Shown here: positions 1 through 64,000 of the stretch, piece after piece
How positions within the stretch are numbered: the stretch's first letter is position 1
How the letters are laid out: every line of letters begins with the position of its first letter
Source: Donghicola mangrovi
Lineage (GTDB): Bacteria; Pseudomonadota; Alphaproteobacteria; Rhodobacterales; Rhodobacteraceae
Reading direction: 5' to 3'
Length of the DNA stretch: 64,000 nucleotides
NCBI RefSeq assembly: GCF_013377535.1
Contig: NZ_JABCJE010000001.1
Span: 310,001-374,000 of the forward strand
Position numbers and translations under genes: made by a program
The notes under the pieces: generated by a model
Database searches by the model: none
Told to the model about the DNA's origin: nothing
What the model saw: only the letters and a program-made list of their open reading frames with translations

Positions 1-1631
1 TGACGCATCACCGAGGTCAGGGTGTGCAGCTGAACGGGCTTGGGTACGACAGACTCGACCAGAGTGGGGCTGATCTCGGCCAGACGGTCCAGCAGGCCCT
101 GTACGTCGTCGGGACCGATCAGGTTGGCCGCGTGGGTGTACAGCATCTGGCTGAGATGCGTCGCAATGACCGAGTCCGGCTCGACCACCACGTGATCATC
201 GGCCTCGGCTTCGGCCTGCTGGTAGGGCATGATCCATGTCGCATCCATGCCGAATGACGGATCTTTGACATCTATGCCCTTCAGCTTTTTGGTGGACATG
301 CCGCCCTGCAGGGCCAGCTTGCGATCGGGATAGACGGTGTCCTCGGCCACGATGGCCTGACCGATGCGGATCCGGTAGGTGTTCGAGGGCAGGTTCAGAT
401 CGTCGCGGATCCGCACGCCGGGCACCACAAAGCCCATGGATTTGGACACCTCGCGGCGGATGCCGGTGATCCGAGCCAGCAGTTCCCCACCCGAGCTGTC
501 GTCGATCATACCGATCAGGCCAAAGCCGATCTGGATCGAAATCGGAGCATAATCGGTGACGTCCTCGGCGGTGATGGTGCCGGGGCTCGGCTTGTCCTTG
601 TCCGCGCCTTTCAGCGCCGGAGCGTTCGCGCCGCCCTTGGCCGGATCGCCTGCGTCCGCCTCGTTGTCGCGTGAATACCAGTAGGCTGCACCGGCCGCAC
701 CGGCGGCAATCAGGAACAGCAGGTTGGGCATACCGGGGACCATCCCCAGCAGGGCCATTACACCCGATACGGGTAGCCATGCGCGGCTGATGTGGATCTG
801 CTTGGTGATGTGCTGCGCCAGATCGGCCTCGCCCGAGACGCGGGTCACGATGATCGCGGTCGCGATGGAAAGCAGCAGCGACGGGATCTGGGCCACCAGA
901 CCGTCACCAATCGACAGCAGCACATAAGTCTGCGCCGCAGTCCCCGCCGACAAACCATATTGAGTGGTACCGATCACGATACCCCCCAAGATGTTGGCAG
1001 CAAGGATCATGATGCCAGCGACAGCGTCCCCTTTGACGAACTTGGACGCACCGTCCATAGCCCCGTAGAAATCGGCCTCTTCGGCGACTTCGGCGCGGCG
1101 CTTTCGGGCCTCGTCGGGGTTCAGGATGCCTGCGTTCAGGTCGGCATCGATCGCCATCTGCTTGCCGGGCATCGCGTCCAGAGTGAAGCGCGCCGAAACC
1201 TCGGACACGCGGCCCGCACCTTTGGTAATCACCACAAGGTTGATGATCATCAGGATGACGAACACCACGATACCGACCGCAAAGTTGCCCCCGATCACAA
1301 AGTTGCCGAAGGCCTCGATCACCTTGCCCGCAGCGCCCGCGCCCGTGTGACCGTCCGTCAGAACGATCCGGGTCGAGGCCACGTTCAGCGACAGGCGCAG
1401 AGTGGTCGCGATCAGCAGAAGGCTGGGAAAGCTGCTGAAGTCGAGCGGCTTGTAGGTGTGCATGGACACCATCAGGATCAGCAGCGACAGCAGGATGTTA
1501 AAGACAAAGAAGACGTCCAGCAGGAACACCGGCAGCGGCAGAACCATCATGGCGATCATCGCCAGAATGCCGAAGGGCATCACTAGTCCGCCCATCTTTT
1601 CTGTCGTTGAAGGGTTTGAAATGTCGGCCAT
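1..1631 (-). CDS. flhA: FlhA, flagellar type III export gate protein (partial, C-terminus off the left edge)
   Basis: N-terminal part of FlhA, the large inner-membrane subunit of the flagellar export gate. About 543 codons are in the window; the family is usually near 690 residues, so most of the membrane domain and part of the cytoplasmic domain are present. Hydrophobic segments start near residue 15 (LVMPFGILAMIAMMV), and the FHIPEP signature RLSLNVASTR is at residues 79-88. The ATG at 1631 gives the usual short polar N-terminus; its Shine-Dalgarno (AAAGAGA) is weak. A strong sigma-54 element lies about 60 bases upstream at 1692-1707, divergent from the flgP operon. The reading frame runs open to the window edge, so downstream genes cannot be judged. 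Confidence 0.95.
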   Translation of the reverse strand, partial: MADISNPSTTEKMGGLVMPFGILAMIAMMVLPLPVFLLDVFFVFNILLSLLILMVSMHTYKPLDFSSFPSLLLIATTLRLSLNVASTRIVLTDGHTGAGAAGKVIEAFGNFVIGGNFAVGIVVFVILMIINLVVITKGAGRVSEVSARFTLDAMPGKQMAIDADLNAGILNPDEARKRRAEVAEEADFYGAMDGASKFVKGDAVAGIMILAANILGGIVIGTTQYGLSAGTAAQTYVLLSIGDGLVAQIPSLLLSIATAIIVTRVSGEADLAQHITKQIHISRAWLPVSGVMALLGMVPGMPNLLFLIAAGAAGAAYWYSRDNEADAGDPAKGGANAPALKGADKDKPSPGTITAEDVTDYAPISIQIGFGLIGMIDDSSGGELLARITGIRREVSKSMGFVVPGVRIRDDLNLPSNTYRIRIGQAIVAEDTVYPDRKLALQGGMSTKKLKGIDVKDPSFGMDATWIMPYQQAEAEADDHVVVEPDSVIATHLSQMLYTHAANLIGPDDVQGLLDRLAEISPTLVESVVPKPVQLHTLTSVMR

Positions 1632-1691
1632 GCGGCGGTCTCTTTGCGGCTGTCGGTTCTTTGACACGCGGGGTGTCCTCGGCAACCAAGG

Positions 1692-1707
1692 TGCAAAAGC
1701 CGTGCCA
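1692..1707 (-). promoter_or_regulatory. sigma-54 promoter of flhA
   Basis: On the minus strand this reads TGGCACGGCTTTTGCA, an exact match to TGGCAC-N5-TTGC with correct 12-base GG-to-GC spacing. It lies 60 bases before the flhA start codon and faces away from the flgP promoter. Confidence 0.85.
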
Positions 1708-1756
1708 GAGCATCTTTTTTGCTAAAACAATCCGCGTTCGTGCCGTGGGGGACAGA

Positions 1757-1772
1757 TGGCACAGGGTTTGCA
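1757..1772 (+). promoter_or_regulatory. sigma-54 promoter of flgP-flgT-flgA
   Basis: Reads TGGCACAGGGTTTGCA, an exact -24/-12 element. It is 40 bases before the flgP ATG at 1812 and is divergent from the flhA sigma-54 element 50 bases away, so one enhancer region could serve both operons. Confidence 0.85.
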
Positions 1773-1811
1773 GACCCGTTCGCATCCCATGGCCCGCAAC
1801 AGGAGAGCCTG

Positions 1812-2345
1812 ATGCCCACGACCACCACCCTCTTGCGCCTTGCTTGCGTCACCAGCCTCGGGCTGGGGCTGGCAGGCTGCACCCAGCCGCACCGCGCGGT
1901 TCAGGACCTGCCCTCGGACCCTGCGATGCAGACCCGCGAACTGGCCGAACTGAAGGACGCGCTGGACCAGACCACCCCCGCCTTTATGGCCCGCGCCAAA
2001 AAGGCCGAAGAGATCGTGCCCCTGACCGGCATGGGCTTTTCTCAGGTGTCCGGCCAGCCCGGCAAAACCACCAACGAAAAGCGCCTGATGGCCATTCGCG
2101 CCGCGCGCCTTGAGGCGATGCGCGATCTGACCGAACAGGTGCACGGCATCCGTCTGGATTCATCCTCGACGGTGAATGATCAGGTACTGCGCAGCGACTA
2201 TATCCGTGGCCTCGTCGATGGCGAGATCCGCGGCGCCCGCACCACCAGCATCAAACCCAAGAGCGCCGATACCTTCGAGGTGATCCTGACGCTGGACCCC
2301 GATGTGATCCGCTACATCATCAAAGCCGCGAAAACCGGACGCTGA
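1812..2345 (+). CDS. flgP: FlgP-like flagellar outer-membrane lipoprotein (LPP20 family)
   Basis: A 177-residue lipoprotein precursor. The signal peptide ends in the lipobox LAGC with the lipidated Cys at residue 23. The C-terminal half (RLMAIRAARLEAMRDLTEQV, then a beta-rich VILTLDPDVI stretch) resembles the LPP20 fold of FlgP, an outer-membrane-associated ring component around the basal body in polar flagella of Vibrio and Campylobacter, also known in R. sphaeroides. The reading frame opens at 1719, but the ATG at 1812 follows an AGGAGA Shine-Dalgarno, lies downstream of the sigma-54 promoter and begins the lipoprotein signal. flgT starts three bases after its stop, so the pair is co-expressed and probably forms one periplasmic assembly. 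Confidence 0.85.
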   Translation: MPTTTTLLRLACVTSLGLGLAGCTQPHRAVQDLPSDPAMQTRELAELKDALDQTTPAFMARAKKAEEIVPLTGMGFSQVSGQPGKTTNEKRLMAIRAARLEAMRDLTEQVHGIRLDSSSTVNDQVLRSDYIRGLVDGEIRGARTTSIKPKSADTFEVILTLDPDVIRYIIKAAKTGR

Positions 2346-2348
2346 TCC

Positions 2349-3476
2349 ATGACCGTTGCCCCCTTTGCCCTGCTGACCCGACTGGCTGTTCTGGCCGCGA
2401 CGCTGTTTGCCTTGGCCCTGCCCGCTGCGGCCGGTTCCAAGGATGACGCCGTCTGGATCGAGGCATGGGGCCACGCCGCCCCCGCCCCCGGCGAAAGTCA
2501 GGACAGCGCCAAACGCCGCGCCCTGATCGACGCGCTGGTGAACGCGGGGCTGCAAGGGGGCGCCACGATCCGCGGCTATACCTTTATGGACAAAAGCAAC
2601 ATCGTGGCCGACCGCGCCCTGATGTTGGCCAAGGGGCGCGTCATGCGCCACAAGGTCCTGTCCAGCAGCTTTGACGGCAGCCTGTGGCAAGTGCGCGTGC
2701 AGGCGCTGGTGGGGCCCGTCCCCTTGGGGGTTTGCGGCAGCAAGCGTAGTCTGGTGATCAGCGCCCACGCGCCCACCTATCGCATGTCCCCCGAAGTCCC
2801 CGCCTTTGTCGTGCCGATGGCCGAGCAGATGTACAAAGACATGCTCTACACCATCGAGCGCAATCCTGCGACGCGGCTGGACCGCGTGATGGCCACCACA
2901 GGCCGCGAGTCCGGCACCGTCCGCACCAGCGGCATGGACTACAACAGCCTGACCCGTGGCACCCTGCCCGGCTCGGCCAAGGGGGACCACGTCCTGCGCG
3001 TGACCTTTAACGGCGATGTGCAGTTCCTGAACGGGATGCAAACCGTGGTGATGAACGTCGACATCGACATGCGCGAGAGCAACGGCAACATCCGCACCCA
3101 CCGCATCCAGCGTCTGGCCCCCGTGCCCAAGAACACCACCCTGCACGGCCTGACCCTGCGCACCCGCACCACCACCGAGGCCCTGCTTCTGCGCGGTGTG
3201 AAAGAAGAATTCGACAACGTCCTGAGTGCCCTTGGCTGCGAGCCGCCCGCCGCACGGGTGGAGTTCGCCGGTGGCACCCTGAGTGTCCCCGTCGGTGCCC
3301 GCCACGGCATCACCCGCGGTGCGCTTGCGGTGCTCGAGGACCCCAATGACAGCTTCGGCCTGCTGGAAATCGTGCGTCTGGAAAACAGCCGCGCCATCCT
3401 GCGCCCGTTGGACCCGACCCGTCCTGCCCAAAGCTTCGATGGACGTCTGGTCTACTTTATGGAGGCAGGTCTGTGA
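2349..3476 (+). CDS. flgT: FlgT-like flagellar assembly protein (periplasmic, H-ring type)
   Basis: A 375-residue secreted protein with a Sec signal peptide (hydrophobic to residue ~27, ALPAAAG cleavage region). The N-terminal block AKRRALIDALVNAGLQGG resembles the FlgT N domain; the C-terminal part has short beta-rich repeats (GALAVLEDP, GRLVYFMEAGL) like the FlgT C domain. FlgT forms the H ring in Vibrio, and a distant homologue in R. sphaeroides is needed for rotation and contacts MotB and FliL. It sits between flgP and flgA; its TGA overlaps the flgA GTG in a GTGA junction, indicating translational coupling. The family match is by pattern, not alignment. Confidence 0.85.
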   Translation: MTVAPFALLTRLAVLAATLFALALPAAAGSKDDAVWIEAWGHAAPAPGESQDSAKRRALIDALVNAGLQGGATIRGYTFMDKSNIVADRALMLAKGRVMRHKVLSSSFDGSLWQVRVQALVGPVPLGVCGSKRSLVISAHAPTYRMSPEVPAFVVPMAEQMYKDMLYTIERNPATRLDRVMATTGRESGTVRTSGMDYNSLTRGTLPGSAKGDHVLRVTFNGDVQFLNGMQTVVMNVDIDMRESNGNIRTHRIQRLAPVPKNTTLHGLTLRTRTTTEALLLRGVKEEFDNVLSALGCEPPAARVEFAGGTLSVPVGARHGITRGALAVLEDPNDSFGLLEIVRLENSRAILRPLDPTRPAQSFDGRLVYFMEAGL

Positions 3477-4180
3477 TCTTTCGCGTCGCGTTTCTGGCCC
3501 TGATGCCCTTGGCCGCGATGGCCTCGCCCTATTCCGACGGGATCAGCCCCGACGAAGCCTCGGCGCTGGTCAGTCAGGCCATGAGGTCGGCCGGCCAGAG
3601 CGGCCAGATCCAGATCAGCCAGATGCGCGGGTTTCCGGCTTGTGATGACACCCCCGCCGTCTCGCCCCGCAATGGCGACTGGCGCACGGTCGAATTGCGC
3701 TGCGCCGCCCCCACCAGCTGGAGCCGCGCCGTGCGGACCTCGGCGGGACCGGGCGTGATGCCGCAGCGCAGTACCCGCAGCGAGCCCTTGGGCCAGCCCG
3801 TGCTAACGCTCACTGAAAGTCTGGCCAAAGGGACCGTAATCGAACCCCAACATTTGACCCTAAAACCTGTCAGCGAAGGGTCGTTGGACGGCTTGATGAC
3901 AGACCCCGCTTCGGTGATCGGCCGTACGCTTACCGTCAATCTGGGTCAGGGTCGGCCTGTGCTTGCCCGTCATCTGGAACTGAATTGGCTGGTCACGGAA
4001 GGAACGCCTGTTGCAATCGTATACGACGCCGGAGGAATGTTGATCCTGGCATCAGGAATTGCAGCCGAGAACGGCCAACGTGGCCAGATAATTGCAGTAA
4101 GAAATCTAGGAAGCGACAGGCTGGTAAAAGCCATCGTAACCGAGAGAAACAAAGTACGGGTGGCGGCTAAAATGAATTAG
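3473..4180 (+). CDS. flgA: FlgA, P-ring assembly chaperone
   Basis: A 235-residue periplasmic protein; the signal peptide is residues 1 to ~18 (LALMPLAAMAS). The second half carries a SAF-like domain (SLAKGTVIEPQHLTLKPV) and the typical C-terminal FlgA module ending in VRNLGSDRLVKAIVTERNKV. FlgA assists polymerisation of FlgI into the P ring. The start is GTG at 3473, overlapping the flgT stop by four bases. It is the last gene of the flgP-flgT-flgA unit; the flgM promoter begins inside its last codons, so flgM can be expressed separately. Confidence 0.93.
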   Translation: MIFRVAFLALMPLAAMASPYSDGISPDEASALVSQAMRSAGQSGQIQISQMRGFPACDDTPAVSPRNGDWRTVELRCAAPTSWSRAVRTSAGPGVMPQRSTRSEPLGQPVLTLTESLAKGTVIEPQHLTLKPVSEGSLDGLMTDPASVIGRTLTVNLGQGRPVLARHLELNWLVTEGTPVAIVYDAGGMLILASGIAAENGQRGQIIAVRNLGSDRLVKAIVTERNKVRVAAKMN

Positions 4181-4194
4181 CCCTCAGCCGTTTC
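4168..4194 (+). promoter_or_regulatory. sigma-28 promoter of flgM
   Basis: TAAA at 4168-4171, 15 bases, then GCCGTTTC at 4187-4194. This matches the class TAAA-N15-GCCGATAA with GCCGTT as the -10 core, the same core seen before other late genes here. The -35 lies inside the last codons of flgA, 76 bases before the flgM ATG. Confidence 0.6.
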
Positions 4195-4246
4195 ACTGTC
4201 CGAGAGTATGTGTAATCCCGTTTCAGTCTAACCCGAGGAGAACGTC

Positions 4247-4552
4247 ATGGTAGACTCCATTAATCCGTCCCTCGCCCGCGCCCGAATTCAAAAGACGCAG
4301 GGTGATACGCCCGCCCAGGTAGCGAGAAGCGCCGAGGGTTCGACGAGCGTCAGCGCGCCCGCCGCGACCGACAGCGTTTCGCTTAGCGCAGCCGTGGCCA
4401 AGATGCCTGCAGGTGTCGATGAAACGAACCCTCCGTTCGACGTCGAAGCCGTCAAGCGCATCAAGGATGCCATTTCGCAGGGCAACTATCCTGTCGATCT
4501 GGACCGGATCACCGATAGCCTTTTCGAAGGCTACCGCGAGCTGATGCTCTGA
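4247..4552 (+). CDS. flgM: FlgM, anti-sigma-28 factor
   Basis: A 101-residue protein with the FlgM layout: a low-complexity Ser/Ala N-terminus including DSVSLSAAVAKM, then the conserved sigma-binding helices (VEAVKRIKDAISQGNYPVDL followed by DSLFEGYRELML). FlgM holds FliA inactive in the cytoplasm until the hook is complete and is then exported. The ATG follows a CGAGGAGA Shine-Dalgarno. Its own sigma-28-type promoter gives the usual autoregulatory loop. No fliA is visible in this window. Confidence 0.93.
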   Translation: MVDSINPSLARARIQKTQGDTPAQVARSAEGSTSVSAPAATDSVSLSAAVAKMPAGVDETNPPFDVEAVKRIKDAISQGNYPVDLDRITDSLFEGYRELML

Positions 4553-4592
4553 GACCCGCATACAAACTGTAATAAAATACTGGAATCCTGAC

Positions 4593-4943
4593 GTGACCAG
4601 CCAACTGATCCTTCTTGCCAGCGCAGCAGCCGTGACCCTCATTCTTGCTTCCGGTGCCTATGCCGCCCTGCGTCGCAAGCGTGCCGAGAAGGCTGCTGCA
4701 AACTCTGAGAAAGCGATGCTTGCGAAAATCGCGGATGATCAGAGCAAGATCGACGCAGCGATCAATGCGATGGCTGACGAGATGAAAGACATCCGTGCGG
4801 ATATCCAGTGGCTGACCAGCGAGCGCATGATCGACCAAGCGATCAACATGGCCCGCGAAGGCGAAAGCGGTCAGGAAATCGTGCGCCAGACCGGAATTTC
4901 AGCCGACGAACTCGTGGCCATGCAGGCGTTCCGCCGCCACTGA
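4593..4943 (+). CDS. Small membrane-anchored protein with C-terminal helical motif, function unknown
   Basis: A 116-residue protein from a GTG start, 40 bases after flgM. Residues 1-26 form a membrane anchor (LILLASAAAVTLILASGAYAA), followed by an Arg/Lys/Ala-rich coiled-coil stretch and a C-terminal segment MAREGESGQEIVRQTGISADE that looks like a small helix-turn-helix of the type seen in DUF2802/DUF6115-like proteins near flagellar genes. The GTG is kept because it preserves the membrane segment; the ribosome site is weak. In this position FlgN might be expected, but FlgN has no membrane anchor. It ends exactly where the convergent gene ends (TGATCA holds both stops). Role unknown. Confidence 0.7.
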   Translation: MTSQLILLASAAAVTLILASGAYAALRRKRAEKAAANSEKAMLAKIADDQSKIDAAINAMADEMKDIRADIQWLTSERMIDQAINMAREGESGQEIVRQTGISADELVAMQAFRRH

Positions 4944-5582
4944 TCAGGTTTTCTTGCAGGTTGCCGGCAGCTTGTTCTCTGGCAACTTCTCGCACCACTC
5001 TGTGAACAATTGCCGAGCGCGGGCCTGAATGGTCAATCGCTCTTGTTTTGTGATCTCTTGGCTGACGCCCTCGCGGAATAGCGCCGCATGAGGGGCCTCG
5101 AAGGCAGCGGCCACGGTGAACCACAGCAGGGCCTCGGCCTTTTGCGAGGGTTCGCTGACCTCGTTGTAAACCCGCCCCAAAGCTGTCAGTGCCCCCAGAT
5201 CGCCTCGCTCTGCTGTGGCGGTCAGGTCAGTGACCAGACGCCCGGCCACTTCGGCGCGGCCCTCTTCGGTCAGGCGTTCGCGCAGCAGTTTGATCATCGA
5301 AATCGCGGCCTTCTCGCCGGAAAAGCGCGACCGCCATGCCCAGTAATAGGCATTCATGTCGTCCTGCGGCACGCCCTGCCCTATCGCATAGAGCACCGCC
5401 AGATTGGCTTGCGCGGCGCCGTCGTTATGCTCGGCCAGTTTCTGGAACAGGACCACGGCCCGATCCAGATCCCCGCTTTTGAACGCGGCCATCGCATCGT
5501 CGAACTGATCCGCCGCAGCGGCGCCGCACAGGGCCACAGACAGCGCCACAGCGCCGGTGAAACGTTTCAGATATCCAGTCAT
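4944..5582 (-). CDS. Periplasmic Sel1/TPR-like repeat protein, function unknown
   Basis: A 212-residue protein with a Sec signal peptide (VALSVALCGAAAADQ, cleavage near residue 25). The mature part begins with TPR/Sel1-type helices: FKSGDLDRAVVLFQKLAEH, AAQANLAVLYAIGQGVPQDD and LGALTALGRVYNEVSEPSQKA. The C-terminus has two Cys residues that could form a disulfide. The start overlaps the upstream gene by four bases (ATGA), so both are translated together from the 6025 unit. Sel1-type proteins are scaffolds; inside a flagellar cluster a periplasmic basal-body or stator-associated role is plausible but inferred from context only. Confidence 0.75.
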   Translation of the reverse strand: MTGYLKRFTGAVALSVALCGAAAADQFDDAMAAFKSGDLDRAVVLFQKLAEHNDGAAQANLAVLYAIGQGVPQDDMNAYYWAWRSRFSGEKAAISMIKLLRERLTEEGRAEVAGRLVTDLTATAERGDLGALTALGRVYNEVSEPSQKAEALLWFTVAAAFEAPHAALFREGVSQEITKQERLTIQARARQLFTEWCEKLPENKLPATCKKT

Positions 5583-6025
5583 CGGCCAGCCATCATCACA
5601 AGTTGCAGGTACAAGAGCCGCCGCTTCCGCCCGTCCAGACCGGCCTGATAGACCACAATCCGCGGGCGCTTGCCCGGCTCGGTCTCGACCTCGATCTCGA
5701 CGCTGTCGGGCAGGTGCACGTCATAGGTGGACAACATCTTTTTCGGGTGGTCCATGAACGCGGCCTGAAAGGGTTTGTCGATCCAGCCCCGCGCCAACGC
5801 ACGGCCCAGAATTTCGGGCAGGTGACGCTCGATCTCGTCCAGGGTCATCAGGCGCGTCATGCGCTGGACCAGCACGAACTCTTCGGTGGGCAGGGAGCGG
5901 TCGTCGTAGTCGGCGCCAGCGGGCAGCGGATCATCAGGCATCAGCACCTGCGGCACGCCTTCAGCGCGCCTGCGTCCGAACAGACGCTTGAACGGGGCCA
6001 GAGCCCAACTCAAAGCCAGTGCCAT
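5579..6025 (-). CDS. Uncharacterised cytoplasmic protein, first gene of a sigma-28-type unit
   Basis: A 148-residue protein not assigned to a known family. It starts with a short hydrophobic/basic segment (ALALSWALAPFKRLFGRRR) that could be a membrane-surface amphipathic helix. The rest is soluble: a helical part with TRLMTLDEIERHLPEILGRA and a C-terminal beta-rich part (VEIEVETEPGKRPRIVVYQA). The ATG at 6025 follows GAGAGG. The gene overlaps the Sel1-like gene by four bases and is preceded by a sigma-28-like element (6080-6106). It diverges from the FliL-like gene at 6190. Flagellar involvement is inferred from position and promoter. Confidence 0.7.
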   Translation of the reverse strand: MALALSWALAPFKRLFGRRRAEGVPQVLMPDDPLPAGADYDDRSLPTEEFVLVQRMTRLMTLDEIERHLPEILGRALARGWIDKPFQAAFMDHPKKMLSTYDVHLPDSVEIEVETEPGKRPRIVVYQAGLDGRKRRLLYLQLVMMAGR

Positions 6026-6079
6026 CCACTACCTCTCTTGCTTCGGGGCCGGGGTCCGAAGCTTTGCTCTTGTCTTTAT

Positions 6080-6106
6080 CTTTCGGTCATATTCCGGAAT
6101 TTTTTA
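6080..6106 (-). promoter_or_regulatory. Possible sigma-28 promoter of the 5579-6025 gene
   Basis: On the minus strand: TAAA, 15 bases, ACCGAAAG. The -35 and spacing match the flgM and fliD elements; the -10 is weaker (ACCGAAAG against GCCGTTTC). It is 55 bases before the start codon and divergent from a sigma-54 element at 6132-6147. Confidence 0.4.
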
Positions 6107-6131
6107 GCCTCGGGTTACACTCTAGCAGGTT

Positions 6132-6147
6132 TGGCACCTGCCTTGCA
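6132..6147 (+). promoter_or_regulatory. sigma-54 promoter of the FliL-like gene
   Basis: Reads TGGCACCTGCCTTGCA, an exact -24/-12 element, 43 bases before the ATG at 6190. Confidence 0.85.
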
Positions 6148-6189
6148 GAGCCTTTTGCAGAAATGAAAAGCCCGAGGAGGCATTCGCTT

Positions 6190-6693
6190 ATGTCGGCCGA
6201 GCCGATCTCTGCCAAAACGAGCATTCTGTTGATGGTTGCCCCCGCGATTATTGTCGTCGGGGCTTTTGGCGCGGGCCTGTTCCTGTCGCTCGGGGCCAAG
6301 CCCGATCTGCCCGAACCCGAGGTCATCGAACCCGTCGAGCCAGAGCCGGAACCCGATCCCAAGCGGATGTACATCGACATCATCAACCCGATCAAAGCCA
6401 CCCTGCCCCAACTTGGCGGGACGGCGAACATCAGCATCGGTTTGGCCGTGCGCGATGACATCGGCAAAAAGGTCTACGACATGCTGCGCGAAGACGCCGC
6501 CCCCGTGATGGCGCCCATGACCGATGCAGTTCAGGAACTGGTGGATCAGATGCCTGCGGGCAGCACATGGCAGGATCTGCGGGGCGCTCTGCCCGACCTG
6601 CTGCGGATCAAGCTGAACGAACAGCTGACCGCCGAGGACCGCCCCAACCCCGTCTACGAAGTGCTGATCACCAACTTTTCCGTCGGCCAATAG
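6190..6693 (+). CDS. FliL-like single-pass inner-membrane protein, candidate stator-associated (MotF-like) protein
   Basis: A 167-residue protein with one membrane segment (residues ~12-35, ILLMVAPAIIVVGAFGAGLF), a Pro/Glu-rich linker (residues ~38-58), and a periplasmic domain ending in YEVLITNFSVGQ, close to the C-terminal strand of FliL. The layout is that of FliL although another fliL lies at 27492. R. sphaeroides has a single-pass flagellar protein, MotF, required for rotation and encoded among Fla1 genes; this gene is a candidate for it, unproven here. The reading frame is open from 6019, but the ATG at 6190 has the Shine-Dalgarno GAGGAGG. An in-frame ATG at 6163 is also downstream of the promoter and less likely. 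It has its own strong sigma-54 promoter. Confidence 0.8.
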   Translation: MSAEPISAKTSILLMVAPAIIVVGAFGAGLFLSLGAKPDLPEPEVIEPVEPEPEPDPKRMYIDIINPIKATLPQLGGTANISIGLAVRDDIGKKVYDMLREDAAPVMAPMTDAVQELVDQMPAGSTWQDLRGALPDLLRIKLNEQLTAEDRPNPVYEVLITNFSVGQ

Positions 6694-6697
6694 GATT

Positions 6698-6713
6698 TGG
6701 CGCGGCTCTTGCA
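6698..6713 (+). promoter_or_regulatory. sigma-54 promoter of the 53-residue ORF
   Basis: Reads TGGCGCGGCTCTTGCA, with correct GG-to-GC spacing and one mismatch in the -24 box (CGC for CAC). It lies five bases after the FliL-like stop and 33 bases before the ATG at 6746. Confidence 0.7.
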
Positions 6714-6745
6714 GTTGCTCTGGTAGCAAGCACAGGAGCCCTGTC

Positions 6746-6907
6746 ATGAACATGATCTACGACCCCAAGACCACTCAGGCCACCGAAGTCCCCGTGATGA
6801 TGGTGGAAACCGTCTTCTGCGACGAAACCGGCGCGCCTCGGGCCCGCAAGAGCACCCCGCTGTCCGCACTGGTCGCAGCACTCAAGACGCCCCTACGGAT
6901 CGCCTGA
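6746..6907 (+). CDS. 53-residue protein under a dedicated sigma-54 promoter, function unknown
   Basis: A short ORF: ATG at 6746, TGA at 6905-6907, preceded by CAGGAG at good spacing. The product (begins MNMIYDPKTTQATEV, contains VETVFCDETG, ends LKTPLRIA) has no signal peptide or membrane segment and one Cys. I do not recognise a family. A sigma-54 promoter ends 32 bases upstream and a hairpin terminator follows (6937-6976), so it is framed as a single-gene transcript inside the flagellar regulon. This framing, rather than homology, supports it as a real gene. Confidence 0.6.
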   Translation: MNMIYDPKTTQATEVPVMMVETVFCDETGAPRARKSTPLSALVAALKTPLRIA

Positions 6908-6936
6908 GGCGCTCTACGCCCATTCTGAACACAAAG

Positions 6937-6976
6937 AGCCAGGCCAAGGGGCGATACCCCTTAGCTCTGGCTTTTG
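6937..6976 (+). terminator. Hairpin terminator between convergent genes
   Basis: Nested inverted repeats: AGCCAG (6937-6942) with CTGGCT (6967-6972), and inside it AAGGGG-CGATA-CCCCTT (6946-6962), followed by TTTTG. It ends the 53-residue ORF transcript and overlaps the 3' end of the convergent gene at 6961. Confidence 0.6.
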
Positions 6977-7176
6977 TATTTTCTGTATCGCAGGAAAAAT
7001 CCGGCAGTCCCGGACAGCATCATCAGCGCAGCAATCCAGCCGGTGGACGGCACCATGCCCGCAAGGCGGACCATGCCGGACGGCTGAAGTCCGATCATGA
7101 TGATCAGAGGCAGCGCACACATCATGAAAATGCGAATACGCAGACAGGTGCGGCAGGGTTTACGACGGCCAGCCAT
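6961..7176 (-). CDS. Small two-helix membrane protein with an N-terminal CxxC, function unknown
   Basis: A 71-residue protein: basic N-terminus with CRTC at residues 8-11 (MAGRRKPCRTCLR), two hydrophobic segments (FMMCALPLIIMIGL and TGWIAALMMLSGTAGFFL), and a basic tail (RYRKYKSQS). It begins three bases after the FliT-like stop and is probably the third gene of the fliS unit. No family recognised. The CxxC and positive N-terminus could suit a small redox or metal-binding membrane protein, but nothing in the context tests that. Its stop codon lies inside a terminator-like hairpin. Confidence 0.55.
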   Translation of the reverse strand: MAGRRKPCRTCLRIRIFMMCALPLIIMIGLQPSGMVRLAGMVPSTGWIAALMMLSGTAGFFLRYRKYKSQS

Positions 7177-7178
7177 CC

Positions 7179-7505
7179 TCAGTCCTTCCGCTTGTAGGCC
7201 AGACGCAAACGGCGCGACTGGTCGATTTTCTGTTTCAACTGCTTTTGCTGGACTTTGACCGAGGAGATCGCCACCTCGACCGCGCGCAAGGCATCGCGCA
7301 CGGATTCCAGCTGCTCGACCAAGGGCGCTTCGCCTTGGGGGATGGTGCCAACGACGGCAAGTGCGGCGCAGCGCAGTTCATGGTCCAGCCGGGCCACCTC
7401 TTCCAGAGCGCCCGCACTGGCAGCTTTTTCAAGCCGCCGTGCGATATCAGCCAGTCGCTCTAGCGACTGGGCCGATGTCATGTGCCGGACCAGATCGCTG
7501 CTCAC
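7179..7505 (-). CDS. FliT-like flagellar export chaperone (or FlgN-like)
   Basis: A 108-residue, all-helical, charged protein (LADIARRLEKAASAGALEEV, VQQKQLKQKIDQSRRLRLA) directly after fliS, the normal place of fliT. FliT-type proteins bind FliD and the export ATPase complex. The start is taken as GTG at 7505, overlapping the fliS stop as GTGA; an internal ATG at 7484 is an alternative. The track frame extends further upstream but that part overlaps fliS. Helical chaperones are hard to tell apart by eye, so FlgN is not excluded. Confidence 0.65.
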   Translation of the reverse strand: MSSDLVRHMTSAQSLERLADIARRLEKAASAGALEEVARLDHELRCAALAVVGTIPQGEAPLVEQLESVRDALRAVEVAISSVKVQQKQLKQKIDQSRRLRLAYKRKD

Positions 7506-7900
7506 GCCGGTTTCCCACCTACTTCGGGTCCGATCTGGCGCCAGGCCGACATGATGTCGGTGATGCAATCACGGGCTGTGATAATCTGGGCCTCGGGGTC
7601 CCGGCGCATCAGGGCCAGTACCTGTTGGCGTGCATATTCATAGAGCTGGAACAGACTGGTCGCGATATCCCCACCCTTTTCGAAATCCAAAGAGGACTGC
7701 AGGATGTAGATCGCCGTCAGGGCGCGACTTGTGTGTTCATCTGGTGCTTTCACACCTTCGCCATTCGAGGTCGCCAAAACAGACAGGGATCTTTCGAGTT
7801 CGCGCAACGTAACCAGAATGATTTCGTGCGGATTTTCGACCTCTGCCGCGTTGGCGGACTGAGCTTGGCGATAGCGCGATCGTGCTAGGGCAATGGACAT
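7502..7900 (-). CDS. fliS: FliS, flagellin export chaperone
   Basis: A 132-residue helical protein with the FliS pattern: an N-terminal segment rich in YRQ/Q residues (ALARSRYRQAQSANAAEVENP), the helix IILVTLRELERSLSVL, and TAIYILQSSLDFEKGGDIATSL matching the conserved I..L..SLD...GG..A..L region. FliS caps the flagellin C-terminus in the cytoplasm. It leads a unit with the FliT-like gene and a small membrane protein, and is preceded by a sigma-54-type element at 7964-7979. Confidence 0.88.
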   Translation of the reverse strand: MSIALARSRYRQAQSANAAEVENPHEIILVTLRELERSLSVLATSNGEGVKAPDEHTSRALTAIYILQSSLDFEKGGDIATSLFQLYEYARQQVLALMRRDPEAQIITARDCITDIMSAWRQIGPEVGGKPA

Positions 7901-7963
7901 TCTGATGCTCCTTCAGTTTCCCTGACGCTTCCATCGTCTTGATAAAATCAACGACAAGTCCGT

Positions 7964-7979
7964 TGCATCTTTTAGGCCA
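7964..7979 (-). promoter_or_regulatory. sigma-54-like promoter of fliS
   Basis: On the minus strand: TGGCCTAAAAGATGCA. GG-to-GC spacing is correct; the -24 is TGGCCT and the -12 is ATGCA, so it is a weaker match. It is 64 bases before the fliS ATG. Confidence 0.6.
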
Positions 7980-8018
7980 AATTGCGTGTTTGGAGGGCAC
8001 TAAGTTGTTGTCCTGAAA

Positions 8019-8045
8019 TAAAAAACCACGCCCCGAGGGGCGTGG
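8019..8045 (-). terminator. Rho-independent terminator after cheA3
   Basis: Inverted repeat CCACGCCCC (8026-8034) and GGGGCGTGG (8037-8045), followed on the minus strand by a run of T (A run at 8019-8025). It lies 26 bases after the cheA3 stop and separates the chemotaxis operon from fliS. Confidence 0.85.
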
Positions 8046-8070
8046 CCTAAAAGAGTCTGATTACAGGGAC

Positions 8071-11000
8071 TTAGGCGCTTGCAAAGCTGCTGACAGACAG
8101 CACCATGCCCACGTCCCCACCGGTCAGAATGGCGATTCCGGACAGATCGCGCATGCTGGACAGGACCCCGCGCAGCGGACGCAGCAGAACCAGCTGCTGG
8201 CCCAGAAGTTCGTCCACTGGAATGGCGCGGCGGATTTCGCCATAGCGCACAATCACATAGAGGCCGTCGGGGCTGTCGCCGATCTTGGTCTTGCCGTTGG
8301 ACAGGGGCTGGATTTTCACCAGATCCCCGTCGTCCAGTCGCAGCATCGCCATGTGACGGGCGGCAACCACGGGGACAACGTCTTTGCCCTGATGGATGCG
8401 CTGGATCGATTCAATCGGCAGCACATAGCGCACGTCACCAACCCGCACGACCATGCCATCCAGCACGATCATGTGCAGCGGCAGGCTGAGTTGGAAACGC
8501 TGTCCGCCGTTCGGCACATTAGCCGATTTCAGCGAACCGCCCTTGCGCTTGACGTCCTCGACCAGATTGCCGAATTCCTTGGACTTCTCGACGGATTTGC
8601 CGTCGTCGGTCAGTTCGACAACAACGCGGTCGTCCTCGTTCGACAACGAGATGTGGAATTTACCCGGACGCCCCTCTTCTTGCAGACGGATCGTGACCAG
8701 CGCCTTCAGGAAGTGGCGCAGATCGGTGATCATGGTCTGATCCAGAGTGATCTCGCCGCCAACCGCCGACAGACGGGCCGAGCCGCCATGTTTGCGGGCC
8801 AGCGTTTCCACGAACGATGCCAAGGGCTTGAGCAGGACGTTCGCAGGGCGCGAACGCATCGCAACGCTTTCTTCCTGAAGCTGGCCAAGCTGGCTGGCCA
8901 GCTGGGTTTCGGCTTCGGACAGCTGCTGCAGGCGGCCCATATGGTTGTCCATGATCTCGCGCAGGATGGTCCGGTGACGCGGGTTCAGGGGCGGCGCATC
9001 CGAATGCTGGATGCTCATCTCGATTTCCTGCATCAGATCGCGCATGGCCATCTGGCGCACCAGTTCCTGCACCATCGCCTGACCAGAGCTGATCTCGCCG
9101 ATGGTTTCCAGCAGGCGCAGGCCATCCCCGCCCGAGCCCATCACGACGTTAAAGTCGATCGGATCGTCGGAGTGCTTGTGCGCGCCCGCGTTCTCTTCTT
9201 CTTTGACCTCGAGGCGCACGGTGCTGAACAGCTTTTTCGCCGAGGGGTCGATCTGGATCAGGGTTTCCTGCAGGTGGTCATCCGGCAGGCTGGTCGCGAC
9301 CAGGAAGTCGAACAGCGTGATGTCGTCCTGGAACACGGTCACGTTGGTGATCATGCGGGCTTGCTTGGACGAAACCCAATCCAGGAAGGCCTGCGCGATA
9401 TCCTCGTCGTCGTTCAGGTCGGCACGGATCACCCAGAAGCTCAGGCCGTTTTCGATGGCCGACTGGGCTTTCTTGACGCTTTCCGGCGACAGAACGCGGT
9501 GGAATTCCTTGGGCAGGCCCAGACGCTGCTCGATGCTTTTCGCGGTGACCATGCCGGAGGCAAGGAAGCACACGGTCGAGGCTTCTTCGAACAGTTTCTC
9601 GATCTTGCTGGTGTCGGGGTTGTCGCCCTGATCCAGCGCGTCGAACACCAGTTCCATCGTATCAACGAAACCGCGGGCGATCTGGATCAGAATGACGTCG
9701 GGCTTGGTTCCACCCACGCGGACACGGGCGAACAAGTCGATCAGCGCCATCGTCAGCTGCGCGGCGGTTTCCATGTTGAAGTAGTTACACGCATGGAAGG
9801 CACGGCGCATCAGACCTTCGAAGCCGACGAACCAGGTTTCCCCTTGGCCGTTGTTTTCCTCGAGGCCGTTGCGCAGCTTTTGCAGGGTGTCAAAGATGTT
9901 GTCCGCACCCCAGATGCGCAGCAGTTTGGTCGGGGTCAGCAGATCGACCGGCACCGCCCCACGGGGCAGCACGGCTTCGACGGCAGCCAGTTCTTCGTAG
10001 AACTGAAGTTCGGCAGTGCGGAAGCTGTTCGCCGTGGTCGCCATCGCCAGCAGTTCGGCGGCGCGGGTCACACGGACATAGCCCTGATCCTTGACCAGAC
10101 CGATGATGGTCTGGCTCAGCGCGTCCAGTTCCTTGGGCGTGGGCTTGTCGTCGGTCGCAAAGCGCAGGCCGGTTTCCGACACACGGGTGAACAGGTCGGC
10201 CAGACCGCGCAGAACCTTGGTGGTGGGGTCCTCGGCGGGCGCAGCAGGCGCCGCAGGGGCTTCGGGTGCAGCTGCGGCCGGTGCGGGGGCCGGAGCCGCC
10301 GCAGGAGGAGCCGCAGGGGCCGCAGCCGCCGGAGCGGGCGCAGGTGCAGCTGCCGGGGCCGGAGCAGGTGCTGCTTCGGCAGCGGGGGCCGGTGCGGCCT
10401 CGGGCGCGTCATCCTCGACGTCGTCCCCGCCAATGCCCAGATCCCGCTTGCGCAGTTGCTTGACCTTCTTGACCACGTGCTTGAGCACATCGGTTGCGTT
10501 GCCGTCGGCCGCGTTCATGCGGTCCAGTTCGGTGACCCAGTCGTCCAGGCCCAGCTGTTTGGCAGCATAGGACAGACCCTTGCCCTTTTTCAGGGTGTCG
10601 GCGGGCATTTCGGCAGGTGCCTTGCCGATGGCTTCTTCCAGATAGCCAAGGGTCTCGGCGACCATGTCGCTGTAAATCTTGTGGTAAACCACGTCCTCGA
10701 GCAGACGCTTGGCCGCCTCGGAGGGGGCAGCATCCGCGGGCGCTTCAGCAGCGGCCTCGGGGGCAGGCGCAGGCTCTGCTGCCGCAGGTGCCGGAGCGGG
10801 CTCGGGCTCTGGTGCGGGCGCAGGCGCAGGTTCGGGTTCCGGCGCAGGTGCGGCTGCGACGGGTTCGGGCTCCGGTTCGGGTTCGGGGGCCACATCTGCG
10901 TTGTCGTCCATCTCGCCGAACAGGTCGTCATCGTCACCGTAATTGGTGTCGCTGTCGCCCAGATCGTCCAGCGCCGCGAACATGGACGCCATAGGGTCGG

Positions 11001-11517
11001 CGGCTGCAGGCGCCGCTGGCGCTGCGGGGGCAGCAGCCGGCGCTTCGGGCGCCGCCTCTTCGGCGGGGGCTTCGGGTTCTGCGGGGGCAGCTGCTTCGGG
11101 CTCGTCACCGCCCTCGCCTGAATACTTGGCCACCATTTTCTTCAGATCCTCGTACAGTTTCTGAGAGGGACCGGGATCCACGTCCGACCGATCAGAGGCC
11201 GTGTGATCCAGCATGCCGCGCAGGGTGTCCCCCGTCAGCATCAGGATATCCAGGATCTCGGAGTTGAGCGCGACGCCCGAGTCCCGCACCAGACCGATAA
11301 GGTCTTCGGAGACGTGCGCGCGGCTTTCTACCGTGGCAAGGCCCAGAACCCGCGAGTTGCCTTTGAAGGTGTGTACCGCACGGAACAGTGCCCCGATGTG
11401 GTCCTTCTGGTCGCCCTCGCCGTTTTGCAGCGCCTCGAGTGCCTCTTCCATAGCATCAAGGGCCTGCGCGCCGTCATCCGCGTAGAGTTCCCAGATTTCG
11501 TCCATTTCGTCGTTCAT
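8071..11517 (-). CDS. cheA3: CheA3-type chemotaxis protein: HPt (P1) and CheW-like (P5) ends around a long non-catalytic middle
   Basis: A 1148-residue CheA variant. Residues 1-~120 are an HPt domain with the phosphorylatable His49 in HTFKGNSRVLGL. Two Pro/Ala/Glu-rich linkers follow (~150-265 and ~375-435) around a His-less HPt-like bundle (~267-340). The C-terminus (~1018-1148) is a CheW-like P5 domain. No ATP-binding N box or glycine loop is present; residues ~880-1015 look like a decayed P3-P4 core. In R. sphaeroides CheA3 is phosphorylated by CheA4 and also dephosphorylates CheY6-P; both partners are encoded here. It is the last gene of a cluster in cheOp3-like order and is followed by a terminator. 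Confidence 0.9.
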   Translation of the reverse strand: MNDEMDEIWELYADDGAQALDAMEEALEALQNGEGDQKDHIGALFRAVHTFKGNSRVLGLATVESRAHVSEDLIGLVRDSGVALNSEILDILMLTGDTLRGMLDHTASDRSDVDPGPSQKLYEDLKKMVAKYSGEGGDEPEAAAPAEPEAPAEEAAPEAPAAAPAAPAAPAAADPMASMFAALDDLGDSDTNYGDDDDLFGEMDDNADVAPEPEPEPEPVAAAPAPEPEPAPAPAPEPEPAPAPAAAEPAPAPEAAAEAPADAAPSEAAKRLLEDVVYHKIYSDMVAETLGYLEEAIGKAPAEMPADTLKKGKGLSYAAKQLGLDDWVTELDRMNAADGNATDVLKHVVKKVKQLRKRDLGIGGDDVEDDAPEAAPAPAAEAAPAPAPAAAPAPAPAAAAPAAPPAAAPAPAPAAAAPEAPAAPAAPAEDPTTKVLRGLADLFTRVSETGLRFATDDKPTPKELDALSQTIIGLVKDQGYVRVTRAAELLAMATTANSFRTAELQFYEELAAVEAVLPRGAVPVDLLTPTKLLRIWGADNIFDTLQKLRNGLEENNGQGETWFVGFEGLMRRAFHACNYFNMETAAQLTMALIDLFARVRVGGTKPDVILIQIARGFVDTMELVFDALDQGDNPDTSKIEKLFEEASTVCFLASGMVTAKSIEQRLGLPKEFHRVLSPESVKKAQSAIENGLSFWVIRADLNDDEDIAQAFLDWVSSKQARMITNVTVFQDDITLFDFLVATSLPDDHLQETLIQIDPSAKKLFSTVRLEVKEEENAGAHKHSDDPIDFNVVMGSGGDGLRLLETIGEISSGQAMVQELVRQMAMRDLMQEIEMSIQHSDAPPLNPRHRTILREIMDNHMGRLQQLSEAETQLASQLGQLQEESVAMRSRPANVLLKPLASFVETLARKHGGSARLSAVGGEITLDQTMITDLRHFLKALVTIRLQEEGRPGKFHISLSNEDDRVVVELTDDGKSVEKSKEFGNLVEDVKRKGGSLKSANVPNGGQRFQLSLPLHMIVLDGMVVRVGDVRYVLPIESIQRIHQGKDVVPVVAARHMAMLRLDDGDLVKIQPLSNGKTKIGDSPDGLYVIVRYGEIRRAIPVDELLGQQLVLLRPLRGVLSSMRDLSGIAILTGGDVGMVLSVSSFASA

Positions 11518-11571
11518 GGTTTCTTCCTTGATGCAACGATATTCATGGAAAGAGCGAAGCGGGGCGGCCTA

Positions 11572-11979
11572 TCAGGCCGCTTCCACCAGCGACCGCATCA
11601 CGCGGCGCAGTTCGTCACCGACGCGCTCTTCCAGGTCGTGGGACACAGTGCCCGAGGGTTTGGTCACAACGCCGTCCGCCCCCAGTTCGCGGGCTTTGGC
11701 CGCCAGCGGAGAGCCCGATACCGTCACCGAGGACAGCATGCAGATCTTGGCGCGGGTTTTCAGCTTGGCGTGGCGCAGGAATTCCAGGCCGTCCATTACG
11801 GGCATCTCGATGTCCAGCAGGATCAGGTCCAGGTCTTCGTGGTCGGACAGTTTGTCCAGTGCGTCCTGACCGTTCGCCGCCTGTGCCACCATTTTGAAAT
11901 CGGGCAGAGTTTTCAGGAAGCTCGAGATGTAGAGGCGCATCATGGCTGCGTCGTCTACGATCATTACCTTGTATACCAT
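11572..11979 (-). CDS. cheY6: CheY-type response regulator (CheY6-like)
   Basis: A 135-residue single receiver domain: acidic pocket Asp9/Asp10 (VMIVDDAAMMR), phosphoacceptor Asp56 in LILLDIEMPVMDG, and the conserved Lys in VTKPSG. It has a longer C-terminal helix than a minimal CheY (SHDLEERVGDELRRVMRSL). Being between tlpT and cheA3 it corresponds to CheY6 of R. sphaeroides, the motor-binding regulator of the cytoplasmic cluster. The frame is open from 12027, but the ATG at 11979 has a GGAG site and begins the receiver domain directly. Confidence 0.9.
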   Translation of the reverse strand: MVYKVMIVDDAAMMRLYISSFLKTLPDFKMVAQAANGQDALDKLSDHEDLDLILLDIEMPVMDGLEFLRHAKLKTRAKICMLSSVTVSGSPLAAKARELGADGVVTKPSGTVSHDLEERVGDELRRVMRSLVEAA

Positions 11980-12041
11980 ATCGGTGTCTCCAAAAGTCTC
12001 GGGAAGGGGGCGCCGCACCCGAAGCACGGCGATTGGATTGC

Positions 12042-13943
12042 TTAGAAGTTACCGAAGCCGCGTTCGTCACGGTCTGCGTTTCGCGAGCCACCGCCGTTGG
12101 CCATGGCCATCTGGCCGCCCATCATCTTGGTGATCTGGGCCAGCATTTCGGGCGACAGTTTGCTCAGGTCGGGCATGCCGCCTGCAGTCTTCTTGACCTT
12201 ACGCAGCTTGAAGCGGCCCATCTCGTTGCGCATCTGCGTGGTCGAGGAGGTCATCTGCGAGCTGGTCGAGGCCAGTTCTTCGGCCTGCTGGCTGGTTGCC
12301 AGAGCGGCCTTGGCGATTTCGCCGATCGCGTCGTTGATCTGGGCCACACCGCGGGACTGTTCGCCCGAGGCCTGGTCGATTTCCGAAACGATGTCGCGCA
12401 CCTTCTGGATGTCACCGGCGATCTGGCTGAAGGCCTCGCTGGTTTCATTGGCGATACGCACACCCGACGTCACGCGGCTGGTTGCGCCTTCGATCAGGTC
12501 AGAGGTTTCGCGCGCCGCCTTGGCCGAGCGACCGGCAAGGTTGCGAACTTCTTGTGCCACCACCGCGAAGCCGCGGCCGTGCTGTCCTGCGCGGGCCGCT
12601 TCCACGGCGGCGTTCAGAGCCAGCAGGTTGGTCTGGAAGGCGATCTCGTCGATGACCTTGATGATCTTGGCAATGTCCTGCGACGAGGTGTTGATCCCCT
12701 CCATCGCATCGACCATCTGCGCGATCTTCTGGTTGCCCATGTCGGCAACCTGCGCCGCCGCCTGAACCAGCTTCGAGGCATCCTGAGCGTTGGCCGCGTT
12801 GGCACGGACCTGAGCATCGGTCTCCTCGACCGAGGCCGACACTTCGTCCACCGATGACGAGGCGATCTGGCTGTTGGTCGCCAGCTTCTGCGAGGCTTCG
12901 TTCATCTGCGCGGCAGTGCCCGAGATCTGTTCGATCTGCTCGCCGAACATGCTGAAGATGCCATCAAGGCTGGTGAAGGCGCGCTCGAACGATTCAACGA
13001 TCTGGCGGTATTCGCCCTGGAACTTGCTGGCGTCGGCCTGCACATCCAGATTGCCCGATACGATGGCGTCGGACAGCATGGTGATCTCGGCGGTCACGCT
13101 GCGGAAGTTCATGCGCGAACGGTTGATGGTTTCGTTCAAAAAGGCCTTGCCTTTGGGCTGGACCGGCAGGTCTGCGTCGAAGTTGCCGCGGGCAAATTCG
13201 TCGAACACCGCAATGGTGGCCTTCTTGGTGTTGATGTGGGCACGAACCATTTCGTTCACCATCATCGCTGCGTCCTTGAGCTTGGGCTCGTTCAGCGCGC
13301 TGATGTTGATAAAGTGGTCGATGTCACCGCTTTCGTGCGCCATGGCCATATTGTTCATAGCGTCGATCAGGGACCGGAAGTCCGCTTCCATCTTGGTCAC
13401 GACCGAGATGTCCTGAACCTCGACCAGAACGTATTCCAGATTGCCCTTGGCATCGCGCATCGGCGAAATCTGGGTGTCCCATGCCATCGGACCGATGCGG
13501 ATCTTGATCGGCTCGGGCTGTGCCATGTTGCGCAGCATGGTGCGCTGCTTGTCCGGGGTCTTGTGGAAAGCGTCCATCGAACCGCCAACAAACTTGGCCG
13601 CCGCAAAGCTCGGGTTCACACTCTTGATCGTGCCTTCCCATTTGGTGACCAGATCGCTGCAAGCCTTGTTGGCATACACGATGTTATAGTCCTGGTCGGC
13701 AATACAGGTCGCGGTGCAGAGTTTATCCAGAGCGCCCGTGGCGACCAGGCTCTTCCATCCGGTTTCGGGGGTTTGGGTCTCGTTGGCGGTCATGTCTTCG
13801 GTCCTTTTTAGAACTTCCGCTTCAGCAGGAGCGGGCACTAATTCTGGGGTGGCGCTGGGGCCTTCGGGTTTCGTGGTTGCCGCAGGGGATCGAGGGGTGC
13901 GGCGGATCGGAGGGCGGCGGGTCGGTTTGTCTTCTTCGTTCAA
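12042..13943 (-). CDS. tlpT: Cytoplasmic chemoreceptor with PAS domain (TlpT-like)
   Basis: A 633-residue soluble receptor with no membrane segment. Residues 1-~60 are disordered, basic and Pro-rich ([13 protein letters not shown]); ~70-190 form a PAS domain ([19 protein letters not shown]). A helical region follows, then the MCP signalling domain with the hairpin motif [18 protein letters not shown]. TlpT organises the cytoplasmic chemotaxis cluster of R. sphaeroides. The start is TTG at 13943, supported by AAGGAGG eight bases upstream; the ATG at 13793 would remove the basic tail. The ParA-like gene ppfA/slp, next to tlpT in R. sphaeroides, is absent here. Confidence 0.88.
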
Positions 13944-14126
13944 GTGTCCGGCCTCCTTCTGGGGATCAGGTCAGGTTGTCGGGCTTTCAGCGCGGGGTAC
14001 TGCCCGAGGGTCGCATACGCATACCGTCGGACGGTCCTTGCCTCTCTCGGGGCCGTCACCTGCCGCAGAAGCCGGATCAGGCCCCCGAGCAGATGGTGTG
14101 CGTATGGGATCGGGCGGGGCATTGGA
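13944..14126. other. Non-coding gap between cheW and tlpT
   Basis: 183 bases with no plausible gene on either strand. It holds only the tlpT Shine-Dalgarno and short imperfect inverted repeats (for example CCGTCGGACGG). No sigma-54 or sigma-28 element was found, so tlpT-cheY-cheA3 probably rely on read-through or an unrecognised promoter. Confidence 0.5.
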
Positions 14127-14654
14127 TCAGGCCTTGGCCATCTTGGGCGCGATGACATCCATGTCGGACACCAGCAGCGGCACATCCAAGAGGATGACCA
14201 CGCGTTCGTCCACACGGCCCAGACCACTGACAACGCTGCGACCATCGGCCGAACCAAAGCTTTGGGCGCTGTCGATGTTGTCATCGGGGATGTCGATCAC
14301 TTCGCGAACGCGGTCCACAATCAGGCCCATGGGGGCGTCGTTGACCTCGAGCACGATCACAACGGTGCGGTCGTCATAGGGACGCTCGGCCATGCCGAAA
14401 CGCAGACGCACGTCCATCAGCGGGATCACCTTGCCACGCAGGTTGATCACGCCTTTGATGTAGTCGGGCACATCCGGCACCACCATGATGCGCTGCATGC
14501 CGACGATCTCGGTCACCATGCCGATGGACATGCCGTAATCTTCTTCGCCGACGGCGAAGGTCAGGTACATGCTGTCGATGCTTTCCGCCTCGACAACCCC
14601 GTCGTCTACAGACGAACGCGTTTCGCGTTCCATCTCTGCTGCTTGTGCGGCCAT
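14127..14654 (-). CDS. cheW4: CheW, chemotaxis coupling protein (CheW4-like)
   Basis: A 175-residue CheW-domain protein. After a short acidic N-terminus comes the SH3-like beta fold: LTFAVGEEDYGMSIGMVTEI, YIKGVINLRGKVIPLMDVR (the hallmark GVINLRG), VIVLEVNDAPMGLIVDRVRE. CheW bridges receptor and kinase. The frame runs to 14987, but that part overlaps cheB out of frame; the ATG at 14654, two bases past the cheB stop, has AGGAAAGGAA upstream. In cheOp3-like order it is CheW4. Confidence 0.92.
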   Translation of the reverse strand: MAAQAAEMERETRSSVDDGVVEAESIDSMYLTFAVGEEDYGMSIGMVTEIVGMQRIMVVPDVPDYIKGVINLRGKVIPLMDVRLRFGMAERPYDDRTVVIVLEVNDAPMGLIVDRVREVIDIPDDNIDSAQSFGSADGRSVVSGLGRVDERVVILLDVPLLVSDMDVIAPKMAKA

Positions 14655-14656
14655 TT

Positions 14657-15775
14657 TCAGTTTCCTTTCCTGAGAGGCTTGGAAAAAATGTTCTCTTCGG
14701 GCAATGGCGGGGGCGCGACACCGATCGAGGACATCAGCGTTCCAGCCATGTGATGCAGGGGGACCAACCCTTCGGCGGCGCCTGATTGCCAGGCGGCTGC
14801 GGGCATACCGAATACAACGCTGCTGGCTTCGTCCTGGGCAAAGGTCCGGCCACCGACGCGGCGGATCATCCCCAAGCTTGTTGCCCCATCCCGGCCCATC
14901 CCCGTCAGAATTGCAGCTGACACGTTGGGGGCCGCATAGTTGGCAACCGAAGCAAACAGCACGTCCACAGAGGGACGCGAATAACACACCGGCTCACCGG
15001 GGTTCAGAACCACACACATCCCTGTGGGGGTGGGTCTGACGACCATGTGGTTTTCACCACCCGGAGCCAGAAGGACGAGCCCCTGACGCAGCATGTCACC
15101 GTGCTGTGCCTCGCGGACTTCAACCTCGCACATATCGTTCAAACGGCGCGCGAACGCATTCGTAAAGCCCTCGGGCATATGTTGTACGACAACGGTCGGC
15201 GGCGCGTCCTTGGGCAGCTGTGCCAAAAGCGTGCCAAGCGCCTGTACCCCGCCGGTCGAGGCCCCGATGGCAAACATCCAGCGCGCATTGGCCCGCGGAT
15301 TGATCGAGGTCATCCGGGTCGGTGCCGAGGGACGGTTCGCGAACCCTTCGGTGTTTTGCAGGTGCGCGTGGCGCGCAGCTTTCAGGCTGACACGGATCTG
15401 GGTGGTGATCCCCATGATGTCCTGCCCCGCCACCATGCGCGGCTTGGGCAGCACGTCCACGGCACCGGCCTGCAGCGCCTCGATCGTGGCGCGGGCCCCG
15501 TTCGAGGTTTGCGACGACACGATCACGGTCGGGATCGGGTCCTTGGAAATCTCTTCCTTGAGGAAGGTCAGACCATCCATCTGCGGCATCTCGATATCCA
15601 GCGAGATCACGTCAGGGCGGCGGATTCCGATGAACTGGCGCGCCTGCTCGGCGTTTGCAGCGGTGCCAACCAGTTCGAATTCGGGATCGCTTTTGATGCC
15701 TTGGGCCAGAAACCGGCGGAACAGCGCGGAATCGTCGATGATCAGGACGCGGATCGGGCGATCAAAGTTGCTCAT
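14657..15775 (-). CDS. cheB: CheB, receptor methylesterase/deamidase
   Basis: A 372-residue CheB: an N-terminal receiver with Asp14/Asp15 and phosphoacceptor Asp60 (ISLDIEMPQMDG), a linker, and a C-terminal methylesterase domain with the catalytic Ser in GASTGG, His in VVVQHMPEGFT and Asp in LTGMGRDGA. It removes methyl groups from receptors to reset adaptation. The start overlaps the cheR stop by four bases. It corresponds to CheB2 of the R. sphaeroides cytoplasmic cluster. Confidence 0.95.
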   Translation of the reverse strand: MSNFDRPIRVLIIDDSALFRRFLAQGIKSDPEFELVGTAANAEQARQFIGIRRPDVISLDIEMPQMDGLTFLKEEISKDPIPTVIVSSQTSNGARATIEALQAGAVDVLPKPRMVAGQDIMGITTQIRVSLKAARHAHLQNTEGFANRPSAPTRMTSINPRANARWMFAIGASTGGVQALGTLLAQLPKDAPPTVVVQHMPEGFTNAFARRLNDMCEVEVREAQHGDMLRQGLVLLAPGGENHMVVRPTPTGMCVVLNPGEPVCYSRPSVDVLFASVANYAAPNVSAAILTGMGRDGATSLGMIRRVGGRTFAQDEASSVVFGMPAAAWQSGAAEGLVPLHHMAGTLMSSIGVAPPPLPEENIFSKPLRKGN

Positions 15776-16578
15776 GCAGGCCTCCGGTAGATGCCTGCGG
15801 CAACGGGTTCCCAGCGCGATCCCAGATCACGCAGCGACTCGGTCACAGAAGTAATCAGCCAGCCTCCGGGCTCGGTAGCGTCATAGATCGCCTCGAGCGT
15901 TCCGATCTGGTCAGCGCGGTCAAAGTAATAAAGGATGTTCCGGCAGAACACGACCTGGAACGGATGGATGAACGGATAGGGCCGCGCCTTGAGGTTCATG
16001 CGGCGGAAGGTGCAGCAATCGCGCAGCTCGGGACGGACGCGGTACTGGTCCATGCCGGTGGGTTCGAAATAACGTCTAAGGATCATTGGGTCCGTATGAG
16101 CAAACTGGCGGGTCGGAAAGACACCCATCTCGGCGCGTTGAACGACGGGCTCGCTGATGTCGGTTCCCAGAATTTTCAGGCGCTTCAGGGCGTTCATGCC
16201 CAAGGCCTCGGCGATCATGATGACCACGGTATAAGCTTCGTCGCCGGTGGACGCGGCGGCGCTCCAGACGCGCATTTCGGGGCGTTCGGCCAGCTTGGGG
16301 ATGATCAGGGACTTGAAGTTGTCCAGAACCTCGGGCTCGCGGAAGAAATACGTGTGGTTGGTCGAGGCCGCGTGCATCACGGCCAGCTCCACGTCCTGAC
16401 GTGGGTTGTTCAGCAGATCCCGCGCGAGGCTGTTCAGATCACGGTATTCAAAACGGCGGGTCACCCGCGCAAGACGCTGGCGCAGCAGATCCTGTTTGTT
16501 GTCGGCAAAGTTGATGCCGCAACGGTCGGACAGCCAGTTCCTGATTTGCTCGTATCCTGCCTGATCGACGACCGTCAT
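15772..16578 (-). CDS. cheR: CheR, receptor methyltransferase
   Basis: A 268-residue CheR: N-terminal helical domain (LLRQRLARVTRRF), the motif STNHTYFFREPE, the SAM-binding segment VWSAAASTGDEAYT (Ala replaces the usual Gly/Cys of the GCSTGEE type), then LGTDISEPVVQRAEMGVF and the NILYYFD motif. It methylates receptor glutamates with S-adenosylmethionine. It overlaps cheA4 and cheB by four bases each, so all three are translationally coupled. It corresponds to CheR3. Confidence 0.94.
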   Translation of the reverse strand: MTVVDQAGYEQIRNWLSDRCGINFADNKQDLLRQRLARVTRRFEYRDLNSLARDLLNNPRQDVELAVMHAASTNHTYFFREPEVLDNFKSLIIPKLAERPEMRVWSAAASTGDEAYTVVIMIAEALGMNALKRLKILGTDISEPVVQRAEMGVFPTRQFAHTDPMILRRYFEPTGMDQYRVRPELRDCCTFRRMNLKARPYPFIHPFQVVFCRNILYYFDRADQIGTLEAIYDATEPGGWLITSVTESLRDLGSRWEPVAAGIYRRPA

Positions 16579-17786
16579 CGTTCCTCTCCGGAAGCGAGAC
16601 GTTCACAATCCAGCACGATGGCCACCTCGCCCGAGGACAAGAGCGCACAGCCCCAGCTGGCGCGAACCTTGGCCAAAGAGCCAACCAGCGGCTTCATCAC
16701 CACCTGCTGACGGTCCAGAACTTCGTCCACGGGCACCGCGATGGTCCCGCGCGAGGTGTTGAACACGATACAGACCATGTCGATCAGCGGGGTCAGGCGA
16801 TCCACTTTGGTGCCGTAGAACTTTTCCAGCCGCAGAACGGGGATAAAGCTGCCGCGCAGTTTCAGCACTTCGGTGCCTTTGTCGGCGGACACACCAACCA
16901 GATCGCTGAGGCCGGGCTTGACGATTTCGGCCACGTCATCGACGGGCACGGTGAACAGCTGTTTGCCCAGACGCAGCAGAATGCTGTCTAGGAACGCCAG
17001 CGACACCGGAATGTGCAGGGACACTGTGGTGCCCTTCATCGCCTCGGAATCCACGGCGATACGGCCGCGCAGTTCGGACATGGTGGTGTTCAGAACGTCC
17101 ATACCCACGCCGCGGCCCGACAGGGTCGAGACCACTTCGGCGGTCGAAAAACCGGGCTCGAAGATCACTTTCCACAGGCGCTCGGGCTCGGGCTCCTCAT
17201 TCGGGCCAAAGAAACCGCGCTCGCGGGCTTTTTTCAGGATTTTGTCACGGTTCAGGCCGCGCCCATCGTCCACGACCTGAATACGGACCTCGGAGCCAAC
17301 CTGTTGGGCGGCCAGCCGGATCATGCCGGCCTTGGATTTTCCGTTATTCAAACGCTCTTCGGGGCCTTCCAGACCGTGGTCCGCAGAGTTCCGCACCACG
17401 TGCAGCAGCGGATCATACAGTTTGTCAGCGACCAGCTTGTCGATCGCGGTCTCAGCGCCGACGATATCAAGGTCGATAATCTTGCCGGTTTCCCGCTCTA
17501 GCTCGCGGATCATCCGCTTGAGGCGTCGGAAGACCTCGCCCACGGGAACCAGTCGCAACTCGGTGGCTGCGTCCTGCACTTCGCGGACGATCATGGACAG
17601 CCGGTGGGCTGCCGCGTCAAATCCGACAAGATCGAGACCCTCTAGATCAGGGGAGTTTACCGTCTCGGATACACTGAGCGAGAGTTCGCCCACCAAATCC
17701 ATCAAGCGGCCGATCTTGTCCGATGACACGCGCAGAAGCGCGCCACCGCTGGACTTATCTGATGTGGCTTCGGGATTTGCGCTCAT
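16575..17786 (-). CDS. cheA4: CheA4-type kinase lacking P1 and P2 (P3-P4-P5 only)
   Basis: A 403-residue CheA without HPt or CheY-binding domains. Residues ~20-85 form the P3 dimerisation hairpin (IGRLMDLVGELSLSVSETV). The ATPase domain has the N box HVVRNSADHGLE (Asn133), DDGRG at 173-177 and GRGVGMD at 224-230. The CheW-like P5 domain covers ~265-403. Such a protein can bind ATP but needs a P1 domain in trans, supplied by CheA3 in the same cluster, as in R. sphaeroides. The short polar N-terminus shows this is not a truncated longer frame. A sigma-54-like promoter lies upstream at 17871-17886. Confidence 0.93.
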   Translation of the reverse strand: MSANPEATSDKSSGGALLRVSSDKIGRLMDLVGELSLSVSETVNSPDLEGLDLVGFDAAAHRLSMIVREVQDAATELRLVPVGEVFRRLKRMIRELERETGKIIDLDIVGAETAIDKLVADKLYDPLLHVVRNSADHGLEGPEERLNNGKSKAGMIRLAAQQVGSEVRIQVVDDGRGLNRDKILKKARERGFFGPNEEPEPERLWKVIFEPGFSTAEVVSTLSGRGVGMDVLNTTMSELRGRIAVDSEAMKGTTVSLHIPVSLAFLDSILLRLGKQLFTVPVDDVAEIVKPGLSDLVGVSADKGTEVLKLRGSFIPVLRLEKFYGTKVDRLTPLIDMVCIVFNTSRGTIAVPVDEVLDRQQVVMKPLVGSLAKVRASWGCALLSSGEVAIVLDCERLASGEER

Positions 17787-17870
17787 CGCGCCTCTCTCAC
17801 TTAGCTGGGGTTCTTAATTCTATGTGACACCGTCATTTTCACTCGGGGCACACGCGGTCGGGATCCCTGA

Positions 17871-17886
17871 TGCAAACCCCGTGCCG
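17871..17886 (-). promoter_or_regulatory. sigma-54-like promoter of the cheA4 operon
   Basis: On the minus strand: CGGCACGGGGTTTGCA. The -12 box is perfect and spacing correct; the -24 has C for the first T. It is 85 bases before the cheA4 ATG, in the gap after the 17904-18206 gene. Confidence 0.65.
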
Positions 17887-17903
17887 ACTCTGTTTTCCGG
17901 CCG

Positions 17904-18206
17904 TTAAGCCGCGTCGCTGGCGTCGAAATTAAAAATGCACACGCCGTCGAAACCGGTGGACCGGAACAGAAAGGTCGACTTCATCGCGTCGACAAAACCG
18001 CCATGGTTCTTCTCGAATGCCTTCAGCTCTGCGGCCGAGGGAAAGAACACATTCACCGAGATGTCGCCCTCTTTACTAAGAAGGACGGTCAGACCGGACA
18101 TATTACAATTGGGGATCGCGTTCCCCAGGGTCTCGGTCACAAAGGGGGCGGCGATCTGCGCTGCATCCAGACTGGGAAATTTCAGATGGTAGGTTTTCGA
18201 CAACAT
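17904..18206 (-). CDS. Small uncharacterised protein between cheA4 and fleT
   Basis: A 100-residue soluble protein without signal peptide or membrane segments. It looks alpha/beta (TYHLKFPSLDAAQIAAPFV, LTVLLSKEGDISVNVFF, FKSTGF-like C-terminal strand). I recognise no family. Its stop is 18 bases before the cheA4 sigma-54 element. Upstream on the minus strand only a poor sigma-28-like arrangement (GAAA-N14-GTCGTTAA) can be seen. Position suggests co-regulation with chemotaxis genes, but this is inference. Confidence 0.6.
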   Translation of the reverse strand: MLSKTYHLKFPSLDAAQIAAPFVTETLGNAIPNCNMSGLTVLLSKEGDISVNVFFPSAAELKAFEKNHGGFVDAMKSTFLFRSTGFDGVCIFNFDASDAA

Positions 18207-18582
18207 GGCAGCCCACGCCTTTCAATTTTGGCAACTGAATGTGTTAACGACCCTGCCGAGGAATCTTTCATAGCCCTTTTGAATGTGGCCGAACTATCCG
18301 AATGGGTGACCTTTTGGCTGTATAGCGGGGAAGGCTACGCCCACCGTGCTGTGCTAAATGAACGATAGTGCACTGCCCGTGGTCGATGTGGGTGTCGGCA
18401 TTTCGACAACTGTCAGCGTTCCCTCGTGAATGACGGGGTTCCGACACAGTCTTTTCGCCTGACACTGACAGTATCGGCTCGTTTAAGCCCCGTTTTAGGG
18501 CTCATCGCGATTTTTTTTCGTTTTTTTTTATTTTGGCACGAGTCCTGCCTTGTTTGTTCCTGACAGCAACACGAGGACCACC
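18207..18582. promoter_or_regulatory. fleT upstream region: interleaved inverted repeats and T tracts
   Basis: A 376-base gene-free stretch. It holds two interleaved inverted repeats: GTGTCGG (18392-18398) with CCGACAC (18441-18447), and CTGTCAG (18410-18416) with CTGACAG (18465-18471). These lie about 60-140 bases before the -24 box, where a sigma-54 enhancer is expected. Long T tracts at 18511-18534 separate them from the promoter and could bend the DNA. Nothing else recognisable was seen in 18207-18390. Confidence 0.45.
18534..18549 (+). promoter_or_regulatory. sigma-54 promoter of fleT-fliEFGHIJ
   Basis: Reads TGGCACGAGTCCTGCC: perfect -24 box, correct spacing, -12 as CTGC. It lies 33 bases before the fleT ATG. 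A promoter of this class in front of a gene for a sigma-54 co-activator implies autoregulation. Confidence 0.75.
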
Positions 18583-19710
18583 ATGACCGACATTCTGATC
18601 AACGAGACTGCATTCACCGCTGCCAACGGCCTGATCGAACTGCTCCAGCGTCGTCGTGCCAAAGTATCCAGTGACGCTGCTGCCAAGGCCACCACCTATG
18701 TTGTCTCGGCTGCTGCCGAAGCACAGATGGGCGGCCAGCGCGGCATCGTCGAAGCCGCCAAGGTTGCCGGTGCCAAGCGCGTCATCATCGTAGACGAAGC
18801 TGCCGCCGACCTGACCATCACCGAAGAACTGGGTGGCCGCATGATCCGTTTCGGTCTGCCCGCCGGTTCGACCGACGCGCTGCGCAACGGCCCCGTTCTG
18901 ATGCTGTCGGACCTGATCGCCGCGCCCTACGGTGGCATGGTTGCCGCCGACACCCAGACCGGCGCCCTGATCGACATGACCGCCCGCGTCGCCCGCACCG
19001 ATGTCACCGTGTTCATCAACGGCCCCACCGGCAGCGGCAAAGAAGTTCTGGCCCGCACCGTTCACGCCCACTCCAGCCGCGCAGACGCCCCCTTTGTTGC
19101 GATCAACTGCGCCGCCATCCCCGAGAACATGCTGGAAGCGATCCTGTTCGGCTACGAAAAGGGTTCGTTCACCGGCGCCTCGACCGCAAACAAAGGCATC
19201 GTGCGCGCTGCTGACGGCGGCACCCTGCTGCTGGACGAAATCTCGGAAATGCCGCTGGGTCTGCAAGCGAAACTGCTGCGCGTCCTGCAGGAAAAGAAAG
19301 TCACCCCGCTGGGTTCGCAGAACGAATGCGCCGTGGACATCCGCGTGATCGCAACCTCGAACCGCGACATGGCCGAGGCCGTTGCCGCCGGCACCTTCCG
19401 CGAAGACCTGTACTACCGCCTGAACGTGTTCCCCCTGGCGACCCAGTCGCTGGCCGAACGCGCCGAGGACATCCCCGCACTGGCCGCCGCTCTGCTGCGC
19501 CGTCACTGCGCAGGCGCCCTGCCCGTCCTGACCGAAGAAGCGTGTGACGTCCTGATGGCGCACAGCTGGCCGGGCAACGTCCGCGAACTGGAAAACGTGA
19601 TCCAGCGCGCACTGGTTCTGCATGACGGCGTGCGCATCACCGGCGCGGACATCATGCTGAACGGCCGTCCGGGCCTGATGCCCGCACCGGCACTGGCAGA
19701 GGCCGCGTAA
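18583..19710 (+). CDS. fleT: FleT-like sigma-54 activator without a DNA-binding domain
   Basis: A 375-residue protein with a divergent N-terminal ~130 residues and a sigma-54 activator AAA+ domain: Walker A GPTGSGKE (147-154), the sigma-54 contact loop as GSFTGA (194-199; the usual motif is GAFTGA), Walker [14 protein letters not shown], and the arginine-finger region [14 protein letters not shown]. After [16 protein letters not shown] it ends within ~35 residues with no helix-turn-helix. FleT of R. sphaeroides has this architecture, works with FleQ, and heads the fliEFGHIJ operon, exactly as here. The ATG at 18583 follows ACGAGGA; the frame opens at 18550 on top of the promoter. Confidence 0.9.
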
Positions 19711-19778
19711 GACGGCCCTCCTCCCCCGACCAAAAATAAAAAAATCGAGCAGGCAACTTTAACCAGAGGATCAGAGAG

Positions 19779-20102
19779 ATGAGCATCACAGGCCCTGTGT
19801 CGGCATTTGGCGCACTTCCTCTTCACTCGACCACGTCGTCGACCAACCTGACCCAGAACATCAAACCGCAGGGCAACGAAGGCCCCAGCTTTGGTGACCG
19901 GGTCAACGACGCGATCAACAACGTCGCGCAGTCGCAGAGCAATGCGGCTGATGCAGCCAAGGCCTATGAAACCGGCAAGACCGACGACATCGCCTCGGTG
20001 ATGGTCGAACAACAGGTCGCGTCGCTGGGGTTCCAGATGACCCTTCAGGTCCGCAACAAGGCGCTCAGCGCCTACCGTGACATCATGAATATGCCGGTCT
20101 GA
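19779..20102 (+). CDS. fliE: FliE, MS ring-rod junction protein
   Basis: A 107-residue FliE: low-complexity N-terminus, then FGDRVNDAINNVAQSQSNA and the conserved C-terminal block ASVMVEQQVASLGFQMTLQV followed by RNKALSAYRDIMNMPV. FliE joins the MS ring to the proximal rod and is an early export substrate. ATG at 19779 follows AGAGGATCAGAGAG. It is 68 bases after fleT with no terminator, consistent with one fleT-fliE transcript. Confidence 0.95.
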   Translation: MSITGPVSAFGALPLHSTTSSTNLTQNIKPQGNEGPSFGDRVNDAINNVAQSQSNAADAAKAYETGKTDDIASVMVEQQVASLGFQMTLQVRNKALSAYRDIMNMPV

Positions 20103-20142
20103 TTTCAGATCAGGGCAAACGTTTTACTAACAGGGACAGACC

Positions 20143-21909
20143 ATGGTTGACACTTCGACAGCACCGGTACCCGCAGGCGGCCAGAAAAACGAACTGGTGG
20201 CCAAAGGTGAAGCCGCGCTTGCGTGGACCAAGGGCGTGACCGATCAACCCGGCATCCGCCGCGCAATGCCCGCCATCGTGCTGGTCACCGCGGCTGTGCT
20301 GGGTCTGATGGTTTACATGTTCCTGAACACCTCGGGTCAGGTGGCGCTGAACACCGCTCTGCCCGACGCCGACAAGAACGCCGCGATCGAGCTGCTGAAC
20401 GGTCAGGGCATCAAAGCCACCATCAACAGCGAAAACGGCCAGATCACGGTCCCCAAGGCCGACCTCTACAAAGCGCGCATGGCGCTGGCCGCCGAAGGCC
20501 TGCCCGCTGGCACCCCCGATGGTCTGTCCACCATCACCGACATGCCCATGGGCACCAGCCGCAGCGTCGAAAGCGCCCGTCTGCGCCGGATGCACGAACT
20601 GGATCTGGCGCGCTCGATTTCCGAGATCAAAGCAATCACGCAGGCCCGCGTGCATCTGGCCCTGCCCGAGCGCACCGCCTTTGTCCGTGATACCCAGCCG
20701 CCCCGCGCCTCGATCTTTGTGCAGGTCGCGCCCGGCCACACCTTGGGTCAGAATCAGGTTGACGCCATCGTCAGCCTGGTCAGCACATCGATCCCCGGCA
20801 TGCCCCGCAACAACGTCTCGGTCGTGGACCAGACCGGCCGCCTGCTGACCAACAACACCGAAGACGCCTATACCGCGCAGACCGACCAGCAGACCCGCCA
20901 GCGGATCGAGATGGAAGAGCTGTATCGCCAGCGCATCGAAACCCTGATCATGCCCATCGTCGGCCTGGGGAACGCGGCTGTTCAGGTCACTCTGGACATG
21001 GACTTCACCCGTTCCGAGGTGATGAACGAACAGTACAGCCCCAACCAGACCGCCCTGCGCAGCGAGCAAAGCAACCTCGAGGAAAGCAGCAGCCCCAAGG
21101 CTGGCGGCATCCCCGGCGCTGTTTCCAACACCCCGCCCAAAGAGGTTGACCTGAACAAGGACCAGCCCGGCACCGGCCGTTCGGAATCCGGCAACGTGGA
21201 CAACCGCTCGTCCTCGATGACCAAGAACTACGAGGTCAGCCGCCGCGTCGAGACCATCGTTCCGCAGGCCAGCCGCATCACCCGCATCAGCGCCGCCGTT
21301 CTGCTGCGTGCCCCCACCAGTGCCGATCCGACCGAACCCGCCGTTCTGCCCGAGGCCGTCCTGCGCGAGATCGAGGCCCTGACCCGCACCGCCGTTGGCT
21401 TCAGCCAGGACCGCGGTGACACCATTACCGTGTCGTCCAGCCCCTTCATCGACACCTTCGATGTTTACGAAGCCCCTTGGTACAAGGCAGACTGGCTGCC
21501 ACAGGTTGGCCGCATCCTGGCGCAACTGGTAGCTCTGGCGATCGTAATCCTGGGTATCATCCGCCCGCTGATGTCCCGCCTGCTGCCCAAGCCCATGGAG
21601 TACGGCATCAGCCCCACTCTGGCCGATACTGTCGAAGTCGGCGAAGGCGACACCCTATCCACCCTGCGGGCCCGTCTGGCCGGTCAGGATGGCAGCGACG
21701 GCGGCAGCGCCGACGGCAAAGACGGCAAGTCCAAGAAGCCCAAAGGCGACGTTGTTCCCCGCGGTCCCGAGAACGAACTGCTCAAGAACGAAGCCGCCAC
21801 CTACGAAGAAAAAGTTACCCTGCTGCGCCATCTGGCCGAAGTCGAAAGCGCCCGTGTTGCAGCTGTGTTCCAGCAGATGATCGAGCGTGACAAGGAGATC
21901 GCGAAATGA
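20143..21909 (+). CDS. fliF: FliF, MS-ring protein
   Basis: A 588-residue FliF. The first membrane helix is near residues 43-62 (AMPAIVLVTAAVLGLMVYMF), the second near ~455-475 (LAQLVALAIVILGIIRPLM), with periplasmic ring-building motifs between (AIELLNGQGIKATI; LDLARSISEIKAITQARVHL). The C-terminal cytoplasmic tail (EKVTLLRHLAEVESARVAAV) binds FliG. FliF is the platform for rod, rotor and export gate. It overlaps fliG by four bases. Confidence 0.96.
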   Translation: MVDTSTAPVPAGGQKNELVAKGEAALAWTKGVTDQPGIRRAMPAIVLVTAAVLGLMVYMFLNTSGQVALNTALPDADKNAAIELLNGQGIKATINSENGQITVPKADLYKARMALAAEGLPAGTPDGLSTITDMPMGTSRSVESARLRRMHELDLARSISEIKAITQARVHLALPERTAFVRDTQPPRASIFVQVAPGHTLGQNQVDAIVSLVSTSIPGMPRNNVSVVDQTGRLLTNNTEDAYTAQTDQQTRQRIEMEELYRQRIETLIMPIVGLGNAAVQVTLDMDFTRSEVMNEQYSPNQTALRSEQSNLEESSSPKAGGIPGAVSNTPPKEVDLNKDQPGTGRSESGNVDNRSSSMTKNYEVSRRVETIVPQASRITRISAAVLLRAPTSADPTEPAVLPEAVLREIEALTRTAVGFSQDRGDTITVSSSPFIDTFDVYEAPWYKADWLPQVGRILAQLVALAIVILGIIRPLMSRLLPKPMEYGISPTLADTVEVGEGDTLSTLRARLAGQDGSDGGSADGKDGKSKKPKGDVVPRGPENELLKNEAATYEEKVTLLRHLAEVESARVAAVFQQMIERDKEIAK

Positions 21910-22943
21910 ACGCCCTGGTTCCCGTCACTGAAGAAAACACCCAGCTTGCCGAGCTGAACGGCACCCAGCGTGCCGCGGTTCTGATGATGCTGTTCGGCGA
22001 ACAGGCGGCGGCCAGCGTGCTGCGCGAACTGAGCCCCGGACAGGTGCAGGATCTGGGTGCGGCGATGTATTCGGTCCGTCAGATCCACCACCGCACCATC
22101 GCGGCGGTGGTCGATGAATTCCTGCGGGAACTGAACGAACAGACCAACATCGGCATCGGTGCCGGCGCCTACGTCAACAGCGTCCTCCACGAGGCCCTGG
22201 GCCCCGACAAGGCGCAGTCGGTCCTGTCGCGGATCACCCGTTCCTCGGCCGAGCACCCGATCGAAATTTTCGACTGGATGGACGCCAAGGCGATCTCGGA
22301 ACTGATCGTAGACGAACACCCGCAGATCATGGCTCTGGTTGTCGCCTCGATCGACGCGCAACTGGCCAACGAGGTTCTGCGCCTGCTGCCCGAGGATTTG
22401 CAGCCCAACATCATCTTCCGGATCGCGACCCTGACCAATGTCCAGCCCGACGCGCTCAAGGAACTGGAGCAGGTCATGCAGCGCAAGTTCAAGGCCAACA
22501 CCACCCTGCGCGCCAGCCAGATCGGCGGCATTCGTTCTGCTGCTCGTATCATGAACTTCGCAAAGCAGGACATGGAACAGCGCATCATGAAGGCGATCCG
22601 TGCCGAGGACAAAGACCTCATGGAGAACCTGCAGGACAACATGTTCGTCTTCGACAATCTGGTTCAGTCGCAGGACCGCGCGATCCAGACCCTGCTGCGC
22701 GAGATCGACGCCGAAATCCTGACCGTCGCTCTCAAGGGCTCGGACGATTACGTCAAGGATCGCCTGCTGTCGTGCATGTCCACCCGTGCCGCCGCCAACA
22801 TCCGCGACGAAATGGAAGCCATGGGCCCGATCCGGCTTACCGCCGTGCAAGAGGCCCAGAAACAGGTGGTCGCCGTGGCACGGCGTCTGGCCGATGCAGG
22901 TACGATCACGCTCGCCGGGCGTGGCGGTGAGGAGATGGTATAA
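21906..22943 (+). CDS. fliG: FliG, motor switch protein
   Basis: A 345-residue FliG with the EHPQ motif at residues 137-140 (IVDEHPQIMALVVASID), the middle domain, and the torque helix near the C-terminus (SMDSARI-type charged region, here CMSTRAAANIRDEMEAMG) with alternating Arg, Asp and Glu residues that meet MotA. Start ATGA overlap with fliF; its stop TAA shares one base with the fliH ATG. Confidence 0.96.
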   Translation: MNALVPVTEENTQLAELNGTQRAAVLMMLFGEQAAASVLRELSPGQVQDLGAAMYSVRQIHHRTIAAVVDEFLRELNEQTNIGIGAGAYVNSVLHEALGPDKAQSVLSRITRSSAEHPIEIFDWMDAKAISELIVDEHPQIMALVVASIDAQLANEVLRLLPEDLQPNIIFRIATLTNVQPDALKELEQVMQRKFKANTTLRASQIGGIRSAARIMNFAKQDMEQRIMKAIRAEDKDLMENLQDNMFVFDNLVQSQDRAIQTLLREIDAEILTVALKGSDDYVKDRLLSCMSTRAAANIRDEMEAMGPIRLTAVQEAQKQVVAVARRLADAGTITLAGRGGEEMV

Positions 22944-23785
22944 TGACCCAGCAGTCCCGTCCGAATTCCGCGCTGTCCCGCGCGCTGGACCACGAAGACA
23001 TCATGCGCCTCATCCGCGAGGCCGACCAGTCCGGCTTTGTGTCGGGCAGCGGCCTGCCGACCCGCGTGTCCCCCTCGCCCGAAAATTTCCAGCCCAAGGG
23101 CTTTGTGGCCGTGGCCGAAGCAGAGCTGCCCCCGCTGGTCGATGACCTGCCCGAGGACAGCATCGAAATCACCGCCCGCCCCGCCGCCGAAGAGCCCGCC
23201 CCCGCCCCCGCGCAGCCCAAGATCGACATCGAGGCCATCCGCAAAGAGGCATGGGCCGAGGGCTATCAGGCCGGTCTGGCCGAAGGTCAGGCCAAGGCCC
23301 ATCTGACCGAACCCGAAGAACCCGCCGCGCCCCAGTCCGACGAAGAAGCCATCGCCGCCGCTCGCGAAGAGGCCTATGCCCTTGCCGCCGCCGAATTCGC
23401 CGAGGCCCGCGATGCGTTCGTTGCCGCCACCCAGCGCCTGCTGACCCCAGACACCGATGCCTTGGCCGGTCTGCGCGACCAGCTGACCGAAGCCGTGCGC
23501 AAGCTGGCCTCGGACCGCGCGGGTGTGCAGATCGACACCACCCCCGCCCGTTTCGTGAACCGCATCGAGGCGCTGGTGGAAACCGTCGCCAGCGGCATCA
23601 CCGACGTGACCATCCGCCTGCACCCCACCGATCTGGACGCCGTGTCGCCTCACCTGTCGGGTGCGCCCATCGTACAGCAAAGCCGCCTGATCGCGGACCC
23701 CAAACTGCGCCGCGGTGACGTGGGCATCACCACCCCGGACATCACCCTGACCGACAGTCTGGCCAAGAAAGGAGCCGCGAAATGA
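22943..23785 (+). CDS. fliH: FliH, export ATPase regulator
   Basis: A 280-residue FliH-like protein. The N-terminal third is Pro/Ala/Glu-rich and probably disordered, then come Gly-containing helical repeats (EGYQAGLAEGQAKAHL), a long helix and a C-terminal domain (VTIRLHPTDLDAVSPHL, LRRGDVGITTPD) of the FliH/YscL stator type. FliH inhibits and docks the FliI ATPase. It is assigned by sequence pattern and its fixed place between fliG and fliI; it overlaps fliI by four bases. Confidence 0.88.
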   Translation: MTQQSRPNSALSRALDHEDIMRLIREADQSGFVSGSGLPTRVSPSPENFQPKGFVAVAEAELPPLVDDLPEDSIEITARPAAEEPAPAPAQPKIDIEAIRKEAWAEGYQAGLAEGQAKAHLTEPEEPAAPQSDEEAIAAAREEAYALAAAEFAEARDAFVAATQRLLTPDTDALAGLRDQLTEAVRKLASDRAGVQIDTTPARFVNRIEALVETVASGITDVTIRLHPTDLDAVSPHLSGAPIVQQSRLIADPKLRRGDVGITTPDITLTDSLAKKGAAK

Positions 23786-25116
23786 GCGCCCTTCTGCAAT
23801 CCCTGACCGGATCTCTGGACGATCTGGCGGTCAAACCGACCCCCGACATGAGCGGCAAAGTTCTGCGATATGACGGGCTGATTTTGGAATGCACCGGCTT
23901 TCCGGCCAGCCCCGGCGCGATCTGCGAGGTCGAGACCGAAGATGGCAGCCACGTACAGGGCGAGATCGTTGGCTTTCGCGATGGCCGCAACATGCTGTTT
24001 CTGGACACCCCCGGTGCGCGCATCGTCTCGGGCGCGCGCGTGCGTCGCTTGGACGGTGGTCACGACGCGCTGATGGGCGAGGCCCTGCTTGGCCGCGTCA
24101 TCGACGCCGAAGGCCACGCACTGGACGAGGGTCCAAACCCCCAAGGCGACATCCGCTGGCCTCTAGCTGGCAAGGTGCAGAACCCCCTCGCCCGCCAACC
24201 CGTGGATACCGTTCTGGACGTGGGCGTGCGCATCATCAACAGCACCCTGACCGTCGGCCGCGGCCAGCGCGTCGGCATCATCGCGGGCTCTGGCGTTGGT
24301 AAGTCGGTCCTGATCGAGATGATGACCAAGAACACCAACGCGGACGTTGTCGTCGTCGGCCTGATCGGGGAACGCGCCCGCGAAGTCGGCGCATTCGTCG
24401 GCCACATCATGCACGGCGAGAACGCCCATAAAACCTGCGTGGTCGCGGTACCAGCCGACCGCTCGCCCCTGCTGCGTCTGCGGGCCGCCAACCGCGCCAC
24501 CGCCATCGCCGAATACTTCCGTTCCAAGGGCAAAGACGTCCTGTTGATCATGGACTCGCTGACCCGCTGCGCCCACGCCCGCCGCGAGATCGGTCTGGCC
24601 TTGGGCGAACAGCCCACTGCCAAGGGCTACACCCCATCGGTGGTTTCGATGATCCCGACGCTGATCGAACGCGCCGGTCCGGGCCTCAAGGGCGAAGGGT
24701 CCATCACCGCCTTCTACACCATTCTGGCCGACGGCGATGACACCAACGATCCCGTCGTGGACACCGCCCGCGCCATTCTGGACGGTCACCTTGTTCTGTC
24801 GCGCAAGCAGGCGCAGATGGGCATCTATCCCGCGATCGACATCCCCCAGTCGGTCAGCCGCGTGATGAACGACATCGTGGACAAGGACCACCAGCGCGCC
24901 GCCCTGAAACTGCGCCGGATGATCAGCCTGTATATGGACAACCGCGACATGATGCTGATGGGCGCCTACAGCCCCGGCCAAGACCCCGAACTGGACGAAG
25001 CCGTCCAGATGTGGCCGCGGATCAAGAACCTGATCCAGCAGCCCGTAGACGAGAAATCGCCCTTCCCCGACAGCCGCAAGAACCTTCTTAACCTCGCCGG
25101 AGGCACCCTCGGATGA
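23782..25116 (+). CDS. fliI: FliI, flagellar export ATPase
   Basis: A 444-residue F1-beta-like ATPase. Walker A IIAGSGVGKS is at residues ~166-175 with Lys174; Walker B is VLLIMDSLTRCAHARREIG, followed by the LGEQPTAKGYTPSVVSMIP block typical of FliI. It energises export together with FliH and FliJ. It overlaps fliH and fliJ by four bases each. Confidence 0.97.
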   Translation: MSALLQSLTGSLDDLAVKPTPDMSGKVLRYDGLILECTGFPASPGAICEVETEDGSHVQGEIVGFRDGRNMLFLDTPGARIVSGARVRRLDGGHDALMGEALLGRVIDAEGHALDEGPNPQGDIRWPLAGKVQNPLARQPVDTVLDVGVRIINSTLTVGRGQRVGIIAGSGVGKSVLIEMMTKNTNADVVVVGLIGERAREVGAFVGHIMHGENAHKTCVVAVPADRSPLLRLRAANRATAIAEYFRSKGKDVLLIMDSLTRCAHARREIGLALGEQPTAKGYTPSVVSMIPTLIERAGPGLKGEGSITAFYTILADGDDTNDPVVDTARAILDGHLVLSRKQAQMGIYPAIDIPQSVSRVMNDIVDKDHQRAALKLRRMISLYMDNRDMMLMGAYSPGQDPELDEAVQMWPRIKNLIQQPVDEKSPFPDSRKNLLNLAGGTLG

Positions 25117-25532
25117 CCCGCAAAGAAAAGCTGATGAACCTGATGGTCCGCAAGGAAAAGGCCAAGCTGGGTCAGGAAAGCAAACAGCTGGGTCAGATCG
25201 CGCAGGCCGCCGCCCGCACCGAGGCCCAGTCCACCCAGCTGAAAACCCTGCTGGACGAGGCGATCACCCAGCGCGCCTCGATCAATTCCAAGGCGCAGCT
25301 GGCCTCGACCATGTGGTTCGGGAACGCCATCGCGCAGCAACTGACCAACGTCGAAGCCCAGCGCACCCAGAACGAGGCCCGCCTGGCCGAGGCCCGCTCG
25401 CGCGTGGCGCAGGCCGAACAGCGCGTCCGCATCTATGGTGAAAAAGCCGTGGAAACCAAGCGCGAAGCCCGCGCCGAAGCCGACGCCAAAGAGGACAGCC
25501 GGTTGGGCGAACGCGGCCGCACACCGCGCTGA
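25113..25532 (+). CDS. fliJ: FliJ, export apparatus coiled-coil protein
   Basis: A 139-residue all-helical coiled-coil protein directly after fliI, the conserved place of fliJ. Heptad-like charged segments dominate (REKAKLGQESKQLGQIAQAA; EQRVRIYGEKAVETKREAR). FliJ sits in the FliI ring like the gamma subunit of F-ATPase. Sequence conservation in this family is low, so the call leans on position, length and helical pattern. Confidence 0.85.
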   Translation: MTRKEKLMNLMVRKEKAKLGQESKQLGQIAQAAARTEAQSTQLKTLLDEAITQRASINSKAQLASTMWFGNAIAQQLTNVEAQRTQNEARLAEARSRVAQAEQRVRIYGEKAVETKREARAEADAKEDSRLGERGRTPR

Positions 25533-25540
25533 CGCCAACT

Positions 25541-25556
25541 TGGCACTGCACTTGCA
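25541..25556 (+). promoter_or_regulatory. sigma-54 promoter of fliK-fliLMN
   Basis: Reads TGGCACTGCACTTGCA, an exact -24/-12 element, 46 bases before the fliK ATG and eight bases past the fliJ stop. Confidence 0.88.
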
Positions 25557-25602
25557 ACACACGGTTTGAAACCGATCCGACTTTTGCCCTGAAAGGACCG
25601 CC

Positions 25603-27480
25603 ATGACCCCGCTGACGCTGGCAGAGCAGAGCTTTCTCAAGCTGGACGCCCCGCAACAGGCCAAGCCTGCTGCGTCTCAGGGCGCGTCCGGTGCAGGGTT
25701 CGGGAACATCATGTCCGAGGCTCGGGAAAATGCCGAAGCCGCGCCCGAAGCCGTTGTGACCGACGCCGCCCCCGAGGCCGCAGCGGACACCCCCGAACAG
25801 ACCACCGACGCTGAAATCATCCAGCTGCCGACCAAACCGGCCGCCAAAGGCGAGGCCGTTCAGGCCGACGCCGCAACCACCGACCTGCCCGATCTTCCGG
25901 TCATCGCGCGCCTGCCCGAGGGCGGCCTGACCATCAAAGCGAATCCCGACACCGCCCCTCGCAAAACCGCCGAGGTCGCCAAGGTGCAGCCCGCAAAGGA
26001 GCCGGGTCTCGATCCGGCGGCAAACGCTTTGCCCCTCACCGGAACCGTCAGCGAAACCGCCGTGGCCGAAACCGCAAAGCCCGTTCAGGCTCAGACGCTG
26101 AAGCTCGTGCAGGCCAAAGCGACCCCGACCGACGCCCCCTCCGAAGTTCAGGTAACCACTGATCTGCCCGAGGTTGTCACGCTCGCAATGCAGAATGCCA
26201 CTGACTTTCCCATAGCTGACAGCCGCAAGGCCACAGCGAAACCCGCGACCACAGAAACGATGCAGGTGCTGACCGCGTCGACCAGCGCACCGGCGCTTGT
26301 GGCCGCTCAGGCCCCCGTGACCGAGGCCAAGGCCGAGCTGCCCACGACCACGCATACTTCGCTGGCGCTGCGTGCCAAGATGGGCAAGAAGGCCGCGCCC
26401 GCGACTGTGCAAACCGCGCAGCAAGCCCCTGCACAGCAGACCGCGAAACCCGTTAAGGCCGAGGCAACCACCGAAGTCGCAAAGACCTTTGAGGTCGCAA
26501 AGACCGAAAGCGGTGAAACGCCGACCGACGTTCTAGTGAACCTTGAGACCACTGAACAGGTCGCATCCGATGCACAGCCTCAGGCCACTCCAGAAACGGC
26601 CCCCCAGACGCCCGAGCAACTGACCGCCGCAGCGACCGTAGTTGCGCCGATCGTCGTGCAGCAGTCGGACAACGCCCCTGTCCAGACCCGCACCGAGCGG
26701 ACCACCGACAAAACCGCTCAGCAGATCACCGCCGCACCCAAGGGCCCGCAGGCCCAAACAGTGCAGACCCAGAACACCGAGGCCACCGCTCAGGCCGAGC
26801 CCACCCAGCGCCGCACCGCGCCCGAGGCCAAGCAATCCGTGGCCGCCCAAAGCTTTGAGCAGATGATCCAGCAGTCCGTGTCCGATGACACGCCGCTGGA
26901 CCTGAGCGACCTCAAGCTGGCCAGCGCCGACAGCGCCCCCGCCCCGCAGACCCAATCCACCCTGCCCCAATCTGCCCCGCAGGTTCAGGTCACCACCAGC
27001 CCCGAGGCCTTCCAGCCCCAGCTGGAGAGTGCGGCCCGTGACATCGCCACCCGCGAATTGTCGATGGAACAAGCCGACTGGCCGGAAACCATGGTTCAGG
27101 ACATCGGGTTCGAAACCCTTGCCGATGGCGAGGCAATCGACATCCAGCTGACCCCCGAACACATGGGCCGCGTCCAGCTGCGGATGGAGATGCGCGATGG
27201 CGCGGCCTCGATCACGATCGTGACCGAAACCGCCGAAGCGGCAAAGCAATTCAACGACAACCAGCAGAAACTGGCCGACCTTCTGGCGAAACAGGGCGTC
27301 GAACTGGCGAACCACAACGCCAGCGCGGGCCGTGACTTTGGCCAGCAGGGCCAAGGCGGCCGAAATGGCGGCGAGGGTACTGCTGGCAACTCCCAGACCC
27401 AAACCACCGGCGGCACCGGACAGACAGAGGCACGAGCAGCCCGCAAGGATCCGAACCGACTGGTCGACGTACAGGCATAA
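25603..27480 (+). CDS. fliK: FliK, hook-length control protein
   Basis: A 625-residue FliK. Residues 1-~490 are low-complexity (Ala, Thr, Pro, Gln, Glu), the expected disordered ruler. The C-terminal ~100 residues hold the conserved domain: IDIQLTPEHMGRVQLRMEM, ASITIVTETAEAAKQF and the LADLLAKQGVEL helix. The last ~50 residues are Gly/Gln-rich. It is longer than enteric FliK (~405), which may reflect a different hook length. ATG 25603 follows GAAAGGA. It heads a sigma-54 unit with fliL, fliM and fliN. Confidence 0.92.
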   Translation: MTPLTLAEQSFLKLDAPQQAKPAASQGASGAGFGNIMSEARENAEAAPEAVVTDAAPEAAADTPEQTTDAEIIQLPTKPAAKGEAVQADAATTDLPDLPVIARLPEGGLTIKANPDTAPRKTAEVAKVQPAKEPGLDPAANALPLTGTVSETAVAETAKPVQAQTLKLVQAKATPTDAPSEVQVTTDLPEVVTLAMQNATDFPIADSRKATAKPATTETMQVLTASTSAPALVAAQAPVTEAKAELPTTTHTSLALRAKMGKKAAPATVQTAQQAPAQQTAKPVKAEATTEVAKTFEVAKTESGETPTDVLVNLETTEQVASDAQPQATPETAPQTPEQLTAAATVVAPIVVQQSDNAPVQTRTERTTDKTAQQITAAPKGPQAQTVQTQNTEATAQAEPTQRRTAPEAKQSVAAQSFEQMIQQSVSDDTPLDLSDLKLASADSAPAPQTQSTLPQSAPQVQVTTSPEAFQPQLESAARDIATRELSMEQADWPETMVQDIGFETLADGEAIDIQLTPEHMGRVQLRMEMRDGAASITIVTETAEAAKQFNDNQQKLADLLAKQGVELANHNASAGRDFGQQGQGGRNGGEGTAGNSQTQTTGGTGQTEARAARKDPNRLVDVQA

Positions 27481-27491
27481 GGCATTGAACC

Positions 27492-28091
27492 ATGAGCGAC
27501 GCGAACACTGACGCACCCAAAAAGAAAGGCAAGATCCTCAAGACCATTCTGTTGGTCCTGGGATTCCTGCTATTCCTCGGCGGCGGCTTTGCTGGCGGCT
27601 TCTATTACGCTGGCACGCAGATTTCTCCGTCCGAAGAGGTTCTGCGACTGGTCGAACGCACCAACGGCGACGCCGCTGCAGAAGGCGGCGAAGCAGGCGC
27701 CGAGGGCGAGCCGACCGTCGATGAAAACGGCAACCCCATCAAGATGGTCAAGGACATCCCTGAAACTCCAGTGTTCCAGACCAGCTACTATGAATTCCCC
27801 GACACCCTGACCACGAACCTGCGCGGCTCGCGCCGGTTCCTGCAGGTCGGGATCGGCATGTCGACCCAGTACGACGCCAAGGTCATCGCCAACGTGGAAA
27901 CCCACGCGATGGCGATCCGCTCGGACTTTCTGGCGGTGATCAGTGGCTTCTCGGAAGAGGACGTCGCCGGCATGGAAGGCCGCGACCGTCTGGCCGAAGC
28001 GATGAAGGCTGCCGTGAACAAACGTCTCGAACAGCTCGAGGGGTTTGGCGGCATCGAGAACGTCTTCTTCCCCTCGTTCGTGTTGCAATAA
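27492..28091 (+). CDS. fliL: FliL, basal-body/stator-associated protein
   Basis: A 199-residue single-pass protein: Lys-rich N-terminus, membrane helix at ~18-40 (TILLVLGFLLFLGGGFAGGF), acidic linker (AAAEGGEAGAEGEP), then the periplasmic FliL domain with FPDTLTTNLRGSRRFLQVGI and the C-terminal IENVFFPSFVLQ. FliL rings surround and activate stators. This is the canonical copy in the fliKLMN order; a second FliL-like protein is at 6190. Confidence 0.94.
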   Translation: MSDANTDAPKKKGKILKTILLVLGFLLFLGGGFAGGFYYAGTQISPSEEVLRLVERTNGDAAAEGGEAGAEGEPTVDENGNPIKMVKDIPETPVFQTSYYEFPDTLTTNLRGSRRFLQVGIGMSTQYDAKVIANVETHAMAIRSDFLAVISGFSEEDVAGMEGRDRLAEAMKAAVNKRLEQLEGFGGIENVFFPSFVLQ

Positions 28092-28107
28092 GAGGCGCGG
28101 GCGAAGA

Positions 28108-29112
28108 ATGGCAAAGGCAACGAAACTCTCCAGCTTCGAGGTCGCCGCCCTTGTGGACGGCCTCAAGAACCTGGACGACGACGCAGGCGACAGTAATGAC
28201 GCCAGCAGTAAGGCCAAACCTTACAAATTCGGCGTCGATAACGTTTCGGCGCTGGGGGACTACTACGGTCTGCGGATGGTCAACGAACGCTTCTGCCGTC
28301 TGGCGCGCAGCGTGTTCCTGCCCTTTTTGCGGATGCAGCCGCGGATCTCGTCGTTCCCGCCAGAGATCAAGGCCTACGACCACTACACGGACGAACTGGA
28401 CAACTTCAGCAGCCTGACCATCAGCCGTATCGACGAATTGCGCGGCACCCAAATGGTGGTTCTGCAGCCCAGCTTTGTCTCGCTGCTGACCAACGTGTAC
28501 TATGGCGGTGAACTGAAGACGCCCCCAAAGACAGGGCGCAGCGAATTCACCGCGACCGAACTGCGGGTGATCGAACTGGTGGTCGGCGGTCTGAACCGGG
28601 CGCTAGAGATGGCGTGGCGGGATCTCTATCCGATCCACCTGACCGGCTCGGCCCACGAAGAGAACCTGCAATTCGCCAGCTTTCTGGACGGGCAGGATCA
28701 GGTGGTGAAGTGTTCGTTCATCATCCAGCTTCCGGGCGGCGATCCGGCGGATGTGGATATCCTGTATCCGCTGCAAACGCTGAAACCCATCGCCTCGCAG
28801 CTGCGGTCGCGCACCCAGTCCGACATGGTCGGCGAAGACATCAGCTGGCGCGCCCGTCTGGAAAAGGCGGTCATGAACGTGCCGCTGACCATCACCGCCC
28901 ATCTGGACGAACCCGAGGTCCAGCTGCGCGAGATCACCGACCTGACCCCGGGCAAAGTGGTGCCCGTAAACCTGAAACCTGCCCCGCGTCTGCTGATCGA
29001 GGGCGAACACTTCTTTAACGGCGAAATCGGCGAGGTTGCGGGCAAAGCCGCCATCAGCATCACCGAATGCGTGGCCCCGGCCCCGCAAGAAAGCGAAAGG
29101 AAAACGGCATGA
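28108..29112 (+). CDS. fliM: FliM, motor switch protein
   Basis: A 334-residue FliM. The middle domain carries DNFSSLTISRIDELRGTQMV and TATELRVIELVVGGLNRALE; the C-terminal SpoA domain has PLTITAHLDEPEVQLREITD and DLTPGKVVPVNL. The N-terminus (ATKLSSFEVAALVDGL) is the CheY-binding segment, though it lacks the classical LSQxEIDALL form. The ATG at 28108 is preceded by GCGAAGA; the frame is open from 28045 inside fliL. It overlaps fliN as ATGA. Confidence 0.95.
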   Translation: MAKATKLSSFEVAALVDGLKNLDDDAGDSNDASSKAKPYKFGVDNVSALGDYYGLRMVNERFCRLARSVFLPFLRMQPRISSFPPEIKAYDHYTDELDNFSSLTISRIDELRGTQMVVLQPSFVSLLTNVYYGGELKTPPKTGRSEFTATELRVIELVVGGLNRALEMAWRDLYPIHLTGSAHEENLQFASFLDGQDQVVKCSFIIQLPGGDPADVDILYPLQTLKPIASQLRSRTQSDMVGEDISWRARLEKAVMNVPLTITAHLDEPEVQLREITDLTPGKVVPVNLKPAPRLLIEGEHFFNGEIGEVAGKAAISITECVAPAPQESERKTA

Positions 29113-29405
29113 GCGACAAAGTACCTGCCACCGGGGACAGCGCCATCAACACCAAGCTGGGCATGCTGGCCAACGTCAAAGTCCGCATGACCGTCGAGGT
29201 CGGCCGCACCGAGATCACCATTCAGGACCTCTTGCGCCTGAACGAAGGCTCGGTGATCGAACTGGACCGCATGGCCGGTGATCCGCTGGATATTCTGGTC
29301 AACGGCACCATCATCGCCCGCGGCGAAGTGGTTGTGGTCGGCGAACGGTTCGGCATCCGCTTTGGCGAGATTGTGGACCCCGAAACCCGCATGGCCTCGG
29401 TCTGA
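29109..29405 (+). CDS. fliN: FliN, motor switch/C-ring protein
   Basis: A 98-residue FliN consisting almost entirely of a SpoA domain: VKVRMTVEVGRTEITIQDLL, LNEGSVIELDRMAGDPLDIL and GEVVVVGERFGIRFGEIV. It lines the base of the C ring. The ATG at 29109 overlaps the fliM stop; the frame opens earlier at 29067 inside fliM. Confidence 0.96.
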   Translation: MSDKVPATGDSAINTKLGMLANVKVRMTVEVGRTEITIQDLLRLNEGSVIELDRMAGDPLDILVNGTIIARGEVVVVGERFGIRFGEIVDPETRMASV

Positions 29406-29502
29406 ACCCGCCCTACGGGGCCGGAAACCTGTGACATTCTGCGCGGCGCATACTTTTGCGCGGCGCACCCTTGCCGATCGGATAGGCCGCTCCCGTTCCG
29501 GT

Positions 29503-29518
29503 TGGCACGAAACATGCT
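29503..29518 (+). promoter_or_regulatory. sigma-54 promoter of fliOPQR-flhB
   Basis: Reads TGGCACGAAACATGCT: perfect -24 box, -12 as ATGCT, correct spacing. It lies 53 bases before the fliO start. Its presence shows that the in-frame TTG at 29502, inside the promoter, cannot be the fliO start. Confidence 0.8.
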
Positions 29519-29555
29519 CCTTTTCCCTCCAGATGGCAGGAATTGGAGCAGACCC

Positions 29556-29834
29556 TTGGACATCCTCGATACGCAGCAGATTTTCACCGTCGCCCTTTTT
29601 CTGGGGGTGATGGGGCTGGCTTGGCTGGCCGTCTATGTGAACCGCGGCAAACTGGCGGGCAAAGCCACCGCCGGACGCCGCCTGATCGTCCGCGAGGCCA
29701 CCGGTCTGGGAAATGGCGAGCGCGCCCTGCTGATCGAGGCCGACGGTCAGCCCGTTCTGGCCGTGATCCCGCGCAAAGGCCCCGCGCAACTGCTGGCGCT
29801 GCCCCGCACCACCCAAGCGGAGGATGCGGAATGA
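29556..29834 (+). CDS. fliO: FliO, export gate assembly protein
   Basis: A 92-residue FliO: short periplasmic N-terminus, one membrane helix (IFTVALFLGVMGLAWLAVYV), then a small cytoplasmic beta domain (GRRLIVREATGLGNGERALL, PVLAVIPRKGPAQLLALP). FliO helps assemble the FliP ring. The start is TTG at 29556 with TTGGAG about eight bases before it; upstream in-frame starts fall in the sigma-54 promoter. It overlaps fliP as ATGA. Confidence 0.85.
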   Translation: MDILDTQQIFTVALFLGVMGLAWLAVYVNRGKLAGKATAGRRLIVREATGLGNGERALLIEADGQPVLAVIPRKGPAQLLALPRTTQAEDAE

Positions 29835-30565
29835 AACGTCTGATCCCCGCCCTGATCCTGCTGGCCCTAGCGGCCCCTGCCCACGCCCAAGGTCTGCCCG
29901 CCCTGCAACTGCAAGGCGCCGACGGCGAGGTCACCTATTCGCTGACCCTGCAAATTCTGGCGCTGATGACGGTGCTGACCGTCCTGCCCTCGATCGTGAT
30001 GGGGATGAGCGCGTTCACCCGCATCATCATCGTGCTGTCGATCCTGCGTCAGGCTCTGGGCACCCAGCAGACCCCGCCCAACCAGGTGCTGGTCGCCATC
30101 GCGCTATTCCTGAGCTTTTTCGTGATGCAGCCGGTCCTGACCGAACTGCACGACACATCGCTTGGCCCCTATCTGGACGAACAGATTTCCGCGCAGGACG
30201 CGCTGGAACAAGGCCGCAAGATCGTCACCGGTTACATGCTGGGAAACACCCGCCAGAACGACCTGATGATGTTCTCGGAACTGGCCAAGGTCGGCCCGTT
30301 TGAAAACAACGACGACGTGCCGCTGTCGGTCCTGCTGCCGGCCTATATGACGTCGGAATTGAAGACCGCGTTCCAGATCGGCTTCCTGATTTTCCTGCCG
30401 TTTCTGGTGATCGACATGGTGATCGCGTCGATCCTGATGGCGCTGGGTATGATGATGCTGTCGCCCATGCTGGTGTCGCTGCCCTTCAAGCTGCTGCTGT
30501 TCGTTCTGGTGGACGGATGGGCGCTGATGATGGGCTCTTTGGCCTCTAGCTTCTTGGGGAACTGA
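29831..30565 (+). CDS. fliP: FliP, export gate protein
   Basis: A 244-residue FliP with a cleavable signal peptide (LIPALILLALAAPAHAQG) and four membrane segments. Family motifs: FTRIIIVLSILRQALGTQQ near the middle and FLPFLVIDMVIASILMALGM in the C-terminal part, ending PFKLLLFVLVDGWAL. FliP forms the core pentamer of the export channel. Start ATG at 29831 overlaps the fliO stop. Confidence 0.97.
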   Translation: MKRLIPALILLALAAPAHAQGLPALQLQGADGEVTYSLTLQILALMTVLTVLPSIVMGMSAFTRIIIVLSILRQALGTQQTPPNQVLVAIALFLSFFVMQPVLTELHDTSLGPYLDEQISAQDALEQGRKIVTGYMLGNTRQNDLMMFSELAKVGPFENNDDVPLSVLLPAYMTSELKTAFQIGFLIFLPFLVIDMVIASILMALGMMMLSPMLVSLPFKLLLFVLVDGWALMMGSLASSFLGN

Positions 30566-30567
30566 CG

Positions 30568-30834
30568 ATGGATTTCGACACCAATATTGAGCATTTGCAG
30601 CTGGCCTACTGGAATATCCTGCTGACTGCAGGCCCCATTCTGGGGATCGCGCTGGCGGTTGGTCTGCTGGTCGGCGTTCTGCAAGCCGCGACCTCGATCA
30701 ACGAAAGCACGCTTAGCTTTGTGCCCAAGCTGGCGATCGTGCTGATCTCGATGGCGCTCTTATCCGGGTTCATGCTGCGGGTGATGTCCGACTACTTCGG
30801 GCATGTCTTTGAAACCATCGCGACGATGGGCTGA
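30568..30834 (+). CDS. fliQ: FliQ, export gate protein
   Basis: An 88-residue two-helix membrane protein: YWNILLTAGPILGIALAVGL, then VGVLQAATSINESTLSFVPK (the conserved Q..T.I.E.TL.F.PK pattern) and a second helix. FliQ wraps the FliP5R1 core. It starts three bases after fliP. Confidence 0.97.
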   Translation: MDFDTNIEHLQLAYWNILLTAGPILGIALAVGLLVGVLQAATSINESTLSFVPKLAIVLISMALLSGFMLRVMSDYFGHVFETIATMG

Positions 30835-30838
30835 CCGG

Positions 30839-31666
30839 ATGTTCGCGCCCACCTTCAACTATACCTCCGGCATACCGGGCCTCGAACTGGCAGAGCTGAT
30901 CAGCTACTCGGTGCAGTTCGTATTCGCGATGCTGCGGGTGGGCTCTTTCATTCTGGCGGCACCGTTCTTTGCGGCGCGCTACATCAACCTTCAGGTGCGG
31001 ATCATGATGGCGGTGGCGCTGACCATCCCCGTCATCACCCAAGTCGAAATGCCCCCCGTGGACGTCCTGGTCAGCATGAAGGCCGTCCCGATGATCCTGT
31101 CCGAGATCGCCTTGGGTCTGGCCGCCGGTCTGGTTCTGTCGATCATCTTTGGCACCGCCGCCGTTGCGGGCGACCGGATTGCCGCGACCGCCGGTCTGGG
31201 CTTTGCCGCGCAGATCGACCCTGCGTCGGGCACCAGCGTTCCAGTGATTTCGCAGCTTTTCAGCCTGTTCATGCTGGCCACGTTCGTGTCGCTGGACGGG
31301 CACCTGCTGGCGCTGCGCATGATGATCGAAAGCTACAACTATATCCCGCCCGGCGGACCCCTGCTGACCGGCCCCATGCTGGAGGCCGGCAAAGAGGCCG
31401 CGCGGGACATGTTCACCTATAGCGTTCAGCTGATGATGCCTGTGGTGTCGATCCTGCTGCTGGTGAACGTGCTGATCGGTGTGATCACCCGCTCGGCCCC
31501 GCAGATGAACATTTTCTCGTTCGGTTTTCCGATGACCCTGACCATGACCGTGGTGCTGCTGTTCGTCGGCGCGCCCGTCTTGGGCAAGGCAAACGAGTGG
31601 GTCATGGGCTCGGCCCTCGACCTGCTGGACCATATGCTACAGGAGATGGCAAATGGCAGAAGGTGA
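30839..31666 (+). CDS. fliR: FliR, export gate protein
   Basis: A 275-residue protein with six or more hydrophobic segments, typical of FliR: VFAMLRVGSFILAAPFFAAR at the N-terminus, IALGLAAGLVLSIIFGTAAVA, and LLVNVLIGVITRSAPQMNIF (the conserved APQMN). One FliR joins the FliP pentamer. The ATG at 30839 lies five bases past the fliQ stop; the frame opens at 30803 within fliQ. It overlaps flhB by 14 bases. Confidence 0.96.
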   Translation: MFAPTFNYTSGIPGLELAELISYSVQFVFAMLRVGSFILAAPFFAARYINLQVRIMMAVALTIPVITQVEMPPVDVLVSMKAVPMILSEIALGLAAGLVLSIIFGTAAVAGDRIAATAGLGFAAQIDPASGTSVPVISQLFSLFMLATFVSLDGHLLALRMMIESYNYIPPGGPLLTGPMLEAGKEAARDMFTYSVQLMMPVVSILLLVNVLIGVITRSAPQMNIFSFGFPMTLTMTVVLLFVGAPVLGKANEWVMGSALDLLDHMLQEMANGRR

Positions 31667-32801
31667 TGACGGTCAGGAAAAGACCGAAGACCCAACCCCG
31701 CGGCGAAAGGAACAAGCCAGAGAAGACGGCAAGGTCGTCACTTCCAAGGAAGTCTTTGTTCTGTTCAGCATCATTTCCGCGATGGCCATCATCTCGGCCG
31801 CGGGTTCGATGGGGGAAACGCTGGCGGGCAGTTGGGCCAGCTGGCTGCGCTGGGACAGCTCAGAGCAGCTGGATTCCATCATCATCCAACGCCTGAAAGA
31901 GGCCCTGTGGGCACTGTTCCTGATCGGGATGGGGATTGGCATTCCGATGCTGGCCCTGACCATCGGCGTCCAAGCCGCGATGGGTGGCCTGAACTGGGCA
32001 CCCAAAGCGATGGCCTTCAAGCCCGACAAGATGGACCCGCTGAAGGGTCTGAAACGCATGGTCTCCATGAAATCGCTGGTCGAACTGGGCAAGGCGCTGA
32101 TGAAGGTCGGCCTGCTTGGCGGGGCGGCTTACGGCGTGCTGCTCTCGCAGATCCCCGAGATGGAGCTGATGTACACCATGGCCCCCGGCCCTGCGGCGGC
32201 AATGTTCCAGTCCGGCGTGATCCGCCTACTGTCGGCGCTGATCGTGGGCCTGCTGGTCATCGGTGTGGTGGACTATGGCTACCAGTTCTACAGCCTGAAC
32301 AAGAGCCTCAAGATGTCCCGTCAGGAACTCAAGGACGAGGCCAAGCAGACCGAAGGCTCTCCCGAGTTGAAGGGCGCGATCCGCCGCCGTCAGATGGAGG
32401 CCTCTCAGGGGGCGAAACGGGCCAAGGCGCTGGACGATGTGCCCAACGCCACTGCCGTGATCACCAACCCGACCCACTTTGCCATTGCCCTGCGCTATGC
32501 CCCCGAAGAGGCCGACGCGCCGATCATTCTGGCGATGGGACGGGGCGCGATGGCCCACCGGATTATGGAGCGCGCATCCAAGGCCCGCGTCACCACCGTG
32601 CAGGCGCCGCCTCTGGCCCGTGCGCTGTATTACACTGGCCAGATCGGCGAGATGATCCCCGAAGCCCTGTTCGTGGCCGTCGCCGCCATTCTGGCGCACG
32701 TCTACCGGCTGGATCACGACATGCCCACCGACATGCCCGATCTGGACATCCCCAAAGAACTGCGTCTGGATGAACACGGACGCCCCGAAAAGGAAGCGTG
32801 A
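31653..32801 (+). CDS. flhB: FlhB, export gate and substrate-specificity switch
   Basis: A 382-residue FlhB: hallmark N-terminus KTEDPTPRRKEQAREDGKV, four membrane helices, and the cytoplasmic domain with the autocleavage motif NPTH (Asn272) in VITNPTHFAIALRYAPE. Cleavage there switches export from hook to filament proteins after FliK measures hook length. It begins inside the fliR 3' end with AGGAG upstream. Confidence 0.97.
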   Translation: MAEGDDGQEKTEDPTPRRKEQAREDGKVVTSKEVFVLFSIISAMAIISAAGSMGETLAGSWASWLRWDSSEQLDSIIIQRLKEALWALFLIGMGIGIPMLALTIGVQAAMGGLNWAPKAMAFKPDKMDPLKGLKRMVSMKSLVELGKALMKVGLLGGAAYGVLLSQIPEMELMYTMAPGPAAAMFQSGVIRLLSALIVGLLVIGVVDYGYQFYSLNKSLKMSRQELKDEAKQTEGSPELKGAIRRRQMEASQGAKRAKALDDVPNATAVITNPTHFAIALRYAPEEADAPIILAMGRGAMAHRIMERASKARVTTVQAPPLARALYYTGQIGEMIPEALFVAVAAILAHVYRLDHDMPTDMPDLDIPKELRLDEHGRPEKEA

Positions 32802-32802
32802 C

Positions 32803-33000
32803 ATGGCAAGACATCACCAAAGCGTGGGCACCCTGATCTCGACCGTCAGCTTCGCGGGCGTCTCGGTCGCCCTGATGAACGAGGCCGTTCAAGCCGAAGG
32901 CATCCGCGCCATTGGCCTGTGGATCACCGCCATCATGTGTCTGGCCGCCGCGCTGCGCTATCGCATCGCCGATCTGGTAGAAAAATGGCGCAGGGATTGA
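32803..33000 (+). CDS. Small two-helix membrane protein at the end of the fliO-flhB operon
   Basis: A 65-residue protein with two hydrophobic segments (VGTLISTVSFAGVSVALM and AIGLWITAIMCLAAALRY) and a charged tail (LVEKWRRD). ATG at 32803, one base after the flhB stop, with GGAAGCG as ribosome site. I recognise no family. Tight coupling to flhB suggests co-production with the export gate, possibly as an accessory membrane subunit; this is inferred from position. Confidence 0.6.
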   Translation: MARHHQSVGTLISTVSFAGVSVALMNEAVQAEGIRAIGLWITAIMCLAAALRYRIADLVEKWRRD

Positions 33001-33060
33001 CCCCCGCGCCACATGAAATGCTGTCCGGTTTTCCGACAGCCCCTGTCAGAGTTTCCCCTG

Positions 33061-33624
33061 TCAGAGCATCGGCATAATCTGGGCACCGGCCCCCAGACGC
33101 TCGGCCCAGCCGACCATATCGGCGGACACTTCCATCTCGAGGTCGGGGGAAACCTTGACCAGCGCAGCAACCGCCCGGTCCTTTTCCTTTTCTTTCGAGA
33201 TGTCCTTGATTTTCACCGTGGTCCAATCCCCTTCGGAGCCCACACGAATCTCGATCAGGTTCAGGTCTTCGGTGTTGCGGACCAGCCAGCTGACGTCTTC
33301 CAGCGCGAATTCCTGCGCACCGTCGGTGCGGGTCTGGCCTTCGATCTTGACCACGTGGGTGCGCACAAACCGCTCCAGCGCGTTGCTCTGGCTCAGGATG
33401 ATGCCACCGCCGATGCGGGGCCAACCCTCTTCCAGCTGCATCCCCAGCGAGGTCCAGTCTTCTTTGCCCTCGGGGCGGTAGGCCAGCGTGATACCATCGC
33501 CGCAACGAGCCACCTCGTGCGCGCCGTCACCGAAAACAACCTTGGCGAAGGGTCGCAGATTTTCCAGAGATACAAATGCTCCGGATTCACCCGCGTTCCC
33601 AGTTGTTCCTGCTGCTTGCGACAT
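33061..33624 (-). CDS. Uncharacterised protein with a sigma-28-type promoter
   Basis: A 187-residue soluble protein of unknown family: a short Gly/Ala/Ser N-terminus, then mixed alpha/beta sequence (ENLRPFAKVVFGDGAHEV, TVKIKDISKEKEKDRAVAAL) ending LEMEVSADMVGWAERLGAGAQ. No signal peptide or membrane segment. The ATG at 33624 is chosen for its GAGAGG site; in-frame Mets at 33648 and 33678 exist. The promoter candidate at 33693-33719 has the same GCCGTTT core as flgM, suggesting expression with late flagellar genes. Function unknown. Confidence 0.7.
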   Translation of the reverse strand: MSQAAGTTGNAGESGAFVSLENLRPFAKVVFGDGAHEVARCGDGITLAYRPEGKEDWTSLGMQLEEGWPRIGGGIILSQSNALERFVRTHVVKIEGQTRTDGAQEFALEDVSWLVRNTEDLNLIEIRVGSEGDWTTVKIKDISKEKEKDRAVAALVKVSPDLEMEVSADMVGWAERLGAGAQIMPML

Positions 33625-33692
33625 CTGTGCCTCTCTTGAAATGTCCATATCGGTCCGCCCGCTGTGGGCGCGGGTCATCGGTCATGAAAAGC

Positions 33693-33719
33693 TAAACGGC
33701 GCTGGCCCTGAAATCTTTA
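33693..33719 (-). promoter_or_regulatory. sigma-28 promoter of the 33061-33624 gene
   Basis: On the minus strand: TAAA, exactly 15 bases, GCCGTTTA. The -35, spacing and -10 core are the same as at flgM. It lies 22 bases from the divergent sigma-54 element at 33741. Confidence 0.6.
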
Positions 33720-33740
33720 GCGTGGGGTCCGCCTGCGGAA

Positions 33741-33756
33741 TGGCACGGAACATGCA
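33741..33756 (+). promoter_or_regulatory. sigma-54 promoter of the 33798-35278 pair
   Basis: Reads TGGCACGGAACATGCA: perfect -24 box and spacing, -12 as ATGCA. It lies 42 bases before the ATG at 33798. Confidence 0.8.
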
Positions 33757-33797
33757 TTCTCTCTGCCAAATGGTCCCCATAGCCTGCAGGAGACACC

Positions 33798-34571
33798 ATG
33801 GCCCGCAAGACCTCCTCGGACGAGACCGAGATCGAAATCATCGAACCCACCGAGAATACCGAGCTTCAGGATACCATCCGGCTGGCCCTGGAGGCCGCCG
33901 AAGCCGCCAATGACGCCGCCGCCGAAGTATCCCGTCTGCAAAGCGAGACCGCCGCAGCCGCAGCCCGGCTGGACCGTTTCGGCGCAAGGCTGAGGCCCAT
34001 GATGATCGGGCTTCTGGCCGGGGCTGGCGTGTCTATCGCATTGGGCGGACTGGTTTATTTCAAAACCCTTGCCGAAATGCGCCGCACCAGCGCCACCCAG
34101 ATCGAAGCCTTGGCCATCTTTCAGGAAAGCGTCACGCAGTTGAACGGTCAGCTCGAGGCCGTCGCCGGCCTGAGCGAACGCCTGGCCAAGCTCGAGGGGA
34201 TCAACAACGATAACCGCGAGGCCATTCTGACCGAGCTGACCTCGATGCATGACCAGATGGCCAGCCAGCTTGGCGACTATTCGGATACCGCAGGCAGCCT
34301 GCAATCCCAAATTGCCACCACGCTCACCGAACGGGTCGATGCCGGAACGCAAAAGACGGTAGAGGCGATGCAAGCCGGCATTTCTGATCTACAATTGGCC
34401 CTGAGCAAGATGATCGCCGCCGCTGCTACCAGTACACCGCCGGCCGCCGCCGCTGCAAAACCGTCCGCACCGGCCCCGACCAAGCGCACGACGTCGTCGT
34501 CCAGCTCGTCCAAGAAAACCACCAAGAAACCCGCCCCCAAAGCAGAGCCCAACCCGTTCTCGTTCCCATGA
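33798..34571 (+). CDS. Single-pass membrane protein with periplasmic coiled coil and Lys/Ser tail, function unknown
   Basis: A 257-residue protein: acidic N-terminal ~25 residues, a helical stretch (LALEAAEAANDAAAEVSRLQ), one membrane helix near ~68-88 (MMIGLLAGAGVSIALGGLVYF), a long coiled-coil region (~90-210), and a low-complexity tail of Ala/Pro then Ser/Lys (KRTTSSSSSSKKTTKKPAP). ATG 33798 follows CAGGAGA. No family recognised; the layout resembles a membrane-anchored scaffold or length-sensing protein. Its sigma-54 promoter and four-base overlap with the PDZ-like gene place the pair in the flagellar regulon. Orientation of the coiled coil is inferred. Confidence 0.72.
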   Translation: MARKTSSDETEIEIIEPTENTELQDTIRLALEAAEAANDAAAEVSRLQSETAAAAARLDRFGARLRPMMIGLLAGAGVSIALGGLVYFKTLAEMRRTSATQIEALAIFQESVTQLNGQLEAVAGLSERLAKLEGINNDNREAILTELTSMHDQMASQLGDYSDTAGSLQSQIATTLTERVDAGTQKTVEAMQAGISDLQLALSKMIAAAATSTPPAAAAAKPSAPAPTKRTTSSSSSSKKTTKKPAPKAEPNPFSFP

Positions 34572-35278
34572 CAGACACGCATGACTCCGAAAAGAAAGGC
34601 TACCATCTGGCGCTGAAATCGCTGGAGGTCGGCGCGATTGCCCTGGGCCTGAAGGTCGGGGACGAGCTGATCGCGGTGAACGGATTGCCGTTCGATGGCA
34701 GCACGCAGGATTTGCACGACCGCTTCGGGCGGGGTGCGCCGACGATTGCCCTGACCTTTCTGCGCGGGGAACGCAAATTCGTGGTTCTGTCCAACACCCC
34801 CAATCTGGGAGCGTGGAAAGAGGGCCGCGAATACGACACCGAAGAAGCCGAGCAAGCCGCCCAACGCATCATTCCCGACGGGATGATCAACTGGGAGGTC
34901 TATCGCGACGCGAACGGTGTCTACGACATCCAGACCCAGAAACCCTCGACTATGGCGATCGCGCTGACCCCTTTGTGGTATGCGCAGATGCGGCTGTGGA
35001 CTCCGCTGGCGATCTGGGCCGCGACGATCATCGTGACCCTGCCCATCGGCCTGTGGGTCGTGGTGCTGACGCAGACGCTGGCTTGGTCCTATTTCTGGAA
35101 CACCGCGCCAGAGTTCTTTCGCCGTGACCGGATCGAGCGGGGCATGAGCCTGCTACAGGTCATCGCCGCCAAGAACGAGCAGCGCGTCCACCAGTATATC
35201 AAGCGCGAGTTCCCCGACATGCGCTTTGTCTACGACCCGATCCCCGAGGATCCCGCCGCAGAATTCGAGGGGCTCTAA
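34568..35278 (+). CDS. PDZ-like domain protein with membrane segments, function unknown
   Basis: A 236-residue protein. The N-terminal ~75 residues look like a PDZ peptide-binding fold (AIALGLKVGDELIAVNGLPF, then IALTFLRGERKFVVL). A hydrophobic region near ~140-180 (PLAIWAATIIVTLPIGLWVV, LTQTLAWSYFW) gives one or two membrane passes, followed by a basic helical C-terminus (KNEQRVHQYIKREFPDMRF). No signal peptide is seen, so the PDZ part is probably cytoplasmic, unusual for bacterial PDZ proteins. It overlaps the preceding gene by four bases and ends before a bidirectional terminator. Confidence 0.72.
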   Translation: MTDTHDSEKKGYHLALKSLEVGAIALGLKVGDELIAVNGLPFDGSTQDLHDRFGRGAPTIALTFLRGERKFVVLSNTPNLGAWKEGREYDTEEAEQAAQRIIPDGMINWEVYRDANGVYDIQTQKPSTMAIALTPLWYAQMRLWTPLAIWAATIIVTLPIGLWVVVLTQTLAWSYFWNTAPEFFRRDRIERGMSLLQVIAAKNEQRVHQYIKREFPDMRFVYDPIPEDPAAEFEGL

Positions 35279-35310
35279 GGCCCCTCCTCCACCAGCCGTG
35301 GAACGCAAAA

Positions 35311-35335
35311 AAGACCGCCGAAGCGGTCTTTTTTT
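35311..35335. terminator. Bidirectional terminator between the PDZ-like gene and rpoN
   Basis: Inverted repeat AAGACCGC (35311-35318) / GCGGTCTT (35323-35330) with loop CGAA, T run to the right and A run to the left, so it can end both convergent transcripts. Confidence 0.88.
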
Positions 35336-35352
35336 ATCGGTAATATCGGGGA

Positions 35353-36669
35353 TCAGTTGGTCAGTTTCGCGCGGCGCTTGCGCTGGAACGACGAAGGGAT
35401 CTTCAGCATTTCGCGGTATTTCGCGACGGTGCGGCGGGCCAGATGGGTACCCTCGTCGGTGATGATCTTGGCGATGGCATCGTCGCTCAGGGGGCGCGCG
35501 GGGTCTTCGTCTTTGACCAGTTGCTGGACGCGGTGACGGATCGCCGCCGAAGAAGCCGCTTCGTCGCCATCGGTGGACAGCGCAGTGCTAAAGAACGTCT
35601 TCAGACCAAAGGTGCCCTGAGGGGTGACAATCAGCATGCCGGTGGTCACGCGGCTGACGGTGCTTTCGTGCACGCCAACGGCCTCGGCCACGTCTTTGAG
35701 GGTCATGGGAACGATGTGCGCGGGGCCATGCTCCAGGAATTTGGACTGACGGCGAACGATCTCGGCGCCGACCAGCAGGATGGTCTGGTTGCGGTGCTCG
35801 ACCGCGCGGCGCAGCCAGCGGGCAAGGCTCAGACGCTCGCCTACAAATTCGGTTGCGGTCTTGTCGCGGGTGGCGCTTTCGGCTTTGGCCTCGTCCACGA
35901 CGACCGACGGCAGGGTCGAGCGGTTCAGGTCAACCAGCCAGCCTTCTTCGCCCTTGGACACGATCAGATCGGGTTCACGCTGCGCGATATCACCGTAGAT
36001 GAAATCGGCACCGGGCTTGGGGTTCAGACGACGCACTTCTTTCAGTTCATTGCGCAGGTCTTCCATCGAGCAACCGCAGGCGCGGGCCAGACCGTTCAGA
36101 TCGGCGGCGGCCAGTTTCGGAAGGTTCGACAGAATGCCGGACATGATCGGGGTCAGCATGCCCTTGTCCGCGGCTTGCAGGCGCAGACATTCGGCAAGGC
36201 TACGGGCGAACAGACCGGCGGGGTCTACTTGCTGGACGCGCTCCAGCATCTCTTCGGCCTCTTCCATGGTGATGGCGGCGCGGAAGGCGATATCTTCCAG
36301 GCTCTCGCCCAGCCAACCGCTGGGTTCGATGGCTTCGAGGAAACATTCCGCAACGATGCGATCGCGGGGGGTGTCGAACATCAGATCGAATTGCGCAGCT
36401 ACATGACCATAGAGGGAGGGGGCGTGGTCAGCAGCGCGGGCAGTGATGTCATCGTAATCGGTCGCGGACCGCTTCACGAGCGACGGTTCACGCAGACGAT
36501 CATTTGTGGGGCGGGCCACCTCAACGAACGGATTTTCCTCCGCCTCGGACTCGATGTAGGATTGCAGATCCGTATTGCTGAGCTGCAGCAGACAAATCGC
36601 CTGTTGAAGCTGAGCTGTCATCACGAGCGACTGACGCTGTCCGAGTTGTTGAGTGTAGCTGAGTTGCAT
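35353..36669 (-). CDS. rpoN: RpoN, sigma-54 factor dedicated to the flagellar cluster (RpoN2-like)
   Basis: A 438-residue sigma-54. The Gln-rich region I is at the N-terminus (QLSYTQQLGQRQSLVMTAQL); the core-binding region, an HTH (TLKDVAEAVGVHESTVSRVT) and the RpoN box ARRTVAKYRE (residues ~411-420) follow. The ATG at 36669 has AGGAGG upstream; the frame is open from 36693. Rhodobacter species carry several rpoN genes, one reserved for Fla1 flagellar promoters; location among flagellar genes with 14 -24/-12 elements supports the same here. The -24 recognition part of the RpoN box is intact. Confidence 0.93.
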   Translation of the reverse strand: MQLSYTQQLGQRQSLVMTAQLQQAICLLQLSNTDLQSYIESEAEENPFVEVARPTNDRLREPSLVKRSATDYDDITARAADHAPSLYGHVAAQFDLMFDTPRDRIVAECFLEAIEPSGWLGESLEDIAFRAAITMEEAEEMLERVQQVDPAGLFARSLAECLRLQAADKGMLTPIMSGILSNLPKLAAADLNGLARACGCSMEDLRNELKEVRRLNPKPGADFIYGDIAQREPDLIVSKGEEGWLVDLNRSTLPSVVVDEAKAESATRDKTATEFVGERLSLARWLRRAVEHRNQTILLVGAEIVRRQSKFLEHGPAHIVPMTLKDVAEAVGVHESTVSRVTTGMLIVTPQGTFGLKTFFSTALSTDGDEAASSAAIRHRVQQLVKDEDPARPLSDDAIAKIITDEGTHLARRTVAKYREMLKIPSSFQRKRRAKLTN

Positions 36670-36804
36670 GACGTTCCCTCCTGGATGACCCAATTAGGGC
36701 TCCAGTTAGAGATTCTCACAAGGCAGCTTATTTGACACCTAACGGTGATCCTTTCGGGTATTTTAGCAAAAAAATGAAAAAAATTTTTAATCATTGATTC
36801 AAAA

Positions 36805-36832
36805 CGAAAAAACCCGGCGCGATGGCGCCGGG
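36805..36832 (-). terminator. Rho-independent terminator after fliC
   Basis: Inverted repeat CCCGGCGC (36813-36820) / GCGCCGGG (36825-36832), loop GATG, with an A run at 36805-36812 that is a T run on the fliC transcript. It lies 26 bases after the fliC stop. Confidence 0.88.
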
Positions 36833-36857
36833 CTCTCTTTCGGGTGTCAATTTTCCG

Positions 36858-38348
36858 TCAGCCGCGGAGCAGAGACAGCACGTTCTGGTTAGAAGCGTTT
36901 GCCTGTGCCAGCATCGAAGTTGCTGCCTGCGACAGGATTTTGCCGCGTGCCAGGTCCGACGATTCTTTGGCGAAGTCGGCGTCTGCGATCTGGCTGCGCG
37001 CTGCCTCGACGTTGACCGTGATGTTGGTCAGGTTCGAGATGGTGCTGTCCAGTCGGTTGGATACCGCACCAAGGTCGGAGCGAGACTGCGAGACCTTCGA
37101 CAGAGCGACGTCCAGAACCTTGATCGCTTTCGAAGCGCCTTCGGCAGTGGTCAGGTCGATGTCCGAGACTTTCGACAGCGAAGAGGTGTTCGAGTCAGCG
37201 TCCAGGAAGTCGACGTCTGCGCCAGCGTTCTCACCACCAACCGAGAAGGCTTTCATCGAGGTGAACTCGACCTGACCGACGACGGTTGCGCTGTCCGAGC
37301 CAGCTGCGCCGGTGCCTGCCAGAGTGACGATCGAGGTGCCATCGCTGTTGCCGTCACGGTCCAGAGCGGTGACGGTCATGTCCGAGTCAGTCGCCGCGTT
37401 GTCCGCATATTCGCTGATCTTGATGTCGTTCCCCAGCTTGTCGGTCAGGATGATCTGGCTGTTGTCGTCACCCATCTTTGCGGTCACTCCGGTGGTGCCG
37501 GCTTTGTTGTTGATCGCATCACGCAGGCCACGCAGGTCGGTGGTGTCGGTTACCGCGACTTCGCCGATCGACTCGCCGTTCACCTTGAAGGTGATGTTGC
37601 CGGTGCCAGTCAGGCCGCTGAGTTTGACGTTGGTTTCTGCGGTCGCATCCACACCGGTCGAAGCCGATACTTTGTTCACTGCAGCAGCCAGATCCTTGGC
37701 CGACATGTTGGCGGTGCCAACCACGGTGGTCGAGCCAGTGTGACCGGTGATCTTCAGGTCTTCCTGAGCGATACCGTTGGTTGCCTGAGCGTCGTCAACG
37801 GTGGCCTGGTTGATCTTGACCTGGGTGCTCAGGGTCTGAGCGCCGATCTCGGTGGTGTGAACGCTGTCCACGTGCACTTCGATGGTCTGGCCGGTGTCTG
37901 CACCGATCTGCAGCTGCTTGCCGGTGAAGGTGCCGTCGAGGATCTTCATACCGTTGAAGGTGGTGTCGGTAGCGACGCGGTTGATTTCAGTGATCAGCTG
38001 CGAGCCTTCTGCCGAGATGTTACCACGGTCGCCGGCGGTGTTCGTATCGTTCGACGATTGTACGGCGAGTTCGCGGAGACGCTGCAGCATGCTCGAAACT
38101 TCGACCTGAGCGCCTTCGGTGGTGTCCAGAAGGTTCTTGCCGTCGTTGGCGTTACGAACCGCTTGGTTCAGACCCATGATCTGCGAAGTCATCTTTTCCG
38201 CGATGGCCATACCTGCCGAGTCGTCCTTGGCAGAGTTGATGCGCATGCCGGTCGACAGACGCTCCATTGCGGTTTCCATGTCGGTGTTAACGCGGCTCAA
38301 GCTAGCCTGAGCATTGATTGCGCCAATGTTCGTGTTGATGATGGCCAT
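36858..38348 (-). CDS. fliC: FliC, flagellin
   Basis: A 496-residue flagellin. Conserved D0/D1 ends: N-terminus INTNIGAINAQASLSRVN and MERLSTGMRINSAKDDSAGM; C-terminus LTNITVNVEAARSQIADADF ending in LLRG. The middle is variable and rich in Thr, Gly and Asp, as in the exposed D2/D3 domains. Single flagellin gene in this window. The ATG at 38348 follows CAGGAGA. Its promoter (38401-38428) is sigma-28-like and a strong terminator follows. Confidence 0.97.
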   Translation of the reverse strand: MAIINTNIGAINAQASLSRVNTDMETAMERLSTGMRINSAKDDSAGMAIAEKMTSQIMGLNQAVRNANDGKNLLDTTEGAQVEVSSMLQRLRELAVQSSNDTNTAGDRGNISAEGSQLITEINRVATDTTFNGMKILDGTFTGKQLQIGADTGQTIEVHVDSVHTTEIGAQTLSTQVKINQATVDDAQATNGIAQEDLKITGHTGSTTVVGTANMSAKDLAAAVNKVSASTGVDATAETNVKLSGLTGTGNITFKVNGESIGEVAVTDTTDLRGLRDAINNKAGTTGVTAKMGDDNSQIILTDKLGNDIKISEYADNAATDSDMTVTALDRDGNSDGTSIVTLAGTGAAGSDSATVVGQVEFTSMKAFSVGGENAGADVDFLDADSNTSSLSKVSDIDLTTAEGASKAIKVLDVALSKVSQSRSDLGAVSNRLDSTISNLTNITVNVEAARSQIADADFAKESSDLARGKILSQAATSMLAQANASNQNVLSLLRG

Positions 38349-38400
38349 TGTGCCGTCTCCTGTGTTCGGTTTGGTGTGCGCCCCTCGGCGTCTGGTTATG

Positions 38401-38428
38401 GCAACGGCCTCTGCCCCAAATTTGTTTA
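38401..38428 (-). promoter_or_regulatory. sigma-28-like promoter of fliC
   Basis: On the minus strand: TAAA, 16 bases, GCCGTTGC. The -10 core GCCGTT is shared with flgM and the 33624 gene; spacing is one base longer. It lies 53 bases before the fliC ATG. Confidence 0.55.
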
Positions 38429-38535
38429 GGAATATTTTTCGGGGGCCAGATCAGATCACGCAAGCCATTGATTTTTATGAATTCACCGAAAACAGGCCCA
38501 GATCACATCTTTGTCTCTAGTATATAACGCGCGTT

Positions 38536-38551
38536 TGGCACGTCGTTTGCT
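38536..38551 (+). promoter_or_regulatory. sigma-54 promoter of motAB
   Basis: Reads TGGCACGTCGTTTGCT: perfect -24 box, TTGCT -12, correct spacing, 39 bases before the motA ATG. Confidence 0.85.
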
Positions 38552-38589
38552 CCTTATGAAACGACACTGTTTTTTCGGAGCAGGCCAAT

Positions 38590-39354
38590 ATGGATATCGC
38601 AACTATCGTAGGCTTCTTGGGCGCGGTCGGCATGATCTTGGGCGCTATGATCTCGGCGGGCGGCGTTGGGCCGTTCATCGACGTCCCCTCGATCCTGATC
38701 GTTTTCGGGGGCGCCTTTTTTGCCGTTATGTACACAGCGCCCATGGGAGTCTTCCTGGGCAGCTTTGGCGCAATGGCCAAATCCTTCTTCCCGAAGGCCC
38801 CCAAGGTCGAGGAACTGATCGAGAAGATGGTCGAACTGTCGAACCTTGCGCGCAAGGACGGCATGATGGCGCTAGAGGGTCAGCCCGTCCCCGACAAGTT
38901 TTTCGAAAAGGGACTTCAGATGCTGGTGGACGGTGCCGACGAGCACAAGATGGCCAAGCAGCTGAACACCGAGATCACCGCCATGAAGGCCCGTCACGCC
39001 GGATTTCAGGGCGTGGTCAAAGCATGGATCGACATCGCCCCCGCGATGGGCATGATCGGCACGCTGGTGGGTCTGGTGCAGATGCTTGGTAACATGGCCG
39101 ACCCCAAATCGATCGGCCCCGCGATGGCGGTGGCGCTGCTGACGACACTATACGGTGCGTTCGTGGCGAACGTGATGTTCGGCCCCATGCTGACCAAACT
39201 CGAAGGCTATACCGGTGACGAGATCGCCTATCGCGAGATGGTCATCGAAGGTCTGCGCAATATCGCCCGCGGTGAATCCGGCCGCAACGTTCAGGACCAG
39301 ATGATCGCGAACCTCGCGCCCAAAGCGCAGGCCAAGTTCGCCGACGCGGCCTGA
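38590..39354 (+). CDS. motA: MotA/PomA-type stator protein
   Basis: A 254-residue four-helix stator subunit: DIATIVGFLGAVGMILGAM and VPSILIVFGGAFFAVMYTAP at the N-terminus; IAPAMGMIGTLVGLVQMLGN and AVALLTTLYGAFVANVMFGP in the second half, with the conserved Pro of TM3. The length and short cytoplasmic loop are closer to PomA than to enteric MotA (~295), fitting a gammaproteobacterial polar-flagellum origin. ATG at 38590 follows CGGAG. It is paired with motB 30 bases downstream. Confidence 0.95.
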   Translation: MDIATIVGFLGAVGMILGAMISAGGVGPFIDVPSILIVFGGAFFAVMYTAPMGVFLGSFGAMAKSFFPKAPKVEELIEKMVELSNLARKDGMMALEGQPVPDKFFEKGLQMLVDGADEHKMAKQLNTEITAMKARHAGFQGVVKAWIDIAPAMGMIGTLVGLVQMLGNMADPKSIGPAMAVALLTTLYGAFVANVMFGPMLTKLEGYTGDEIAYREMVIEGLRNIARGESGRNVQDQMIANLAPKAQAKFADAA

Positions 39355-39383
39355 TCCCTCTGACAGCATAGACACACGGACCC

Positions 39384-40574
39384 ATGGCAAAGAAACCCAT
39401 CCCCCTCCCCGTTCCGGTCGAAGAAGCCAAGTGCGAGGAATGCCCGAAGTGCCCCCCCGTGGGCGCTCCGGCATGGATGGCGACCTTTGCGGACATGGCG
39501 ACGCTGCTGATGGCGTTCTTCGTTCTCATTCTGTCGTTCGCCGAATTCAACCAGCCCAAGTTCAAGATGATCGCAGGCAGTCTGAAGAACAGCTTTGGCG
39601 TCCAGAAACAGGTCCCTGTGATCGAACAGCCCAAAGGCACGACCGTCCTGAAGCTGGAGTTCAGCCCGTCGCCCGACATGTCGCTGATCGACCAGATCAA
39701 ACAGGAAACCACCGACACCGAGAAAAAGCAGCTTGAGACCAAGCCCGACCAGACCGAAGGCGATGGCGCCGCCGGTCAGGGCAACGAACAGGCTGCGGCT
39801 CAGGAAAAGGCGATGGAAGAACTGGCCAACGCCCTGTCCGAGGCGCTGCAATCCGGCGCGATCGAGGCGAATGTGGAAAACGGTCAGGTCTCTTTGAACT
39901 TCAACCAGCAGGCGGATTCGTCCGAACAACTGGCCAAGCAGCTGAACGAAGCCGCCAATGCGGTCGAGCAAGCCGCAGCCCAGACCGGCGCCAGCCCAGA
40001 TGACGTCAAGCTGGGTGGTCTGGCCGACGATCTGCGCCAGATGGCCGACATGGCCAGCGGCACCGGTCAGCAAGGCAACGATCAGGGCGAAGGCACCGGC
40101 GGGGCCGCCCAAGGCGACGCCGACCGCAAGGCCGCCATCGCCACCGCCGAGCTGCAAGTCGCCCTGCGCGAACAGATCGGCCAGGGTCTGGTCACCGTCG
40201 AGCAAGAAGAAGGCAAGGTCAAAGTCACCGTTGGTGCAGGCGGCGCGTTCCCCTCGGGCACGGCAGACCTGACCGAACAAGCGCGCGAAATCATGTCCCG
40301 TCTGGCCTTCGAGGCAATGGACGAGAACAGCAGCATCACCGTCACCGGCCACACCGACGACGTGCCCGTGGGCGCAGGCTCGGAATTCCGCGACAACCTT
40401 GGCCTTGCTTCGGCGCGTGCCTCGTCTGTGGTGCGGGAAATCGCGAACTCTGGCCTGATCGACGCGGCCCGTATGACCGCCGTCTCCAAAGGCGAGACCG
40501 ACCCGATTGCCGACAACTCGACCCCCGAGGGCCGCGAAGAAAACCGCCGCATCGAAATCGAAATCTCGTACTAG
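39384..40574 (+). CDS. motB: MotB/PomB-type stator protein
   Basis: A 396-residue stator subunit. The N-terminus has two CxxC pairs (AKCEECPKCPP, residues 16-25), then TFADMATLLMAFFVLILSF with the ion-carrying Asp37 in the single membrane helix. The plug and linker (~60-260) are rich in Gln, Glu and Gly and longer than usual. The C-terminal OmpA-like peptidoglycan-binding domain contains VTGHTDDVPVG. The N-terminal pattern is close to PomB. Which ion is used cannot be decided from sequence. Confidence 0.95.
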   Translation: MAKKPIPLPVPVEEAKCEECPKCPPVGAPAWMATFADMATLLMAFFVLILSFAEFNQPKFKMIAGSLKNSFGVQKQVPVIEQPKGTTVLKLEFSPSPDMSLIDQIKQETTDTEKKQLETKPDQTEGDGAAGQGNEQAAAQEKAMEELANALSEALQSGAIEANVENGQVSLNFNQQADSSEQLAKQLNEAANAVEQAAAQTGASPDDVKLGGLADDLRQMADMASGTGQQGNDQGEGTGGAAQGDADRKAAIATAELQVALREQIGQGLVTVEQEEGKVKVTVGAGGAFPSGTADLTEQAREIMSRLAFEAMDENSSITVTGHTDDVPVGAGSEFRDNLGLASARASSVVREIANSGLIDAARMTAVSKGETDPIADNSTPEGREENRRIEIEISY

Positions 40575-40577
40575 GCC

Positions 40578-40604
40578 TAATGCTTTTGGCCACCGTGCCG
40601 TAAG
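40578..40604 (+). promoter_or_regulatory. sigma-28-like promoter of fliD
   Basis: TAAT, 15 bases, GCCGTAAG. Spacing matches flgM; one -35 mismatch. It begins four bases after the motB stop and ends 20 bases before the fliD ATG. Confidence 0.5.
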
Positions 40605-40624
40605 TATGGTCAGGAGGGTGTGAT

Positions 40625-42280
40625 ATGACCACCGATATTCTTAGTAGTCTGAACACCAACGGCAGCGGGCTGAATATCACTCAGCTGGCGACGGACCTGT
40701 CCGGTGCCGAATACTCGCCCAAGAAATCCATCGTTCAGAGCCGCTCGGACAAGGCCGAGCTGTCGCTCACGGGCCTTGACCGGCTGCGCAGCCAGTTCGA
40801 GAACCTGAAAACGGCGGTTGGCAATGCGGGCACATCCTCGGCCACGACGATCAGCAGCGACAGTGCCGCAATCGTCCTGACCGGCGAGCAATCGGACAAG
40901 CTGATCACCGGCACCACCACCATCGAGGTCGAGCAAATGGCGACCCCGCAGGTGTTGGCCTTTGGCGGCTTCACCGGCCTGACCGAGGAGTTGCGCGCAG
41001 GCACCCTGCAAATCGAATTCGGAACGTGGGACGATAGTGTGCCGTCGGTCTTTACCGCCGATGCTACCCGTTCCATCGAGTCCCTGAACGTGACCGAGGG
41101 CATGACCCTGTCCGATCTGGCCGACCAGCTAACCGCCCTTGACGGGATGGCCGCGCAGGTGATCGACATCGGTGACGGCACATTCTCTTTGGGGCTTCTG
41201 GCCGATTACGGCCTCAAGAACGCGATCCGCATCACCGCGACCGACGATCCCGCGGCCACCACGGGGGCCTCTTTGTCGGCGCTCGACATGACCGATCAGG
41301 TCGAGGATGTGCAGATGCAGGCGGCCTCGAACGCCAAGCTCAAGGTCAACGGCATCTCGATCATCCGCCAATCGAACGAGGTAGATGACATCATCCCCGG
41401 TGTCAGCTTTAACATCGCCGGGTACACCAGCGTCCCCGCCACCGTGCAGATCGAGGTCAACTCGGACGCCGCGAAATCGGCGATGCAGGATCTGGTGGAT
41501 GCGTTCAACACCTCGATCAACCTGATTGACGAATTGGGCAGCCGCGGTTTTGACGGATCGGCCAAGGGCGCGCTGGCGGGGGATACCTCGATCAGCAGCC
41601 TGAAGCGTGAAATGCAGTCGATGCTGAGCCAAGGCCTGACCGGTTTCAAAGACCGCCCGGTCTTTTTGGCGGATATCGGCGTGCGGACCGAACGGGACGG
41701 CAGCCTGACCCTGGATCAGGACGTTCTGGAAAAGGCCATGACCGATATGCCCGAGGTCTTTGAGGCGATCATGCGGGACGGCCTGAATACGAACACCCCC
41801 GGAGTGACCGTTTCAGGCACCCCCGCCACCACCGCGACCCCCGGCCGTTACACCGTGACCCGCGATCCGATCACCGGCGAGGCCTCGATCGGCGGGATCA
41901 CCATGTCGAACCGTGGCACCGAAGATGGCGTGACCACCTATGCGATGCTGACCGGCCCCCTGAAGGGCATCACCATCGCCATGGAAAGCACCGTGGAAAC
42001 GGCGACCATCGACTTTGGCCGCAGCTTTGTGTCGAACATGACCACCCAGATCGACGACTGGCTGTCGAACAACGGCACCCTCGCCCGCCGCGAGGACGTC
42101 TTTGCGAACATCGTTTCCGATGCCGCGCTGGAACTCGAAGACCTGAACACCGAGGCCGACGCCCGCAAAAGCTTCTATCTGGAGCGGTTCACCCAGATGG
42201 AGATCATCGTCTCGAAGCTGAACTCCACCGGCGAATATCTGACGAACCTGATCGACGCCTGGAACAACAGTAACAACTAA
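40625..42280 (+). CDS. fliD: FliD, filament cap protein
   Basis: A 551-residue FliD: N-terminal domain (SGLNITQLATDLSGAEYSPK, LSLTGLDRLRSQFENLKTAV), central domains with TIEVEQMATPQVLAF and LKVNGISIIRQSNEVDDIIPG, and a helical C-terminus (DARKSFYLERFTQMEIIVSK). It caps the growing filament and guides flagellin folding. The ATG at 40625 follows AGGAGGG. It has its own sigma-28-like promoter between motB and fliD. Confidence 0.94.
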   Translation: MTTDILSSLNTNGSGLNITQLATDLSGAEYSPKKSIVQSRSDKAELSLTGLDRLRSQFENLKTAVGNAGTSSATTISSDSAAIVLTGEQSDKLITGTTTIEVEQMATPQVLAFGGFTGLTEELRAGTLQIEFGTWDDSVPSVFTADATRSIESLNVTEGMTLSDLADQLTALDGMAAQVIDIGDGTFSLGLLADYGLKNAIRITATDDPAATTGASLSALDMTDQVEDVQMQAASNAKLKVNGISIIRQSNEVDDIIPGVSFNIAGYTSVPATVQIEVNSDAAKSAMQDLVDAFNTSINLIDELGSRGFDGSAKGALAGDTSISSLKREMQSMLSQGLTGFKDRPVFLADIGVRTERDGSLTLDQDVLEKAMTDMPEVFEAIMRDGLNTNTPGVTVSGTPATTATPGRYTVTRDPITGEASIGGITMSNRGTEDGVTTYAMLTGPLKGITIAMESTVETATIDFGRSFVSNMTTQIDDWLSNNGTLARREDVFANIVSDAALELEDLNTEADARKSFYLERFTQMEIIVSKLNSTGEYLTNLIDAWNNSNN

Positions 42281-42289
42281 AACGACAAA

Positions 42290-42307
42290 GGCCGCCCGAG
42301 GGCGGCC
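42290..42307. terminator. Terminator hairpin between convergent fliD and fleQ
   Basis: Inverted repeat GGCCGCCC (42290-42297) / GGGCGGCC (42300-42307). On the fleQ strand it is followed by TTTGTCGTTTT; on the fliD strand only by a weak T-containing stretch. It probably ends fleQ and may slow fliD transcripts. Confidence 0.7.
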
Positions 42308-42331
42308 TGATCGTTTCTACCGGACCACAGG

Positions 42332-43426
42332 TCAGTTCAGCATCGCGCCATCGCGGCTGATCGACAGCTTCTTCATCTTCTCGATCAAGGTGGTGCGCTG
42401 CAAACGCAGGGTCCGCGCCGCTTGGCTGACGCAGCCGCCATTCTTGCGCAAGGCGGCGTCGATCAGCATTTCTTCGATGTCCCGCAGGTAGCTGCGCATA
42501 TCGACGCTTTGCTCGGTGTCCATGATGGTGCGCACGGCGTCCATGCTGACCTCGGGGATCACACCGGTTTCGGGGCGGACGGGTTCGGCGGTGATGCTGG
42601 CCATGCCTTGGGTGGGCAGCAGCACGTTTTCGACAGCCTCGGCGGTGACAACGCGGCCCGCGTACAGAACGGCGGCACGTTCGAACATGTTGCGCAATTC
42701 GCGCACGTTGCCCGGCCAGTTGTGGTTGGCCAGTGCCCGCAGCGCCCCTTGGTTAAAGTGCGGAGGCATCGCGTCGGGGTTCCGATCCTGCGCGCGGCGG
42801 ATCATGGCATCAAGGATCAGCGGAATGTCATCCGTGCGCTGCACCAGAGCGGGCACGCTGACGGGGAACACGTTGATCCGGAAATAAAGGTCGGCGCGGA
42901 AACGGCCACATTCGGCATCGGTCGCCAAGGCGCGGTGGGTCGCCGTCACCAGACGGAAATCAACCTCGATCTCGCCGCGGCCACCGACACGCTGGATGCG
43001 GCGGGTTTCCAGAACACGCAGCAGTTTGGCTTGCAGCGCCAAGGGCATGTCCCCGATTTCGTCCAGAAACAGCGTTCCGCCTTGGGCCTGCTCGATCCGC
43101 CCAATCCGGCGCTGGTCAGCACCGGTAAAGGCACCCTTTTCATGGCCAAAGAGTTCGGATTCCAGCAGGTCCGCAGGAATGGCGGCGCAGTTCACGGCCA
43201 CCAGCTCGCCTGCGCGGCCCGACGCCTTGTGAAGAGCTTCACAGACAAGTTCCTTGCCCACGCCGGTTTCGCCCTGCACCATCACAGGGGCTTCGGTGGG
43301 TGCCACGACGGACAAAACCTGCTTGAGCTGCAGCATGGGGGCGGAGCGGCCGATCAGGATACGATCCAGTACAGAGATATTCTTGGCGTCTACTTCACTT
43401 ACAGCGGCTTGCCAGTACTGGGTCAT
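42332..43426 (-). CDS. fleQ: FleQ-like sigma-54 activator with Fis-type HTH
   Basis: A 364-residue activator without an N-terminal receiver. The AAA+ domain starts almost at once: Walker A GETGVGKE, the sigma-54 loop GAFTGA intact, Walker B GGTLFLDEIGDMP, arginine-finger region FRADLYFRINVFPV, and [15 protein letters not shown]. The C-terminus carries a Fis-like HTH (GGCVSQAARTLRLQRTTLIE). In R. sphaeroides FleQ lacks the receiver too and acts with FleT. The ATG at 43426 is preferred (GAGG nine bases upstream); a TTG at 43447 is in frame. Confidence 0.93.
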   Translation of the reverse strand: MTQYWQAAVSEVDAKNISVLDRILIGRSAPMLQLKQVLSVVAPTEAPVMVQGETGVGKELVCEALHKASGRAGELVAVNCAAIPADLLESELFGHEKGAFTGADQRRIGRIEQAQGGTLFLDEIGDMPLALQAKLLRVLETRRIQRVGGRGEIEVDFRLVTATHRALATDAECGRFRADLYFRINVFPVSVPALVQRTDDIPLILDAMIRRAQDRNPDAMPPHFNQGALRALANHNWPGNVRELRNMFERAAVLYAGRVVTAEAVENVLLPTQGMASITAEPVRPETGVIPEVSMDAVRTIMDTEQSVDMRSYLRDIEEMLIDAALRKNGGCVSQAARTLRLQRTTLIEKMKKLSISRDGAMLN

Positions 43427-43580
43427 TTTCTCGTGCCTCGGTAACAATTCCTACTTACACGCTAAATTTACCGACTCGTTCCGGTGGGCTGATAGCCGCA
43501 CAATGGTTTTTTTAGATCGCCGAAGGGGTAGGTTCGGAAATCAATGGGCCGTTAGATATCCACAGACCTGACCTGAGGGG
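43427..43580. other. Non-coding region between fleQ and sltF
   Basis: 154 bases. On the minus strand it is the fleQ leader and carries no sigma-54 or sigma-28 element that I can see, consistent with fleQ being a top-tier gene expressed from a housekeeping promoter. sltF ends at 43581 without an obvious hairpin terminator. Confidence 0.4.
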
Positions 43581-44396
43581 CTAGTTCGCTACCCCGAAAG
43601 CAGCCTTAAGAGACGCCAGCCGCGTGGCCGCATCTTCGACGCCCGAAGCCGGCGCGCTGAAATCATAGGCTTTGGGGGGAATCGCTTTGTGGCCAGATTG
43701 TGGCATCGTCGGCAAATTTCCCTTTGGAAGCTGCATTTTGCCGACATAACCCAACAAATCGCCAGATCGCACCAGAACCCTCGGAGCCGCCGATTCTGGC
43801 GGCGCGGCAGAGGCGACCATGATTTCGGCTGCGGGCAGTCCCTCTTTGGTGAAGGCCTCATAGGACTTTTCCACACGGGCAAGGTATTTGGTGCCCAAGG
43901 CATCGGTCGAGGAATGGTAACGTTTGACCGCCTCTTCCCAGCTGCCATGACGGTCCTTGAGGCTGGTCAGGAACTGCGCGGCATAGGCCGCATTGGATAC
44001 CGGATCGAACATATCCTCGATCGAGGAAAACGCCTGACCGTGCCAGCGATAGTTAAGCTGCATACACCCGACATCAATGCTGGTCAGGCCCTGCGCGATG
44101 GCATCGCGAAAGGCGGCGATCGCCTCTTCCCGCGATTCATAGTAATAACCCTTGCCCTTGATGTTCAGCGTCCACGGCCACGCGCCAAAGCCGCGACCGC
44201 GGCGGGTGTGGCCGGTTTCGGTGCGGGTGATGGCGGCCAGCAGATAGGTCGGGATGCCCGCAGCCTTTTCGGCCTGCAGGGCCTGCGCCTCGCAACTGGG
44301 GACGCGGGCGGCCCACACAGGCATCGCCCCGAATACCGCCAACAGGGCGGTCAGGACGATGCTGCGTGCCATGAGGATAAGGGAACATCTGCTCAT
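43581..44396 (-). CDS. sltF: SltF-like flagellar soluble lytic transglycosylase
   Basis: A 271-residue periplasmic protein with signal peptide (IVLTALLAVFGAMPVWAAR). The SLT domain follows: IPTYLLAAITRTETGH (catalytic Glu in the ITRTE motif), IDVGCMQLNYRWHG (the G.MQ.N motif), and AAYAAQFLTSLKDRHGSWEE. The C-terminal ~80 residues are Pro/Ala-rich. In R. sphaeroides SltF cuts peptidoglycan for rod passage because FlgJ lacks a muramidase domain; the same split is seen here. Start at 44396; an internal ATG at 44372 is an alternative. It is the last gene of the flgB-flgL run. Confidence 0.9.
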   Translation of the reverse strand: MSRCSLILMARSIVLTALLAVFGAMPVWAARVPSCEAQALQAEKAAGIPTYLLAAITRTETGHTRRGRGFGAWPWTLNIKGKGYYYESREEAIAAFRDAIAQGLTSIDVGCMQLNYRWHGQAFSSIEDMFDPVSNAAYAAQFLTSLKDRHGSWEEAVKRYHSSTDALGTKYLARVEKSYEAFTKEGLPAAEIMVASAAPPESAAPRVLVRSGDLLGYVGKMQLPKGNLPTMPQSGHKAIPPKAYDFSAPASGVEDAATRLASLKAAFGVAN

Positions 44397-44429
44397 GCCA
44401 TCTGCAATGCAAACGGCGGGCCAGCCCCG

Positions 44430-45674
44430 TTACCGGATGTAGTCGAACAGCGATTTCTGGCTGATTTTCACAAAGCTGGATTGGGACGCATCGCGCGTGG
44501 TCAGCAAGGACTGCATCTTGGTGATCGCCTCGGCGATATCCAGATCCTGAAGGCCGCTGATCGCCTCGTCCATGATCACGCGGCGGTCGGTGACCAGCGC
44601 CTGATAGCGGTCCACCGACTGGCCTTGCGAACCCACAATCGCCCGCATGTTCGCGATATGCGAAGAGGTCGAGGTGATGTCGTCGATCATGCCGGTCTGG
44701 GTGCGGCCGGGGGCCACCATGCGAACCGTTTCGTCATCGCGCTTGACCACGGCCAGATCGCCCGACACTTCGGGGCTGACGCGCAGGCCGGACAGGTTCA
44801 CACCAGACGGGCCGGACAGCACCAGACCTTTGCCATCCTCGCTAAAGGCGGCGGTCACACCGGTTTGCGAACTGACTTCATTGATCGCGGCGATGGCGGG
44901 GCCGGGCTGGCCGTTCACCAGCTCGGCGGAGACAGTCACGGCGGCGTCCCCCTCGCCAAAGGTAAAGGACCAGTCGGATTTGCCCTTGGTCGCCTGCAGG
45001 TGCATCTCGACATCGCCTTCGGTCGAGACTTTGTCATAGAGGGTCTCGTTGGATTTGAGCGCGTGGATGAAATCATCGACGATGGTGAACAGGCTGCGCA
45101 CCTCGCCAGAGCGTGTGGGCACGGACATGAAGGTCTGGTTCCCGTCCACGCCGGTTGCCACGCTGGCGCTTTCTGAAACGCGCAGGGTGTGTTTGCCTCC
45201 GTCGCCGGTGTACTGAACGCCCGCATCGCTATCCACAAACGGATCGCTGCGCCCCTTGAAGCCGCCAAATAGCGGGCGCCCCGTATCGTCGCGCAGGTTC
45301 GCCTGCGAGATCAGCGCCTCGCGGTATTCGCTGGCCTCGAGCACCAGAGCGACCCGCTCGTCGGGGGTTACGTTGGCGTCCGCCGCGCGAACCGACATGG
45401 TGCGCAGGTATTGCAGGATGTCGATGGTGTCGCCCAAGGTGTCATCGGTCAGCGACAGGCGCTTTTCGGCGATGATCAGGTTGCCTTCGAAACGGTCCAG
45501 CATGTCCTTCTGCTCTTTGGCGACGGACAGGCGCTGCGCCCGCACCGGATCGGCCGACGACCGCGGGTCTTTGGTCCCGCGGGCCACGTCCTCTTGCAGG
45601 CTGGAGATCTGGGTATCCAGACGGTTGAACGCCCGTGAATTCAGTACCTGAAACAGTGATGTGCCCAGTGTCAT
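44430..45674 (-). CDS. flgL: FlgL, hook-filament junction protein
   Basis: A 414-residue FlgL. N-terminal flagellin-like helices (ISSLQEDVARGTKDPRSSAD; VAKEQKDMLDRFEGNL), a variable middle, and C-terminal helices with AITKMQSLLTTRDASQSSFV ending SLFDYIR. FlgL joins FlgK to the filament. It starts seven bases after flgK. Confidence 0.92.
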   Translation of the reverse strand: MTLGTSLFQVLNSRAFNRLDTQISSLQEDVARGTKDPRSSADPVRAQRLSVAKEQKDMLDRFEGNLIIAEKRLSLTDDTLGDTIDILQYLRTMSVRAADANVTPDERVALVLEASEYREALISQANLRDDTGRPLFGGFKGRSDPFVDSDAGVQYTGDGGKHTLRVSESASVATGVDGNQTFMSVPTRSGEVRSLFTIVDDFIHALKSNETLYDKVSTEGDVEMHLQATKGKSDWSFTFGEGDAAVTVSAELVNGQPGPAIAAINEVSSQTGVTAAFSEDGKGLVLSGPSGVNLSGLRVSPEVSGDLAVVKRDDETVRMVAPGRTQTGMIDDITSTSSHIANMRAIVGSQGQSVDRYQALVTDRRVIMDEAISGLQDLDIAEAITKMQSLLTTRDASQSSFVKISQKSLFDYIR

Positions 45675-45681
45675 GTTATCC

Positions 45682-48600
45682 TCACAGTGCGTTGATCAGG
45701 GTGTCGAACAGGGCTCGGGCCACCGAGATGATCTGCGCGTTCGCCTGATAGGCCTGTTGTTGCGAAATCAGGTTCGCGGCCTCTGTATCCAGATCAACGG
45801 CACTAACCTTGGCTTCTGCAGCCAGAGCGCTTTCTAACAGCGAATTTGCCGTCGATTTTCTGTTCTCGGCGCCAGAAACCTTGCCGCCGACATCGGTGAC
45901 CATCTCGTTGAAGATGGCGGTAAAGCCACCCAGCCCGCTGTCCAGGTTCCGCATTTGCAGGTCAGCCAGCTTTTCGACCGTGCGGGCGTCGGCATAGTCG
46001 GGCTGCGCCGGATTTATCTGGAAGCTGTCGCCGGTGATATACCCCGCCGAGAACGTGACGCTGTAATGCCCGATCTGCGCGTTGCCGTTTTCGTCCAGCG
46101 CACGGCGGGCGATCTCGTCGCCGGTTTCGGTGTCGTACAGACCCACCAGCCCGTTATCCGCATCCAGAATACGCACCTCGACCGAGCGGTCGGCCTCTTC
46201 GAGAATGCGGGGGGTGACGTCGGCGGTCAGCTTGGTCGCGCCGTTCGATCCCATGGCCACGATGAACTGCTCGTTCGGCAGGCCACTCAGGGTCAGGCGG
46301 CGGCCCGAGGCCTGCATTTCCCCGGTGATGTCCAGAATTCGGTTATCGGCCGAGCGCACCTCGAGCGAGCCATCGTCGGTCACCAATAGGCTGGTGTCCG
46401 AGGTCTGGAAGCCCAGCAGCCCTGCGCCTGCCTGCGGGGGGAAGTCGATCTCGCCCGAGCCGGCGGGCGGCGTGATGGTGATCTTCTGTGTCGCGGCGTC
46501 ATAGCTGACCGTCCCCGGAAAGCCGACCGAACTGGCCGAGATCGACCCGTTGCCCGCGTTGTTCGCCCGCAGCACATAGGCCGTGCCGCCAAGGGTAAAG
46601 TTCACCGCATGGGGTCCCAGCGGCAGGGTGTCAATGTTGATCTCGCCGCCGGTGGTCTGCTTGGTGATCAGGTTGGTCGCCCCCATGCCAAAGGCCGCCG
46701 CGTTGCCCGGGCTGGACGAAACCGCCAGCATCGCGCCATCGAACGCGCCATCGGTGGTCTCGACCACCAGCTTGTTCGAGGCATCGAAATAGGCGGTCAC
46801 CATGCCCTTTTCGGGGCCGGTCACCACGGGTTCGCCATCGGTCATGGTGATCGCATAGGTCTGGTCCCCCAGATCCACACGCATCATGGTGCCGTTCGCG
46901 GGAATGTTGGCCACGGCCTCGCCCGTCATCCGGCTCGAGGGGGACTGCGCCCGCAGCGCCGACGCCATGCCATAGGCCGCGTCCACATCATCAACCGCGC
47001 CAAACTCGGCGGGGTCGAAAGTGGCGCTCAGGGTGCCGACGGTGGGGTCCTCAATGTTCAGGGTATAGAAGGCCGAGCCCGCGGTCTGCGTCAGGCCGTC
47101 ATCGGACGGACCATCCAGCGCCGCGTCATAGGCAAAGCGGAACACCTGAGTCGCGCCTGCATCCTGAATCTCGCGGGTCGCACGGCCCCCGTTAAAGGGG
47201 TCAGCCTCGGCCCCGATGGACAGGGCCCCTTCGGACACGCTGAAGTCATCCTGCGCGGCGACCGAAACGGTGCCGACCGCGCGCAAGGTATCCAGCCCCG
47301 ACGCGCCCAAAGACGTGGTACCAAGGCCGAAGGAATTCCCGAACTCGTCCACCTTGTCCACGACCATCGAGCCGCCGGTGCTGTGGGTAAAGACCGAGAT
47401 GTTGATGTCTGCGCCGGTGTCGCTGGTCAGTATCAGACGGCCTGCCGACGGATCAATCGACGCCGAAATCCCGGTCGAGGGACTGGCAAGGTTGATCGCC
47501 TGCGCCAGCTCGGTCACATCGCCGCCATAGACATCCGCGTCGATCTGGAACGGCGAGACGTTGTCGCCCTGCAGCTTGAACCGGACTTTGCCGTCATCGG
47601 GGAAGGCCAGCGAAATATCGGTGCGCGCGGTGACGGTGCCGTCGACCTCGGTGCGCATCAGGTCGGCCATCTGCTGGGCACTGGACCCTTCGGGCACGTT
47701 GATCAACCCACCGCCCAAGGCAGTCACGTCCAGCGTCACCGCAGGAGTGATCGCCGCCGTGTCATAGGTGGCCCACGCTTGCAGACCCACGGTTTCGCGC
47801 AGGGTCGCCACATAGTTCCCCGTCGCGCTGGACTGGGTCATGGTGATGCCGCGATAGCCGTCGGGGTTGTTCAGGTCGGCCATGCGATAGGTCGCGCCGG
47901 GCTGGAACCCGTTGGCCTCGATGATAAAGGCTTCAGCCTCGGCGGGGTCCAAGGGGGCACCGGCAATCTGCAGACCGTCACGGGTGAACACCGCGATATC
48001 GGCAGCCAGTTCGGGGTCGGCCAGAATGGTGGCGCTCGAGGTGCCAGCCCCGTTGGTCATGGTGGCGGTCACGCTGGTGCTGGCTCCGGCAACCTCGAGC
48101 ATCAGCTCGGAGCCCGAAATCATGACCCGCCCGCCAAGGCTGCTGAGCCGCTCGCCGTTGGCATCCAGAATGGTGCCATCATTGATCTGAGCGACAAAAT
48201 CCGCCTGCGTCTGGAAGGTGTCGGGGATGAACTCGTGCAGGGTTCCGTCGATCGTCACCTTCAGCGCACCGATGTCGCTGCCGTCCACGGCAAACGACAG
48301 GCTGGCCTGACGGTCCATCGACGCCAGCGTAAAGGTCTCGGTCCCCGAGGGGATCACGCCCACCACGCCCGCCGACAGGAATTCGGTGGCGGTCAGGGCA
48401 GAGCTGCCGGTCAGGGCGGACATCTGCCCAACGGTGGTAATCTCTTCGTCCGAGCGGGCCACGACGATCTTGGCGTTGCCCAGATTGCCGCCCGCAGGCG
48501 TCACGGTCGAGGCCGAGGCACTGGCGATGCGCTCGGGCTTCGAGATCAGGAACGCCAGATCAGAGGCGTTGCCCTCGCGGCGGGTCAGGTCGATGCGGTC

Positions 48601-49803
48601 ACCGTTAAAGGGCTTGCCCGCCAGACTGATCACCATGCCCGGCAGCGTGATCTGCGTATCCCCCGAGGCGATTTCCGCGCCATCGGGGTCGTATACCTTC
48701 CACAGACCGGCCAGACTGTCGCGCACCAGATCCAAGGGGCCTTCGGGCATAACGGTGGGGTCGGTCACGGTAACCTCGGCCACGCCGGTCCCGCGGTTGA
48801 TCTGAGAGGACTGAACCTTCCAGCCTTGCAGGGCGAACAGGTCGCCGCCGGGCAGACCGTCCAGATCGACGCCCTCGTTGTGGATCGCGTTCATCTGGGC
48901 CGCGATGGTCTGCGCCCAGTCGTTCAGGTCATTCAGCGCCGAGCGAATGACACCCACAGCCGTCGACAACCCATAGAGCGAGCCGCCAGACACCGTGCGG
49001 GACTGGGCCTCTTCGGTGGGGTCCTGCGGGATGATCCGCACACGGTCCGCATTCACCTGCTGTAGCTGAGAAACGTTGTCTTCTTCGATCAGAACCAAGC
49101 CGCCGGGGTTCTTGCCCCAAGTAACGGTCATCAGGTTGTGGTCGTCGAACTCGACGTTGATGTCGTTGATCTTGGCCAGATCGACCAGCAGCTTGTCGCG
49201 GCGGTCGAACAAGGGGTTCAGCGCGCCGGTGTCCTGAGTCACGGCGACCTTCTGCTGGATTTCCCCCAGCTCTTTCAGGATCAGGTTGGCCTGATCGATC
49301 TGCAGGGCGCCGTCCTCGGTGGTGACGGCGATCATGTTCTCCATGTCGGCGGCCAGCGATTTGACCCCTTCGACAAAGGAATTCGCGCCGTCGATCATGA
49401 TGGTCCGCAGACCCACGTCCACCGGATCCCCCGCAACCGAGGCGATGCCGTCAAAAAAGTTGTCCATCATCTCCAGCACGCCGCCGGGCTGCGGGGTCAG
49501 CCGCGCCTCAAGCAGGTTCAGGGGCGGCAGGGCAGCCTCCTGCACCTCGACTGCGCCAGAGGCCGTGCGGACCCGTTCAGCCAGAATGCCGTCGAACGCG
49601 CGCTTGATCTCGGACACGGTGACACCCTGCGACTGGGTGCCCGCGTGGATAGGACTCATTTTGCCGCCGCCGATTTCCTCGGTGACGGCAATGCGGCGGT
49701 GATAGCCCTCGGTGTCGGCGTTCGCGATGTTTTCCGACGTGACTTGCAGTTTGGCCTGGGCCGCGCGGATGCCGCTGCGACCGATGTCCAGAATGCCGCT
49801 CAT
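45682..49803 (-). CDS. flgK: FlgK, hook-associated protein 1, unusually long
   Basis: A 1373-residue FlgK; enteric FlgK is about 550. The N-terminal D0/D1 domain is canonical: SGIRAAQAKLQVTSENIANA with the rod/hook motif ENIANADTEGYHRRI. The C-terminus also is: AEAKVSAVDLDTEAANLISQ and QAYQANAQIISVARALFDTL. Between (~350-1230) lies a long beta-rich, Asp/Gly/Thr-rich insertion with several TFTLASM/ITMTQSS-like strand repeats, presumably surface domains. R. sphaeroides FlgK is similarly enlarged. It overlaps flgJ by four bases. Confidence 0.93.
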   Translation of the reverse strand: MSGILDIGRSGIRAAQAKLQVTSENIANADTEGYHRRIAVTEEIGGGKMSPIHAGTQSQGVTVSEIKRAFDGILAERVRTASGAVEVQEAALPPLNLLEARLTPQPGGVLEMMDNFFDGIASVAGDPVDVGLRTIMIDGANSFVEGVKSLAADMENMIAVTTEDGALQIDQANLILKELGEIQQKVAVTQDTGALNPLFDRRDKLLVDLAKINDINVEFDDHNLMTVTWGKNPGGLVLIEEDNVSQLQQVNADRVRIIPQDPTEEAQSRTVSGGSLYGLSTAVGVIRSALNDLNDWAQTIAAQMNAIHNEGVDLDGLPGGDLFALQGWKVQSSQINRGTGVAEVTVTDPTVMPEGPLDLVRDSLAGLWKVYDPDGAEIASGDTQITLPGMVISLAGKPFNGDRIDLTRREGNASDLAFLISKPERIASASASTVTPAGGNLGNAKIVVARSDEEITTVGQMSALTGSSALTATEFLSAGVVGVIPSGTETFTLASMDRQASLSFAVDGSDIGALKVTIDGTLHEFIPDTFQTQADFVAQINDGTILDANGERLSSLGGRVMISGSELMLEVAGASTSVTATMTNGAGTSSATILADPELAADIAVFTRDGLQIAGAPLDPAEAEAFIIEANGFQPGATYRMADLNNPDGYRGITMTQSSATGNYVATLRETVGLQAWATYDTAAITPAVTLDVTALGGGLINVPEGSSAQQMADLMRTEVDGTVTARTDISLAFPDDGKVRFKLQGDNVSPFQIDADVYGGDVTELAQAINLASPSTGISASIDPSAGRLILTSDTGADINISVFTHSTGGSMVVDKVDEFGNSFGLGTTSLGASGLDTLRAVGTVSVAAQDDFSVSEGALSIGAEADPFNGGRATREIQDAGATQVFRFAYDAALDGPSDDGLTQTAGSAFYTLNIEDPTVGTLSATFDPAEFGAVDDVDAAYGMASALRAQSPSSRMTGEAVANIPANGTMMRVDLGDQTYAITMTDGEPVVTGPEKGMVTAYFDASNKLVVETTDGAFDGAMLAVSSSPGNAAAFGMGATNLITKQTTGGEINIDTLPLGPHAVNFTLGGTAYVLRANNAGNGSISASSVGFPGTVSYDAATQKITITPPAGSGEIDFPPQAGAGLLGFQTSDTSLLVTDDGSLEVRSADNRILDITGEMQASGRRLTLSGLPNEQFIVAMGSNGATKLTADVTPRILEEADRSVEVRILDADNGLVGLYDTETGDEIARRALDENGNAQIGHYSVTFSAGYITGDSFQINPAQPDYADARTVEKLADLQMRNLDSGLGGFTAIFNEMVTDVGGKVSGAENRKSTANSLLESALAAEAKVSAVDLDTEAANLISQQQAYQANAQIISVARALFDTLINAL

Positions 49804-50114
49804 GATTTATCGCCTCCGGGGACGAACTGCGCGAATTGTTTGTAAAGAGCCGCCCCGATACCAAGGCCCGACCCGCCTGCCCCGATCTGGGACATTTTCT
49901 CGTCGAGCATGCTTTGCATCGTATCGACACCCGAGCCGCCCAGAAGGTCTTCGCCCAGTTTTGTCTCGCGGGCGGTTTTCATGACCTGCTGCAGGAACAG
50001 ACCCTCGAAGGCCTGCGTGGCTTCCTTGAGCTGCTGGTGTTTGTAAGCCGAAGATGTTTTGCCTGTAGTCGAAGAGTACATGCGCAGATCGGCAGTTTTG
50101 CTCGCTTCTATCAT
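49800..50114 (-). CDS. flgJ: FlgJ, rod cap domain only (no muramidase domain)
   Basis: A 104-residue FlgJ limited to the N-terminal rod-scaffold domain: EATQAFEGLFLQQVMKTARE, LGGSGVDTMQSMLDEKMSQI. Enteric FlgJ is ~315 residues with a C-terminal peptidoglycan hydrolase, missing here. The hydrolase role is taken by SltF, encoded downstream in the same run. ATG at 50114; the stop overlaps the flgK start. Confidence 0.92.
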   Translation of the reverse strand: MIEASKTADLRMYSSTTGKTSSAYKHQQLKEATQAFEGLFLQQVMKTARETKLGEDLLGGSGVDTMQSMLDEKMSQIGAGGSGLGIGAALYKQFAQFVPGGDKS

Positions 50115-50124
50115 GGCAGTCTCC

Positions 50125-51258
50125 TTAGATGATGATCAGTTCGGCGCGCAGGGCGCCTGCGGAATTCAAAGCCTCGAGGATCGCGACCAGATCGGCGGGG
50201 CTGGCGCCCACAGCGTTGATCGCATCCACAAGCGAGGACAGGGACACACCGGGGTCGAACAGGAACGCGCGGGCGGGGTCTTGTTGTACGTCGATCTGGC
50301 TGTTGGGGGTGACCACGGGGTTGCCACCGGGCACCACCACCTGAGCGCCATTCTGACCACCGTTGGCCACGACGGTCGCGCCCCCTTGATCGACGTTCAG
50401 TTTTTCATTCACGCGGACGGTCAGCGACCCGTGGGTCACGGCGGCGGGCGACACACGGACATCACCACTGATAACGACCGTGCCGGTGCGGCTGTTTACG
50501 ATGATCTTGGCGGGGGCTTCGGCGGGCTCGACCTCGATGCTTTCGAGCATCCCCATAAAGGACACGCGCTGACCGGGATCGGCAGGGGCACGCACCCGCA
50601 CCGAGGTGCCATCCAGAGGCAGCGCGACGCCGCCGCCGAACATGCCATTGATCGCTTCGGCCATGCGGTTCGAGGTACTGAAGTCGTTCCGGTGCAGGTT
50701 CAGGACAAAGTATTCGGATTCCAGGAACGGGGTTTCCACCAGCCGCTCGACGGTCGCGCCGCCGGGAATGCGGCCCACGGTGGGGATGTTGACCATCACC
50801 GACGATCCGTCGCCGGCCTCGACCCCCAGACCTCCGACCACAAGGTTGCCTTGGGCGATGGCGTAAACCTCGCCATCGGCGCCCATCAGCGGGGTCATGA
50901 GCAGGGTGCCGCCCTTCAGCGACTTGGCCTTGCCTGCGGTGGACACGGTGATGTCCATTTTCTGGCCCGGCTTCAGGAAAGGGGACATTTCCGCGGTCAC
51001 CATCACGGCCGCCGCGTTTTTGGCATCCAGACCGCCCGCGTCCGTCTCTAGTCCGAGGCGCGAGATGATCGACTGCATCGACTGCTGGGTCAGCGTCGAG
51101 CCCCCGTCACCGGTGCCTGCCAGACCGACCACCAGACCATAGCCCACCAAAGGGTTCGAGCGCACACCGGCCACCGAGGCCAGATCCTTGATCCGGTCGG
51201 CCTTGGCCATCATGGGGGCCATCAGGCTGAGGATGATAATCAGGACTAGACGGCACAT
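50125..51258 (-). CDS. flgI: FlgI, P-ring protein
   Basis: A 377-residue FlgI precursor: signal peptide ([16 protein letters not shown]), then [31 protein letters not shown] and the conserved [20 protein letters not shown] and [20 protein letters not shown]. It builds the periplasmic P ring with FlgA as chaperone. Confidence 0.97.
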
Positions 51259-51279
51259 GGCGGCGCCCCTTTCAGCAGA

Positions 51280-51957
51280 TTAGAACGGCGAGACGGTGTT
51301 GACGGCGCGGCTGAGCCAGCCACGTTTGCCCGCATCCGCGATCTGGCCCGCACCGATGTATTTGATGTCGGCGTTGGCGATGCGGTCGGATTCCACAATG
51401 TTGTCGGGCGACACGTCCGAGGGACGCACGATGCCCGTCAGGCGGATGTATTCGTCGCCGTTGTTCAGGGTCAGCTTCTTCTGGCCAACGATTTCCAGAT
51501 TGCCGCCGGGCAGAACGCGGACAACGCTGACCGACATGCGGCCCGTCAGGCTGTTCGACTGGCTGGCGCTGCCACGGCCCGAGAACTTGCTCTCCGATCC
51601 GCTGGTCAGGTCCGCGCCGGTGAACTTCAGCGGCAGGATCGACGGCAGGCTGACGTTGTAGTCGTCAGTGCGGCTGGTGCTGGCGTTCTGGCTCTTGGTT
51701 GCGGCAAAGCGTTCCGACAGCTCCACTGTCAGGATGTCACCCACCTGCGCCGCCTTGCGGTCGGTGGCGAACAGGCCCATCGCACCGCCCGAATAGATGC
51801 CGCCGGTGGGCATCAGGGACGCGGTTTCGGGAGCCTCTACGGGGTAGACGGGGGCAAAGTTGGCCGAAGCGTTCTCTTCGATCTGCTGGGAACAGCCTGC
51901 CACGGTCAGGGCGGCGCATCCGGCGAGTAGGACAAAGCGTAGGGTCATGGGGATCAC
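51280..51957 (-). CDS. flgH: FlgH, L-ring lipoprotein
   Basis: A 225-residue lipoprotein; the lipobox VAGC puts the lipidated Cys at residue 22. Family motifs: GGIYSGGAMGLFATDRKAAQ, VGDILTVELSERFAATKSQN and a C-terminal DISPDNIV-type stretch (RPSDVSPDNIVESDRIANAD). It forms the outer-membrane L ring. The start overlaps the flgG stop by four bases. Confidence 0.96.
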   Translation of the reverse strand: MIPMTLRFVLLAGCAALTVAGCSQQIEENASANFAPVYPVEAPETASLMPTGGIYSGGAMGLFATDRKAAQVGDILTVELSERFAATKSQNASTSRTDDYNVSLPSILPLKFTGADLTSGSESKFSGRGSASQSNSLTGRMSVSVVRVLPGGNLEIVGQKKLTLNNGDEYIRLTGIVRPSDVSPDNIVESDRIANADIKYIGAGQIADAGKRGWLSRAVNTVSPF

Positions 51958-52742
51958 AGCTTGTTAGAGAGGTACTGCATCATCTCGTCCGAGGCCGAGA
52001 TCGACTTGGAGTTCAGTTCGTAGGCGCGCTGGGCTTCGATCATGTCGACCAGCTCTTGCACCACGTTCACGTTCGATGCTTCCAGAGTACCCTGCATTAG
52101 CTGGCCCATGCCGTCCGCGACGGGGTTCGCCACGATGGGGGCGCCGCTGGCGGGGGTCTCGATCAAGAAGTTCTCGCCGCGCGGGTCCAGACCGGCCGGG
52201 TTCGAGAACGTCGCCAGAGTGATCTGGCCGACCTCTTGGTAGATGCTGGTTCCGGGGGTGGTGACACTGACGATCCCGTCAGCCGAGATGTTGATGTCCA
52301 TCGCATCGGCAGGGATCTGGATTTCCGGCTGGACCACATAGCCCGAGCTGGTGGTCAGCGTGCCTTCGGAGTTGCGGGAAAAGGTGCCATCGCGGGTATA
52401 GCCGATCTGGCCGTCCGGCAGCAGCACCTGAAAGAAGCCCTGCCCGTTGATCGCCAGATCCAGATTGTTTTCGGTGTTGATCAGGCTACCCTGGCTGTGA
52501 AGCTTCTGGGTGTTGACCATCCGCACGCCGGTACCCACAGCCGAGGCCGAGGTCAGCTGGGTCGCCTCGGAGGTTTGCGCCCCGCCCGATTTCCAGGTCT
52601 GGTACAGAAGGGTCTCGAAGTTCGCGCGGTCGCGCTTGAAGCCGGTGGTGTTAACGTTCGCCAGGTTGTTCGAGATCACCTGGATCCGGGCTTGTTGGGC
52701 GTTCAGCCCCGTCTTGGCGACGTGCATGGATGCGGTAGACAT
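51954..52742 (-). CDS. flgG: FlgG, distal rod protein
   Basis: A 262-residue rod protein with the N-terminal motif NNLANVNTTGFKRDR, the FlgG-type NLDLAINGQGFFQVLLPDG, and the C-terminal ELVDMIEAQRAYELNSKSI. It forms the distal rod. ATG at 52742 follows AAGGAGC. Unlike the neighbouring genes it has a dedicated sigma-54 promoter in the 88-base gap after flgF. Confidence 0.97.
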   Translation of the reverse strand: MSTASMHVAKTGLNAQQARIQVISNNLANVNTTGFKRDRANFETLLYQTWKSGGAQTSEATQLTSASAVGTGVRMVNTQKLHSQGSLINTENNLDLAINGQGFFQVLLPDGQIGYTRDGTFSRNSEGTLTTSSGYVVQPEIQIPADAMDINISADGIVSVTTPGTSIYQEVGQITLATFSNPAGLDPRGENFLIETPASGAPIVANPVADGMGQLMQGTLEASNVNVVQELVDMIEAQRAYELNSKSISASDEMMQYLSNKL

Positions 52743-52782
52743 CTGGGACGCTCCTTGGAAAGTGGCGGTTCACCAAGAAGCC

Positions 52783-52798
52783 TGCAAAGCGCGTGCCA
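52783..52798 (-). promoter_or_regulatory. sigma-54 promoter of flgG-flgHIJKL-sltF
   Basis: On the minus strand: TGGCACGCGCTTTGCA, an exact match, 41 bases before the flgG ATG. Its -24 box is one arm of the hairpin at 52792-52821. Confidence 0.87.
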
Positions 52799-52821
52799 AA
52801 GTACTAAAATACTCTGGCACG
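52792..52821. repeat. Inverted repeat overlapping the flgG -24 box
   Basis: CGTGCCA (52792-52798) with TGGCACG (52815-52821), extended inward by AGTA/TACT with one mismatch and a CTAAAA loop. No T run follows on either strand, so it is a poor intrinsic terminator; it may be an mRNA 3'-end structure for flgBCDEF or an operator. Confidence 0.55.
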
Positions 52822-52830
52822 CTGCCGTTA

Positions 52831-53592
52831 TTATTCCATTGGAGCCTGCATCAGGCTTGTTCCGGCCTCGTCGATCTTTTCGGTTTCGGAAATCATCTTC
52901 ATCCCGAACTCGAAACTGCGCTGGTTGTCGATGGTCGACAGCAGTTCGTCGATGGCGTTCACGTTGGACCGTTCCAGAGTGCCCTGCATCACCTTGGCCT
53001 GTTGGTCAGGGGCGGGCATGGTCCCGTTTTTATTGCGGATGTGGCCGTCAGCGCCCTTTTGCAAGGTGCCTTCGGGGGGAACCACGGTGGCCAGCACCGC
53101 AACGTTCAGCTGCTCGCCGGGCGCGCCGTCCACGGGCTCGATGATGATTTCACCGATTTCGTTGATCACGATCTGCCGGAAAGGCGGCAGGTTGATCGGC
53201 TGCATCTGCGCGTTCAGCATTTCTTCGCCCGCGCCGTTGCGCAGGATGCCGTCATTGCCACGGGTCAAGTCACCGCGGCGGGTCAGCGCCGGCGGGCCAC
53301 CATTGTCGGGCTTCATAAAGAAGTACCCTTTGTCGGCGATGGCCACGTCCAGAATGTTATCGGTCTTGTCCAGAAAACCGGCATCTTCCGAGAACCCTGC
53401 CGGGCCTTCCTCTAGCTGGAAGGCACGGACATTCGCCTGATCCATCGCGTCCAGAAATCTGGTGCCACCCGGGTTATCCAGGTCGGCGCGATAGCCGGGG
53501 ACGTTCATGTTGGCCAAGTTCTGGGCCAACGTCACGTTGCTGTCGCGGCGGTTATGCAACGAGTTCAGCGCGGTATAGATCAGGCGGTCCAT
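52831..53592 (-). CDS. flgF: FlgF, proximal rod protein
   Basis: A 253-residue rod protein. N-terminal motif NLANMNVPGYRADL, the middle TDNILDVAIADKGYFFMKPD, and the C-terminus RSNVNAIDELLSTIDNQRSF. ATG at 53592. It follows flgE with a 27-base gap and precedes the flgG promoter region. Confidence 0.94.
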   Translation of the reverse strand: MDRLIYTALNSLHNRRDSNVTLAQNLANMNVPGYRADLDNPGGTRFLDAMDQANVRAFQLEEGPAGFSEDAGFLDKTDNILDVAIADKGYFFMKPDNGGPPALTRRGDLTRGNDGILRNGAGEEMLNAQMQPINLPPFRQIVINEIGEIIIEPVDGAPGEQLNVAVLATVVPPEGTLQKGADGHIRNKNGTMPAPDQQAKVMQGTLERSNVNAIDELLSTIDNQRSFEFGMKMISETEKIDEAGTSLMQAPME

Positions 53593-53619
53593 GGGTCAGG
53601 TCCTCTTGGCGATCAGGCC

Positions 53620-54870
53620 TTAGCGAAGCTGCAGGATGGTCTGGGACAACGAGTTCGAGGTTTCCAGCGCCTTGGCCGAAGCCTGATAGTTGCGCTGGGA
53701 TGCGATCAGGTCCACCAGCTCGGCGGTCAGGTCGACGTTCGCTTGTTCCAGCGAGCCGGAGCGAATGTTACCAAAGCCGCTGATGCCCGACTGGCCATAG
53801 TAGGGCATACCCGAAACCGCGGTCGCCTTGTAGGACGAGTCGCCCACCGGCGACAGGCCGTTCAGGTTGGTAAAGTTCGCCAGAACCACCTGACCCAGCG
53901 CGATGGTGTCGGTGCCCGAGTAGTTGGCCCAGACGATGCCGTTGCCGTCCACCTCTAGGTTCGACAGGCCGCGGGGCGACACGCCGTCATGGTCCAGAGT
54001 GACCACGGCGAATTCGTCGGTCATCTGGGTCGAGTCAGCGAAGTCGATGTTAATGGTGCGGCCATCGCCGGTGAAATCGACGGGGGTCTCGCCTTCGATC
54101 GGCAGACCGGATTCATCGAACGCAAGGGTCATGGTGCTCGACGGGGTATAGGGCACGCCGTCCAGCTTCATGTGTACTTCGTAACGGCTGACGGTGTTGG
54201 TCGCATCCGGAATGTCGGTCATGACAAAGAACAATTCGGCCTCTTGGGCGACGCCTTCGGTGTCATAGATCGAGAAAGGGGTGCTGAAGGCGTAGGTGGT
54301 GTTGTCATCCGCATCAAAGGCCAGCGTGGCGGGAACCGCGTCCTGAGTACCTTGGGCGTTCGAACCGGTGGGAACGGCCAGCGTGATCGAGGCATTGTCG
54401 GTCTGCTTGGGGTCACCGCGGAACGACGGAACGTAAAGCGGCTGGATGATCGATTTCGACAGAACGGTGCCGTCCTCGGCGCTGGGGTAGCTCAGCATAT
54501 AGCTGCCGCCCGCGTTCACCACGTTGCCCTCGGCGTTCAGGCCGAACGCACCGGCGCGGCTGAAGGTCATCTCGCCCGCATCTTTTTCGGGACGCAGCGC
54601 AAAGAAGCCCTGACCCTGAATGCCCAGATCCAGCGTGTTACCGGTCTGCTCGAACGAGCCCTGGTTGAAGCTTTTGCCAACGTGGGCCAGACGGGTCCCC
54701 AGACCGGTCTGTTTCTTGGGGTCCGAGAACGGCGGGGTCGAATAAAGGTCCGCGAATTCGGTACGGCTTTTGTGGTAGCCGACGGTGTTCACGTTGGCGA
54801 TGTTGTTCGAGGTGTTGGCGATGTCTGCCTGTGCTGCGTGCAGACCCGTCAGGGCGGTAAGAGCGGACAT
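53620..54870 (-). CDS. flgE: FlgE, hook protein
   Basis: A 416-residue hook subunit: NNIANVNTVGYHKSRTEFAD near the N-terminus, NTLDLGIQGQGFFALRPEKD, a variable surface region, and the C-terminal ELVDLIASQRNYQASAKALE followed by SLSQTILQLR. The ATG at 54870 follows AGGAGAT. Confidence 0.97.
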   Translation of the reverse strand: MSALTALTGLHAAQADIANTSNNIANVNTVGYHKSRTEFADLYSTPPFSDPKKQTGLGTRLAHVGKSFNQGSFEQTGNTLDLGIQGQGFFALRPEKDAGEMTFSRAGAFGLNAEGNVVNAGGSYMLSYPSAEDGTVLSKSIIQPLYVPSFRGDPKQTDNASITLAVPTGSNAQGTQDAVPATLAFDADDNTTYAFSTPFSIYDTEGVAQEAELFFVMTDIPDATNTVSRYEVHMKLDGVPYTPSSTMTLAFDESGLPIEGETPVDFTGDGRTINIDFADSTQMTDEFAVVTLDHDGVSPRGLSNLEVDGNGIVWANYSGTDTIALGQVVLANFTNLNGLSPVGDSSYKATAVSGMPYYGQSGISGFGNIRSGSLEQANVDLTAELVDLIASQRNYQASAKALETSNSLSQTILQLR

Positions 54871-54929
54871 AGGGATCTCCTAGCTTGGCTTTCCGAACAG
54901 GAAACTGGTTGTAAGGTTGGGGGCGGAGA

Positions 54930-55619
54930 TCAGCGCAGGGCGCTGATTTCCAGATAGTTGCGTTGACCGTAGTCTTCGATATTCAGGGTCATATCGCCGC
55001 CATCGGTCGGCATCTGGACCCCCGTTACTCGGGCATAGACGGATGCGCCCATGACCTTGGTTTCTTCGCCGTTCGTCACCTCGACCGAGACGCGGACGGA
55101 ACTGTGGTTGTTCACGATGTTGTCGGGGACATCGGTCCAGTCGAAACCGACCAGACCTGCGCGCTGACCCCCGAGTTGCTCTTTGTTCAGGATCGCGCCG
55201 GTGACGGTGTCCATGAAGGTCACCGTCACGTTGTCGGCGCTGGTCTCCAGATCGACGACACCGTGGATTTCCCCGTTGCTATCAGGGCGCGCCAGATTGC
55301 CCGGCACCAGCACGCTCTGCCCCAGCAGGGACGAGGCGGTGGCGATCCGGCCATTGGTCATCTCGGACGACATGGAGGTGAGCGTTTCGTTGATCTTGTC
55401 CAGACCCGCGACCGAGCTGAACTGCGCCATCTGCGCCAGAAAGTCCCCGTTCTCCATCGGCGAGAAGGGGTCCTGGTTCTGAAGTTGCGCGGTCATCAGG
55501 GTCAGAAAGTCCTGCTGGCCCAGATCCTTGTTATTGGCGGCAACCGTGCTTTTCAGGCTTTCGGTGTCGTATTCGCGGACGCCGGCGATGTTGGAATATG
55601 CGCCGCTGACAGTGGTCAT
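54930..55619 (-). CDS. flgD: FlgD, hook cap protein
   Basis: A 229-residue FlgD: the N-terminal block LGQQDFLTLMTAQLQNQDPF and SPMENGDFLAQMAQFSSVAG is diagnostic; the C-terminal part has FlgD-type Ig/tudor strands (VFMDTVTG-like, LVGFDWTDV). It caps the hook during assembly. Confidence 0.96.
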   Translation of the reverse strand: MTTVSGAYSNIAGVREYDTESLKSTVAANNKDLGQQDFLTLMTAQLQNQDPFSPMENGDFLAQMAQFSSVAGLDKINETLTSMSSEMTNGRIATASSLLGQSVLVPGNLARPDSNGEIHGVVDLETSADNVTVTFMDTVTGAILNKEQLGGQRAGLVGFDWTDVPDNIVNNHSSVRVSVEVTNGEETKVMGASVYARVTGVQMPTDGGDMTLNIEDYGQRNYLEISALR

Positions 55620-55641
55620 GCTCTCTCTCCTGCCCTAGACG

Positions 55642-56055
55642 TTACTGGCCCATCTTGACCGTGCGCGACGCCAGCGTGCGCAGGGTCGAGACGACCTCGA
55701 GGGTGTTCTGGTACTGGCGGCTGGCTTCCATCATTTCGACCATCTCTTCGTCGACGTTGACGGCGGCCTCGTAGACAAAGCCGTCCTTGTCCGCGAGCGG
55801 GTGGTCGGGGCGATAGGATTTCGCCGGTTCGCGATCCAGCGACACGATGTCTTTGACGCTGGTGGTGGACAGACCGCTTTCGCGGGCGTCATGGGCATAG
55901 TCGATCTCGAACACGGGGCGGATCGCGCGGAACGCATCCTCTTTGGTGGTCGCGACCGATTGGGCGTTGGCGATGTTCGAGGCAATCGTGTTCAGACGGG
56001 TCATCTGCGATGACATCGAACGGGCCGCTACATCGTATACGTTCTTGATCTGCAT
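55642..56055 (-). CDS. flgC: FlgC, proximal rod protein
   Basis: A 137-residue rod protein with SNIANAQSVATTKEDAFRAI near the N-terminus, AKSYRPDHPLADKDGFVYEA in the middle, and VDEEMVEMMEASRQYQNTLE at the C-terminus. It lies two bases after flgB. Confidence 0.97.
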   Translation of the reverse strand: MQIKNVYDVAARSMSSQMTRLNTIASNIANAQSVATTKEDAFRAIRPVFEIDYAHDARESGLSTTSVKDIVSLDREPAKSYRPDHPLADKDGFVYEAAVNVDEEMVEMMEASRQYQNTLEVVSTLRTLASRTVKMGQ

Positions 56056-56057
56056 GA

Positions 56058-56441
56058 TTATTCTCCTCTGATCGCGGACTGCAGCCCGGCGATCCTGCGG
56101 TTCAGCAGGGTCAGGCTGGCCTGATACCGCTGCGTGTTCTCCGAGAATTCCATTTGTTCGACGGCCAGTTCGACAGTGTTCCCGTCAAGCGCGGGGTTGA
56201 TGTTCTGGCGGTACACCAGCCCTTGTTTCAGGCCGCCCCCCGTCGAGAAGTGCTGATCATCGCTGGCACGCAAATTGCCATTGCCCTGCGCGCGATCCAG
56301 CGCGCTGGCAAAGTCGATATCCCGTGCCTTGAACCCCGGTGTCGCGGCGTTCGCGATGTTCGAGGCAAGGATATTGTTGCGGCGTTCACGCAGCACCAGC
56401 GCATCTGCGTGCAGGCTGATATGGTTGCGTATTCCCGTCAT
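56058..56441 (-). CDS. flgB: FlgB, proximal rod protein
   Basis: A 127-residue rod protein: [20 protein letters not shown] and [20 protein letters not shown], ending [20 protein letters not shown]. The minus-strand frame is open far upstream (to 57506) but that part is a shadow of the repeat gene; the ATG at 56441 follows GAGGACCGG and lies just downstream of the sigma-54 promoter. It leads the leftward hook/rod operon. Confidence 0.95.
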
Positions 56442-56491
56442 TCCGGTCCTCGTTGACTTTCTTTCTAAAAAGTTCGGCGCGGCGGCCGTTC

Positions 56492-56507
56492 TGGTCTGGG
56501 AATTGCA
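56492..56507 (+). promoter_or_regulatory. sigma-54-like promoter of the DPFAAF-repeat gene
   Basis: Reads TGGTCTGGGAATTGCA: TTGCA -12 box and correct spacing, two mismatches in the -24 box (TCT for CAC). It shares four bases with the minus-strand flgB element. It lies 41 bases before the ATG at 56548. Confidence 0.5.
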
Positions 56508-56519
56508 AGTGCCATGCCA
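56504..56519 (-). promoter_or_regulatory. sigma-54 promoter of the flgB operon
   Basis: On the minus strand: TGGCATGGCACTTGCA, perfect -12 box and spacing, one -24 mismatch. It lies 63 bases before the flgB ATG. Confidence 0.78.
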
Positions 56520-56547
56520 AATGACAGCAACGCGGCAGGAGCACGGT

Positions 56548-59500
56548 ATGACCTCGGCCAAATCGGATAGCGCAGACGGGAAAAGCGGCGGCGGACGCAA
56601 GATCAAGCCGGTGCGCAAGATCCTCGACAAGATGCGCGGCGTCGACCCCATGAGCGGGGCCGAGGCCTTGGCCGATGTATACGAAGAAGAAAAAGACGCT
56701 GCCCGCCGCAACCTTCTGATGCAGGCGCGCCTGAAGCTGTTGCAAGATGCCCTGAAGGGCGAACAAGAGCCGCCCAAGCCCAAAAAGAAAAAGACCCCCA
56801 AGCCCAAGCCGGAGCCCGCGCTCGAAGCCGAGCCCCTGCCCGAGCCAGAACCCGCGCCGCCGCCCGCACCGAAAAAAGTGCCAAAGCTGGATATGCTCGA
56901 CCTGAGCGATCCGTCGGTCTTTGACGTGTTCGGCGCTCTTGATGCGGACGACGACGAGGACGAAGCCCCCGCACCCGCTGCCAAGCCAGCCCCTGCCGAG
57001 GAAGAGGCCCCCGATCCCTTTGCTATGCTGGCCGACATCGGCGACAGCCAGAGCGCGAGCGACGATCCCTTCGCCGCCTTCGATGACGCGGACGACCCGT
57101 TCGCGGCCTTCGACGCCACGACCCCGCCCAAAGCCCCTGCACCCGCCCCGGCCGCGGCCAAACCCGCCATGGACGACGATCCCTTCGCCGCCTTCGGAGA
57201 ACTGCTGGACGACGTCGACAAACCCGGCCCTGCGGCGATGGACGACGACCCGTTCGCTGCCTTTGCGGACGAAGACGACCCATTCGCGCCCTTCGAAGCA
57301 GACGCCGCCCCCTTTGAAAGCCCAAAAGAAGAGTCTGAACAAGAGGACCCCTTCGCCGCCGTCGCAGACGACGACCCGTTCGCAGCTTTTGATGAAGCCG
57401 CGGCAGAGCCAGAACAGGAAGAAATTCCGGTAGCAGAAAGCCTCGCCAACCCTGAGGAGGACCCCTTCGCCGCCCTAGCAGACCTGACCGGAGACACTGC
57501 CGTCAACGTCGAGGGCGATGAAGACCCCTTTACGCCCTATGCACAGGAAGACGCTGCAGTGCGCCCCACCTCCTCGGCCCTCGAAGCCTTTGCGGCATCG
57601 GGAATGGCAGCCCTGTCGGACGATCCGGAGGAAAAGGCCCCGGAAAAGGCATCCAGCCCCGAGGACACCGTTGGTGAAGTCGATCCCTTCGCAGCCTTCA
57701 CTGATGGCGACGACCCGTTTGCAGCCTTTGATGGGCCAGACGAAGACGCAGAAACCAAAGCGCTCGCCGAAAACAACGTAGAGCCCCGGAGCGCCGAGCT
57801 TTCGGAGGAAGCACCCGCGCTAGAGCCAAACGCAGATCCCTTCGCCGCCCTAGTGGACGAGGACGATCCGTTCGCACCCTTCGAAGCAGAAGCAGCACCC
57901 ACCGAAGTGGCGAAAGAAGAGTCCAAACAAGAGGACCCTTTCGCGGCGTTCTCGGACCACGACCCGTTCGCAGCCTTCGACGATCCCGAGGCAGAGCCAG
58001 AACCGGAAGAAATTACGGTAGAAGAAAGCCTCGCCAACCCTGAGGAGGACCCCTTCGCCGCCCTCGCAGACCTGACCGGAGACACCGCCGTCAACGTCGA
58101 GGGCGATGAAGACCCCTTTGCGCCCTATGCACAGGAAGACACTCCAGTGCGCCCCGCCTCCTCAGCCCTCGAAGCCTTCGCGGCATCGGGAATGGCAGCC
58201 CTGTCGGACGATCCGGAGGAAAAGGCCCCGGAAGAGGCATCCAGCCCCGAGGACACCGTTGGTGAAGTCGATCCCTTGGCAGCCTTCGCGGACGAGGACG
58301 ATCCGTTCGCACCCTTCGAAGCAGAGGCTGCCCCCGCCGAAGTTGCGAAAGTAGAGCCTGAACAAGAGGATCCCTTCGCTGCATTCTCGGACGGTGACCC
58401 GTTCGCAGCCTTCGAAGAACCCGAGGCAGAGCCAAAACCGGAAGAAATTACGGTAGAAGAAAGCCTCACCAACCCTGAGGAGGACCCCTTCGCCGCCCTC
58501 GCAGACCTGACCGGAGACACCGCCGTCAACGTCGAGGGCGATGAAGACCCCTTTGCGCCCTATGCACAGGAGGATGCAGCAGTGCGCCGCACCTCCTCGG
58601 CCCTCGAAGCCTTTGCAGCATCGGGAATGGCAGCCCTGTCGGACGATCCGGAGGAAAAGGCCCCGGAAGAGGCATCCAGCCCCGAGGACACCGTTGGTGA
58701 AGTCGATCCCTTGGCAGCCTTCGCGGACGATGACGCGGACGAGGACGATCCGTTCGCACCCTTCGAAGCAGAAGCAGCACCCACCGAAGTGGCGAAAGAA
58801 GAGTCCAAACAAGAGGACCCTTTCGCGGCGTTCTCGGACCACGACCCGTTCGCAGCCTTCGACGATCCCGAGGCAGAGCCAGAACCGGAAGAAATTACGG
58901 TAGAAGAAAGCCTCGCCAACCCTGAGGAGGACCCCTTCGCCGCCCTCGCAGACCTGACCGGAGACACCGCCGTCAACGTCGAGGGCGATGAAGACCCCTT
59001 TGCGCCCTATGCACAGGAAGACACTCCAGTGCGCCCCGCCTCCTCAGCCCTCGAAGCCTTCGCGGCATCGGGAATGGCAGCCCTGTCGGACGATCCGGAG
59101 GAAAAGGCCCCGGAAGAGGCATCCAGCCCCGAGGACACCGTTGGTGAAGTCGATCCCTTGGCAGCCTTCGCGGACGAGGACGATCCGTTCGCACCCTTCG
59201 AAGCAGAGGCTGCCCCCGCCGAAGTTGCGAAAGTAGAGCCTGAACAAGAGGATCCCTTCGCTGCATTCTCGGACGGTGACCCGTTCGCAGCCTTCGAAGA
59301 ACCCGAGGCAGAGCCAAAACCGGAAGAAATTACGGTAGAAGAAAGCCTCACCAACCCTGAGGAGGACCCCTTCGCCGCCCTCGCAGACCTGACCGGAGAC
59401 ACCGCCGTCAACGTCGAGGGCGATGAAGACCCCTTTGCGCCCTATGCACAGGAGGATGCAGCAGTGCGCCGCACCTCCTCGGCCCTCGAAGCCTTTGCAG

Positions 59501-60363
59501 CATCGGGAATGACCGCTCTGTCGGAAAATGCAGGAGAAACTGCGCCGGAAGAGTCATCTAGCCCCGAGGACACCGTTGGTGAAGTCGATCCCTTGGCAGC
59601 CTTCACAGAAGACGAGGGCGACCCGTTCGCAGCCTTCGACGATCCCGAGGCAGACACAGAACCGGACGCGGCCGTAGCTGAAGCAGAAAATGAAGAAAGC
59701 CTCGCCAACCCTGAGGAGGACCCCTTCGCCGCTCTCGCACACCTGACCGGAGACACTGCCGTCAACGTCGAGGGCGATGAGGACCCCTTTGCGCCCTTTG
59801 CACAGGAGGACGCCGCTGTGCGCCGCACCTCCTCGGCCCTCGAAACCTTCGCGGCGACGGGAATGGCCGCCCTGTCGGACGATCTGGAGGAAAAGGCTCC
59901 GGAAGAGGCATCCAGCCCCGAGGACACCGTTGGCGAAGTCGATCCCTTCGCAGCCTTCACCGAGGATGATCCCTTCGCGCCTTTCGAAGAAGAAGAGCAC
60001 ACTTCAGAAGTTATGGACCAAGACCCAACCCCATTCACTGCCCCCGTCAAAGACGCCGAGGCATCGTCGCCCGCCCCCAAGGCCGCTCCTCAGGAACTCA
60101 CGCGGCTTGAGATGTTGCTGCTGAAGAAACTCGCGACCGGCAAGAAGATCCCGGATGCGATCAGTCGGGATGCTCTGCGCGATATTCGTGTGCACGGGCC
60201 TGCGCCAGAGCCGGAACCCGAGCCTTTGGCGCCCGAGGCGGAGGCGGAAACCGGGGTGGAGGCTGCTGATGATACCCAGCCGGAACCGAAGGTTCAGGAG
60301 GCCCCCGCCCCTTACAAGGACAAGTCCGCAGACTACTGGAACTACGACATCTTCGATGACTGA
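56548..60363 (+). CDS. Giant acidic DPFAAF-repeat protein divergent from flgB, function unknown
   Basis: A 1271-residue, very acidic protein. N-terminus (~1-75): basic helical head ([35 protein letters not shown]), then a Pro/Lys/Glu linker. From ~110 to ~1165 it is low-complexity with dozens of DPFAAF, DPFAPF and DPFAAL motifs in Asp/Glu-rich spacers. Six large modules begin with [20 protein letters not shown], at nucleotides ~57447, 58035, 58470, 58917, 59352 and 59706. The C-terminus has a short helix ([20 protein letters not shown]) and ends [13 protein letters not shown]. No signal peptide or membrane helix. ATG 56548 follows GCAGGAG; an in-frame ATG at 56521 sits at the predicted transcription start. 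No family recognised; it looks like a disordered multivalent scaffold. Confidence 0.85.
57855..59509 (+). repeat. Tandem 882-bp duplication inside the repeat gene
   Basis: Bases 57855 to ~58627 recur at 58737 to ~59509 with an 882-base offset; every segment compared by eye was identical. 882 is divisible by three, so the frame is kept. Lower-level repeats of ~435 and ~447 bases make up the unit. Confidence 0.85.
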
Positions 60364-60392
60364 TGCGATGGGCAACCATCACAATCCTTGAT

Positions 60393-60420
60393 TTGACGCG
60401 CTAGTTCGATCTTCTAAGGT
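60393..60420 (+). promoter_or_regulatory. Possible housekeeping promoter of the MFS gene
   Basis: TTGACG, 16 bases, TAAGGT, 29 bases before the ATG at 60450. The -10 box is poor, so this is tentative. Confidence 0.3.
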
Positions 60421-60449
60421 CGTGCGGTGCGACGAAAAAGGAAACTGGA

Positions 60450-61685
60450 ATGGAACGCAGCAGCCCCTTGGTGACACCCGTCTTGATTGCGGGCTGTCTG
60501 GTGATCATGGTCGGATTTGCGATCCGTGCCAGCTTTGGCGTGTTCCAGATTCCGATCGCGCAGGAATTCGGATGGGCGCGGGCGGACTTCAGCTTGGCCA
60601 TTGCGATCCAGAACCTGGCTTGGGGGATCGGGCAGCCGCTGTTCGGGGCCTTTGCCGAACGTCTAGGGGACCGCAAGGCGATCATTCTGGGGGCGCTGCT
60701 GTATTCTGCGGGTCTGGTGGCCTCCAGCTTTGCGGTCACGCCAGCGGCGCACCAGCTGTTGGAAATCCTTGTGGGCTTTGGCGTCGCGGGTACCGGTTTC
60801 GGCGTCATTCTGGCGGTCGTGGGCCGTGCGTCGAGCGACGAGAACCGCTCTATGTCGCTGGCGATTGCGACGGCGGCGGGCAGCGCGGGGCAAGTGTTCG
60901 GGGCGCCCTTGGCGGAATGGCTCTTGGGCTTCATGACGTGGCAGCAGGTGTTCCTGATGTTTGCGGTGGCGATCATCGCCGTGCTGATGGTGCTGCCGAT
61001 GATGCGGGTCGAGCCGCCAGCCTCGAAGAAAGAGCTGGAGGAGAGCATGGGCCAGATTCTGGGCCGTGCGTTCCGCGACCCCAGCTACACCATGATTTTC
61101 CTTGGGTTCTTTAGCTGCGGGTACCAGCTGGCCTTTGTCACCGCGCACTTTCCGGCCTTTGTGACCGAGGTGTGCAGCCCGATCGCCGCTGGCGGTGTCC
61201 TGAGTTCGCTGGGGATCGAGACGACTTCGGCCCTTGGGGCGGTCTCGATCAGTTTGATCGGTCTGGCCAATATCGCGGGCACGTTGTTGGCGGGCTATCT
61301 GGGCAAGAGGTATTCGAAAAAGTACCTGCTGGCCGGCGTCTATGCGATGCGGACCATTGTGGCGGCGGCGTTCATCATGTTCCCGATGACCCCTGCGACG
61401 GTGATCCTGTTCTCGCTGGTGATGGGTTCGCTGTGGCTGGCGACGGTGCCGCTGACCTCTGGTCTGGTCGCGCATCTGTACGGCCTGCGCTACATGGGAA
61501 CGCTTTATGGGATCGTGTTCCTGAGCCACCAGCTTGGCAGCTTCATGGGCGTTTGGCTGGGGGGCAAGATGTACGACATCACCGGCGATTACACGGCTGT
61601 GTGGTGGGTCGGCGTGGGGGTTGGCGCATTTTCGGCACTGATCCACCTGCCGATCAAGGAAAAGCGCGTCGAACTGGCGGCATGA
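60450..61685 (+). CDS. MFS transporter (monocarboxylate/oxalate-formate-antiporter-like)
   Basis: A 411-residue protein with 12 predicted membrane helices. Typical major facilitator features: FGWARADFSLAIAIQNLAWG in the first repeat, the loop 2-3 motif AERLGDRKAIILG, and LGKRYSKKYLLAGVYAMRT as the second-half equivalent. The N-terminal arrangement resembles transporters for small organic acids; the substrate cannot be read from sequence. A cytoplasmic loop of ~50 residues separates the halves. It is not flagellar in type and marks the end of the island. Confidence 0.88.
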   Translation: MERSSPLVTPVLIAGCLVIMVGFAIRASFGVFQIPIAQEFGWARADFSLAIAIQNLAWGIGQPLFGAFAERLGDRKAIILGALLYSAGLVASSFAVTPAAHQLLEILVGFGVAGTGFGVILAVVGRASSDENRSMSLAIATAAGSAGQVFGAPLAEWLLGFMTWQQVFLMFAVAIIAVLMVLPMMRVEPPASKKELEESMGQILGRAFRDPSYTMIFLGFFSCGYQLAFVTAHFPAFVTEVCSPIAAGGVLSSLGIETTSALGAVSISLIGLANIAGTLLAGYLGKRYSKKYLLAGVYAMRTIVAAAFIMFPMTPATVILFSLVMGSLWLATVPLTSGLVAHLYGLRYMGTLYGIVFLSHQLGSFMGVWLGGKMYDITGDYTAVWWVGVGVGAFSALIHLPIKEKRVELAA

Positions 61686-61690
61686 GTTGA

Positions 61691-61712
61691 GGGGCCCCGC
61701 AGGCCCCTTTTT
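61691..61712 (+). terminator. Rho-independent terminator after the MFS gene
   Basis: GGGGCC (61691-61696), loop CCGCA, GGCCCC (61702-61707), then TTTTT. It starts six bases after the MFS stop and abuts the end of the convergent gene. Confidence 0.85.
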
Positions 61713-62626
61713 CATTGGGCTGCGCGCCAAGCATCGAGGACGTAGCGACTGACCATCAGGTCCAGATGCGCGCCGCCGCCGTTCTTGCAGATCGTGATCT
61801 CTTCGGGCGTTTGGCGGGCAAAAGCCGCGCCATCGTAAAAGTCCGCGATCACGTGGTCGGGGGTGATTTCCCCTGCGGCGATGGGCAATTTCAACTCGCC
61901 GATATGGTCGATCGTGGTCTCACGGCTGTCCACGAACAGGCGCGCGCGGGTCAGGGCTTCGGTGTCGGCTTCGCGCATGTCGGGGCGGTAGGCGCCGATC
62001 AGGTCCACGTGCTGACCGGGTTGCAGCCAAGCGCCCTTTAGCACCGGCTCGGTGCTCATGGTGGCGCAGCAGATGATGTCAGCTTGCGCGACGGCCTCGG
62101 GCAGGTCGGTGGCGACCTTCAGGCCGGGGATGTCTGCGGCCATCTCGGTGGCGCGGGCGGTGGTCCGGTTCCAGACGGTGAACTGCGCGTCGGGGAAGGC
62201 GGCAGAATAGGCGTCGATCATGTTCGCGCCCACCGTCCCTGCCCCGATGATCAGGATGTTCCGGCTGTCCGGCCGCGCCAGACGGCGAGCAGCCAGCAGG
62301 CTGTCGCCAGCGGTCTTCCACTTGGTCACCAGATGGAAGTCCACCACGGCCTCTAGCAGGCCATGATCGTCGCCGAACAAGGACACGCCGCCATTCACGC
62401 GGGGCAGATCAGAGGCGGGGTTTTCGGGGAACACCGTCGCTGCCTTGACCGCCAGACCCAGCCCGTTGATCCACGCAGAGCGCAGCAGCAACGTGTCATC
62501 GCCCCGATACAGGAAGCTGTCCGAGATCTGCGCCTTCGGCAGGCTGTGGGCCTGCCAGATGGCGTCGGTCAGAGCGATCCAGTCCAGATGGGCGTCGGCT
62601 TCGAACGGGACGATGGCGGGGGTCAT
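61712..62626 (-). CDS. Ornithine cyclodeaminase / mu-crystallin family protein
   Basis: A 304-residue NAD(P)-binding protein. The Rossmann part carries ILIIGAGTVGANMIDAYSAA and FTVWNRTTARATEMAADIPG, then ADIICCATMSTEPVLKGAWL and HVDLIGAYRPDMREAD, all typical of the ornithine cyclodeaminase/mu-crystallin family. Members include ornithine cyclodeaminases, alanine dehydrogenases and ketimine reductases, so the substrate is open. The ATG at 62626 overlaps the HAD gene stop by four bases. Confidence 0.88.
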   Translation of the reverse strand: MTPAIVPFEADAHLDWIALTDAIWQAHSLPKAQISDSFLYRGDDTLLLRSAWINGLGLAVKAATVFPENPASDLPRVNGGVSLFGDDHGLLEAVVDFHLVTKWKTAGDSLLAARRLARPDSRNILIIGAGTVGANMIDAYSAAFPDAQFTVWNRTTARATEMAADIPGLKVATDLPEAVAQADIICCATMSTEPVLKGAWLQPGQHVDLIGAYRPDMREADTEALTRARLFVDSRETTIDHIGELKLPIAAGEITPDHVIADFYDGAAFARQTPEEITICKNGGGAHLDLMVSRYVLDAWRAAQ

Positions 62627-63243
62627 GCGGCCTCGCTCTCGGTCAGCAGGCCCTTGGCCACCAAGCAATCAGCCCAACCTTGGGGGCCGGTGAACAGGTG
62701 CGTTTGCCACCCGCGAGAGGCCGCCATTTCGATGTTATCGGTTCGGTCGTCGGCGAACAGCAGCCCCTCGGGGGCAACACCGCAATCCTCTTCGACCATC
62801 TCGTAGATGCGGACCTCGGGCTTGATCACCTGCATGTGGCCCGAGATGTAGCGTTTGTCGAACTCGGTCAGGAACGGGTACACAGGCTCGGCGATTGCAA
62901 AGGTCTGAACGCCGAAATTGGTCAGGGCGAACACCGGCACTCCTTTGGCCCGCAGGGCGCGCAGCAAGCGGACCGAGTGGGGGATTTCGGGGCTGGCCAT
63001 TTCGATCCACTGGTCGTGCCAGATGCCCAGTTCCGCCCGCCATTCGGGATTTTCGTCCGCGGTTTTCGCCAGCAATTCGTGGAAGTTCGCCCCGCGATCC
63101 ACCTGATCGTTCATGCTGTGCAGATCGACAGCGGCGAACAGTTCCTTGCGGCGGGCCTCTCCGATCACCTTGTCGAAGTGGCGCTCGGGCTGCCATTCGA
63201 TCAGGACGTTGCCGATGTCAAAAATGACGGCTTCGGGAGTCAT
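62623..63243 (-). CDS. HAD-family hydrolase
   Basis: A 206-residue haloacid-dehalogenase-type hydrolase of the YihX-like branch: motif I VIFDIGNVLIEW (nucleophile Asp9), motif II VFALTNFGVQTF, motif III VIKPEVRIY, and motif IV LLFADDRTDNIEMAASRG. The cap is a small helical insert after motif I. Such enzymes are mostly sugar phosphatases; the substrate is unknown. It lies between the cyclodeaminase-like gene and the UPF0178 gene in one tight leftward unit. Confidence 0.9.
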   Translation of the reverse strand: MTPEAVIFDIGNVLIEWQPERHFDKVIGEARRKELFAAVDLHSMNDQVDRGANFHELLAKTADENPEWRAELGIWHDQWIEMASPEIPHSVRLLRALRAKGVPVFALTNFGVQTFAIAEPVYPFLTEFDKRYISGHMQVIKPEVRIYEMVEEDCGVAPEGLLFADDRTDNIEMAASRGWQTHLFTGPQGWADCLVAKGLLTESEAA

Positions 63244-63246
63244 GGA

Positions 63247-63696
63247 TTATCCTTTGCGTTTCACGCGGCGCAGCGCGTCTTCGAGGGCATTCAGAAAGCG
63301 GGAGCGATCGGCCTTGGTGAACCCTTTTCCGCCCCCTTGGCGGAACGGGTCGGCGGCGCGCAGGTCGGCCATCAGGTCGCGCATCCCCAGCACGTTGCCA
63401 ATGTTGGCTTCGGTTAGAAATTCGCCGTTGGGCTTGATCACGATGGCCCCCGCAGGCACGCATTTCGCGGCCAAGGGGATGTCATTGGTGATCACCACAT
63501 CGCCGGTCGTGGCACGGTCTGCGATCCACATATCGGCCACATCGGGGCCCTCGGGCACGATCACCAACTGGATCAAGGGGTTCTGCGACGGGCGCAGTCC
63601 CCCGTTGCAGACCATCGCCACCTCGGTCTTGTGCCGCGTGGCGATGCGCTCGATCTCTTCCTTCACCGGACAGGCGTCCGCGTCGACGTAAATCAT
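63247..63696 (-). CDS. UPF0178 (YaiI/YqxD) family protein
   Basis: A 149-residue protein of the YaiI/YqxD family: N-terminal [20 protein letters not shown], the conserved [33 protein letters not shown], and a Gly/Lys loop [19 protein letters not shown]. The fold is PIN-like with conserved Asp residues, suggesting nuclease activity, but function is not established. It overlaps the fghA stop by four bases. Confidence 0.93.
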
Positions 63697-64000
63697 AGGG
63701 CGTAAAGCGCCTCTGCGTGGAAGGCCACGTGCTCTTCCATGAAGGTCGAGACGAAGAAGTAGCTGTGGTCATAGCCCTTTTGCATGCGGAAGGTGCCGTC
63801 CTGACGGCGGGCCGCCATGGAATGGGCCAGCGCTTCGGGCTTCAGCAGGTTCAGGAACTGGTCGCTTGCGCCCTGATCAATCAGAACCGGACCATCAAAG
63901 CCGCGATCCAGCATCAAGAGGCTGGAGTCGTGGGCCTTCCACACCTCTTCGTCGCTGCCCAGATAGGCGGTCAGCTGTTTGCGGCCCCAATCACTCTGGG
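63693..64000 (-). CDS. fghA: S-formylglutathione hydrolase (partial, N-terminus off the right edge)
   Basis: C-terminal 102 residues of an esterase-D type hydrolase. Visible: [20 protein letters not shown], the catalytic Asp region [20 protein letters not shown] and the catalytic His region [20 protein letters not shown]. It hydrolyses S-formylglutathione to formate and glutathione in formaldehyde detoxification. The frame continues open past base 64000; the catalytic Ser is outside the window. Confidence 0.9.

Follow-up and report, generated by a model that had tools for sequence, protein, structure and literature searches.

In enteric bacteria, the gene divergent from flgB encodes FlgM, FlgN or FlgA. 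In chemotaxis, the CheZ tail (LLDSLGF) binds CheY, the FliM N-terminus is a CheY-docking peptide, and CheA3 of Cereibacter (Rhodobacter) sphaeroides is a split CheA with CheY6~P phosphatase activity. Disordered tails with DPF/DPW motifs are found in eukaryotic endocytosis proteins of the Eps15/epsin type, and PopZ has a helical element and a Pro/Glu/Asp-rich region. The closest counterpart by position of the protein described here is RSP_0084 of C. sphaeroides, whose locus number adjoins that of flgB (RSP_0083), a likeness drawn from locus number and table, not from sequence. It is annotated only as 'hypothetical' and, according to the RNA-seq table in PMC9779115, moves with the fla1 genes.

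We analysed a stretch of 64,000 nucleotides from Donghicola mangrovi (the window; contig NZ_JABCJE010000001.1, positions 310,001 to 374,000), in which flgB is divergent from an open reading frame that begins with an ATG at 56548, has a stop codon ending at 60363 and encodes 1271 residues. The start given by the first-pass annotation (56492) lies upstream of this ATG and is the first base of a sigma-54 element. The gene and the parts of its product are as follows.

56548..60363, + strand: coding sequence of the 1271-aa flgB-divergent protein (translation; family membership by head profile)
56602..56763, + strand: conserved three-helix head, residues 19-72 (AF2 pLDDT 92-97 over residues 21-70)
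56764..56877, + strand: Lys/Pro-rich and then Pro/Glu-rich linker, residues 73-110
56878..56964, + strand: first hydrophobic-acidic motif, residues 111-139 (29 residues), with counterparts in short relatives
57013..59985, + strand: acidic tail with 42 DP[FL]xx[FLYV] motifs, residues 156-1146
60088..60201, + strand: C-terminal segment, residues 1181-1218, genus-specific (2/189 genomes)
60313..60360, + strand: acidic-aromatic C-terminal tip, 16 residues

The first-pass annotation had described a basic helical head, and this agrees with the net charge of +6 over residues 1-110 and with the AF2 model, which has helices at residues 21-28, 34-47 and 51-73 (residues 111-139 form a weak helix in the same model). 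It had also described a long acidic chain with dozens of DPF-type motifs. Residues 141-1170 have a net charge of -271, and counting gave 37 DPF[AT][AP][FLYV] and 42 DP[FL]xx[FLYV] hexamers, compared to a mean of 0.35 and a maximum of 3 of the latter in 1000 residue shuffles. Its conserved-looking C-terminal helix did not survive comparison: it is limited to the genus, being present in 2 of 189 family-level genomes (our own and G039), and we rejected it as a family marker. No obvious membrane stretch was seen in the window protein, where the mean hydropathy over 19 residues reached a maximum of 0.88, and on this value we rejected a secreted or membrane protein. Among 87 proteins of the flgB-divergent family, only that of L077 exceeded 1.6 (1.62).

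Comparison with other genomes showed that the gene belongs to a family. A divergent reading frame with a related three-helix head was found at 87 of 88 flgB loci of the C. sphaeroides 'Fla1'-type flagellum (recently 'fla3'), although among these 87 the head was weak in three (L083, L116, L122) and cut by contig ends in two (L072, L124), and three reading frames (L044, L047, L122) were chosen by hand. An HMM of the head built from other Rhodobacterales, without Donghicola, ranked the window protein first of 1054 window reading frames (E = 6.9e-13); one built from beta-form members alone (defined below) did not recognise it (E = 7.1). In 198 family-level genomes, the head was matched at E ≤ 6.7e-10 in 13 (next best 0.0026), 11 of which had contributed rows to the profile. 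These were the same 13 genomes that have a Fla1-type FlgB (E ≤ 3.5e-34), and all 13 heads adjoin flgB. Eight of nine matches in 337 class-level genomes were divergent to flgB (the eight include our own genome and one that was probably already used); the ninth, L134, looks like chance and its genome lacks flgB. A phylum-level search matched 2 of 299 genomes, our own and one read by eye as ribosomal S15-like. Strong head matches thus sit beside flgB and not mainly away from flagellar loci, and the flgB linkage central to the first-pass annotation holds.

The head is the only constant part of the family. Beyond it there are two groups: beta-form members have a small beta domain, and motif-form members, such as the window protein, have a Pro/Glu linker followed by a short hydrophobic-acidic motif. 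In the related species Luteovulum azotoformans (L047), head, motif and the divergent common-box promoter described below are all present, but the protein is 269 aa long, keeps the beta domain and has no DPF array. A protein with one membrane helix was found downstream at 3 of 87 loci by a regular expression that was too strict for a conclusion.

Neither Pfam nor NCBIfam gave a match over cut-off for the window protein, in line with the first-pass annotation, which could name no known flagellar component for it. Three relatives had no match over cut-off in Pfam, and the sole weak match of 34 relatives in NCBIfam was that of one member to a dioxygenase model (E = 0.0043). We rejected identity with FlgM, FlgN or FlgA: there was no Pfam match over cut-off, and L041 has FlgM encoded elsewhere, by a gene of its own, which means that the flgB-divergent protein is not FlgM. 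A 98-aa neighbour in L041, guessed to be FlgN, had no FlgN match. Fold comparison of the head returned common arrangements only (best Z 6.2), and its best match, YmgB (Z 6.2 and 7.6), was set aside as within the range that the tool calls common. Foldseek on L060 gave no match at E ≤ 0.001. For the beta domain, rows with Z of about 5-6 to GINS, phage gpFI and ribosomal L9-type domains were not decisive, and the best sequence match in the PDB (nucleoporins, E = 0.018) was rejected.

Between flgB and the 1271-aa gene, GG-N10-GC cores of sigma-54 type face both ways, an arrangement conserved in relatives. The elements, together with flgB and the sigma-54 genes of the window, are as follows.

56492..56507, + strand: sigma-54 core element towards the 1271-aa gene, TGGTCTGGGAATTGCA (TGG-N8-TTGCA, GG-N10-GC; 9/12 consensus bases)
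56503..56508, either strand: TTGCAA palindrome, the -12 box common to both elements (TTGCAA in 72/86 flgB loci)
56504..56519, - strand: sigma-54 core element of the flgB operon, TGGCATGGCACTTGCA (11/12 consensus bases)
56058..56441, - strand: flgB, 127 aa, first gene of the rod/hook operon
35353..36693, - strand: rpoN (sigma-54), inside the flagellar cluster (PF04552 match 35374-35847, the only one in the genome)
42332..43447, - strand: sigma-54 activator (Sigma54_activat and HTH_8)

The overlap of the two -12 boxes, as first read from the sequence, is exact in that both elements contain the palindrome. As 36 GG-N10-GC sites in the whole window score ≥9 on either strand (13 score ≥11), the + element alone would be unremarkable; it is the conservation of the arrangement across genomes that makes the pair more than chance. 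Same-genome duplicates (L034, L037, L038, L040, L041) were removed before promoters were counted. The flgB-side TGCA-N7-TGCC was found at 86 of 88 loci. A GG in register, giving the common-box arrangement, was present in 70 of these 86 promoters (68 with TGG; L043 and L102 with CGG), compared to 0-7 occurrences of TGG when the register was shifted by up to 6 bases. L062 was mis-registered by the regular expression, and its common box also lacks the GG. Ten of the remaining 16 promoters have a separate + element, and in 6 of the 86 it is absent. The pattern TGG-N8-TTGCAA-N6-TGCCA matched 15 of 198 family-level genomes, 10 of them at the flgB promoter, and its backwards control matched 3. The divergent sigma-54 control region of the first-pass annotation is thus retained across most of the family, and we regard both the family and the two-way promoter as well supported.

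Two sigma-54 promoters that diverge from a single -12 box suggest that the protein is produced together with the rod/hook operon. The geometry is directly visible; from it we infer promoter use and mutual exclusion, as with one common box the two sides could be occupied by holoenzyme only in turn. Co-expression with flgB would also be explained if the protein were a type III export helper, its tail binding rod/hook subunits or FlhA/FlhB and holding them at the export gate. A promoter region common to an operon of exported proteins is consistent with this, as is the finding that no segment of the window protein is hydrophobic enough to form a membrane helix, but the cargo should be constant and motif number is not, ranging from about 1 to 42 across relatives. 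As FlgM is encoded separately in L041, the flgB-divergent protein does not take that role, and an export helper leaves the CheA3 link described below unexplained. We consider it improbable.

The giant size of the window protein is an exception. Many relatives are of 140-250 aa, motif-form members range from 140 to 1454 aa, and several of 140-160 aa have one motif. Within the tail lies a tandem array (57835-59639; unit 435 bp, ~4.1 copies), whose copy number may be collapsed in this assembly of 63 contigs. Such visible duplication, together with the spread of lengths and the lineage-specific sequence, is what a fast-evolving low-complexity spacer would show, in which case the tail would have no specific docking role and only the head, or the head and beta domain, would matter. 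Against this, the 42 hexamers are held to 8 peptides despite being written in 22 different DNA 18-mers, which implies many silent differences between copies, and the hydrophobic-acidic motif recurs after the linker in aligned motif-form relatives. We therefore give a mere spacer little credence. The motif has been expanded differently by lineage, DPFAAF being the version of the window protein. Since the motif is conserved, its codons vary silently and its expansions are separate, a docking role for the tail is likely. The tail would be a disordered arm of many short amphipathic-acidic peptides, on which a soluble partner, or several, would dock with high avidity, and the three-helix head probably oligomerises or anchors the protein. 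By way of analogy only, the disordered, acidic tails of the Eps15/epsin type are also rich in DPF-type motifs.

What could such an arm serve? One answer is a site scaffold: in the manner of PopZ, TipN or HubP, the protein would mark the place of the flagellum, be it pole, subpole or basal body, or organise it. The head would oligomerise, and a condensate formed by the tail would recruit clients of assembly, FlhF for instance. This reading comes near the view taken in the first-pass annotation, of which flgB linkage, the divergent sigma-54 region and the multi-motif acidic tail have stood, and the C-terminal helix, being genus-specific, has not. The order of helical head, Pro/Glu linker and acidic tail would suit a site scaffold, and PopZ also combines a helical element with a Pro/Glu/Asp-rich region. 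The promoter common to early rod genes, the co-regulation of RSP_0084 with fla1 genes in the table cited above, and the restriction to one flagellum type (13/198 genomes in the taxonomic family) are further points in its favour. However, no landmark family was among the Pfam matches of the window protein (informative only as far as PopZ, TipN and HubP have models there), nor was there an NCBIfam match over cut-off, and gene linkage and repeat motifs differ from those of PopZ. Relatives of 140-160 aa with one motif offer little for a condensate, and a site scaffold does not predict the correlation with CheA3. On balance we find it unlikely, if worth keeping in mind.

That correlation concerns a second locus of the window.

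8071-11517, - strand: CheA3-like protein (kinase-phosphatase)
10903..10998, - strand: hydrophobic-acidic motif in the linker of the CheA3-like protein, residues 174-205, DPMASMFAALDDLGDSDTNYGDDDDLFGEMDD

A CheA3-like protein was found in 25 of 28 motif-form genomes compared to 0 of 35 beta-form genomes (two samples together), many of the latter being small MAGs or single-cell genomes. In the first sample, a full-length match (E ≤ 4.9e-166) occurred in 7/8 motif-form and 0/5 beta-form genomes; in further genomes, a match at E ≤ 1e-20 occurred in 18/20 and 0/30, respectively. The motif-form genomes G117, L056 and L076 lack CheA3. In 6 of 7 genomes of the first sample, one contig carries both CheA3 and flgB at a distance of 42-45 kb, and the correlation may be plain co-inheritance.

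The CheA3-like protein is not homologous to the flgB-divergent protein, and the short motif is all that they have in common, with moderate statistics. When CheA3 cores chosen by eye were compared with the family protein of their own genome, the shuffle test gave 7/400, 9/400, 31/1000 and 14/400 in four genomes, but the core was no better than shuffles in two of six (G027, 964/1000; G051, 598/1000) and in three of five of a later set (L093, 56/300; L051, 93/300; L061, 252/300). Values ≤15/300 were obtained in 20 of 85 comparisons of eye-chosen cores with motif-form tails, five of them from one protein (L076); beta-form tails gave such values in 2 of 55. A PSSM for the family motif found the motif of the window protein (rank 3) and missed that of CheA3: the CheA3-like protein ranked 27 of 553, via another stretch. 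An HMM of the short motif was rejected for composition bias (the window protein was not even listed), as were full linker alignments, which were dominated by low-complexity Ala/Pro/Glu runs. By eye, no such motif was seen in nine CheA3 linkers (G104, L069, L070, L077, L116, L102, L057, L083, L122), it was weak in G051 and L047, and the linker was not reached in L052, L088 and L096.

The family motif also resembles, by eye, the peptides that dock CheY. The C-terminus of CheZ, read from E. coli K-12 as VDDLLDSLGF, and the end of the family protein of L102, ALFDQLGDSFGDWDE, are both short amphipathic acidic peptides; unlike CheZ and FliM, the window protein has up to 42 copies per chain. Resemblance of the tail to the CheA3 linker motif points to docking in chemotaxis or at the motor as much as to a rod/hook scaffold.

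Our best explanation, put forward tentatively and with a little less than even confidence, is a cytoplasmic, sigma-54-co-regulated accessory protein of the Fla1-type ('fla3') flagellum, with a tail that acts as a multivalent array for docking, possibly of a CheY. The partner we name as a hypothesis. The most specific candidate would be a CheY-type regulator in the CheA3 pathway, since a similar peptide often follows the histidine domain in the CheA3-like proteins of the same clusters, ahead of the remainder of the protein, and since this peptide resembles the CheZ tail. The tail would then concentrate or buffer this regulator near the motor. A fuller version, in which a CheY-type stop signal would be caught next to the motor by dozens of CheZ/FliM-like peptides that compete with, or hand over to, FliM and CheA3, seems to us rather doubtful.

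Comparison has turned an orphan gene into a family tied to one flagellum type, and it places an unstudied protein family in the core of a well-studied flagellum, Fla1 of C. sphaeroides. If the tail is a CheY array, copy number would tune signal buffering, and the response of the motor would be set by repeat number, which to our knowledge is not known from other chemotaxis systems. If it docks CheY or another motor partner, the family would offer a natural valency series for measuring how motif number affects signalling or assembly.

By pattern count, the tail of the window protein holds 42 DP[FL]xx[FLYV] hexamers, while 1000 residue shuffles of the protein averaged 0.35 and never exceeded 3, bearing out the first-pass description of a 1271-residue protein with dozens of DPF-type motifs. 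The hexamers comprise eight peptides encoded by 22 DNA versions. No Pfam or NCBIfam model matched the protein above its own cut-off and, to that extent, the earlier view that it is no nameable flagellar component also held.

56548-60363, forward strand: CDS of the window protein (1271 aa, translation)
57835-59639, inside this gene: tandem array of a 435-bp unit, ~4.1 copies
56058-56441, reverse strand: flgB; 106 bases separate its start from the ATG of the window protein

The window protein belongs to a family linked to flgB. A first search with its N-terminus found matches in just 3 of 198 genomes of the taxonomic family, one of which (G161) again adjoins flgB. A FlgB search matched in 129 of these 198 genomes at E ≤ 0.001, 13 of them at E ≤ 3.5e-34, and the genes adjoining flgB, reached in this way, have a common head. 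A divergent ORF with this head was present in 87 of 88 flgB loci, with weak head alignment in L083, L116 and L122 and truncation in L072 and L124; it was absent from L121, which has a different neighbour beside flgB. A profile of 48 heads matched the same 13 genomes at E ≤ 6.7e-10, all adjoining flgB (next-best E 0.0026; 20/198 genomes at E ≤ 0.01); because 11 of the 13 had contributed rows to the profile, the informative part is the absence of the head from the other 185. Among 337 genomes of the class there were nine head matches at E ≤ 0.001, eight of them divergent to flgB, including the window's own genome and G499, which probably represents the L098 genome (no differences across the 95 residues compared). 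The ninth, not divergent to flgB, was discarded as a chance match. Homologues are therefore not found mainly away from flagellar loci. The flgB loci L065, L092, L118 and L121 come from MAGs assigned to Flavobacteriaceae, Arcticimaribacter and Beijerinckiaceae; of these, L065, L092 and L118 may lie on alphaproteobacterial contigs that were binned wrongly.

The family has two forms. In an AF2 model of the window protein, three head helices had pLDDT 92-97, with a weaker helix over the first motif; the model of L060 paired a head (pLDDT 96-98) with a small beta domain (~93). By profile (E ≤ 1e-3), the beta domain is present in 56 of the 87 proteins, 33 of which seeded that profile, and is lacking in 31, four of them cut or short (L072, L100, L123, L124). 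Members without it have a Pro/Glu linker followed by a motif like KL..MDL.DPSMMALFGELGDSSGDDDFGDFD. A head HMM built without Donghicola members put the window protein at the top of 1054 ORFs (E=6.9e-13). An HMM from beta-form heads alone did not recognise it (E=7.1), so the two forms are connected through their position and promoter, through intermediates in the profile search (L088, L069 and L096, ~1e-5 among 24 proteins) and through L036 and L047, which combine beta domain and motif in one protein. In some beta-form loci (L039:6159-6515; similarly L040, L044, L045) the divergent gene is followed by one whose product, of ~117 aa, has a single hydrophobic stretch in its N-terminal part and a sequence resembling RFEHRT..C.NP.IGPFE; the L040 product, the one scanned, matched no Pfam model up to E 10.

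The short motif has undergone a lineage-specific expansion to give the giant DPF tail. The shortest complete members have 140-156 aa (L063, L062, L093, L075, L035, L079, L049), and long members each have their own repeats: DPFAAF type in the window protein (42) and D. eburneus (30), DLAALM type in L048, L088 and L096, DLSDMMAAF in L061 and HMAFLTASD in L056. The heads of the two Donghicola proteins are 81% identical and their arrays are built differently. Outside the motif-form group, a single DPF-like motif also stands at the C-terminus of two beta-form proteins, L109 (EEGIDPLANR) and L112 (EEGIDPFANR).

A two-way sigma-54 promoter region is conserved between flgB and the divergent gene. The overlapping -12 boxes proposed at first pass were confirmed, TTGCAA being common to both elements.

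56492-56507, forward strand: '+' sigma-54 element, towards the window gene, TGGTCTGGGAATTGCA
56504-56519, reverse strand: flgB sigma-54 element, TGGCATGGCACTTGCA

After removal of five duplicates, 88 loci (window included) were compared, and the flgB core could be located in all of them except L121 and L122. The GG of the '+' element was in register in 70 of the remaining 86 and TGG in 68, against 0-7 loci for TGG at each other offset up to 6 bases away; the loci are kin by descent and not independent events, though flanking columns do vary. Ten of the 16 loci without in-register GG have a separate '+' element scoring ≥9, and six have none. Fifteen of the 198 genomes carried the composite pattern, ten of them at the flgB promoter concerned (10 of the 13 with the window's FlgB type); its backwards control matched in three. 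The genome's sole PF04552 (sigma-54) match, rpoN (35353-36693, reverse strand), and a sigma-54 activator gene lie within the window's flagellar cluster. Both promoters are probably used.

Best NCBIfam/Pfam matches in this cluster were FliF, FliG, FliH, FliI, FliK, FliL, FliM, FliR, FlhB, PomA/MotB, FliD, FlgL, FlgK, FlgI and FlgH. FlgK (45682-49803, reverse strand; 1373 aa) is conserved at both ends, with a very long central part between them; a C. sphaeroides review mentions a prominent HAP region. Two forward-strand ORFs between flhB and rpoN (33798-34571 and 34568-35278) matched no curated family above cut-off. The former, with a hydrophobic stretch near residue 75, might at a guess from position be MotF, RSP_0067 following flhB (RSP_0066) in the numbering of PMC9779115. 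PMC12363192 names the C. sphaeroides 'Fla1' type fla3, counts 23 fla3 clusters in 306 Rhodobacterales genomes, and assigns its four conserved proteins of unknown function to another flagellum type. A table of PMC9779115 lists RSP_0083 as flgB and RSP_0084 as hypothetical; their respective log2 changes were 4.65 and 2.86 upon UdsC overexpression and -2.19 and -1.81 upon deletion. In the literature searched, mostly outside subscription journals and seen in part, RSP_0084 turns up in two papers, with no functional study of it among the parts seen, and no description of the flgB-divergent head family was found.

The motif form co-occurs with a CheA3-like protein.

8071-11517, reverse strand: CheA3-like protein, its linker holding DPMASMFAALDDLGDSDTNYGDDDDLFGEMDD, by eye close to the tail repeat

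Full-length matches to it (E ≤ 4.9e-166) occurred in 7 of 8 motif-form genomes and 0 of 5 beta-form-only genomes; four of the other six had just weak matches to parts (best E 1.7e-10 to 4.9e-6). In six of the seven, CheA3 and flgB lie 42-45 kb apart on one contig. Fifty further genomes, sorted into forms ahead of the search (50 of 58 loci chosen, eight beta-side ones left out), gave matches at E ≤ 1e-20 in 18 of 20 motif-form genomes (among them L047, with both beta domain and motif) and 0 of 30 beta-form ones. Pooled, this is 25/28 versus 0/35, confounded by descent, gene neighbourhood and incomplete genomes. Linker cores picked by eye, set against the own-genome family protein, gave shuffle counts of 7/400, 9/400, 31/1000, 14/400, 964/1000 and 598/1000, then 3/300, 15/300, 56/300, 93/300 and 252/300 in five more. 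Of 85 comparisons with motif-form tails, 20 reached ≤15/300 (own included, five from L076); with beta-form tails, 2 of 55 did. On these counts, the similarity between the linker and family motifs is moderate.

In C. sphaeroides, CheA3 acts on CheY6 as both kinase and phosphatase, and no other CheY there stops the motor (PMC6829392, PMC9198570). E. coli CheZ ends in VDDLLDSLGF, and FliM of the window begins MAKATKLSSFEVAALVDGLKNLDDDAGD. The window gene is conserved and flagellum-linked; its product is probably cytoplasmic, the tail would provide multivalent docking, and we hypothesize CheY as its candidate partner.
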